Shown here piece by piece: positions 1 to 37,502 of a stretch of 37,502 bases of DNA. The stretch comes from a bacterium. GTDB taxonomy: Bacteria; UBP15; UBA6099; JAJRTR01. A program made the position numbers and the translations under genes. Position 1 is the first letter of the stretch, and each line of letters starts with the position of its first letter. A model generated the notes under the pieces. The model worked only from the letters and a program-made list of their open reading frames with translations. It did no database searches and was not told the DNA's origin. Location: assembly GCA_024278215.1 (NCBI GenBank), contig JAJRTR010000112.1, forward strand, positions 1-37,502, read 5' to 3'.

Positions 1-112
1 AAAATCCCCGCAGGCGTACTTGTAGAGTACGTCGAGGAAGATTTTGTGCCGACAATGCAGCTGTTGACAATTGCAGCCAACCGCAGCCGAATCAGAATTT
101 TGCAATTGGCTC
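1..112 (+). repeat. Family 1 palindromic element, copy E (cut by window start)
   Basis: Right-hand two thirds of the ~178-bp dispersed element described at 8345-8521. It contains the central hairpin (CGTAC, 7-nt loop, GTACG) and ends with the terminal inverted repeat AATTTTGCAATTGGCTC at 96-112. The left arm lies outside the window. It is the same orientation as the copies at 8345 and 13901. No coding function is visible. Confidence 0.85.
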
Positions 113-208
113 GTAAGAATTTCGGGGACATGACCGGAATGTGTCCGTTAATTCCGGATCGTTTCCATTGAAATTCTGTATATGTTTCAAAAATGCACAA
201 GTTCAGAA

Positions 209-395
209 CCTGTTTAACCCGGATTTCTCACAAAGAAATCCGGAAAATCGCGATAACGCCTATTCTTCGACCGTTGCGGCGGCGATTCAGGATCGGTCAC
301 ATACTTACAGTGTGCTCCCTCACCGAACCCTTACCGCGCCTTGTATTACAGGTGTTCTCCCGGTTTTTGAACATGCGTTTGTGAAATATGCGGGA
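209..395 (+). repeat. Family 2 composite hairpin repeat, long copy 1
   Basis: Starts with a perfect 10-bp hairpin (CCGGATTTCT, 5-nt loop, AGAAATCCGG at 219-243). A core of about 130 bp follows. It ends with a degenerate version of a second hairpin (ATGCGTTTGTGAAATATGCGGG). The whole unit matches, in reverse complement, the sequence at 24127-24336, including stretches such as GTTGCGGCGGCGATTC and CGCGCCTTGTATTACAGG. Open frames crossing it are not credible genes. Function is unknown; it resembles bacterial intergenic repeat units that fold as RNA or DNA. Confidence 0.75.
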
Positions 396-679
396 GTGGG
401 GTACCTATTTGACTACAGCAGCCACAATATCTCGTCATTCTTTCCTCGACGGACACACAACATATAGTGCCAGCTTGAGTGATGTGGATACCCTGCTATG
501 AGGGATTCAGATGTAGTAAATTAGGCACTTAATGGCCTAAGGTTTTTGTGAAACGCTAACATGTTTGTAACGGGTTAGAGTTGTATAAAGATGCGAGGAA
601 ATCAACAGAGTATGGTATGGAACCGTATGCCCTGTGGTGTGTGTGGGGGGTGGAGGGCGTAATCACTTATCCTGCACGA
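396..679. other. Intergenic stretch with no recognisable feature
   Basis: Between the family 2 repeat and the small YjfB-like gene. Short open frames here have no convincing ribosome site or family resemblance. I see no tRNA, terminator or clear promoter. Confidence 0.5.
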
Positions 680-862
680 TCAGACAGTCATATCCACGTT
701 TATAGCGCGTCCGAGGCTCTGAAGCATCCGGGTCTGCATTTCCTGCATTTCGTCCATAGTCTTCATAAGAAGGGCGAGCTGTGCCTGCTGTGCCTGCATC
801 TGCATGGCCAGCGCTGCCGTGGTTGTCGCTGAAGAAGCTTGTGCAGCCGCACTGATATCCAT
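680..862 (-). CDS. YjfB-family putative motility small protein
   Basis: A 60-residue protein starting MDISAAAQASS and ending AINVDMTV. This pattern (MDI start, Gln/Ala/Met-rich amphipathic helix with LLMKTMDEMQEMQTRML, and a short hydrophobic Asp-containing tail) is that of the YjfB putative motility protein family, whose members are about 60 residues long. The ATG at 860-862 has a Shine-Dalgarno-like AGGCGG about 8 nt upstream. It stands alone: no flagellar or chemotaxis gene is in the window, so the motility link is only by family name. The family call rests on remembered sequence pattern. An unrelated helical small protein remains possible. Confidence 0.65.
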   Translation of the reverse strand: MDISAAAQASSATTTAALAMQMQAQQAQLALLMKTMDEMQEMQTRMLQSLGRAINVDMTV

Positions 863-891
863 TATGTAACCGCCTATTCAAATAATCTGTA

Positions 892-948
892 ACCGGATTT
901 CTTACGACGAAACCCCGATTTCCGCCCGCAATGGTGAAATATGCGGGT
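892..948 (+). repeat. Family 2 short composite copy (two hairpins joined)
   Basis: A degenerate first hairpin (CCGGATTTCTTACGACGAAA) is followed directly by the second hairpin, CCCGCA-ATGGTGAAAT-ATGCGGG at 925-948. It lacks the ~130-bp core found in the copies at 209 and 24127. It lies just upstream of the YjfB-like gene, on the side where that gene's promoter would be. Confidence 0.65.
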
Positions 949-1045
949 AAGCTACTCTATTCTGTTTATCGACATTCTGAAGCGGTTCTTTAGTCTTTTC
1001 TGAAAAAGATATTGGGGGAAAGTCTGGAGTAACTCTGTACTTAAT

Positions 1046-1222
1046 GAGCCGATTGCAAAATTCTGATTCTGCTGCGGTCGAGTGAAATTGTCCATAGCTG
1101 CGTTGTCGGCGCGAAATCGTCCTCGACGTACTTTACAAGTACGCCTGCGAGGATTTACACCTCCGCCTTGCTCTGAACAATTTCGTTCGACCTCGCTACG
1201 AACATAATTTTGCAACTTGCTC
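1046..1222 (-). repeat. Family 1 palindromic element, copy D, with 4-bp flanking duplication
   Basis: Full-length 177-bp copy in reverse orientation. The ends are GAGCCGATTGCAAAATT (1046-1062) and AATTTTGCAACTTGCTC (1206-1222). It is flanked by TAAT on both sides (1042-1045 and 1223-1226), as expected of a target-site duplication. Its last base also forms part of the stop codon of the neighbouring glycosyltransferase (TAG, complement of 1222-1224). Confidence 0.85.
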
Positions 1223-2232
1223 TAATGGATGACCTGCCGGATTGTCTTGAAGACCTGCTCGGCGGGAATTGCGCTGAGACAGAAATAGCGTTCCCAGTCG
1301 AGTACGCATTTGGCAGAGTAGCACGGAGAGCAGTCGGCACCGCGGTATACAGTCGAGTTGCCCTCGCGCACCGGACCGTGAACGGCAGGATTCGTGCTGC
1401 CGAAGATGCCTATTGTCGGTGCTCCCATGTGAGCTGCGAGGTGCATGAGTCCGCTGTCGTTGCTCACGAATACGCGACAGTTTTTTATCAGTCTGGCGGC
1501 CTGTCTGATTGTAGTTTCGCCGGATGCTATGATAACTTTATTATCCGCAATTTCCGCAATTTTTACTGCGCGGTTTCTTTCCTGCTTCGAGCCGAAAACC
1601 ACTACTTTCGTATCGTAAGTATCAGTGACGAGGTCCGCGAGCGCCGCATATTTTTCCAGCGGCCATTGTTTGGATTCCCAGTCGGACGCCGGGCATATCC
1701 CCACTATCGGGGTGTCCAGCGGCATCTCGTTTCGCGCGTAGAATCTTTCCGCGAATTCATGATCTTCGTCTGTGAACCAGAATTCGTATCTCCTGCGACG
1801 CGGGTTCAGGCCGAGTGTCTTCAATATCTGGAATATGCCGTCCACACCATCCACGGGTCTGTCGAGTTTGACGATTTCCGTTCGGTACGGCGCTCCGGAA
1901 AAAAGTGATATGATGTCGAATCTTTTTGTGTTTTGAAGGTTCAGAACCATATCGAAGCGCTTTGCCCGGATTTCTGCCGTGAACTTGATAAACCCGAACA
2001 GGTCCTGTGTGTTTTTTCTTTTTTTGTAAGGGATTATTTCGTGCAGGTACGGGCATGGTTCTATCAGGTTGATGTATTCGCGAGCGATCATAAACGAGAT
2101 GGCGGCGCGCGGGAAAGACCTTGCGATATAAGAAAGCGAAGGCAGAGCGCGTACGATGTCGCCGAGCGCGCTGATTTTTATAATAAGAATCCTGCGTATC
2201 TCATTTTTGTCGATTATCCTGCCGGTTGCCAT
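1222..2232 (-). CDS. Glycosyltransferase family 9 (heptosyltransferase-like)
   Basis: A 336-residue ADP-heptose:LPS heptosyltransferase-like enzyme, expected to add a sugar to the LPS core at the cytoplasmic face of the inner membrane. GT9 hallmarks are an N-terminal KISALGDIVRALPSL (19-33), KQWPLEKYAAL near 188 for the donor site, and SNDSGLMHLAAHMGAPT at 257-273. A Cys pair, CSPC, lies at 301-304. The ATG at 2232 sits inside the preceding GT2 gene, giving a 32-bp overlap and about 13 residues before the usual family start. It is the last gene of the minus-strand glycan operon. The stop codon is TAG and includes one base of a family 1 repeat; without the insertion the frame would have ended with TAA at the same codon. 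The exact sugar and acceptor cannot be told from sequence. Confidence 0.9.
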   Translation of the reverse strand: MATGRIIDKNEIRRILIIKISALGDIVRALPSLSYIARSFPRAAISFMIAREYINLIEPCPYLHEIIPYKKRKNTQDLFGFIKFTAEIRAKRFDMVLNLQNTKRFDIISLFSGAPYRTEIVKLDRPVDGVDGIFQILKTLGLNPRRRRYEFWFTDEDHEFAERFYARNEMPLDTPIVGICPASDWESKQWPLEKYAALADLVTDTYDTKVVVFGSKQERNRAVKIAEIADNKVIIASGETTIRQAARLIKNCRVFVSNDSGLMHLAAHMGAPTIGIFGSTNPAVHGPVREGNSTVYRGADCSPCYSAKCVLDWERYFCLSAIPAEQVFKTIRQVIH

Positions 2233-3172
2233 TTTGTATGATTTCCCGCCTCCTGAAAATATCTTTCATAAGATCACGGTATGCTTCTTGTTTAGACCTG
2301 ATCTTAGTATCGTCCGGCTTCTTTTTCAAACGAATTACGTTCAGGAGATATTTGTAAATGATTTCCTGGTATATCATAGCCGACCACATTTTCACGAGTG
2401 GCCAGGAATAATGTTTTTTGTAGAGATACAGTGCGCTGCGCCTCGAGCTGGTGATCGTGATGTAAGGTTCCTGGTCTGTGCTTGCGTAGCCGTGGTGAAC
2501 AATATTGTCTTCGGTGAGGGCATAAGTTTCCCAGCCCCTGCGGGCAGCTCTTATGCACCAGTCGATATCGTCCGCGTAAAGGAATGAGTTTTCGTCGAGC
2601 AGGCCGATCTGGTTTATGGTGTCGCGCCTGATCATAAGGCACGCACCCCTGACTATATCCACCCGCTTCGCGCCACTTTCGGTGATTTCCGGATGTCTGT
2701 ACCTGACTCCCAGAATGATATGTGCGAGTCGTGGATAAAAACCTGTGTTTTCTATGTGGCGTGAAAGCGGCAACGGAAACGGAAACCAGGATTTCTGCGC
2801 TGTGTGATCCGAATTGAGCAGCGCGCAGCCCACTATGCCCACATGATGATGGCGGTCGAGAAACCGAACCATTTTCGTGATTGTTCCGGGGTATACTTCA
2901 GTGTCCGGATTCAGCAGCAGCACATGTCTCGAGTCCACGCTTCTGATCCCCCTGTTGCTGCCTGCCGAAAACCCCGTGTTTGTCTCGCTCGCAATCATAA
3001 GCGCATCCGGATATTTAGAGATGACCATCCCGGGTGTGCCGTCGCCGGAAGCGTTGTCGACAACGACGACCCTGTAGCTGAAAGGATACTCGCCCGCGTA
3101 TATCGAGGCAAGACACTTTTCCAGCAGGCCCCTGGTCTTGTAGCTGACTATGATTATCGCGAGGTCCCGCAT
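2201..3172 (-). CDS. Glycosyltransferase family 2 (rhamnosyltransferase-like)
   Basis: A 323-residue inverting GT-A enzyme for surface glycan assembly. N-terminal AIIIVSYKTRGLLEKCL is followed by VVDNASGDGT (37-46), a DXD-type NPDTE at 88-92, and the YADDIDWCIRAARRGWE region around 200-216 carrying the catalytic Asp. A basic C-terminal tail follows. The pattern is that of the WbbL-like subgroup (dTDP-rhamnosyl transferases), but the donor sugar is uncertain. The ATG has AAGGA about 6 nt upstream. It lies between two GT9 genes in the same direction and overlaps the downstream one by 32 bp, which suggests coupled translation. Confidence 0.9.
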   Translation of the reverse strand: MRDLAIIIVSYKTRGLLEKCLASIYAGEYPFSYRVVVVDNASGDGTPGMVISKYPDALMIASETNTGFSAGSNRGIRSVDSRHVLLLNPDTEVYPGTITKMVRFLDRHHHVGIVGCALLNSDHTAQKSWFPFPLPLSRHIENTGFYPRLAHIILGVRYRHPEITESGAKRVDIVRGACLMIRRDTINQIGLLDENSFLYADDIDWCIRAARRGWETYALTEDNIVHHGYASTDQEPYITITSSRRSALYLYKKHYSWPLVKMWSAMIYQEIIYKYLLNVIRLKKKPDDTKIRSKQEAYRDLMKDIFRRREIIQNGNRQDNRQK

Positions 3173-3190
3173 AGTTATCCTTATATAGTG

Positions 3191-3233
3191 GAGCCGATTG
3201 CAAAATTCAGATTCCGCCCCGACCGGCTCCGAC
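3191..3233 (-). repeat. Family 1 element, terminal remnant F
   Basis: GAGCCGATTGCAAAATTCAG and the next few bases match the outer end of the full element. The rest is missing. It lies in the 72-bp gap between the GT9 gene ending at 3245 and the GT2 gene starting at 3172, inside the operon. Confidence 0.6.
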
Positions 3234-3244
3234 CCGGAAACGAA

Positions 3245-4261
3245 TTACCGCGCCGTGCTTTTCGAAGCTCTTCGTATATTCCATAGTTCAATCGCAGCAT
3301 CGGCAACCTGCTCAGCGGACACTTTGTTTATGCACGACGGCTTACCGCAAACAGGGTATTTGCATGGATTGCAGTCTTCCCTGTGCCAGACGATTTTATG
3401 AATGCCGCCGCGTGGCCCGTAACGTTCGGCGTCCGTCGGGCCGAAAACGGCGACTGTCGGAGTGCCCAGCGCGGCCGCAAGGTGCATGGGGCCGCTGTCG
3501 TTCGATATCATCATGGCGCACCTTTTGAGCAACGCGCCGAGCTCCAGTATGTCCAGCTTTCCCGCCGCCGACACGGCGTTGCCGCTGAAGGCCGAAGCTA
3601 TTTCGGCGCAGGTTCCGGCATCGGCGGCCGAGCCTACCAGCACGTATACCGCGTCGTCTGTATGTTCGGCGGTTTTCTCCATAGCCTCGACGAACTTCTT
3701 CGCCGGATACTTTTTATACTCGCTTCCGGCACCGGGATAAATCCCGATGAGTACACGGTCTTCAAGGTCGTTTTTTTGCAGATATTCGGTCACCTTTCTG
3801 TTGACATCGTCGGGAACAGTGACGATCATCTGCCTGCATGTGATGGGGAGTCCGGCAAGTTCCAGCACGTCCAGGTGGCGGTCTATGGCGTGTCTTCCGC
3901 CGGCGTCCCTGTTCTTAAGGTGTGACCTGTGAGCAGTTATCTTGTGACTGGACCTTATAAAGTAAGGGATAGCGGTGTTGCGCAGGTCGACAACGAGATC
4001 ATATTTCTTTTTCCTCAGTTCCCACACCAGCAGGGCCGCGCCCGGCACCCCTTTATGCCGGCCCTTGTTTTCATAAGTAATCGAGTAGTCGATCAGCTCA
4101 TGGCGTTCGATGATCGGCATAGATGTCGGACCCGCCACAACATCCAGCGCCGCCGTTGGGAAGTTGTCTTTCAGCACCTTCATTACAGGCGTTGTCAGCA
4201 GCACGTCACCGATGCAGGAAAGGCTGATGAGCAGGATTCTTTTCACACCCCTGTATTCCAT
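3245..4261 (-). CDS. Glycosyltransferase family 9, heptosyltransferase II-like
   Basis: A 338-residue GT9 enzyme, closer to the WaaF pattern than the one at 1222. It has CIGDVLLTTPVMKVL (16-30), YPGAGS (175-180), and SNDSGPMHLAAALGTPT (253-269) followed by VFGPTDAERYGP. The four cysteines at 297, 300, 305 and 310 form the C-rich patch common near the end of this family. The role is transfer of heptose or a related sugar onto the inner core of LPS. Its ATG is 2 bp after the stop of the upstream GT4 gene, so the two are co-transcribed and probably translationally coupled. Confidence 0.92.
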   Translation of the reverse strand: MEYRGVKRILLISLSCIGDVLLTTPVMKVLKDNFPTAALDVVAGPTSMPIIERHELIDYSITYENKGRHKGVPGAALLVWELRKKKYDLVVDLRNTAIPYFIRSSHKITAHRSHLKNRDAGGRHAIDRHLDVLELAGLPITCRQMIVTVPDDVNRKVTEYLQKNDLEDRVLIGIYPGAGSEYKKYPAKKFVEAMEKTAEHTDDAVYVLVGSAADAGTCAEIASAFSGNAVSAAGKLDILELGALLKRCAMMISNDSGPMHLAAALGTPTVAVFGPTDAERYGPRGGIHKIVWHREDCNPCKYPVCGKPSCINKVSAEQVADAAIELWNIRRASKSTAR

Positions 4262-4263
4262 GT

Positions 4264-5346
4264 TCAGCCGGCCCGCCTTCCGGTCAGCAGTTGGATATAT
4301 TCTTCGTCCATCTGGCCCGCCGTGTAGTTCACATCGAACTCGCGGGCTACAAATTCGCGCGCGGCGCGCGCCATGCGGGTGGCCTTCTGCGGATCACTCA
4401 GTATGTAATCCACCGCGTTCGCAAGTGAGTCCGGGTCGCCGGGTGGAGTCAGCAGGCCCGTCTCTCCGTTGTGTATGATTTCCCTGATGCCTGCAACATC
4501 CGTCATGACCGTCGGACAGGCTGCGAGGCACGCCTGGACAAGTATCACCGGCAGGCCCTCTTTCCCTACAGACGACATCACGACGACATTCACCGCGGCA
4601 AGTATATTTTGCAAATCGTATCGCGTGCCCGCGAAGACCGTCACATCATCGACACCGAGATGCTTCGCCTGCTTCTCCAGCGCCGGTCTCAGTTCTCCGT
4701 CACCCACTATCAGCAATCTCGACTCGGGATGTTTCGCCTTTATCTTCGGCATCGCATCGAGCAGCACTTCGTGGCCCTTCATCGGCACAAGCCGCGCGAT
4801 TGTGCCCAGCACACTGTGTTCCGGGCCGAAGCCGAACTCTTCCCTCGCGTTGCACCCCGGCTTGAAGCCGTCGTTGAAACTCCGGATGTCTATGCCGGTA
4901 TAAATCCTGCGCATGAACTCGCGCGGCACACCCTGCTCGAGCAGGTCGTCCATCACGGCGTTCGAGCACGGCAGCAGTTTGTCGCATCTCATGTAGCGCC
5001 GCTTCTTTGTCATCTTGAGCACGGAGGCCACGCAGGGGACCCCGGCCCACCGCGCCGCGGCAGACCCCAGCAGAGCGCTGCTCGTCAGGTGCGTGTGCAG
5101 GATGTCGATCTTCTTGTCGCGCAGTATTCGCGACAGCCGCCACGCCGCGAAGTAATCGAACTTCGAGCTGCGCACAGGCAGCGGTATGACCCGGAAACCG
5201 TCATCCACCATTCTCCTGTAATTTATCCCGGCGGGCGGAAACACCGTCCACACTTCATGGCCACGCCTCTGCTGCGCCTTTATCGTATCTGTGAACATCG
5301 TATACCAGCTGAGGTTTATATTGTTTATAAAGTGAAGTATTTTCAT
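4264..5346 (-). CDS. Glycosyltransferase family 4
   Basis: A 360-residue retaining GT-B enzyme. The N-terminal acceptor domain includes DILHTHLTSSALLG (~82-95). The C-terminal donor domain begins around GTIARLVPMKGHEVLLDAM (181-199) and contains VGDGELRPALEKQA. The usual EX7E motif reads EGLPVILVQ (263-271), so the second Glu is replaced by Gln. That Glu normally contacts the sugar-nucleotide ribose, so activity or donor may differ. It is followed 2 bp later by the GT9 gene and preceded by the tandem GT4 with a 24-bp gap. Substrate unknown. Confidence 0.9.
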   Translation of the reverse strand: MKILHFINNINLSWYTMFTDTIKAQQRRGHEVWTVFPPAGINYRRMVDDGFRVIPLPVRSSKFDYFAAWRLSRILRDKKIDILHTHLTSSALLGSAAARWAGVPCVASVLKMTKKRRYMRCDKLLPCSNAVMDDLLEQGVPREFMRRIYTGIDIRSFNDGFKPGCNAREEFGFGPEHSVLGTIARLVPMKGHEVLLDAMPKIKAKHPESRLLIVGDGELRPALEKQAKHLGVDDVTVFAGTRYDLQNILAAVNVVVMSSVGKEGLPVILVQACLAACPTVMTDVAGIREIIHNGETGLLTPPGDPDSLANAVDYILSDPQKATRMARAAREFVAREFDVNYTAGQMDEEYIQLLTGRRAG

Positions 5347-5370
5347 CGAAATGCGGGTACGCTATCCGTT

Positions 5371-7629
5371 TCAGTTCAGGATTTTTTTATAAATCGATTC
5401 AGTTTTGTCGACCATTTTTTCCACGGTGAAAGATGTTGCCACAGTGCGCCGCGCCGCGCCGCCCAGCATGTCGGCCAGTGATTCGTCTTCAATCACTTCC
5501 ATAATACTGGCCGCAAGCGCGTCATCGTCTCCCGGCTTCACCAGCATACCGTTTTCCCTGTTCTTTATTGCCTCGGGAATGCCGCCGACATCGGTCGTTA
5601 CAATGGGGCGCCTCATGCACATCGCTTCGAGAATAACATAGGGCAGCCCCTCGCTCCACGACGACAGCACAAATACGTCGAAAAACGGAAGCATATCACG
5701 CACATCGTTGCGTATGCCGAGGAATTTAAAGGAATCGTCGAGCCCGAGTTCACTGGCTTTGTGCTCGAGTTCCTCTCTCTGGGGGCCACCGCCCACACCG
5801 ATAAAAAACACATTGCCTATCTCGTCTTTTATCTTTCCGGCGGCACCGAGAAAGTTGACATATCCTTTTCGCGGGGTCAGCGACGCTACCATACCCACAA
5901 CCTTTGCACCATCGGGAATGTCGAATTCGGCGCGATACTTCCTGTTCAGTTCCGCGGTTCTCGACTCGTCGTAAAGTGTCGGGGAAACCCCGTTATGCAC
6001 AACATTTATCAGAGACGGATCGGTGCCGAAATTGTCGAGCATGTGTTTCATCACAAACTCGCTCACGGCAATCATGTTGTCGCTCCAGTTCATTACCCTG
6101 CTGCCCACATGCACACTGTACGTACTGTGGCAAGTAGTCAGGAACGGAATGCGGCGCTTGAGCATTCGCAGGGCGACATAACATATCCAGGCCGGAACCC
6201 TCGAGTGCGCATGTACCAGCTCGACATTATTTTCGAGCAGCACTTTTTTCATCGGGCCTATCATCTTCCTGATAACAAGCGGATTCTTGGAGTGAACGGG
6301 CAACCTGACATGCTTGACATCCTCCGCTTCGAGTTTCTCGACGAGTTTGCCGCCGAAAGAGACCACCAGCGGATCGTAACCTTTCCTTTTAAGGCCGCGC
6401 GCGAGGTCGATCATGTGCGTCTCGACGCCGCCGACGCGCAACTCCGGCAGAGTGAGCAGAATTCGCGGTCTGTCAACTTTCGGCACACCCCGCACGGGTC
6501 CGATGTACCCTTTTTTCGCCCTGATGGTTTCGTGGTAGACGCCGAGAACATCACGTATCATTTTTTCCTCGGAGAACTTCCGCGAGACATCCTCGAAACC
6601 GGCGTCGGTGAGGCGGGCACGCATCGTTTCGCTGCCGGCGAGTACTTCCATCTGTGTGGCGAGTCCGTCCGGGTCCCTCGGCTCGGCCAGCAGCGCGGTG
6701 CGACCGTGTTCGATCATTTCCGGTATGCCGCCGACACACGTCGCTACTATCGGAACCCGGCTCGCCATCGCTTCGAGGCAACCCATGGGGAAACCTTCAT
6801 ATATTGATGAAACAACATAGATGTCCAACGCCTTGAGTATGTCGAAAATGTCGGTCCTTACACCGGTGAACAGCACTTCGCCCTCGAGTCCGAGTTCGGC
6901 AACACGCTCTTCGAGGTCCTTCCTGATGGGACCGTCGCCCACAAGAACAGCCTTCATATCGGGACGGCGCTCCTTCAACCTGTGGAAAGCATCAATGAAG
7001 TACTGTGGCCCTTTTGTAGTTGTCAGCCGCCCGATCGAGCCAGCGACAGTCGCGTCGCGGGGCAGGCCGAGTTCGTCGCGGATTTCTTTTCTCGGCCTCG
7101 ACTTCGACAGCGCCAGGTCGACCTCCGCCATGTTTATCCCGTTATAGATAACAACCATCTTCGCGGGGTCCGCGTGCAGCCTCTTTTCCATGTGGTCCAT
7201 GATGCCTTTGCTGACGCAGATAATCCTGTCGCCGAATGTCATCACTTTGCTGCCTATATGCGCAGCGTACTGGCCGTGGGCGGAAGTGATGAAAGCAACC
7301 TTCATATTCCTTAGCGCGAAGTAAGTTATCCAGGCGGGAACACGCGAATGGGCGTGAACAACCTGTATGTTTCTTTCCCTGACAAGCTGCCTGACCCTGC
7401 CTGCCATTTCGTTGATCGTGATAGCCGATTTCCTGTGTATGGGCAGGGTAATGTGCTCGACATTCTGGCTTTCGAGGCGAGGCACGAGCGGGCCGCCGTT
7501 CGAGATCACCGTGACGTTGTGCCCCAGCCTCCGTATACCGGCCGAAAGCGCAGTCACATGAGTTTCCACACCGCCTACAGTCAACTCGGGGAGCATGTAA
7601 AGTATGTTTAACGTATTGCCGCTTTTCAT
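5371..7629 (-). CDS. Tandem GT4-GT4 fusion glycosyltransferase
   Basis: 752 residues made of two complete, clearly related GT4 units, about 1-381 and 382-752. The repeat shows as LPELTVGGVETH (13-24) and LPELRVGGVETH (394-405), and as VHAHSRVPAW twice (91-100 and 472-481), each 381 residues apart. Each half keeps its own EX7E motif: EGFPMGCLE (278-286) and EGLPYVILE (660-668). The protein may therefore add two sugars in sequence or make a short polymer. It is the second gene of the minus-strand operon, after a 57-bp gap. The ribosome site before ATG 7629 is weak. A sequencing-caused fusion is unlikely because both halves are intact with a linker. Confidence 0.92.
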   Translation of the reverse strand: MKSGNTLNILYMLPELTVGGVETHVTALSAGIRRLGHNVTVISNGGPLVPRLESQNVEHITLPIHRKSAITINEMAGRVRQLVRERNIQVVHAHSRVPAWITYFALRNMKVAFITSAHGQYAAHIGSKVMTFGDRIICVSKGIMDHMEKRLHADPAKMVVIYNGINMAEVDLALSKSRPRKEIRDELGLPRDATVAGSIGRLTTTKGPQYFIDAFHRLKERRPDMKAVLVGDGPIRKDLEERVAELGLEGEVLFTGVRTDIFDILKALDIYVVSSIYEGFPMGCLEAMASRVPIVATCVGGIPEMIEHGRTALLAEPRDPDGLATQMEVLAGSETMRARLTDAGFEDVSRKFSEEKMIRDVLGVYHETIRAKKGYIGPVRGVPKVDRPRILLTLPELRVGGVETHMIDLARGLKRKGYDPLVVSFGGKLVEKLEAEDVKHVRLPVHSKNPLVIRKMIGPMKKVLLENNVELVHAHSRVPAWICYVALRMLKRRIPFLTTCHSTYSVHVGSRVMNWSDNMIAVSEFVMKHMLDNFGTDPSLINVVHNGVSPTLYDESRTAELNRKYRAEFDIPDGAKVVGMVASLTPRKGYVNFLGAAGKIKDEIGNVFFIGVGGGPQREELEHKASELGLDDSFKFLGIRNDVRDMLPFFDVFVLSSWSEGLPYVILEAMCMRRPIVTTDVGGIPEAIKNRENGMLVKPGDDDALAASIMEVIEDESLADMLGGAARRTVATSFTVEKMVDKTESIYKKILN

Positions 7630-7686
7630 ATAACAATTATTCTTTCGAGCACAAATTCACGCAGTTTCAGCATTCCCGTAGTCCGC

Positions 7687-8247
7687 TCATTTGATTACAG
7701 TCCAGCCGGCAAACCACATCCCCCACATCAGCGCGAGAATGACCACCGTTGCGATAAGACCCTCGTGCTCTTTGTTCCCCATCATGCGCCGCCATTCGAA
7801 CCGCGCTGTGCCTTCACCGCGCGTCGGCACAGGTCGCGGGAAAAACCTCGGTACTTCCGCACAGAACACCTCGTAACGCTCGCCGAATTTCCCCCTCAAA
7901 AACGCCTCTTCCCTCAATATCGTGGCGTAATAGACAACGAAAAAGAAAATGAAAAACGACGCAGTGATATAAACATTGCCGGACGCAATGCAGAAACCCA
8001 GATACATAAAAAAACTGCCCAAATACAGCGGATTCCTTGTATACGCGTAAGGGCCGGTTCTCGAAAGTGTAGTATTCTTATCTATGACACCCGCCGAATA
8101 AATCCTTATCGCCTCGCCGATCAGTGCCGTAACGGTCCCGGCGGCAAGCGTGGAAAGCCGCGGCGTCGCGAAAACAACTATGCAGACCGCGAACAAGTGC
8201 CCCAGCCTCACACGCCACTTCTGCAGAAATGCCGATACTCCGTCCAT
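7687..8247 (-). CDS. Isoprenylcysteine carboxyl methyltransferase (ICMT)-like membrane methyltransferase
   Basis: A 186-residue integral membrane protein with about four or five hydrophobic segments. It has the ICMT/phospholipid N-methyltransferase signature: RTGPYAYTRNPLYLG (63-77) for S-adenosylmethionine, then REEAFLRGKFGERYEVF (112-128) with PRFFP after it. Bacterial members methylate small or lipid-linked substrates; the substrate here cannot be told. It is the first gene of the glycan operon, which makes a cell-envelope role plausible. GGAA lies about 8 nt before the ATG. A last hydrophobic stretch at the C-terminus (ATVVILALMWGMWFAGW) follows a charged loop, which is longer than minimal family members. 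Confidence 0.85.
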   Translation of the reverse strand: MDGVSAFLQKWRVRLGHLFAVCIVVFATPRLSTLAAGTVTALIGEAIRIYSAGVIDKNTTLSRTGPYAYTRNPLYLGSFFMYLGFCIASGNVYITASFFIFFFVVYYATILREEAFLRGKFGERYEVFCAEVPRFFPRPVPTRGEGTARFEWRRMMGNKEHEGLIATVVILALMWGMWFAGWTVIK

Positions 8248-8344
8248 CAGTTATTTTCCATTCAAAATCAATATACTGCACGCATGCACAAAATAACGTA
8301 CACAAAGACGCCAGAACATTACCATATATTATTATCATTACAAA

Positions 8345-8521
8345 GAGCCAATTGCAAAACTATGTTCGTAGCGAGGTCGAGCGAAATTGTTCAGAGCAAG
8401 GCGGAGGTGAAAATCCTCGCAGGCGTACTTGTAGAGTACGTCGAGGACGACTTTGCGCCGACAATGCAGCTATGGACAATAGCAGCCGACCGCAGCCGAA
8501 GCAGAATTTTGCAATCGGCTC
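8345..8521 (+). repeat. Family 1 palindromic element, copy A (reference copy)
   Basis: Full 177-bp element between the ICMT-like gene and the tRNA. The left end is GAGCCAATTGCAAAAC and the right end AATTTTGCAATCGGCTC. The reverse complement of the right arm aligns with the left arm along most of its length (shared blocks include the terminus, GGTCG, ATTGT and AAAATC). The element is thus an imperfect ~85-bp inverted repeat around CGTAC-TTGTAGA-GTACG. No plausible gene lies inside. No clear target duplication flanks this copy. Confidence 0.88.
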
Positions 8522-8585
8522 AGTAGTGATAATATTCCATATCATCAACCGGTACCATCCGGGTTGATATATAATCTCAAAGGGA

Positions 8586-8613
8586 TTGACAGCATTTCTC
8601 CGAGGCTTAAAAT
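8586..8613 (+). promoter_or_regulatory. Strong sigma70-type promoter candidate upstream of the tRNA
   Basis: TTGACA at 8586-8591, a 16-bp spacer, then TAAAAT at 8608-8613. This is the closest match to a consensus promoter in the window. It points toward the tRNA, whose first base is about 215 nt downstream. There is no open frame worth calling between, so the transcript would have a long 5' leader to be processed. Confidence 0.55.
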
Positions 8614-8767
8614 GTATGATACTTATTTGCTGTGGCCATGTTTTCTATGATCGTGATAGAGGCACCCGGCAGGACACAGGCATTGCGCATACAGGACAGT
8701 TTCGGGAGTTCAGGAACCGGTAAATACAAAGCCTGATTTTCATTTTCGCAGTCTCGTGCGCAGTGAG

Positions 8768-8816
8768 TGGACAATAGCAGCCGACCGCAGCAGAATCAGA
8801 ATTTTGCAATTGGCTC
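8768..8816 (+). repeat. Family 1 element, right-end remnant G
   Basis: 49 bp matching the right end of the element, from TGGACAATAGCAGCC to AATTTTGCAATTGGCTC. It sits 17 bp before the tRNA-Arg gene, in the presumed tRNA leader. Confidence 0.8.
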
Positions 8817-8833
8817 AAAGACATTTTATACAA

Positions 8834-8907
<74 letters not shown>

Positions 8908-8952
8908 CTACCGGAAAAGCTGAAAATTACGACTGTATTTACCAAAATACTC

Positions 8953-8958
8953 TATAAT
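8953..8958 (+). promoter_or_regulatory. Possible -10 box upstream of the acyltransferase
   Basis: A perfect TATAAT in the gap after the tRNA, pointing toward the acyltransferase at 9247. I do not see a good -35 hexamer at the right distance, so this is weak. Confidence 0.25.
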
Positions 8959-9038
8959 GGTGTTGCTGCTTACGGATGAGCGTTTTTTCGAGGCTATGGA
9001 TCTGCGGGAGACAACAGGAATTTATGTCGTGAGAAAGA

Positions 9039-9214
9039 GAGCCAATTGCAAAATTATGTTCGTAGCGAGGTCGAGCGAAATTGTTCATAGCAAGGCGGAG
9101 GTGTAAAATCCTCGCAGGCGTACTTGTAGAGGACGTCGAGGACGATTTTGCACTGACAACGCAGCTATGGACAATAGCAGCAGAACGCAGCAGAATCAGA
9201 ATTTTGCAATTGCC
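9039..9214 (+). repeat. Family 1 palindromic element, copy B
   Basis: Full-length copy starting GAGCCAATTGCAAAATTATG and ending AATTTTGCAATTGCCCC, where the terminal GGCTC has decayed. It ends only 32 bp before the start of the acyltransferase gene, so it must lie in that gene's promoter or 5' untranslated region. Confidence 0.85.
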
Positions 9215-9246
9215 CCAATAGACTAAATTGAAAAGAGATAATTGCT

Positions 9247-10233
9247 TTGCAGGATACAGACGATAGAGCGGCAGGCACCGTAGGGGAAGACACTCTTCAC
9301 AAGCCCATAGACAGAAAGGCCCAGAGGAAATACTTTATCATTCGCGCGCTGATAAAAGGAATCGGGAAAATATCGGCGATTCTCCCCGAGCGGCTGACTT
9401 ATGCGCTGTGTGTCGGGCTGGCGATGTTCGGATACAGGACATTCCCGAAATACAGGAATCTCGCGCGGCGGCAGCTCGACATAGCGTTCGGCAGCGAGAA
9501 AACTCCGAAAGAGATCGAGACAATTCTCAAACAGACTTACGCGAACCAGGGCAGGAATATGGCCGAATTTCTTATGATACCGCACAAGGACGCCGACTGG
9601 GTCAACCGGAAAATCGTATACAACGATCCGGCCGACGTGTTGAAAACCGAGTTGGCCAGGGGCAAAGGCATCGTCGCGGTCGGTGCGCATATAGGGAACA
9701 CGGAACTTGTGTGCGCGTGGTTGGGGGTAAACAAGCTGCCCATGGTGACTGTGGTGAAGGCGCAGCGAGACGCGCTCTTTACAAAATTCGTAATGGAAAC
9801 GCGGCTGAAGTGGGGTTCCGAACTGATATTCAGGGATAAAGGCGTAAAACAAGAATGTATCCATCAACTTGAACTCAACAAAATTGTGGGGCTTGTCGCC
9901 GACCAGAACGCTGCCCGCAACGGTATTTTCGTTGACTTTTTCGGTAAAAAAGCGGCCACAGTGGGCGGTCCGGCGGAAATTGCCATGAAACACGACCTGC
10001 CTGTTGTCCCCAGCTTCATGACCACGCGAAACCCCGACAACACTCTCACTCTACATATCCTGCCGCCGATCCACATGCGCAATACCGGCGACTGGGACGC
10101 GGACCTAAAGCACAATATTCAACTTTATACGACAGCCATCGAGAATTTTATCAGGCAGTACCCCTCCGAATATCTCTGGTGGCACCAGCGCTGGAAAACC
10201 CGGCCCCCCGGGGAAGCGGCAGATGACGCATAG
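9247..10233 (+). CDS. Lipid A late acyltransferase (LpxL/HtrB family)
   Basis: A 328-residue member of the LpxL/LpxM family, which transfers a secondary acyl chain from acyl-ACP to lipid A precursor at the inner membrane. AHIGNTE at 147-153 supplies the HX4(D/E) catalytic pair (H148, E153). DQN at 219-221 and the C-terminal YPSEYLWWHQRWKTRP (305-320) are family signatures. A hydrophobic segment lies near 46-62 (LPERLTYALCVGLAMFG). No ATG is available, so the start is taken as TTG at 9247, with AAGAGA about 10 nt upstream. A later start would cut into the conserved N-terminus. It fits with the LPS operon across the tRNA region, transcribed the other way. Confidence 0.92.
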   Translation: MQDTDDRAAGTVGEDTLHKPIDRKAQRKYFIIRALIKGIGKISAILPERLTYALCVGLAMFGYRTFPKYRNLARRQLDIAFGSEKTPKEIETILKQTYANQGRNMAEFLMIPHKDADWVNRKIVYNDPADVLKTELARGKGIVAVGAHIGNTELVCAWLGVNKLPMVTVVKAQRDALFTKFVMETRLKWGSELIFRDKGVKQECIHQLELNKIVGLVADQNAARNGIFVDFFGKKAATVGGPAEIAMKHDLPVVPSFMTTRNPDNTLTLHILPPIHMRNTGDWDADLKHNIQLYTTAIENFIRQYPSEYLWWHQRWKTRPPGEAADDA

Positions 10234-10270
10234 CCTGTCCGCTCTCGTGGCCACAGCTTCTCCGGCAGAT

Positions 10271-10297
10271 CCCGGATTTCTTTGTAAGAAATCCGGG
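10271..10297. terminator. Perfect 12-bp hairpin between convergent genes (family 2 first hairpin)
   Basis: CCCGGATTTCTT, a 3-nt loop, then AAGAAATCCGGG. It has the same sequence as the first hairpin of the family 2 repeat. It lies midway between the stop codons of the acyltransferase (plus) and the ceramidase-like gene (minus), so it probably acts as a bidirectional terminator, although no T-run follows it. Confidence 0.55.
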
Positions 10298-10308
10298 GTA
10301 AGCGCCCG

Positions 10309-12426
10309 CTACCGTCCCGCGGAAATCTCTCCCAGCAGGTTTAACATCTGATCCCTGATAAACTCGCCTTCGTTGGGACCGTACAGCGCGAATGTGGCTT
10401 CGTATATGTGTTTGTGATACCATTCTTCGGGTATTATGTAGCCGATACCGTCGTTGGTGATGCCGAGTAAAAAAAGCGAATCGTAACCAGCAGCGCGTGC
10501 CCTGTCTCGCACCGGGAATCCGAGTTCGACATAAGCCTCGCCCGGATTCGATACAAAAGCTGCGTTGCCGATACGCATCGCCGACATGTTGCTCCACATA
10601 TTGTATTTCGGGTACATAAGTATTTCCTTCGATACCATTGTGAACGGCGCTTTCTTTTTCATTTCCATCTTTGCAGCGGCTTCCTTAATATAGCCTGCGA
10701 ACAACTCGCCCATTTTCGCGATCTTGTCGAAGCCGCCGCCGCAATCACCGGGGCAGCCGGGGCCCATGTTGCCCAGCGCGCCGTTGGCGAAAAGTATGAC
10801 AGCGCCCGGGTAATCGTCCGCAAGTTCCCTGCGCACAGCGCCGGGATATTCCGCTGAAAACTCCATGTTACTGCCGCCCAGGACAGTCGGGTGCGCGCCG
10901 TAGTTGTAATATATGGCGATGGTGTTGCCCTTCATGTCGTCGATTTTCATCACGCTCAGTGCCTCATCCACAGGGCCGCCTTTCTCGCGCCTGTTGGTGT
11001 TGAGTCCATCCGCCTCCACCGTCGCCGTGCCGATCTTCACGGGCACGAGCCTGCTGTCGGCCTCTACGACCGCAGCCGTGAATTTCGCGAGAATATCGTC
11101 GTAGAGTCCGGGCTGCACAGCGCCGCCGAGTATCGAAAGTTCCGGGAACATGCCGCCCGAAGAGGAGTGGCTATGTGATGCGGACAGAAATATATTGCCG
11201 CGCGTGATGCCCAGTTTTTCCTCGAGCGCGATACTCAGGTCATTGTACAGATTCCTGCGCAGATAGAAAAAGTCGGCGGCGATCATCGCGATTTTCTTAT
11301 CGCCGGCCTCGAGCACGAGCGCCTCGACCATGAGTGGGTCGTGCACACCCGTCGAGGGTTTACCCTCGCGCGCGCCGTAGCCCGCGAGCGGTGTGCCGAC
11401 GGGCGGCGTGATGTCTCTGAGCGCGGCACCCGCCATGAAGGTGACTTCTTCGGGCTCCGATTTGACGGTATACGAATGATTTTCCGGAATAAGTGTCAGG
11501 TATGGCGAAGCTTCCCAGGGCAACATGCTTTCGGTGGTTTTCGCGGCGGTAGTGAGCGCGACAATACCGATGGCACCGCCGGGCGACTCGCTCAGGGAAC
11601 TCCTGTTGACCCTGAACATCAGGCTGTGACCTTTTTTCTTGAACTTGACCTCCGAACCTTCGATGGTTTTTTTCGTTTTCAGTATCTCCGAGATTCTATA
11701 CAGGCCGGCCGGCGCGACTCCCAGGTAGCTCGAAAGCACCGGCGCGTAGGCGAGCACAGGCGTTGTGAACAGGTCTTCGGCGCCCTTCCCCGCGGCGACA
11801 TCTATGATGGGCATGAAATAGAGGTTCATGCCGTTTTTCGATGGGTCGCCCTTGCCGGGCACCGCATCGGTAGTTAGCCGGACGTACATATATTTTTCGT
11901 CGAACCCTGCCGCCAGGCTGAGGATGTCTATATCGGGAAGCACAGTCTCGTCGTCGTCATCGTCGTCCCTGACCTCGATCATCGAGCCGTCGCCCGGTGT
12001 TTCGCTTGTCACACTGCCCACCGTATCCTCGGCACGAATATAGTACTTCACTTCCGTACCCGCCGCCTGCGGGGTAATGTACGCAAAGTAATATTCCGGG
12101 TCGCCGTCGCTCTGTATCATCACGGTGTTTTCCCATTCGTCCAAGCCTGTCGAATAAAAAAGCTCGACCTTCGCTACCGGCATCGACGCTTTCATCAGAT
12201 TGCGCACAACCCTGACGCCCACCTTCACGGACTGGCCCGCCAGCGGCTGCTCCGGTATCATGTCGACGCGCTGTATTTCCGGCGTATGGCTGAACAGGAA
12301 ACCGGCATAAGGCGCGCGCGCCGACTTCTCGAATACGACCAGGTCGCCGCCGCCGCGAACATCGCCGAAAGCCGATGTCGCAAACAAAGCCGCCAGCACG
12401 GCAAACAATAAAAAATATCTTTTCAT
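10309..12426 (-). CDS. Secreted neutral/alkaline ceramidase-family protein
   Basis: 705 residues with a Sec signal peptide (MKRYFLLFAVLAALFATSAFG). Residues from about 338 (DITPPVGTPLAGYG) to the mid 500s match the neutral/alkaline non-lysosomal ceramidase catalytic domain. Zn-ligand regions are SASHSHSSSGG (~415-425) and NYGAHPTVLGG (~508-518). The hexapeptide region that holds the Ser nucleophile in true ceramidases reads NGALGNMGP (~548-556), with no Ser, so amidase activity on ceramide is doubtful. The first ~330 residues are an extra beta-rich region (LFYSTGLDEW, MYVRLTTDA) with an acidic run of six Asp near 154-159. The start ATG at 12426 is preferred over GTG at 12435 because GAGAGG lies 8 nt before it. 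Monocistronic and divergent from xthA. Confidence 0.85.
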   Translation of the reverse strand: MKRYFLLFAVLAALFATSAFGDVRGGGDLVVFEKSARAPYAGFLFSHTPEIQRVDMIPEQPLAGQSVKVGVRVVRNLMKASMPVAKVELFYSTGLDEWENTVMIQSDGDPEYYFAYITPQAAGTEVKYYIRAEDTVGSVTSETPGDGSMIEVRDDDDDDETVLPDIDILSLAAGFDEKYMYVRLTTDAVPGKGDPSKNGMNLYFMPIIDVAAGKGAEDLFTTPVLAYAPVLSSYLGVAPAGLYRISEILKTKKTIEGSEVKFKKKGHSLMFRVNRSSLSESPGGAIGIVALTTAAKTTESMLPWEASPYLTLIPENHSYTVKSEPEEVTFMAGAALRDITPPVGTPLAGYGAREGKPSTGVHDPLMVEALVLEAGDKKIAMIAADFFYLRRNLYNDLSIALEEKLGITRGNIFLSASHSHSSSGGMFPELSILGGAVQPGLYDDILAKFTAAVVEADSRLVPVKIGTATVEADGLNTNRREKGGPVDEALSVMKIDDMKGNTIAIYYNYGAHPTVLGGSNMEFSAEYPGAVRRELADDYPGAVILFANGALGNMGPGCPGDCGGGFDKIAKMGELFAGYIKEAAAKMEMKKKAPFTMVSKEILMYPKYNMWSNMSAMRIGNAAFVSNPGEAYVELGFPVRDRARAAGYDSLFLLGITNDGIGYIIPEEWYHKHIYEATFALYGPNEGEFIRDQMLNLLGEISAGR

Positions 12427-12458
12427 TATGAACACCTCTCAAAAAAAACTGTTGTGTG

Positions 12459-12464
12459 ATTATA
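12459..12464 (-). promoter_or_regulatory. Possible -10 box of the ceramidase-like gene
   Basis: TATAAT on the minus strand, 32 bp before the preferred ATG at 12426, in the 116-bp AT-rich divergent region shared with xthA. The -35 element is not clear. Confidence 0.35.
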
Positions 12465-12495
12465 ATATTTAATCATGGAAAACAGAATCGTTTTC

Positions 12496-12525
12496 TTGTA
12501 CTTTTTCTTTCATTGTCTTTAAATA
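12496..12525 (+). promoter_or_regulatory. Possible promoter of xthA
   Basis: TTGTAC, an 18-bp spacer, then TAAATA, 18 bp before the ATG at 12543. It lies in the divergent intergenic region. The match is moderate. Confidence 0.35.
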
Positions 12526-12542
12526 TGCGGGGGATACAAAAT

Positions 12543-13331
12543 ATGGCAAACTTCAAAATCGCGACATTCAACGCGAACTCGATACGCGCCCGGCTGGGGA
12601 TAATCACTGACTGGCTCGGACGTGAGGCCCCCGACGTGCTTTGTGTGCAGGAAACCAAGGTGCAGGATAAGGACTTCCCGGTCGAGCCTTTCGCGCAGAT
12701 CGGCTACCACTGCGAATACTTCGGTCAGAAATCATACAACGGCGTGGCGATAATAACGAAAGAACCGCCGGCGGATGTCCGGAAAGGATTCGGCGACGGG
12801 GCGGAGACGCAGGAGCAGGCGCGGCTTATCGCGGCGACGGTCCGGGGGGTGCCTGTCGTCAACACTTATGTGCCGCAGGGTTTCGAACCCGGCTCGGAGA
12901 AATTTGCTTTCAAGCTCGAATGGTTCAAACGCCTGCGGGCGTATCTCGAAAAATACTACTCACCCGACACACCCCTGATATGGACGGGCGACATAAATGT
13001 CGCACCGGAAGACAGGGACGTGTACGACCCGGCGAAACTGCGCGGCCACTGCGGCTTCCATCCCGACGAACAGGCGGCTCTGGCAGCTCTCACCGAAGCT
13101 TTCGGTTTTGTGGATGTCTTCAGGAAATATGTCGACGAACCGGAACAATATACTTTCTGGGATTTCAGGCTCCCTCGTTCAGTGCAGAGAAAACTCGGCT
13201 GGCGCATCGACCACATATTCGCGACAAAGACGCTTGCGGCAAGATCAGCACACTGTTTCATCGACATCGAGCCGCGCAAGCTGCCGAAACCCTCGGACCA
13301 CACTTTTCTGGTCGCGCAGTTCGATGTATGA
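12543..13331 (+). CDS. xthA: Exodeoxyribonuclease III
   Basis: A 262-residue AP endonuclease/3'-5' exonuclease of the EEP fold, acting in base-excision repair. It has the N-terminal FKIATFNANSIRARL, the metal-binding Glu in VLCVQETKVQD (~33-43), WTGDINVAPEDRDVYDP (~146-162) and the final KPSDHTFLVAQFD with the catalytic Asp-His. Length is normal. An in-frame upstream start exists, but MANFKI at 12543 fits the family and has GGGGGA about 9 nt upstream. It ends 2 bp before the stop of the small gene on the other strand. Confidence 0.95.
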   Translation: MANFKIATFNANSIRARLGIITDWLGREAPDVLCVQETKVQDKDFPVEPFAQIGYHCEYFGQKSYNGVAIITKEPPADVRKGFGDGAETQEQARLIAATVRGVPVVNTYVPQGFEPGSEKFAFKLEWFKRLRAYLEKYYSPDTPLIWTGDINVAPEDRDVYDPAKLRGHCGFHPDEQAALAALTEAFGFVDVFRKYVDEPEQYTFWDFRLPRSVQRKLGWRIDHIFATKTLAARSAHCFIDIEPRKLPKPSDHTFLVAQFDV

Positions 13332-13333
13332 AA

Positions 13334-13549
13334 TCACGTGCCGGGCGTGTGCCCGGTAAAATTCTGTAGCTCTTTGGAATCTTGAAGAATCGAATCCATC
13401 TCTTCGTCGAGTTCGAGCTGTTCGTCGAGTGTGAAAATGTCCTTGCACTTCGCCAGAATCTCTTCGATTTCATCTTCATAGGGCAACTCGGCCCCGAAGA
13501 TTTTCAGCGCAATATATATGACCCGCAGGTCGCTTCTATTAAAACCCAT
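13334..13549 (-). CDS. Small hypothetical protein
   Basis: 71 residues, acidic, probably helical (MGFNRSDLRVIYIALKIFG, then DEIEEILAKCKDIFTLDEQ). The ATG has a good AAAAGGA site 6-7 nt upstream, which is the main reason for accepting it. It has no signal peptide, membrane segment or family I recognise. It is convergent with xthA with a 2-bp gap, so its own transcript would run into xthA antisense. Confidence 0.65.
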   Translation of the reverse strand: MGFNRSDLRVIYIALKIFGAELPYEDEIEEILAKCKDIFTLDEQLELDEEMDSILQDSKELQNFTGHTPGT

Positions 13550-13896
13550 TACACGTCCTTTTATAAAAAATGTGTGTCTTTTACCAGTGTCGTGTCAACG
13601 ATGAAAAGACGCAAAAAGATACTCGATTACCTGAGAATCACGGATAATCGGCAAGGGATATGGTGGAAGCCGGCGCTCCCGGTTTCATGCGTTCCGAGGG
13701 TGTACCCTGGAAGCGCGTAACAATACAAAGTTGACAGGACACTAATTCAGTTTGCTTTATCTATTGTAACATGATTGAATGAAGTTTGAACAGTACTTGA
13801 AACTAAAGAAAAACGATATTTATGGAACATGCGCGCGTCCATGAAACACAGAGAGCTTGACCCCGCCATGAGGTGGAAACTAAAATGTGGCACATC
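13550..13896. other. Intergenic stretch without a supported gene
   Basis: About 350 bp between the small gene and the family 1 copy C. A 39-codon frame at 13601-13720 has no ribosome site. I see no clear promoter or RNA gene. Confidence 0.5.
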
Positions 13897-13900
13897 ATAA

Positions 13901-14079
13901 GAGCCAATTGCAAAATTATGTTCGTAGCGAGGTCGAACGAAATTATTCAGAAGCAAGGCGGAGGTGCAAAATTCCCGCAGGCGTACTCGTGGAGTACGTT
14001 GAGGATGATTTTGTGCCGACAACGCAGCTATGGACAATTGCAGCCGAACGCAGCCGAATCAGAATTTTGCAATTGGCTC
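13901..14079 (+). repeat. Family 1 palindromic element, copy C, with 4-bp flanking duplication
   Basis: Full 179-bp copy with perfect ends GAGCCAATTGCAAAATT and AATTTTGCAATTGGCTC. ATAA occurs immediately before (13897-13900) and after (14080-14083) it, consistent with target-site duplication. It ends 30 bp before the carboxylesterase ATG. Confidence 0.88.
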
Positions 14080-14109
14080 ATAAGCATGTTTTAATCGAGG
14101 AGATTGCTT

Positions 14110-15741
14110 ATGAAAAAATTTATTGAGTGTGCGTTTATTGCGATAACGGCAGTGTTTTTTTTCGCTGCGCGGGCCACTGCCGACGGACCTGCGGATTGCA
14201 CAAATATAAAGACGAAAAACGGGCCGGTCACTGGTGTCGATAATCGCGGGGTGTGTGAGTACAAGGGCGTTCCGTATGCCGCGCCGCCGGTGGGCGAACT
14301 TCGTTTCCGGCTCCCGCAGCCGCCCGAGCCCTGGACGGAAACGCTTCTCGCCGACAAGTTCGGGCCGGACTGCTATCAGACTCCTATGGTTGCGCTCGGC
14401 GGCAGCAGCAATCCGATAGGCAGCGAGGACTGTCTCTACCTTAATGTGTGGGCGCACAAGCGCGCCGCGAAAGAAAAGAAACCGGTCATGATGTTCATAC
14501 ATGGCGGCGGGTTCCAGCACGGCTCCGGCGCGATGGACACCTATTACGGCGCGCGTCTCGCCGCCACAGGCGACGTAATCGTCGTTACGATAAATTACCG
14601 CCTCGGCTCCTTCGGTTTCTATATGCACCCCACGCTCACCGAACCCGACGGATCGCTCGAAGGAAACTACGGTGTCTACGACCAGATAGCCGCCCTGAAA
14701 TGGATCCGCGACAACATCGCCGCATTCGGCGGAGACCCGGACAATGTAACTATTTTCGGTGAATCGGCCGGCGGCATGAGCATCGGCCTGCTGCTGGTTT
14801 CTCCTGTCGCGGAAGGTCTCTTCCGGAAAGCTATAATAGAAAGCGGCCCGGTGTTTCTCGTCAATAAGACAATAGAAGAAACACTCCCGCTGGGCGAATC
14901 GCTCGCCCCGGACCTCGGCTGCACCGACCCCGCGACGATCGCCGAATGCCTGCGCTCCGCGCCTGCGAAAGACGTGCTCGACAAACTCACGGGCGCTCTC
15001 GTGTTCCTCGAGAATCCGGGCGCGAAGAAAAAGTTCCCTTCCGAACCGCTCATCGGCGGCAAACTCATTCCCGAAAGCCCGTTCACGATATTTCGCGAAG
15101 GCAAATACAATAAAGATGTCCCGGTAATAATCGGCAGCAATAAAGATGAATTTTCATTCTTCGCGCAAAAAGAGAAACTCGATACTACCGAAGATTTCAA
15201 TGCGAAGATTCAGCAGGATGTCGCCAAAATGAAAGATATTATCGGTGTGAATGTTATCAACGACAGCATACTGGATTTTTATAAACCTGAAGATTACGCG
15301 AGTCCGAAAAAAGCATATATCGACCTGATGGGCGACATGGCCTTCACGTGCATGACAAGGACTCTCGCAAACCTTCTTTCAGATCATGGCACACCGGTGT
15401 ATCTCTACCGTTTCGCTTACGAACCAAAGGGCATCGAGATGCTGGGCGACTGGGGCGCGTTCCATGGGTCCGAGCTGCCGTTCGTGTTCGGCAACATGAC
15501 ATTTCTCGGGATAAAATTTCCTTACGCCGAAAACAAAAAGGTATCGAAAAAAATCAGGGCTCTATGGGCGGGATTCGCACACACGGGCGTGCCGTCGACA
15601 GGCTCGTCGCCCGCATGGCCCCGCTACGACAGGCAGAAACAGGGCTACATGGACCTTGCCTCCGAGATAAAACCCGGTCAGGGGTTCAAGAAAGATCAAT
15701 GCGTCACATTCGAGAAAACACTTTTGCCGTTGTTCAAGTGA
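14110..15741 (+). CDS. Secreted type-B carboxylesterase
   Basis: 543 residues of the alpha/beta-hydrolase carboxylesterase type B family (pNB esterase/cholinesterase type), which hydrolyses carboxylic esters. A signal peptide (MKKFIECAFIAITAVFFFAA) predicts export. The oxyanion region is FIHGGGF (~129-135). The triad is Ser219 in FGESAGG, Glu347 in SNKDEF and His452 in GAFHGSELPF. SEDCLYLNV (~105-113) is another family signature. ATG 14110 is chosen over TTG 14104 because GAGGAG lies 8 nt upstream. The 5' leader contains a family 1 element. The natural ester is unknown. Confidence 0.94.
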   Translation: MKKFIECAFIAITAVFFFAARATADGPADCTNIKTKNGPVTGVDNRGVCEYKGVPYAAPPVGELRFRLPQPPEPWTETLLADKFGPDCYQTPMVALGGSSNPIGSEDCLYLNVWAHKRAAKEKKPVMMFIHGGGFQHGSGAMDTYYGARLAATGDVIVVTINYRLGSFGFYMHPTLTEPDGSLEGNYGVYDQIAALKWIRDNIAAFGGDPDNVTIFGESAGGMSIGLLLVSPVAEGLFRKAIIESGPVFLVNKTIEETLPLGESLAPDLGCTDPATIAECLRSAPAKDVLDKLTGALVFLENPGAKKKFPSEPLIGGKLIPESPFTIFREGKYNKDVPVIIGSNKDEFSFFAQKEKLDTTEDFNAKIQQDVAKMKDIIGVNVINDSILDFYKPEDYASPKKAYIDLMGDMAFTCMTRTLANLLSDHGTPVYLYRFAYEPKGIEMLGDWGAFHGSELPFVFGNMTFLGIKFPYAENKKVSKKIRALWAGFAHTGVPSTGSSPAWPRYDRQKQGYMDLASEIKPGQGFKKDQCVTFEKTLLPLFK

Positions 15742-15834
15742 CCACAATGGCGGCGGCAAGTGTGCCGGATGGTGGGTGTGCCGCGCGCAGACCGGTTTGT
15801 GTGTGATATTTACGGTCCGGAAATGGAGAATGAT

Positions 15835-16347
15835 ATGGACTTGAAGAAAGCGCTCGAGCGGAATCTTTCGTTCAAAACGGAATATGGGGCCGGGCCGCGC
15901 CTGCTGGGCGGACTGTTCAAACGGCGGGTGCTCCGGAGGCGGCGATACTCGATTGCAGGCAAACAGAAAGACGACACTGTGCATGAGCGCGAGTGGAAAG
16001 TCGGCCCCGTGCGTGTCGAACACCGCAGCCTGTCCCCAAAACTGGCGGACAACGACCAATATGAACTGGCGGTGACTTTTTTCAGGATATTCGCTGTGAG
16101 CAATGATAAGGATTTCTGGATCAAGCTGAGGACAGGGCCGAGCCTGGGCGCACTGGGCAGCCTGCCTTTTGTGCCACCGGCGGCGATTGCCGGCAAAGTC
16201 GCCGACCTGGACCTCACGGCCCGAACCGGCCTGAGATTCAATGTGTCCGGTTTTATCAGGGACCTGCGCGACGAGGAAGCCGACCCCGTGAAGTGTGACC
16301 CGGCATTGTGGGACGACGATGAGGACAACTGTAGGACGACAAGCTGA
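15835..16347 (+). CDS. Hypothetical protein
   Basis: 170 residues, starting MDLKKALERNLSFKTEYG. GGAG lies 7 nt before ATG 15835; earlier in-frame starts (15760, 15823) lack a comparable site. The middle carries an Arg-rich patch (FKRRVLRRRRYS, ~28-39). A segment alternating hydrophobic and charged residues follows, and the end is acidic (DPALWDDDEDN). It has no signal peptide, membrane span or motif I recognise. It follows the carboxylesterase by 93 bp in the same direction and might share its transcript. Antisense open frames of similar length exist, but they lack a good ribosome site. Confidence 0.55.
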   Translation: MDLKKALERNLSFKTEYGAGPRLLGGLFKRRVLRRRRYSIAGKQKDDTVHEREWKVGPVRVEHRSLSPKLADNDQYELAVTFFRIFAVSNDKDFWIKLRTGPSLGALGSLPFVPPAAIAGKVADLDLTARTGLRFNVSGFIRDLRDEEADPVKCDPALWDDDEDNCRTTS

Positions 16348-16664
16348 GATAGCCCCAGGAACAATGAAAAACATACTACCGGGCAGGGTTGACAATCCCT
16401 GTATATTAATTTAATGTATTTTGCGCAATAATTCACAAGGCGGGGAACATGGCCTGTCACATATAGTAGCTGAAGTAACAGTTCTCCTGTACGTTCGCCG
16501 CGAAAACCGAACGAAAAAGTGCTATTAGACTGATTTCTTGCAAATGTCAATGACAATCAGTATATTAATAGGATTATAAGAATGTCTTTGAATCGAGAAT
16601 CGACGATGTCGGTTCCAGCATAGTGATGTAAAACATGAAAATATAAAGAAAGGGAGGAAAAGAA
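16348..16664. other. Leader region of the etf operon with a repeated box
   Basis: 317 bp without a gene. It holds a promoter candidate at 16389-16417. Two similar boxes are also present: TGACAATC-CCTG-TATATTAAT at 16390-16410 and TGACAATC-AG-TATATTAAT at 16551-16569. Repeated boxes upstream of an operon suggest binding sites for a regulator; this is inference. Confidence 0.4.
16389..16417 (+). promoter_or_regulatory. Candidate promoter of the etf operon
   Basis: A perfect TTGACA at 16389-16394, a 17-bp spacer and TAATGT at 16412-16417. It would give a leader of about 240 nt before etfB. The first of the two TGACAATC boxes overlaps this promoter. Confidence 0.5.
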
Positions 16665-17453
16665 TTGAAAACGATCGTACTTATCAAGCAGGTTCCGGAC
16701 ACGGAAACAAAAGTTAAGGTCAACCCCGGTGAGACAGATATCAACCGGGAAGGAATCAACCTTGTATTGAATCCTTATGACGAATTTGCCGCTGAAGAAG
16801 CCATCAAGATCAAAGAGGCGAAGGGTGGCGAAGTGGTAGTCTGCACGCTTGGCGAAAAGAAAGCTGAGGAAGCGATCAGGACGGCGCTGGCAATGGGCGC
16901 AGACAGGGCTATAAGGCTCGACGGCGAGGCATTCGCGGGTTCGGACAACTACGCGACGGCAAAAGCTCTTGCGAAGGCCATTGAAAAAGAAGGGGATTAC
17001 GACCTGATTCTCTGCGGAAAACAGGCGGTAGACGACGACAGCGCCCAGGTTGGAACGCTGGTGGCGGAAATGCTCGGAATTCCCAGCGCGTCGTTGGTTA
17101 TAAACTGCGAAGTCGGTGACGGCAGCGTCACAATCACGAGAGAAATTGAAGGTGGAAATCAGGAACTGGAGATAGCTATGCCCTGCCTGCTCACAGCCCA
17201 GAAGGGGCTCAACGAACCCAGGTATCCATCGCTCCCCGGCATTATGAAGGCGAAGAGGAAAAAACTTGATGTTCTTTCAGCCGGAGATCTCGGACTCGGC
17301 GCAGACGAAGCCGGCGCGGCAGGCTCGAAGACGGCCATCAAGGAACTGAGCATGCCCCCCGAACGAAAAGCCGGCCAGGTTTTCGAAGGCGAACCCGAAG
17401 AGATCGTGCCGAAAGTGGCGCAGTTGCTGCGGGAAGAAGCCAAGGTAATTTAA
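16665..17453 (+). CDS. etfB: Electron transfer flavoprotein beta subunit
   Basis: A 262-residue EtfB/FixA protein, which with EtfA carries electrons from acyl-CoA or other flavin dehydrogenases. The start matches the family well: MKTIVLIKQVPDTETKVKV, then NLVLNPYDEFAAEEA (~34-48). ALAMGADRAIRL (~75-86) and DLILCGKQAVDDDSAQVG (~109-126) are AMP/FAD-side signatures. The start is TTG at 16665, with AGGGAGGAAAAG just upstream. It is first in a three-gene operon with etfA and a membrane Fe-S oxidoreductase. No dehydrogenase gene lies nearby. Whether this Etf is bifurcating cannot be settled here, but the neighbour argues for simple transfer to quinone. Confidence 0.96.
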   Translation: MKTIVLIKQVPDTETKVKVNPGETDINREGINLVLNPYDEFAAEEAIKIKEAKGGEVVVCTLGEKKAEEAIRTALAMGADRAIRLDGEAFAGSDNYATAKALAKAIEKEGDYDLILCGKQAVDDDSAQVGTLVAEMLGIPSASLVINCEVGDGSVTITREIEGGNQELEIAMPCLLTAQKGLNEPRYPSLPGIMKAKRKKLDVLSAGDLGLGADEAGAAGSKTAIKELSMPPERKAGQVFEGEPEEIVPKVAQLLREEAKVI

Positions 17454-17485
17454 AATAGAAAACACGAAAAGGAGGTTCGAGATAC

Positions 17486-18460
17486 ATGGCTAATATACTC
17501 GTAATAGCCGAAGTTAAAGAAGGAAAACTGAAAAAAGTTACGCTGGAACTCCTCAGCAAAGGTAAGGAACTGGCAGCGGCGGCAGGCGGCGCGCTCGAAG
17601 GCTGCCTCGTGGGTTCCGGAGTTGAAGCACTGGCCGCTGAAATGGGTCAGTATGGAGCATCGAAGGTTTATGTCGCCGACTCGGGCGATCTCGCCGACTA
17701 CAACGGCGAAGCTTATGCAAATGTGACGGCAAAGATCATACAGGACGCGGCACCCGGCATCGTGCTTGTCGGCGCGTCCATACAGGGCAAAGACCTTGCC
17801 CCCAGGCTGAGCGCGAAACTCGGCGCGGGACTCGCTTCCGACTGCACAAACATCAGCGTGGACGGTGGCAGCCTCGTTGTCACGCGCCCGATCTATGCAG
17901 GCAAAGCGTTCGAGACAAGGACATTCAGCAGCGACATCCAGATCGCTTCCGTGCGCCCGAATGTACTTCCCGTATCGGACCCGGATGCCGGTGCCTCGGC
18001 GGAAGTCGCCAAAGTCGACGCCGCCGCGGGTGATGTCAAGACAAAAGTTCTCAAAACCGAACTCACAGCGGGCGACAAGATCGAACTCACAGAAGCCGAC
18101 ATCATTGTTTCCGGTGGTCGCGGTATGAAAGGCCCCGAAAACTATGCGATGCTCGAAGAACTGGCTTCACTTCTGAACGCGGCAGTCGGCGCGTCACGTG
18201 CGGCGGTCGACGCCGGTTGGAGACCGCACGGCGACCAGGTCGGCCAGACGGGCAAAACCGTCAACCCGAATCTTTACATCGCATGCGGAATATCGGGCGC
18301 CATCCAGCACCTGGCGGGCATGAGTTCGTCCAAGTGCATCGTCGCCATCAACAAAGACGCGGAAGCCCCCATCTTCAAGGTTGCGGATTACGGCATCGTG
18401 GGCGATCTGTTCAAATGTGTACCGATACTCACGGAAGAAGTAAAAAAACTGAAAGCGTAA
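17486..18460 (+). CDS. etfA: Electron transfer flavoprotein alpha subunit
   Basis: A 324-residue EtfA/FixB protein. The N-terminal domain starts [17 protein letters not shown]. The C-terminal FAD domain contains [15 protein letters not shown] (~209-223), [19 protein letters not shown] (~241-259) and the [17 protein letters not shown] stretch (~263-279), all standard FAD-binding signatures. AAAAGGAGG lies about 10 nt before the ATG. It is 32 bp after etfB and clearly co-transcribed. It lacks an N-terminal ferredoxin extension of the kind found in some anaerobes. Confidence 0.97.
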
Positions 18461-18515
18461 GCCGACGGTCCTTGATAAGAGGTAATGAAATAAAAATAAA
18501 AAATTGATGTTGCAG

Positions 18516-18543
18516 TGGGGGCGTGGGCAGACTGCGCCCCCAT
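18516..18543 (+). terminator. GC-rich hairpin after etfA
   Basis: TGGGGGCG, a loop of about 11 nt, then CGCCCCCA. There is no T-run after it, so full termination is unlikely. It may protect the etfBA message end or cause partial termination before the Fe-S gene. Confidence 0.45.
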
Positions 18544-18549
18544 TTCAAC

Positions 18550-18612
18550 GATGTCTCCCTTTTGCCGGGGTTCTCGCTGTCGGGCGGAAAGCGACCGGGG
18601 CGGGGCGACATC
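18550..18612 (+). promoter_or_regulatory. Nested stem structure in the etfA-oxidoreductase gap
   Basis: GATGTC (18550-18555) pairs with GACATC (18607-18612). CCC/GGG, CCGG/CCGG and CGCT/AGCG pairs can nest inside. This makes a 63-nt structured segment about 90 nt before the ATG at 18703. It matches no riboswitch class I know. It could be an RNA processing or translation-control site, or simply a GC-rich fold. Confidence 0.3.
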
Positions 18613-18702
18613 TGCACAGTATGGTTTTATCGCCGTGGCCTGCGCCCGGTTTTGATATATAAGCCGGTTGGCACCGAAATCTTTTCAAAGGTGGTATTTT
18701 TT

Positions 18703-20769
18703 ATGTACGAATACCTTACACCAAGTGAGTTTATACCCGTAAGGATTATTTTCCTTATAGCATTCGCGACCGCAATGTATTTTTTTGCGATACGTGTGAA
18801 ATTTCTGTTTGCCGCAATGAAACTGGGAGTCGAGGACCCCAAACCGAGATTCGACGATCCCGGCAAGCGCGTCACCAGCGTGTTGACATTCGTCTTCGGC
18901 CAGAAGCGGGTGCTGATGTTCCTGGGCGGCATCGGGCACTTCACCATCTTCTGGGGCTTCCTGATGATAGCCTTCGCCACGAGCGAACTCCTGGTAAATG
19001 CGATTTTTCCCAGTGTTAACTTCTGGACGATGGTTCCCGGCTTCCCGATTGTCGGCTTAATAGTCGACATAATCAGCCTGTGCGTGATCATCGCAATCGT
19101 GATCTCGCTCATCAGGCGTTTCGCCTTCAAGCCCGTTCGACTCGAAGGCCCGAAATCAGGCATGTATGACGCGCTGATAATTCTCGGACTCATCACTACG
19201 CTCATCATCACATACTTCATGATGGGCGGCATGAGAATTTCAGCCGGTGAGATAAATCCTGCTTTTGCGCCGATCTCCAACCTCTTCACCGGCATTATGC
19301 CGGCGGCTGTCGAGGGCAGCGTCGGCTCGACCGCCAAATTGGTTTTCGGAATACTCTGGGCCATTCACCTTTCTTCACTTCTTTTCTTCATCTATTACAT
19401 ACCGCGCTCGAAACACCTTCACCTGCTCGGCGCTATCCCGAACATCTATCTGCGCGACTTCGGAACTACAGGTGCTATCAACAAAATGGATTTCGAGAAA
19501 CTCGAAGAAGAGGAAGCGGAAGTCTTCGGCGTGCAGGAAGTCGAACAGTTCACCTGGAAACAGTTGCTCGACGGGTATGCCTGTACAGAGTGCGGACGCT
19601 GCCAAGAGCAGTGCCCGGCGTATAACACGGAAAAACCGCTGTCTCCCAAGATACTCGTACATGAAATGAAGGAACACCTCCTCGAGCGCGCGCCGGTCAT
19701 CCTGGCCGAAGGCAAACTCGACATGGAAAAGACCGAAGAGCTTAAAGAAAAATATGAGATTCTCAATAAGAGTATGATAGGCAACGTGTTCAGCCATGAA
19801 TTTATCTGGTCGTGCACTACCTGCCAGGCCTGCCAGACAGCCTGCCCCGTGTGGATCGAACACGTGCAGCTTATCGTCGACATGCGGCGCTACCTCGTGC
19901 TCACCGAAGCGGCGATGCCCTCGGAAGCCGAGCTGGCAATGCGCAACATGGAAAAAAATTCCAACCCCTGGGGTATCGGAAACCACAAGCGCGCCGAATG
20001 GGCCGAAGGACTCGATGTGCCCGTCATGAGCGCGCTCGAAGAACCGGCGGAATACCTGCTCTATCTCGGCTGCTCCGCGCAGTTCGATGAGGAAAACAAG
20101 GGCATCGCTATTTCAACAGCGAAGATTCTTAAAGCCGCCGGCGTCAACTTCGCGATACTCGGCGAAGAGGAAATGTGCTGCGGAGAGACGGCGCGCCGCC
20201 TCGGCAACGAATATCTCTCGGACGCTATGATGCAGGGCAACGTCGAGATTTTCGCCGGGTACAATGTCAAGAAAATCATTACCGTCTGCCCGCATTGCTA
20301 CAACACGACAAAGAACGAATACCCGCAATACGGCGGCGACTACGAAGTCTACCACCACACGGAATTCATCAAGATGCTGCTCGACCAGAACAAGATCAAG
20401 CTCAACAAAAAAGTGGACCTCGGAAACCTTGTCTATCACGACTCCTGCTATCTGGGCAGGTACAACGACATCTACGATCAGCCCCGCTCGCTCATCCAGG
20501 CCGCCACAGGCAAAGCGCCGACGGAAATGGCCAAGCACCACAAGTTCAGTTTCTGCTGCGGTGCGGGCGGCGGCATGATGTGGATGGAAGAGGAAGAACC
20601 GCGCATCAACGTCCGGCGTACCGAGATGGCGATCGACGCCGGCGCCGACACGATCTGCACAGCATGTCCTTACTGCCGCACTATGTTCCTGGACGGTGTT
20701 AAGGTCAAGGAGCAGGAAAACATCAAGTGCGTGGACATCAGCCAGGTAATCGCGGACGCAATGGAATAA
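18703..20769 (+). CDS. Membrane Fe-S oxidoreductase, EtfAB:quinone oxidoreductase (EMO-like)
   Basis: 688 residues. The first ~240 hold several membrane spans of the NarI/cytochrome-b-like type, then a two-cluster ferredoxin domain (CTECGRCQEQCP near 292; CTTCQACQTACP near 370). Two CCG domains as in HdrD/GlpC follow: GC near 456, CCGE near 491 and CPHC near 528; then SCYLG near 581, CCGAGGG near 616 and CPYC near 655. This is the architecture of the membrane oxidoreductases linked to EtfAB that pass electrons to menaquinone in syntrophic and metal-reducing bacteria. ATG 18703 is chosen because AAAGGTGG precedes it and a membrane helix begins at once; the frame is open further upstream. Direction of electron flow is inferred. 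Confidence 0.88.
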   Translation: MYEYLTPSEFIPVRIIFLIAFATAMYFFAIRVKFLFAAMKLGVEDPKPRFDDPGKRVTSVLTFVFGQKRVLMFLGGIGHFTIFWGFLMIAFATSELLVNAIFPSVNFWTMVPGFPIVGLIVDIISLCVIIAIVISLIRRFAFKPVRLEGPKSGMYDALIILGLITTLIITYFMMGGMRISAGEINPAFAPISNLFTGIMPAAVEGSVGSTAKLVFGILWAIHLSSLLFFIYYIPRSKHLHLLGAIPNIYLRDFGTTGAINKMDFEKLEEEEAEVFGVQEVEQFTWKQLLDGYACTECGRCQEQCPAYNTEKPLSPKILVHEMKEHLLERAPVILAEGKLDMEKTEELKEKYEILNKSMIGNVFSHEFIWSCTTCQACQTACPVWIEHVQLIVDMRRYLVLTEAAMPSEAELAMRNMEKNSNPWGIGNHKRAEWAEGLDVPVMSALEEPAEYLLYLGCSAQFDEENKGIAISTAKILKAAGVNFAILGEEEMCCGETARRLGNEYLSDAMMQGNVEIFAGYNVKKIITVCPHCYNTTKNEYPQYGGDYEVYHHTEFIKMLLDQNKIKLNKKVDLGNLVYHDSCYLGRYNDIYDQPRSLIQAATGKAPTEMAKHHKFSFCCGAGGGMMWMEEEEPRINVRRTEMAIDAGADTICTACPYCRTMFLDGVKVKEQENIKCVDISQVIADAME

Positions 20770-20819
20770 TCAAAAGTTCAGCCGGGCCGTCGCACCCGGT
20801 CGCGCATAAAGTGTACAAT

Positions 20820-20851
20820 AAAAAAGAGTCCCCGGCAGGACTCTTTTTTTT
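20820..20851. terminator. Rho-independent terminator after the etf operon
   Basis: AAAAAGAGTCC, a 6-nt loop, then GGACTCTTTTTTTT: an 11-bp stem with a T-run. It also has an A-run on the other side, so it could work in both directions. It ends the etfB-etfA-oxidoreductase transcript 51 bp after the stop codon. Confidence 0.92.
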
Positions 20852-20913
20852 GGGTTCTGGCGGAAATATGCGGCTTAATTTCGAGCCGTATTTATCACAA
20901 GTCGCACCTTTAA

Positions 20914-20936
20914 CTCGCATATTTCACCAATGCGGG
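20914..20936 (-). repeat. Family 2 second hairpin, single copy
   Basis: CTCGCAT-ATTTCACCA-ATGCGGG, the same 23-nt hairpin unit found at 925-948, 24130-24152 and (degenerate) 373-395. It lies between the etf terminator and secD. A related imperfect hairpin (AATATGCGGC...GCCGTATT) lies just before it at about 20867-20893. Confidence 0.6.
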
Positions 20937-20977
20937 TTAATATTTTTACATCCATATCATTGAAGACAGGAGTTTTT

Positions 20978-20983
20978 TATAAT
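20978..20983 (+). promoter_or_regulatory. Possible -10 box of the secDF operon
   Basis: A perfect TATAAT 131 bp before the secD ATG. TTGAAG at 20960 is too close (12 bp) to be its -35 partner, so the promoter is only partly supported. Confidence 0.35.
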
Positions 20984-21002
20984 AGAATGATTCGGTGCCA
21001 AT

Positions 21003-21026
21003 CAGGGGGCGAGGCCCCTGTTTTGT
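21003..21026 (+). terminator. Terminator-like hairpin in the secD leader
   Basis: CAGGGG, a 6-nt loop, CCCCTG, then TTTTGTT. It stands between the putative promoter and secD, so it may work as an attenuator or as a second terminator for the upstream operon. No leader peptide is evident. Confidence 0.5.
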
Positions 21027-21114
21027 TATGATGTGATTAATCGGACCGGGAGTAGCTGCACAAAAGTGGATACTTCCAAGGACAAGTCCGTAAAGCAAAC
21101 GGAGAGACTGGAAT

Positions 21115-22470
21115 ATGAAGAAAAACGCACTGCCGCAATTGTTGCTGATTATTGTTGTAGTGGCATTCTGCGCTATATGGACCGCGTACAGTTACTACAG
21201 CAGTTTCGAGGAGCGGGTCGTAACGGTAAAGAAAGACGGGGAAGTTACGGAAGTAGTGAAAAAAGTTCATAAGTTCCCGATCAACTTGGGGCTTGATCTC
21301 AAAGGCGGGGTGAGGATTCTGCTGGAAGCGCTGCCGCCGGAAGAGGGACAACTGGACGATGAGAAGATGCGCGGACTGGTCGAGGTGATGCAGATGCGGC
21401 TGAACCCGACAGGAACGCGCGAAGTGACGATCCAGCGCCAGGGCGACAAGTGGGTTAACATCGAGATACCCGGCGAGCGCGACCCGGAAAAAGTGGAAGA
21501 GCTCATCGGCAAAGTCGCCAAACTGGAATTTGTGGACAGCAGAGGCAAATACTGGGAGGACGGCTATGAAGTCCCAAAAGACGCTAAAGTGATACTGACC
21601 GGCGATGATCTGGGTAGCGTCAGCGCAGGTTTCGGGCAGTACGGCAAGCCGGCGGTAAACTTCCAGTTCAAATCGGAAGCACAGGATGTATTCGGAAAAT
21701 TCACATCAAGAAATATAGATAAGTATCTCGCTATAGTGCTTGACCACCATGTAGTGTCGTGTCCAAAAATCAACTCGGCGATTTTCGGTGGCGGGCAGAT
21801 AACAGGCAATTTCACCACGGAAGAAGTACAGACGCTGGTGGCACAGTTGAAATCAGGTCAGTTGCCTGTCGAGGTCGAGGTCGCGGAGAAACACGCGGTC
21901 GGCCCCACGCTGGGCGCGGAATCAATAAGAAAGAGCGTACTGGCGGGCATACTGGGCATTTCACTCGTGCTGATTTTCATGATCGCTTACTACAGGCTGC
22001 CGGGCCTGGTGGCTGACCTGGCGCTGCTTTGTTACGTAATAATAATGATCGGCACGATGAGCATGTTCAGCGTAACACTCACGCTTCCCGGAATAGCCGG
22101 TTTCATTCTTTCGATAGGAATGGCGGTCGATGCCAATGTCATTATTTTCGAGCGGCTGCGTGAGGAGATCAGGATCGGCAAGACGCTCAAAGCCGCGCTC
22201 GATGCCGGGTTCACAAGAGCCTTCACAGCTATTCTCGACGCCAACGTCACAACGCTGATAGCGTCAGTTGTCCTCTACGCACTCGGCACTGGCCCGATCA
22301 GGGGATTCGCCGTAACGCTCAGTCTTGGTATCCTCGTGAGTATGTTCTCCGCAATCGTGATCACAAAGGTGTTTATGATTATGACTGTCAACATACCCGC
22401 ATGTAAGAATCTCGCGCTCTACGGCGCGAAACCCGAAAATCCGGAAATAGCCGCCGCTCAGTCTCGGTAG
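21115..22470 (+). CDS. secD: Protein translocase subunit SecD
   Basis: 451 residues, an RND-type membrane protein that helps the SecYEG translocon complete export using the proton or sodium gradient. One N-terminal span (LLLIIVVVAFCAIWTAYSY) is followed by the family signature NLGLDLKGGVRILLE (~57-71) and a P1 periplasmic domain. Five C-terminal spans follow, with GIAGFILSIGMAVDANVIIF (~325-344) and ERLREEIRIGK. It is shorter than the E. coli protein (~615), as in many other phyla. It is followed 25 bp later by secF. yajC is not next to it. Confidence 0.97.
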   Translation: MKKNALPQLLLIIVVVAFCAIWTAYSYYSSFEERVVTVKKDGEVTEVVKKVHKFPINLGLDLKGGVRILLEALPPEEGQLDDEKMRGLVEVMQMRLNPTGTREVTIQRQGDKWVNIEIPGERDPEKVEELIGKVAKLEFVDSRGKYWEDGYEVPKDAKVILTGDDLGSVSAGFGQYGKPAVNFQFKSEAQDVFGKFTSRNIDKYLAIVLDHHVVSCPKINSAIFGGGQITGNFTTEEVQTLVAQLKSGQLPVEVEVAEKHAVGPTLGAESIRKSVLAGILGISLVLIFMIAYYRLPGLVADLALLCYVIIMIGTMSMFSVTLTLPGIAGFILSIGMAVDANVIIFERLREEIRIGKTLKAALDAGFTRAFTAILDANVTTLIASVVLYALGTGPIRGFAVTLSLGILVSMFSAIVITKVFMIMTVNIPACKNLALYGAKPENPEIAAAQSR

Positions 22471-22495
22471 GAAACATAGAGGAGGATTTCTGCAA

Positions 22496-23881
22496 GTGGA
22501 TAAGAAGATCCGGTTCGACCTGGTAAGCACAAGAAAAATCTGGTTTCTCATTTCTCTCATAGTCATCGGCGCCGGAGTGGCGTCTCTTGTTGTCCAGAAC
22601 CTCAACTACGGGGTGGACTTCACTGGCGGCTACATCATTCGATTCGAAACGGGTAATAAGGTGACTACTCCCGAGATCGACAACATCGTCCAGAAGAACG
22701 GCATCAACGGGAATCCCGCGCAGGTGATGCGTGGCGGAAAAGAGTTCTCCGTCCGCATCCAGAGCTATGCCACGGCAAACCAGATAAAGGGTATGAGCAA
22801 CGATGAGCGGAAAGAAAAGTCCAAGGCTTTCAACGATAAAATCCGCAGAATGAAAATAGACTTCAATGTCGAATTCTATGACATCGACCCCGACAACTTT
22901 GTGCTCAGGGACCTGGGCGGCAAGCTGAAACGCTCCGATCTCAACGATTTTCTAAAGGAACAGGGCTATTCTTCCGGCACAGTCGTTATCGCCGGCACAG
23001 CGGAACTGCCCAAAAAGGACGAAGAATCAGCGCAACTCTATAATGTAACTCTTAAAATCAATAACATTACAGACAAAAAAGAACTGAAAAAGCTGGCGGC
23101 AGCACTCTACGACCGGTTCGAGGGTTACAGACAGTTCGTCAAAGAAGACAAGATCGACCCGGTGTTCGGCGTCGAACTCAAAAAGAAAGCATTTCTTGCT
23201 CTCGCTCTCGCCACTATCGGCATTCTCCTTTATGTCACAATCAGGTTCGAATTCTGGTTCGCGATCGCGGCCATTATCGCCCTGCTCCACGACTGCCTCA
23301 TCACCATCGGTTTTTATTCAGTGTTCCAGTTGGAGGTGAACAGCGCATTCGTCGCGATCATCCTGACGGTGTTCGGCTATTCGATCAATGACACGATAGT
23401 CATCTTTGACCGTATCAGGGAAAACATGCGCAAGCACAAGAGAGTGCCACTGGGCAAGATAATTAACGACAGCCTGTGGGAAACCCTGCCTCGCTCCATC
23501 AACACGACAATAACCACCGAGATCACGATAGTCGCGATATTATTACTCGGCGGCGCAAGTATAAAAAACTTTGCGCTCGGACTCAGCGTAGGAGTAATCG
23601 CCGGCTCATATTCGTCGATTTTCATTGCCGCGCCCCTTGCCTATATATTCAAAACCTATGAACGAATGAGAAAAGGAGAGGGGGCAAAAGTGCCGGCCGC
23701 CGCGGGCCGCGCTCCCAGCGGAGGAAGACCCGCCGCATCGGCAGAAAACATACCTAAAAAGAAAGATAAAAAAGCCGCGCAGCCCGCAACTGCCACAAGC
23801 AGCCAACCAGGCGGCAAGTCAAAAAAACAGAAATCCCAGGGTGGAAAACATAAGAAAAAAGGGAAACAGAGAAGACGCTGA
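22496..23881 (+). CDS. secF: Protein translocase subunit SecF with basic C-terminal tail
   Basis: 461 residues, partner of SecD. The N-terminal span (WFLISLIVIGAGVASLVV) is followed by NYGVDFTGGYIIRFE (~33-47), a periplasmic domain longer than usual, and five spans with FGYSINDTIVIFDRIRENM (~298-316). After the last span at ~395, about 65 residues are almost free of acidic residues and very rich in Lys, Arg, Ala, Gly and Ser, ending KKKGKQRRR. This tail would be cytoplasmic and may touch the ribosome, RNA or lipid heads; that is inference. The start is GTG 22496, with AGAGGAGG about 9 nt upstream. Confidence 0.96.
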   Translation: MDKKIRFDLVSTRKIWFLISLIVIGAGVASLVVQNLNYGVDFTGGYIIRFETGNKVTTPEIDNIVQKNGINGNPAQVMRGGKEFSVRIQSYATANQIKGMSNDERKEKSKAFNDKIRRMKIDFNVEFYDIDPDNFVLRDLGGKLKRSDLNDFLKEQGYSSGTVVIAGTAELPKKDEESAQLYNVTLKINNITDKKELKKLAAALYDRFEGYRQFVKEDKIDPVFGVELKKKAFLALALATIGILLYVTIRFEFWFAIAAIIALLHDCLITIGFYSVFQLEVNSAFVAIILTVFGYSINDTIVIFDRIRENMRKHKRVPLGKIINDSLWETLPRSINTTITTEITIVAILLLGGASIKNFALGLSVGVIAGSYSSIFIAAPLAYIFKTYERMRKGEGAKVPAAAGRAPSGGRPAASAENIPKKKDKKAAQPATATSSQPGGKSKKQKSQGGKHKKKGKQRRR

Positions 23882-24126
23882 TTCATCCGGTCGGCGCGAA
23901 AAACAGCAAATTATCGCGCGGCAATCCACAGCCATTGTCATGAAAAGAAATAGTTGTGAACACAGAGCGTCCAGGACTATACGTTCTCGCCGGGAACGGT
24001 GGAAACAGATGTGACAGAAACGATTGTCGTTCCCGGATGGTCCACCCTGGAAACACACAATAACGAAAGATACATTTTTCAACTTAGGCCCATATCAGTT
24101 TGCCGTTTGCGACAAGAATAAATACT
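23882..24126. other. Intergenic stretch with one 9-bp hairpin
   Basis: No gene seen. CCGGGAACG at 23990-23998 pairs perfectly with CGTTCCCGG at 24028-24036 across a 29-nt loop. No T-run follows it. It might mark the end of the secDF transcript, but the evidence is thin. Confidence 0.35.
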
Positions 24127-24336
24127 ATCCCGCATATCTTCACCAATGCGGGCCATAAATCGTGAGAATACCTGTAATACAAGGCGCGGCAAGTGAGTGG
24201 TGAGGGAGCAGCCGGCTAACCGGCCTCTTGCGCAAAATGCTGGTGCGTGACCGATCCCGAATCGCCGCCGCAACGCAGTAGAATAGGTGTTATCTTGATT
24301 TTCCGGATTTCTTTATGAGAAATCCGGGCTAAACCT
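24127..24336 (-). repeat. Family 2 composite hairpin repeat, long copy 2
   Basis: Reverse-complement counterpart of 209-395. The second hairpin CCCGCATATCTTCACCAATGCGGG is at 24130-24153. A conserved core follows, then the first hairpin CCGGATTTCT-TTATG-AGAAATCCGG at 24303-24327. The core carries about 25 extra bases compared with copy 1. It separates secDF from recJ. Confidence 0.75.
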
Positions 24337-24401
24337 GATAAACAGCACCGACACAACAGCAGGCACCTGGTGCAAAACCAACTGCCCCGGACATACCCTG
24401 T

Positions 24402-26207
24402 ATGAAACTCCCGGTCATGCCGGGCGGGAAGCCTATTTTTATAATGGATTCAATATATAACTGGAAAGACACATTCCCGGACATGGAGATTGTCGACCAC
24501 CTCAGCCGCGGACTCGATGTGCCGCAGGCGCTTGCGAGGGCGCTTGTCAACAGGGGCATCGGCAGCATAGACGCCGCCAGGGCGTTCATGGACCCCGACG
24601 CCGCAATTCTACACAGCCCCGACGCCATGCCCGACATGGACATCGCCTCGGACCGCGTGATCAAAGCCCTGCGGAATCATGAGAAAATTCTTGTGCTCGG
24701 CGACTACGACGTGGACGGCATCACCGGCACCGCGCTGCTCGTCTCTTTTCTCGAAAACCAGGGCGGACACGTCAAGTACTACATTCCCGACCGCATCACC
24801 GAAGGATACGGGCTTTCGAGCGAGGTTGTCCGCAGATCAAGCAAGGCCGGCTATGGCCTCATTGTCACTGTCGACTCGGGCATCAGTTCAATCGAAGAAG
24901 CACGAGTAGCCGCAGAACTGGGCATCGACCTGGTGATTACGGACCATCACGAACCGCATGAAGAACTCCCCGGCGCCGTCGCCGTGTTGAACCCGAAGCG
25001 CAGGGACACAACCTATCCGTTCCGTGAACTCGCCGGGGTGGGCGTCGCGTTCAAGCTGCTGCTGGCAATAGGCGAAAAGCTGAACATCAGTTCGGAAGAG
25101 TTGCTCGCGAAATACATTGAAATTGTCGCGCTGGGCACAGTCGGCGACCTTGTCCCGTTGCTGGATGAGAACAGGTTTTTCGTGCGCCGGGGCCTCTCGA
25201 AAATGGCAAGGAGCAGCAACCTCGGCCTGTACTCGCTCCTTGAAGTCTCGCACATAAGGGAAGAGAGCCGGCTTGACACATATCATATAAGTTTCGTGCT
25301 TGCGCCGCGCATCAACGCCGCGGGCAGGATATGGAATCCGCGCGCGGGTGTCGAACTGCTTATGGCGCGCTCCGCCGAGCGCGCGCATCTGCTCGCCTGC
25401 AAACTCGACGAACACAACAGGCGCAGGATCGACGAGGAGTCACGCATCTTCAAGTATGCTGTCGAAAACCTCGAAGACTCTCACGACCTTGCAAATGACT
25501 GCGCTATCGTGCTATTCGACGAAAACTGGCACATCGGCGTTGTCGGCATCGTCGCCTCGAAACTCATGGAACGCCACCACAGACCCGTCATTTTGACTAC
25601 TGTCTCCAAACAACCCAACGACATCAAAATGACACATCCCGAAAAGGGCCGCGTCTGCCAGGGTTCCGCCCGAAGCGTGGAAGGCTTCGACCTCTATGAA
25701 GCTCTGAAGGAATGCTCCGACCTGCTGATTACCTACGGTGGCCACGCGCTCGCCGCCGGCATAAAAATATACGAAAACGATATACCCGAATTCCGGCGAA
25801 AACTCGGCGCGCTCGTTAGCAACAAACTTGGCGCCGGCCCGTTCAGGCGCTCGCTGAAAATCGACGCGGAGCTGCCGCTCGCGGGTGTCAATATGACACT
25901 GCTTAGAAAATCAAGGCTCATGGAACCCTGCGGCATCGGCAACCCGAAACCGGTGTTCAGGTCTTCAGGTGTTTCCGTGCTCCATCTCCGCCCCGTGGGC
26001 GCCGACGGCAGACACCTCCAGCTCAGACTCGGCCAGGGCGACGTGGTCCACGACGCCATCGGCTTCGGCTTCGGCGACTACTATTCGCCCGAAAACCTCT
26101 CGGGCGAGCATCTTGACATCGCTTTCGTTGTAAAGGAAGATAACTACAGCGGACGCACAAAACCTAAACTTCATCTTAAAGACCTGCGTGTCTCGAAACT
26201 TTCTTGA
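24402..26207 (+). CDS. recJ: Single-stranded-DNA-specific exonuclease RecJ
   Basis: 601 residues, a DHH-family 5'-3' exonuclease for recombination and mismatch/base-excision repair. Motifs are ALVNRGIGSIDAARAFMDP (~45-63), DYDVDGITGTA (~102-112), VTVDSGIS (~158-165) and DHHEPHEELPGAVAVLNP (~181-198). The DHHA1 region contains WHIGVVGIVASKL and GGHALAAGI. Length is typical. A start at ATG 24444 (MDSIYNWKD) would bring the N-terminus closer to the usual family start. Neither site has a strong Shine-Dalgarno sequence. Confidence 0.94.
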   Translation: MKLPVMPGGKPIFIMDSIYNWKDTFPDMEIVDHLSRGLDVPQALARALVNRGIGSIDAARAFMDPDAAILHSPDAMPDMDIASDRVIKALRNHEKILVLGDYDVDGITGTALLVSFLENQGGHVKYYIPDRITEGYGLSSEVVRRSSKAGYGLIVTVDSGISSIEEARVAAELGIDLVITDHHEPHEELPGAVAVLNPKRRDTTYPFRELAGVGVAFKLLLAIGEKLNISSEELLAKYIEIVALGTVGDLVPLLDENRFFVRRGLSKMARSSNLGLYSLLEVSHIREESRLDTYHISFVLAPRINAAGRIWNPRAGVELLMARSAERAHLLACKLDEHNRRRIDEESRIFKYAVENLEDSHDLANDCAIVLFDENWHIGVVGIVASKLMERHHRPVILTTVSKQPNDIKMTHPEKGRVCQGSARSVEGFDLYEALKECSDLLITYGGHALAAGIKIYENDIPEFRRKLGALVSNKLGAGPFRRSLKIDAELPLAGVNMTLLRKSRLMEPCGIGNPKPVFRSSGVSVLHLRPVGADGRHLQLRLGQGDVVHDAIGFGFGDYYSPENLSGEHLDIAFVVKEDNYSGRTKPKLHLKDLRVSKLS

Positions 26208-26231
26208 CTTTTTATTTTTGGAGGCTGACCT

Positions 26232-26744
26232 ATGGATTTATCACAGGCTATCAGAAGCATACCGGATTTCCCGAAAAAAGGCATTATCTTCAGAGACATC
26301 ACGACGCTCCTCAAGGACCCGGAAGCGCTGAAAGAAACAATGAACCGGCTCGCGCTTCACTACAAAGATGAAAAAATCGACAGGATCGTCGGCATCGAAA
26401 GCAGGGGCTTCATCTTCGGCACACCACTCGCGCTGGAACTCGGCTGCGGCTTTATCCTTATCCGCAAACCGGGAAAACTGCCGGCGGAAGTCGTATCCCA
26501 GGAGTACGAACTCGAGTACGGCACCGACAAGCTCGAGATACATAAGGACGCGATAGAAACCGGCGAAAGAGTGCTGATCGTAGACGACCTTCTCGCCACG
26601 GGCGGCACTGCCGAAGCGGCTTGCAGCCTCGTCGAAAAGGTCGGCGGCGAGATCGCCGGCTGCGCCTTCGTCATCGAACTCGACTTCCTCGAAGGCCGCA
26701 AAAAACTCACAGGCAGAGACATTTTCTCTATCGTCCATTATTGA
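26232..26744 (+). CDS. apt: Adenine phosphoribosyltransferase
   Basis: 170 residues. It converts adenine and PRPP to AMP in purine salvage. Signatures are [18 protein letters not shown] (~10-27), [12 protein letters not shown] (~52-63) and the PRPP loop [13 protein letters not shown] (~117-129). TTTGGAGG lies about 8 nt before the ATG. It follows recJ by 24 bp and precedes relA; the recJ-apt-relA order is common in other phyla. Confidence 0.97.
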
Positions 26745-26762
26745 TTGATGTTGAAACATTTT

Positions 26763-26790
26763 TTGTTTTTACTAAGTCTAATCATATAAT
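26763..26790 (+). promoter_or_regulatory. Candidate promoter of relA
   Basis: TTGTTT at 26763-26768, a 16-bp spacer and a perfect TATAAT at 26785-26790. It lies in the AT-rich gap after apt and would give a leader of about 60 nt before the relA start. Confidence 0.5.
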
Positions 26791-26830
26791 CGCAACATAT
26801 TTTACGGGCTACAGGAGCAGCGCCCGGTGG

Positions 26831-26850
26831 TCGTCGTTTGCGAACGACGA
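26831..26850 (+). promoter_or_regulatory. Perfect hairpin at the relA ribosome-binding region
   Basis: TCGTCGTT-TGCG-AACGACGA, an 8-bp stem with a tetraloop. GGTGG lies just before it (26826-26830) and the ATG at 26859 lies 8 nt after it. When folded, the hairpin would place GGTGG at a normal distance from that ATG. When unfolded, the TTG at 26838 inside it would be at that distance instead. Confidence 0.5.
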
Positions 26851-26858
26851 TAAACAAC

Positions 26859-29069
26859 ATGAATATCGCTATTAAAAAACAACTTCAGACAAAAGTCGAC
26901 GAGATAAAGAAACGGCTCGCGGAATACGATCCCAACGCGGACGGCGACTTTATCGAACGGGCTTTCAAGATAGCCGAGAAAGCTTATTCGAACAAACAAA
27001 CGCCTGACGGCAGGCTGCTTATAGATCATCATCTCGACACCGCGCTCACACTTACCGAATACAATCTTGACAAGGAAACACTCGCGGCGGCGGTCCTTCA
27101 CGATACCTTAAGTTTCGGCGTGAGCCCGGAAACTCTTGAGAAAAAGTTCAACAGTACCGTCGGGCAGATCACCGAACTGCTCGACCAGCTGGGCGCAATG
27201 TACTTTTCCATTAATGAACTACAGGAGCGGCAGCACTTGAGGCAGATGTTTGTCGCTATGGCGGGCAATGTGCATGTTGTCATGATCGAACTCGCCGCCA
27301 GGTTGAACTACCTGCGCAACCAGGACAACATGCCCGACGAGGCGCGCGAGAATTACGCTCACGAAACTCTCGACATCTTCACACCGCTCGCTCACAGGCT
27401 CGGTGTTTCAAAGCTGAAGTCCGAACTCGAAGACTACTGCTGCAAAGCGCTCTACCCGGCCGAGTACACACGCCTCAGCCGACTCGCCGGTAAGACCGAG
27501 TCGAAGCGCCGGGAAGCCATCGAGCGCGTCATCGAGATACTCCACAAGTTTTTCAAGGAGAACAACCTCCAGGTCCACATCACCGGCAGGACAAAACACC
27601 TCTACAGCACTTACCTGAAAATGTTGCGGCAGGGCAAAGCTTTCAACGAACTTTTCGACCTTGCCGCCGTAAGGATCATTACCAACACCGAGGAAGAATG
27701 TTACAGAACACTCTCGGTGCTGCACAGTATATGGACACCGGTCCACGAAGAATTCGACGACTACATCGCCGCACCGAAACCCAACGGCTACAGGAGCATC
27801 CACACGGTTGTGATAGCCTCGAACAAACAGCCGGTCGAGGTGCAGATCCGCACGTGGGAAATGCACATGACTTCAGAGTTCGGCGTTGCGGCGCACTGGC
27901 ACTATAAAGAAACTTTCGGCAGCACTAAACAACAGACCGACGACGAACTCATCACATGGCTCAAAGACCTCTCCGACTCCGAAGACCGCAGGGCCTTGAC
28001 TGATCCGGTGTCAAGGCTTCAGAATGTCGTGCTCGATACCGTCAAGGGCAAGGTCTTCGTGCTCACACCGCGCGGGAAAATCATCAGGCTGCCGCAGGGC
28101 TCGACACCCATAGACTTTGCATACCGCGTTCACACGGAAGTAGGCCACCGCTGCAAGGGCGCGAAGGTCAACGGTCAGATCGTACCCATCGACTACACTC
28201 TCCACAACGGCGATGTCGTCGAGATCATCACGCAGAAAACAAACGCGCCCACCCGCGACTGGCTCCGCATCGCCGTCAGCTCACAGGCTCGCTCGAAAAT
28301 CAGGTCATGGTTTAAGAAGGTCGACCGCGACGAAAATATCCAGCAGGGCAGGTCCATGCTCCAGCGCGAACTCCACCGTTCCGGCCTCAAGCGAAAAGAC
28401 CTGCTCGACCGCATCGGGCTCGACGACATTATCGAAAGCTATAACTACAAAACCGAAAAAGACCTCTTTGCCGCTGTCGGTTGCGGCGACATCACCATCG
28501 AGGGCGTCACCGAAAGGATCAGACGCGCCTACAGGGAATTGTTGCAAAAAGAAGAGGTTCAAATAGATGCGCCGGAAGTTGTGCAGGAACCGAAAACCCG
28601 CCGCCGCGGACCCGGGAAAAAGAAGAAACAACATGTCATCGTTGACGGCATGTCGGATGTCATGGTCAATTTCGCTAAATGCTGCCTGCCCGTGCCGCAC
28701 GACGAGGTAGTCGGCTTCGTCACAAAAACACGCGGACTTTCTCTCCACAGAAAAGTGTGCCCCAACATAAAGAAATTCTCGGAATCCGGCGAACGCCTTG
28801 TCGCCGTCTACTGGTGCGACACCGAAGGCAATCTTTACCTCGCCGACATTCAGGTCAACTGCATCGACAGGTCGGGCCTGCTAAACGAACTTGTCGCCAT
28901 CCTCAGCGAAGCGAAGGTCAACCTGGTTAACCTCAAGAACCTGATGCTTCCCAACGCCACGCGACTCGTCACGATGCGCCTGGAAATTCAGGACACAAGT
29001 AATCTCGACTTCATCATCAACCGTATCGACCGCATCAAGGACGTGCTGTCCGTGCGGCGTAAACTCTGA
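26859..29069 (+). CDS. relA: RelA-type (p)ppGpp synthetase
   Basis: 736 residues of the long RSH family. Order: pseudo-HD hydrolase domain, synthetase, TGS (~398-460), a Cys-containing zinc-finger-type region (KCCLPVPHDEVVG, C608/C609) and ACT (~658-733). The hydrolase motifs are broken: HDTLSFG (81-87) instead of HDxxEDT, and LAARLNYLRN instead of LADRLHNMR. The synthetase carries EFDDYIAAPKPNGYRSIHT (298-316), the acidic EXDD form found in monofunctional RelA rather than the RXKD form of bifunctional Rel/SpoT. It should therefore make alarmone but not degrade it. The start is uncertain: ATG 26859 or TTG 26838, with a hairpin between. Confidence 0.93.
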   Translation: MNIAIKKQLQTKVDEIKKRLAEYDPNADGDFIERAFKIAEKAYSNKQTPDGRLLIDHHLDTALTLTEYNLDKETLAAAVLHDTLSFGVSPETLEKKFNSTVGQITELLDQLGAMYFSINELQERQHLRQMFVAMAGNVHVVMIELAARLNYLRNQDNMPDEARENYAHETLDIFTPLAHRLGVSKLKSELEDYCCKALYPAEYTRLSRLAGKTESKRREAIERVIEILHKFFKENNLQVHITGRTKHLYSTYLKMLRQGKAFNELFDLAAVRIITNTEEECYRTLSVLHSIWTPVHEEFDDYIAAPKPNGYRSIHTVVIASNKQPVEVQIRTWEMHMTSEFGVAAHWHYKETFGSTKQQTDDELITWLKDLSDSEDRRALTDPVSRLQNVVLDTVKGKVFVLTPRGKIIRLPQGSTPIDFAYRVHTEVGHRCKGAKVNGQIVPIDYTLHNGDVVEIITQKTNAPTRDWLRIAVSSQARSKIRSWFKKVDRDENIQQGRSMLQRELHRSGLKRKDLLDRIGLDDIIESYNYKTEKDLFAAVGCGDITIEGVTERIRRAYRELLQKEEVQIDAPEVVQEPKTRRRGPGKKKKQHVIVDGMSDVMVNFAKCCLPVPHDEVVGFVTKTRGLSLHRKVCPNIKKFSESGERLVAVYWCDTEGNLYLADIQVNCIDRSGLLNELVAILSEAKVNLVNLKNLMLPNATRLVTMRLEIQDTSNLDFIINRIDRIKDVLSVRRKL

Positions 29070-29301
29070 CTCCCGCTTTTTCTCGGGTCTGCGACATGAA
29101 AGTGGGCTAAAAACAACTATATTTTTATGTGCGAAAAACTGAGACTGGTAACGCTGTTTTTTGCTGTACCTGTCCCGCTTTTCGCAAAAACCTGCTTTTG
29201 TGTCGCACACCGCTTTTTCTCTTTCCGCTACTGCAAAACAACGAAGCGTGATAAAATATAAAAACTCGCAACTCGAACCCGGCTGGAAGGAGCGCAGGCA
29301 G

Positions 29302-30612
29302 ATGACAAACAATAATAATTATGACTTCAATGTGGAATCTCTCGGAAAATGCACTGTAAATTCACCTCTCGATATTATTTATTTCGTAGACGACGACAAC
29401 AGGATACTTCTGGACGCGAGCCTGAAAGCATACAGGGCGGAATGCAAAAAGAAGGGCGAGCCCTGGAGCATGGAAATCGCCGGGCCGCGTAAGAAAATAT
29501 ATTTCGATCCGTCGAAAACAAAGGCGGCGATTGTAACCTGCGGTGGCCTCTGCCCCGGCATCAACGACGTCATCAGGGGCATCGTCAACGTGCTGTGGTA
29601 CGGATACGGCGTTCACAACATCACCGGTTTTAAATATGGTTTCCAGGGCCTCGTCCCCGAATACAGGCACGAGACCGTAGAACTGAAACCCGAAGTTGTC
29701 AAAACCATACACCAGAGCGGTGGCAGCATGTTGTCTTCCTCGCGTGGGCCCCAGGATACAGGCGCTATGGTCGACGCGCTGGAACGAATGAACATCAATA
29801 TCCTGTTTGCAATCGGCGGCGACGGCACGCAGCGCGCAGCTCTGGAAATTCACGAAGAAGCCAAAAAGCGAAATATCAATCTTGCGGTGGTCGGCATCCC
29901 GAAAACAATAGACAACGACCTTTGTTTCATCGAAAAATCATTCGGATTTGAATCCGCCTTCAGTGCGGCTGTGGATGCTGTAAGGGGTGCACACCAGGAA
30001 GCGGAAGGCGCTCCGAACGGTGTGGGCATCGTCAAACTCATGGGCCGCCACAGCGGTTTTATCGCCACCACAGCCACACTCGCCACAAGCGACGTGAACT
30101 TCTGCCTCATCCCGGAAGTGCCGTTTCAGCTCGAAGGCCCGCAGGGGCTGTTCCTCGCGCTCGAAGAAAGACTCAATCGGCGAAAACATGCGGTTATCGT
30201 CGTCGCCGAAGGCGCGGGGCAGGAACTTATGCGGAAAGAAGCGGCGGGCAAGCAAACCGACGCTTCCGGAAATGTCGCTCTCAAAGACATCGGTGTTTTT
30301 CTCAAAAAAAGAATCGACGAACATTTCAAGCAGATGAAATTTGAAGCCAACGTGAAATACATCGACCCCAGCTACATCATACGCAGTGTGCCCGCAAACC
30401 CGACCGACAGCGTCTATTGCATGCAGCTCGCGCAAAATTCGGTTCATGCCGCCATGGCCGGCAAAAGCGGCATGGTCGTCGGCGAATGGAACAACACTTT
30501 TACAAATATCCCCATCGCCATGGCTATCTATAGACGCAACCAGGTGGACCCGGACGGCCCGCTATGGCTTAATGTGCTCGAAGCCACGGGACAGGGAAAA
30601 CTGCACGATTGA
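29302..30612 (+). CDS. 6-phosphofructokinase, plant/spirochaete-like long type
   Basis: 436 residues. It phosphorylates fructose 6-phosphate in glycolysis. Motifs are CGGLCPGINDVIRGI (80-94), GGDGT (172-176), GIPKTIDNDL (198-207), SFGFESAFSAAVDAV and KLMGRHSGFIA. Gly in GGDGT with Lys in PKTIDND is the combination seen in plant, trypanosome and Treponema ATP-dependent enzymes; PPi enzymes have GGDD. ATP use is therefore likely but not certain. ATG 29302 is preferred because AAGGAG lies 9 nt upstream; the frame is open for 47 more codons with no family match. The TGA stop takes two bases from a family 1 remnant. Confidence 0.93.
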   Translation: MTNNNNYDFNVESLGKCTVNSPLDIIYFVDDDNRILLDASLKAYRAECKKKGEPWSMEIAGPRKKIYFDPSKTKAAIVTCGGLCPGINDVIRGIVNVLWYGYGVHNITGFKYGFQGLVPEYRHETVELKPEVVKTIHQSGGSMLSSSRGPQDTGAMVDALERMNINILFAIGGDGTQRAALEIHEEAKKRNINLAVVGIPKTIDNDLCFIEKSFGFESAFSAAVDAVRGAHQEAEGAPNGVGIVKLMGRHSGFIATTATLATSDVNFCLIPEVPFQLEGPQGLFLALEERLNRRKHAVIVVAEGAGQELMRKEAAGKQTDASGNVALKDIGVFLKKRIDEHFKQMKFEANVKYIDPSYIIRSVPANPTDSVYCMQLAQNSVHAAMAGKSGMVVGEWNNTFTNIPIAMAIYRRNQVDPDGPLWLNVLEATGQGKLHD

Positions 30613-30682
30613 GCCGGGCGGCTGTCTTTGCTCTGAACATTTTCACTCGACCTCGCGGCGAACATAATCTTGCATTTGGCTC
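30611..30682 (-). repeat. Family 1 element, internally deleted copy H
   Basis: Starts GAGCCG at the phosphofructokinase stop codon and ends with AATCTTGCATTTGGCTC. The right 55 bp match the left arm of the element in reverse (TTGCTCTGAACATTTTCACT). The middle is lost. Both outer ends seem kept, so this looks like an old insertion with an internal deletion. Confidence 0.7.
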
Positions 30683-30771
30683 ATAATATGCTATATTTAT
30701 TGGATTGAAAAGCCGGGGGACCGTGCTGAGTTGAGTGTGTCCGGCGGCGTCTTCAGGTCGGGTGAAGCCCG

Positions 30772-31353
30772 TTGAGAGTGATAGCAGGAAAATTTAAACG
30801 GAGACCGCTCAGCGGACCCGGCCCGAAAAATGAAAACATTCGCGCCACCTATGACCGGGTGCGTGAAAATGTTTTTAATCTGCTGGGCGAAAGAGTCGAG
30901 GAAGCTGCTGTGCTGGACCTCTTCGCCGGTACGGGCAGCATCGGCATCGAGGCGATCAGCAGGGGCGCGGCAAGTGTGGTTTTTGTCGACCACAGCCACG
31001 AAGCGTTGAACCTTGTGCGCAGAAACACCGCCCGCCTTGGCATCGGCGCTCAGTGCAGAATAATCAAGGCCGACTCTGTCGGATTCCTGCAACGGCGGAA
31101 TAATGACGGGAAGTTCGACATCATATACATTGATCCGCCGTATCGCTCGGACCTGTTCGAGAAAACGGCGGCGCTTACGGCGGCAAACAATTGGCTCGCG
31201 CAAGGCGGCATTGTAATAGGCGAACACGGCAAACCGGGCAGGCCACCCGCGACCGACCGGGCAGGCGCACTGGAAAAAGTGGACACTCGCAAGTATGGCC
31301 GATCATGGCTGACTCTCTGGCAATGGGCCGGAACGGAAGGGCTGCATAAATGA
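30772..31353 (+). CDS. rsmD: 16S rRNA (guanine(966)-N(2))-methyltransferase
   Basis: 193 residues of the RsmD family, which methylates G966 of 16S rRNA using S-adenosylmethionine. The start MRVIAGKFKRRPLSGP is the family's standard N-terminus, which supports TTG 30772 as the start. RATYDRVRENVFNLL (~24-38), VLDLFAGTGSIGIEA (~47-61) and the catalytic IDPPY (~119-123) are all present. It overlaps coaD by 4 bp (ATGA), the usual rsmD-coaD pairing. Confidence 0.95.
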   Translation: MRVIAGKFKRRPLSGPGPKNENIRATYDRVRENVFNLLGERVEEAAVLDLFAGTGSIGIEAISRGAASVVFVDHSHEALNLVRRNTARLGIGAQCRIIKADSVGFLQRRNNDGKFDIIYIDPPYRSDLFEKTAALTAANNWLAQGGIVIGEHGKPGRPPATDRAGALEKVDTRKYGRSWLTLWQWAGTEGLHK

Positions 31354-31841
31354 AAACGGTTGTTTATCCGGGCAGTTTCGATCCGGTCACTAACGGGCAC
31401 CTCGACATAGTTCAGCGCGCGGCCGCCATCTTCGACGAACTCGTTGTCGTCGTGGCGGACAACCCGAATAAAAAAAGCTTCTTTTCTATTAAGGAGCGTA
31501 AAACTTTCCTCGAGGCGCTCACCGAAGATATACAAAATGTGAGTGTCGACAGTTTCGACGGGCTGCTTGTGGATTACGTGGCGGAAAGAAATGTAGACGC
31601 GCTTGTGCGCGGACTGCGCGCCGTGACGGATTTCGAGATGGAGTTCCAGATGGCGCTGATAAACACACAACTGCACCGCGGCGTGGAGACGGTCTTCCTT
31701 GTGACGAGCACGGAATATTCGTTCTTGAGTTCGTCCATAATCAAGGAAGTAGCATCGTTCGGCGGCGATGTGTCGACACTGGTGCCATCTATTGTGGATG
31801 CCGGACTGAAGAAGAAATTTGCGGCCAGGGTTGATAAATGA
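31350..31841 (+). CDS. coaD: Phosphopantetheine adenylyltransferase
   Basis: 163 residues. It catalyses the penultimate step of coenzyme A synthesis. Nucleotidyltransferase motif PGSFDPVTNGHLDI (7-20) carries the T/HxGH-type pair. RGLRAVTDFEMEFQMALIN (~89-107) and SSSIIKEVASFGGDVS (~127-142) are CoaD signatures. It overlaps rsmD and the next gene by 4 bp each, so all three are translationally coupled. Confidence 0.97.
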   Translation: MKTVVYPGSFDPVTNGHLDIVQRAAAIFDELVVVVADNPNKKSFFSIKERKTFLEALTEDIQNVSVDSFDGLLVDYVAERNVDALVRGLRAVTDFEMEFQMALINTQLHRGVETVFLVTSTEYSFLSSSIIKEVASFGGDVSTLVPSIVDAGLKKKFAARVDK

Positions 31842-32260
31842 AGCCCACCGTAGAAAGACGGGCCGGTATGGATGAGCGGGCAGCACGCTTCAAGAAGCTG
31901 GTGTTGGAGCTCGAGGAGCATCTGGACAGCGGTTTCTTCCTTTCGCTCATGGGCAAGGTGGTTGTAGACGAAAGGAAGATATATTCGCTGCTCAGCGAAT
32001 TGCGCACGATTGATTTCGATGCCGAACCTGCCGCGTCCCCGGTGTCCGCGCCTGCGCAACCCGCGGTCGAGCTGCCGGAACACCCGGACCAGGCTCTCGA
32101 AGATGCGCTTGCCGGAGCCGATGCCGTCAGAAAAGAAGCGGAAGAATTTGCAGACAGCATTCTTGCCCGCCTCGAGAAGAGTTTGCTGGACACTCTTGAA
32201 GAAGTAAGGAATAAAAGGCAGGATATAGCCGGGCGCAGGACAGGCCGGCAATTAGAATAA
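31838..32260 (+). CDS. CoaD-linked conserved small helical protein
   Basis: 140 residues. The N-terminal part (LVLELEEHLDSGFFLSLMG, then KVVVDERKIYSLLSELR) matches the pattern of uncharacterised proteins often found between coaD and rpmF, usually labelled ATPase or V-type ATPase subunit H-like on weak grounds. A Pro/Ala linker (~66-82) follows, then a charged helix (DAVRKEAEEFADSILARL) likely to form a coiled coil. It is not the DUF177/YceD protein often found beside rpmF. An internal ATG at 31868 is an alternative start. Function unknown. Confidence 0.75.
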   Translation: MKPTVERRAGMDERAARFKKLVLELEEHLDSGFFLSLMGKVVVDERKIYSLLSELRTIDFDAEPAASPVSAPAQPAVELPEHPDQALEDALAGADAVRKEAEEFADSILARLEKSLLDTLEEVRNKRQDIAGRRTGRQLE

Positions 32261-32273
32261 AACAGGTCTGAAG

Positions 32274-32313
32274 TGCCGACTGCAACAGCGGGACATTAGT
32301 TTGCAATCGGCTC
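32274..32313 (+). repeat. Family 1 element, decayed right-end remnant I
   Basis: GTGCCGACTGCAACAG, then TTTGCAATCGGCTC, matches scattered parts of the right arm and terminus of the family 1 element. It lies in the gap before rpmF. The match is short. Confidence 0.5.
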
Positions 32314-32346
32314 ATCAAGGAAGAAAAATCAGGGAGGTGGACGAAG

Positions 32347-32538
32347 ATGGCCCTACCGAAATATAAAATGTCGAGAGCGAATACACGGTCACGCAAAGCC
32401 GTGTGGAAGGCAAAGCTGAAGGCGCCGGAACTGGTGGAATGCCCACAGTGCCACAGGACAAAGATGGCTCACAGGGCTTGCACCAAGTGCGGCTATTACA
32501 AAGGCAAAAATGTTATCGCGATTAAAGCAGAAGGTTGA
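32347..32538 (+). CDS. rpmF: 50S ribosomal protein L32
   Basis: 63 residues, starting MALPKYKMSRANTRSRKA. It has two CXXC zinc pairs (CPQC and CTKC), so this is the zinc-binding form of L32. AGGGAGGTGG lies about 7 nt before the ATG. acpP follows 18 bp later. Confidence 0.97.
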   Translation: MALPKYKMSRANTRSRKAVWKAKLKAPELVECPQCHRTKMAHRACTKCGYYKGKNVIAIKAEG

Positions 32539-32556
32539 TGGAGGCACGTACAATAA

Positions 32557-32793
32557 ATGGCTGATTACACGCAAAGACTTAATAAGGTAATCATTGCGGA
32601 ACTCGGAGTGACCGAGGATAAGCTGTTGCCGGAAGCCTCGTTCCGGGATGATCTCGGAGCGAATTCCGCCAGGATATTCGATCTTATTCTCGCGCTCGAA
32701 GACGAGTTTAATATCGAAGTGCCCGACGAGGACGCCATGATGATCACAACGATTGCAGATGCAATGGCGTACCTGGAAAAACGACTGGGGTGA
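32557..32793 (+). CDS. Acyl carrier protein-like protein with altered DSL motif
   Basis: 78 residues with the helical pattern and acidity of an acyl carrier protein (RLNKVIIAELGV...DDLGANSARIFDLILALEDEF...VPDEDA). The Ser that takes phosphopantetheine is kept, but the usual D-S-L reads N-S-A (LGANSARI, near 33-40). The Asp and Leu normally help holo-ACP synthase recognition, so this may be a specialised ACP or need a different transferase. It sits where acpP usually lies, before rnc, but without fabF, fabG or fabD beside it. A main acpP elsewhere in the genome is likely. Confidence 0.85.
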   Translation: MADYTQRLNKVIIAELGVTEDKLLPEASFRDDLGANSARIFDLILALEDEFNIEVPDEDAMMITTIADAMAYLEKRLG

Positions 32794-32797
32794 CAGG

Positions 32798-33541
32798 TTG
32801 AAGGAAAGCCTGCAATACATCTCAGAGGACGACGGATTCCCCAACCCGCTGGATGAGTTCCAGGAAATTATAGGTATTAAATTCAGCGTTCTGGATAACC
32901 TGCGCGCGGCACTGACACACCCCTCGTACTGGGGCGAATACGCAATGTCGGAACGTGAGCGGCTCGAGCGAAGCTACGAGCGGCTCGAATTCCTTGGCGA
33001 CAGTGTCCTGGCGCTCACGGTCTGCACAAAGCTCTTCCAGGATTATCCTGACGACCACCAGGGCATCCTCAGCAAAATGAAAGGGCACCTGGTCAGCAAA
33101 AAAGTGCTCCTGAGGATCGCACGCGAGCTGCGCATCGGTGAGTTCATCCGTGTCGGCAAAGGCGTTGGCGACGAAGCCGGGAATGAACATACTTCTTTTA
33201 TGGTCGACTGCTTTGAATCGGTGGTCGGCGCGATATACATTGATTTCGGTTTCGAGCGTGCCAGGAACTTTGTACTGGGCGTTTTGAGCAAGGAAATCAA
33301 ACGTGTTGAAACAAGGGGTATCAACGACTACAAAACAACTCTCCAGGAAATTGTCCAGAAGAGACACAGGTGCCTGCCGAAGTACAAACTCGTCTCGCAG
33401 ACAGGCCCGGAGCACCACAAGCTTTTCACTATAGATGTCTACATCGCAGACAAGAAATGCGGTACCGGAGAAGGACACAGCAAGAAGGAAGCCGAGATCA
33501 ACGCGGCCGGCCAGGCGCTCAGCAGCATGAACATCGTTTGA
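32798..33541 (+). CDS. rnc: Ribonuclease III
   Basis: 247 residues. It cleaves double-stranded RNA and matures rRNA. The signature ERLEFLGDSVLAL (~60-72) and the metal-site region DCFESVVGAIYIDFG (~131-145) are intact. The dsRNA-binding domain runs from NDYKTTLQEIVQKR to the end (KKEAEINAAGQALSSM). The start TTG 32798 lies 4 bp after the ACP stop, preceded by GGGGTGACAGG; an earlier TTG at 32753 would overlap the ACP gene. Part of rpmF-acp-rnc-smc-ftsY. Confidence 0.95.
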   Translation: MKESLQYISEDDGFPNPLDEFQEIIGIKFSVLDNLRAALTHPSYWGEYAMSERERLERSYERLEFLGDSVLALTVCTKLFQDYPDDHQGILSKMKGHLVSKKVLLRIARELRIGEFIRVGKGVGDEAGNEHTSFMVDCFESVVGAIYIDFGFERARNFVLGVLSKEIKRVETRGINDYKTTLQEIVQKRHRCLPKYKLVSQTGPEHHKLFTIDVYIADKKCGTGEGHSKKEAEINAAGQALSSMNIV

Positions 33542-33545
33542 GCTT

Positions 33546-33575
33546 CTGATCGTGCTGCTCCCGCGCAGCAGTCAG
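33546..33575 (+). promoter_or_regulatory. Hairpin just after rnc
   Basis: CTGA-TCG-TGCTGC-TCCCGC-GCAGCA-G-TCAG. There is no T-run, so it is not a classical terminator. It could be a processing site for RNase III itself in the rnc-smc message; rnc autoregulation is known in E. coli, though there the site is upstream. This is inference. Confidence 0.35.
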
Positions 33576-33648
33576 AGAATAAGCGCCGGACACGGGGCGG
33601 CTTCCCACGCATTATCAAATCGCTGTCCGCATTTACACTGGTGGAACA

Positions 33649-36600
33649 ATGTATCTTAAATCCCTATCTCTCTACGGTTTTAAAACATTCGCCGTGAAAA
33701 CGGATTTCGCCTTTAAGCCCGGCTGCACGGCTTTTGTCGGCGCCAACGGAAGCGGCAAGAGCAACCTGATCGACGCGATGGTCTGGGTCATGGGCGAGCA
33801 GAGTGTCAAGTCCATCCGTGGCCGCAAAATGGAGGAAGTCGTCTTCCACGGCAGCGAAACAAAAAAGCCGCTTGGCTATGCACAGGTCATGGTTACCTTC
33901 GACAATGAAGACGGGTTCTTCCCGCTCCCGCACAGTGAAATATCCATAATGCGCAGGTTCTACAAATCGGGCGATAGCGAGTTCGCCATAAACCGCGAGC
34001 CATGCCGCCTTCGCGACATCCAGAACCTTATGCGCGACACCGGCCTCGGCATGATGAATTACTCGGTGATCAGCCAGGGCGACGTCGAGTACATAATTGA
34101 TCTTTCGCCACTCCAGCGCCGCGAGATTTTCGACGAGGCCGCTGGTATCAACAAGTATAAAATCGAAAAACATAAAACCCTGAAAAAAATCTCCGATACG
34201 GAATCCAACATGGCCCGCATCGGCGACATTATGAGCGAAATCGAAGAACAGCTCGAACCTCTCAAGATTCAGGCCGACAAGGCGCGCCTCTACGAACAAC
34301 TCACTGAGGAGATAGAACGCCTCAAACTCAATGTTATGGTCAGCGATGTGGTGAGGCTCAATGAGCGCATCGCACAGTTCGAGACGTTAATGGTGCAGGG
34401 CAGAAAAAAAGTCCTCGACGCCGAAGAGCTTATCCTGAAAAACAAGGCCCGCGGTGCCGAACTCGAATCACTAACTGAACTTGAAAGAAGCAGGATCGAC
34501 GGTTTTATGGAAGAACTCGCCGACATCGGCAACCAGGTGGGCCGCGCCGAAGAGTCCATCCGCGGTTTCACCCGCACTACTGAAAATTTCGCAAGGCAAA
34601 CAGAATCGCTCCGCTCGAAAAAGGCGGACTCGACTCGCCGCATAGAAGAACTCGTCATAAAAACAGCAAACACCGAAAAACGCATCGAGGAACTCCGTCG
34701 CGAACTGGCCGCCGCTGAAAAAGAAAAATCCGATTTCATGGCGAGCAGTGACGGAGTGGACCTCGCTTCACGCGAGGAACAGCTCCGCGGAATATGCTCC
34801 AAACTCAGACCGGCTGTCGAAAAGGCGCGCGCTGACCAGTTGAAACTCGAAAGCGAAAGAGAAATACTGCACAAACAAAAATCCGCGCATGCTCGTGAAT
34901 ATGCAGCCCGGCGTGCACGACAGTTGAAACTCGATGAGCGCATCTCCGGCCTTAAAAATACCCTCGTCGATGTCCGGAGCCAGGAAAAAGAACGCGCGGC
35001 CCGACTCGCCGAACTTGTAGAAAAAATCAGCACATCGGCATCGGACATCAACGCACTTTCAAAGAAAAAAGATGAGATAAAACAACTGTACGAAGAGCAC
35101 AACGATAATCTCCGCGAACTGCGCGCAAGTGAAAGATCGCTCAGAAAACTTTCGGCGGCTGTTCAATCGCTCTATGCCCAGGTTGACACGTGCGACACTG
35201 ACCGCAACAACTCGATTATGAAAAGTATCCAGGTGCCAGACGATCTGAAAAGAGCCCTTTTCAGGGTGCTGGGTGACGCGGCAAAGGCGATTCCAGCGTC
35301 TGTGGCCGACGCATCCGCAGCAGCCGCAGGCAAATCCGGTCAGGTTGCAGTTTTTCTGCTTCGCGAATGGCTCGGTGGCGGTAAACTGCCCGATGTTTCC
35401 AGTCTTGCCGGAAAGCCCGCAATAGCGGGGATACTCTCGAAAATGGTTACGCTCGGCGCGGATGCCGACCCGGCGATCAGTGCACTGCTGGGCAGTATAG
35501 TGGTGGCCGAAACGCGAGAGGCGCTTGTTGCGATAGCACCTGAATTGCCCGCCGGTGCGGCGGCTGTAAGCAGAGACGGAGAATGCGTGTTCGCGGGAGG
35601 ACTGCTCTGTGTCGGAGAAGAACTCATCACTCCTGAAGCTGTCGCTGAAAAGCAAAAACAGACTGAAGCGGAACTTCGCGTTGAAGAAAAATGCACTGGC
35701 GACCTTCGCGAACAATTGAATGCTCTCGAGCGCGAACTAAACGAAAAAACAAGCCGGCAGGCGGACATCGAAAAGGATATTCGCAGGCTTCACTCCGAAG
35801 CCGACTCGTCAGCCGGCAAGTCAGGTTCGCTTGCCGAACGCATTGAGTTCTATAACGCCGAACTCGAGGATGTGAACGAAGCGCTGGCGCAAATTTCACC
35901 GCTGGGCAAAGACCTCGACCAGGGCATCGCTTCTGTTGAAAAAGACCTCGTTGAAGTGCGAAAACTACGCGAACAGAAGGAGCAGGAGCTTAAGAACAGC
36001 GAGTCCGAACTCAAGGCGGTTGCTGAAGATCGCAGGCAGAGGGAACAGTCCGGAATCGAACTGAACCGCCGCATCGAAGAACTGAAAAAACAGATAAATG
36101 AACTATCGAAAATCATCGAATACAGCAGGATGGAAATAACACAGATAAGCACGCGAACAAAAGATATCGATCAGGACATCGAGGACATGCAGAGGCAGAG
36201 CGCAAGGATAGAGTCAGACCTTGACGCAGCCCGCGAAGACCTCGCAAAATGGGTTGCAAAACGAAAAACCTCGCTCGACGCCCTTGCTGAAAAGCGACAG
36301 AAACTCGATGGGATAATAGCCGAGTATAAACGCGTCAGCGCCGAACTCGAGGCAAAGGAAAAGGAAGTGGCCGAAGAGAGGGAAAACCTGCTGCATACCG
36401 AAGTGAAGAAGGCGAGAGCCGAGACGCAGCTTTCGCAGGTGCGCGAGCAGTTCCGTGAGGAGTTTCCCGGACTTTCCGAAGAGAGGGCCATCCGCCAGGC
36501 GGAAGATGTTCAGCCCGGCGAAAAGGGCCGCTACCGCGCGCTCCGCACCGAGCGCGATTCGCTCATGCCGGTAAACCAACTGGCAATCGGCGAATACGAT

Positions 36601-37158
36601 GAAAAAAAGAAACGACACGACGATTTTATGCTCCAGCTGAGCGATCTCGAAGAAACTCGATCGACACTTCTCGAGGCTGTTGACAGGTACGACGACAAGA
36701 GCAGGCAGAAATTCCTGGAGACTTTCAAAAATGTGCAGGGTAAATTTGCCGAAACATTCGTTGAGATTTTCGAGGGCGGAGATGCGCGGCTGGTATTGAC
36801 GGAAGCGGAAGACCCGCTCGAAGCGGGCGTGGACATCGCTGTGCAGATACCCGGCAAGCGTATGAGAAATATCCGGCTGTTGTCCGGCGGCGAGAAAGCG
36901 CTGTGCGCGCTTACGCTTATCTTCTCGATACTCAAAGTCAAACCCAGCCCATTCTATATGCTCGACGAGGTGGACGCCGGCCTGGACGATGTGAATATAA
37001 AACGTTTTGTCGGAATGCTGAAAAAGTATTCGCGCGAGGCGCAGTTTTTCATCATCACCCACAACAAGGGGACGCTAGACGGCGCCGACCACTTCTACGG
37101 TATTACGTTGCGTGAAGAAGACGGCTATTCAAAACAGATATCGGTTTCATTGGAGTAA
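33649..37158 (+). CDS. smc: Chromosome segregation protein SMC
   Basis: 1169 residues, the ATPase that compacts and segregates the chromosome with ScpAB. Walker A is [14 protein letters not shown] (~32-45). The Q-loop region is [14 protein letters not shown] (~140-153). The C-terminal signature [19 protein letters not shown] lies near 1080, and Walker B is [13 protein letters not shown]. Long coiled coils flank a hinge at about 520-665. The hinge is divergent: it is Ala-rich ([15 protein letters not shown]) and I do not see the usual glycine-rich hinge motif. GGTGGAA lies just before the ATG. Confidence 0.96.
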
Positions 37159-37164
37159 CGAAAA

Positions 37165-37502
37165 ATGCTTGCAAAGCTCAAAGAAAAACTTCTGCGCACA
37201 AAAGATGCGTTCATGAACAAAGTCGAACATGTCGTGCGCCGCGCGGTGACGATAGACGAAGAGTTTTATGAGACACTCGAAGAAACTCTGCTGCTCGCGG
37301 ATGTCGGCATGAACACGGCGATGATGATCACGGAAAAGGTGCGGGAACGCTACAGGGCGGAGAAGCCGACCGAACCTGATATGCTGCTGGGCATGGTCAG
37401 AGAAATCATCGCTGACTTTCTCGTGCAGGGCGGCGCGCCTGACGAACAGATCATCAAGCCCGGACTGAATGTTATAATGATTACCGGCGTCAACGGCAGC
37501 GG
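37165..37502 (+). CDS. ftsY: Signal recognition particle receptor FtsY (cut by window end)
   Basis: The first 112 codons. The N-domain helices are present: MLAKLKEKLLRTKDAFMNKV, then DEEFYETLEETLLLADVG. The window ends in the G1 loop, VIMITGVNGSG. FtsY docks ribosome-SRP complexes at the membrane. It begins directly with the N-domain, lacking the long acidic A-domain of E. coli. ATG 37165 is 6 bp after the smc stop. Confidence 0.93.
   Translation, partial: MLAKLKEKLLRTKDAFMNKVEHVVRRAVTIDEEFYETLEETLLLADVGMNTAMMITEKVRERYRAEKPTEPDMLLGMVREIIADFLVQGGAPDEQIIKPGLNVIMITGVNGS

Follow-up and report, generated by a model that had tools for sequence, protein, structure and literature searches.

MITEs are commonly regarded as dead-end leftovers within one lineage. 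The bacterial examples, such as Correia/NEMIS, ERIC, RUP and QMITE, are each restricted, to our knowledge, to one genus or family. They are intergenic elements of 100-200 bp that carry no gene, end in terminal inverted repeats, are flanked by target duplications and give foldable transcripts. The palindromic nature of MITEs and the ability of their transcripts to fold are general, and Correia and ERIC elements act on transcripts (PMC10969869).

Several other systems are close to the repeat described here. Stem-loop repeat families with a common secondary structure are known from 40 genomes, and some of them are thought to act as RNA (PMC2267715). REP/REPIN and CGTC repeats, together with RAYT or TIRYT tyrosine transposases, occur in several phyla (PMC3733652). 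The transposases of IS1380 (PF13701) are counted among the relatives of piggyBac, whose duplications are TTAA and whose ends are CCC (PMC10813416).

The present repeat, termed family A, was analysed in a 37,502-nt stretch of bacterial DNA, which as a whole is called the window, and in the genome to which the window belongs. It shares the size range, the absence of a gene, the terminal inverted repeats, the duplications, the intergenic position and the foldable transcripts of the bacterial MITEs. Unlike them, it has an inner fold that recurs in many phyla with covarying stems, shared loops and different ends. The original prediction, made from the sequence of the window, described the repeat as either a MITE or a structured RNA repeat and recognised no named family. 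Against Rfam 15 the window yielded a single tRNA and no other match, and at four loci the elements themselves matched nothing up to E 1. Searching by sequence words in the full text of 5.4 million open PMC papers gave no paper on the hairpin family. Structured MITEs that form a superfamily across phyla and have exchangeable ends have apparently not been described before.

Family A in the window and in its genome

Copies in the window were located with a family A profile (nhmmer) built from 33 copies (Table 1). Of the nine sites originally proposed, four were recovered as full copies, one as a cut copy and two as clear remnants, while the remnant at 3191 gave only a weak match (E 3e-4) and that at 32274 was not significant (E 0.28). 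The reported 17-bp terminal inverted repeats, CGTAC/GTACG centre and copies in both orientations agree with the sequence. Across the family the terminal inverted repeats measure 17-20 bp and the ends are GAGCCAATTGCAAAA (GAGCC type). The two arms of the element pair far above chance, and of the two strands the one carried by the + copies of the window gives the better fold.

Table 1. Copies and remnants of family A and family B in the window
Feature	Positions	Strand	Evidence
Family A, cut by contig end	1..112	+	Profile positions 67-178, nhmmer E 4e-35
Family A, full, target duplication ATTA	1046..1222	-	nhmmer E 1e-60; R1 covariance model (other genomes) E 8.9e-22
Family A, full (element under study), without clear duplication	8345..8521	+	nhmmer E 8e-63; R1 E 1.1e-19
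Family A, full, mutated right end with GCCCC in place of GGCTC	9039..9214	+	nhmmer E 1e-62; R1 E 1.9e-18
Family A, full, target duplication ATAA	13901..14079	+	nhmmer E 5e-60; R1 E 2.6e-18
Family A remnant, right end	8761..8816	+	nhmmer E 4e-14
Family A remnant, left end	30627..30682	-	nhmmer E 4e-12
Family A remnant, weak	3191..3229	-	nhmmer E 3e-4
Proposed family A remnant, not significant	32275..32313		nhmmer E 0.28
Family B, IS1380-like ends	212..395	-	R1 E 1.2e-7 at 218-394; copies in genome
Family B, longer variant	24128..24336	+	nhmmer with first family B copy, E 9e-29

The expectation of hundreds of copies per genome was borne out. The terminal 17-mer occurs 519 times at no more than one mismatch in the 4.55-Mb genome, and its reversed control 0 times. 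Within 1.81 Mb, or 40% of the genome, 109 full and 81 partial copies were counted, which extrapolates to about 274 full copies, or about 478 full and partial ones, per genome. Distances between paired terminal repeats in the same 1.81 Mb peak at 178-179 bp. Exact 4-bp target-site duplications were found at 57 of the 88 full copies with flanks; random re-pairing of left and right flanks (1000 trials) gave a mean of 1.8 and a maximum of 7. The duplicated 4-mers are AT-rich and follow no strict motif (e.g. TATT, TAAT, TTAT). Nearly all full copies (105 of 109) lie outside called genes, and the 178-bp element has no gene inside, both as had been foreseen. With 4-bp target duplications, terminal inverted repeats, high copy number and no gene, family A is therefore a MITE, i.e. 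a non-autonomous DNA transposon, and the first half of the original alternative holds.

Much shorter versions are present in the same genome. A 46-bp miniature (G000:C6:16952-16997, L056) consists of two 17-bp ends with 12 bases between them and TATC on either side, and further short versions measure 64-107 bp. The ends alone may be sufficient for movement, or these versions may be internal deletions that followed insertion. Numerous contigs of the genome (C28, C11, C64, C71 and others) begin or end in or beside a family A repeat, and the contig of the window itself starts inside a copy. The repeat probably breaks the genome assembly.

Relatives in other genomes

When 60 genomes were searched with a BLAST-type program, family A had two matches; both were weak, and one was to the centre only. 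Both sites contain long hairpins with the centre as in family A and with different ends. The centre pattern AGGCGTACT-N3-8-AGTACGTCGAG, scanned in a collection with one genome per species, matched at least 101 stretches. According to the record titles, the matches listed include stretches from Gamma- and Deltaproteobacteria, Nitrospira (including the complete genome of N. moscoviensis), Acidobacteria, Neomarinimicrobiota, Binatota, Spirochaetes, Planctomycetes, Hydrogenedentota, Omnitrophota, Aegiribacteria and Firmicutes. Most of these genomes are metagenome bins, and lone occurrences could be binning errors; such an error is unlikely for the genomes with multiple copies and for the complete Nitrospira genome. 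Viral contigs gave 0 matches to the centre pattern, and no element was found by BLAST in plasmids and phages. Four pattern matches lying within genes (L076, L078, L118 and L146) are missed by the covariance model and were discarded as chance matches. Another locus, L145, is a member of the superfamily situated at the edge of its sequence slice.

The covariance model R1 was built solely from elements of other genomes, with none from the genome of the window. It recovers all four full copies of the window over the full model (E 8.9e-22 to 2.6e-18). In a survey of 290 genomes sampled across Bacteria, mostly from different families, 33 had an R1 match at E <= 0.001. Many of the matches span just model positions 30-150, which is the inner part, and lie in elements with other ends, such as CAGGCTGTTGAAAAAGG. 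The inner fold is therefore more widely shared than any single pair of ends. Family A is a branch of a cross-phylum hairpin superfamily, a spread that the original prediction had missed.

The majority of full-length relatives are 174-178 bp long. Dimensions are narrowly kept in the group with CCYGSAT ends. In 23 of the 25 measured elements the length is 174-181 bp, the other two being longer, and a left arm of 76-80 nt with a right arm of 73-77 nt is likewise found in 23 of 25. Relatives longer than 176 bp (L101, L126, L150, L133, L135, L107) measure 188, 208, 218 and 228 bp, in steps of about 10 bp. These steps may reflect the helical phasing of DNA; they may also be due to chance, several of the elements being related ones from Nitrospira.

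The stem-loop families mentioned above and bcr1 of Bacillus cereus resemble the superfamily as repeats sharing a secondary structure. As far as we know, they are limited to single species or groups, whereas the superfamily crosses phyla. The search by sequence words gave no match. REP/REPIN and CGTC repeats are similar in being dispersed, palindromic and intergenic, in forming imperfect hairpins and in occurring in several phyla. They differ in being 20-40 bp long and free of duplications, while the elements described here are about 176 bp long, have 4-bp duplications and show no link to Y1 transposase genes. The 178-bp family A departs from REP/RAYT elements in all these respects: size, duplication and Y1 linkage.

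The conserved fold

Structural conservation was assessed in an alignment (A2) of 22 elements with CCYGSAT ends, none of them from the genome of the window. Changes have occurred on both sides in 35 of the 53 pairs of the hairpin. Pairing is retained in 90.5% of cells, compared with 71.6% in shuffled data; the covariation score is 0.532 (0.188 shuffled), a value that 0 of 500 shuffles reached. Covariation extends beyond the terminal repeats and includes helices 3, 4 and 5. Because the search pattern had dictated the central stem in the first set, that stem was rechecked in the matches found by the model, where it covaries as well (GGCGTATC/GATACGTC, GGCGGGGC/GCCCCGTC, GGCATAGC/GCTATGTC). A G·U (G·T) pair near the hairpin tip is kept in 19 of 27 model-found matches. 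Strong structural covariation across the family thus speaks for the other half of the original alternative, the structured RNA repeat, with either RNA or single-stranded DNA as the putative folded form.

The internal loops of the 2x3 type are also alike. On the modelled strand, GA/GNA accounts for 55 of 71 such loops in the predicted folds of the pattern-selected families; in the R1 matches it accounts for at least 29 of 47, with a further 9 being AA/GNA. No GA/GNA loop is present among the internal loops listed for the opposite strand. The consensus of family A has three loops of this kind (CGAG/CGCAG, CAAG/CGCAG and CGCAG/CGAG) and the superfamily centre GGC...GUC.

The same strand folds better than its complement in 47 of 49 distinct families, with a mean difference of 14 kcal/mol. 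This preference is still seen in 44 of 49 families when the centre is swapped for a perfect palindrome. In folds computed without G·U, single mismatches between Watson-Crick pairs outside the centre comprise 53 G·T and 18 A·C. The p-values for the strand bias serve as a guide only, since the 49 families are related. The bias fits selection on a folded single strand, whether RNA or single-stranded DNA. Joint changes of the two arms could also be produced by template switching in quasi-palindromes, but this process would not preserve the asymmetric loops.

Family B and the search for a transposase

A second family of the same superfamily but with different ends, which had also escaped the original prediction, is present in the window at 212-395 and 24128-24336. 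This family B has about 57 copies in 1.81 Mb, its ends are YTAR|CCCGCATATTTCAC... (CCCGCAT type), and its flanks include TTAA, TTAG and CTAA. Each family B end folds into a small hairpin of its own. Among the CCYGSAT relatives, identical flanking 4-mers (CTAG, TTAG or TTAA) occur in 24 of 28 cases; the CTAG flank is palindromic and is thus weaker evidence than the flanks TTAG and TTAA or those of family B, which are clearer. CC ends combined with a YTAR/TTAA duplication are found both in family B and in the CCYGSAT relatives, which in their 4-bp YTAR duplications and CC ends are like IS1380/piggyBac. Family A is unlike IS1380/piggyBac, having GAGCC ends and duplicating unspecific AT-rich 4-mers; without a YTAR/TTAA duplication, it does not qualify as an IS1380 derivative.

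An IS1380 open reading frame in genome G277 has a right end, TGGTGAGAAATGCGGG|CTAA, identical to the end of the hairpin elements of that genome, and genome G390 has an IS1380 transposase with related ends. IS1380 was found in 11 of 33 genomes with the superfamily as against 51 of 257 (p 0.06), and several genomes have YTAR elements without IS1380. The co-occurrence is only suggestive. In the genome of the window, IS1380 is represented by a gene fragment only.

No transposase-bearing element with family A (GAGCC) ends was found in the 1.81 Mb, 40% of the genome. The sole long convergent pair of ends in this sequence (C14:10139-11566) contains two ordinary genes and was rejected as an autonomous element. 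Open reading frames beside solo family A ends were considered and are not transposase-like. The three DDE_Tnp_1 proteins of the genome were rejected as the family A enzyme, being IS4-like and IS1634-like by inspection and having different ends. DUF772 (IS5/IS1182) transposases are absent from this genome.

Proposed mechanism and alternative explanations

The reading that we consider probable, with room for doubt, is that family A is a MITE moved in trans which belongs to a cross-phylum folded-strand superfamily and needs its fold during propagation. Insertion of family A is observed; the putative enzyme would be a transposase supplied by another source and producing 4-bp target duplications. 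The conserved part is one folded strand, namely an imperfect hairpin of considerable length in which the stems covary, a G·U pair is kept near the tip and tandem-purine GA/GNA internal loops recur. The terminal repeats vary by lineage, one large group having CCYGSAT... and YTAR duplications, as in IS1380/piggyBac. The hairpin core appears to be carried by more than one type of transposase, as the different ends and duplications support, and this suggests that transposases have been exchanged. Most likely, the folded strand (single-stranded DNA, a cruciform or a transcript) would be bound at the GA/GNA loops, and this binding may bring the two ends together or protect the element. A more far-reaching proposal is tentative and has, in our estimate, somewhat less than an even chance of being right: the folded-strand module with GA/GNA loops, present in about 1 in 9 sampled genomes, would be a heritable unit that is needed for mobility and is adopted by different transposases, with the result that MITEs share an inner fold and differ in their ends.

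An ordinary MITE, in which the hairpin is a mere by-product of two joined ends and the fold has no role beyond the terminal repeats, is an unlikely explanation, although MITEs are generally palindromic and have folding transcripts (PMC10969869). Terminal repeats have to match one another anyway, and the 46-107-bp versions of this genome retain the ends only. The covariation of stems lying inside the terminal repeats (helices 3-5) argues against the by-product, as does the preservation of loops and arm lengths across phyla where the letters of the stems are not preserved; a bias to one strand would not be expected from it either. In a further scenario, which we hold to be very improbable, the repeat would be REP-like and would travel as single-stranded DNA, its hairpin being read by a tyrosine (HUH, Y1) transposase as in REP/RAYT; the strand-specific hairpin would suit this. 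Y1 genes are commoner in superfamily genomes (27 of 33 versus 142 of 257, p 0.002 uncorrected), and some Y1 genes are known to have long terminal repeats (PMC3733652). However, the elements lie near Y1 genes at just 1-2 of 30 loci, and no Y1 match was obtained in Nitrospira moscoviensis, which carries elements. Y1 transposition is not known to produce target duplications; a Y1-driven origin is therefore disfavoured by the clear 4-bp duplications of family A (57 of 88).

A structured RNA used by the host (an mRNA stability element, an RNase III site, a terminator or a small RNA) and spread by transposition is improbable too, a little more so than the by-product. It would account for the favoured strand, and the MITEs Correia and ERIC do act on transcripts (PMC10969869). 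In tandem gene gaps family A lies in the sense direction 34 times versus 18, a weak excess that would allow a small effect on transcripts. Against a host RNA, the loops and the centre are no better conserved than the stems among the copies of this genome: divergence among 84 full copies is 0.070 in stems, 0.069 in unpaired positions and 0.076 in the centre. Divergence is lower in the ends (0.039), which had however served to select the copies. Rare transitions in the 84 copies keep a pair in 58 cases and break one in 40 (p 0.09). Convergent gene gaps, the position expected of a terminator, are not enriched in family A copies, and a terminator role was rejected on this ground. Replication-strand bias, judged by local GC skew, was not found for family A. 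Since stems, loops and centre decay evenly, inserted copies decay about neutrally. Neutral decay together with conservation across phyla points to selection on propagating copies, probably on those that move, and thus to a role of the fold in mobility over one in host regulation.

One hairpin design found across phyla, with its letters changing jointly and its ends swapped, suggests recognition of the fold itself. The question why bacterial MITEs fold becomes directly testable, and a candidate new interaction between nucleic acid and protein in transposition is indicated. For annotation pipelines, one model would cover a repeat that breaks assemblies.

Gene surroundings of the copies in the window

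A tRNA-Arg gene (8834-8907) is located between a family A remnant 17 bases upstream and the full element at 9039-9214 downstream. The gene of a glycosyltransferase family 9 protein (1222-2232, minus strand) ends at the element at 1046-1222, the last base of its stop codon being the first base of the element; the insertion would therefore have set the C-terminal end of the protein. Positions 5371-7629 of the minus strand encode a single 752-aa protein composed of two glycosyltransferase-4/1 units in tandem.
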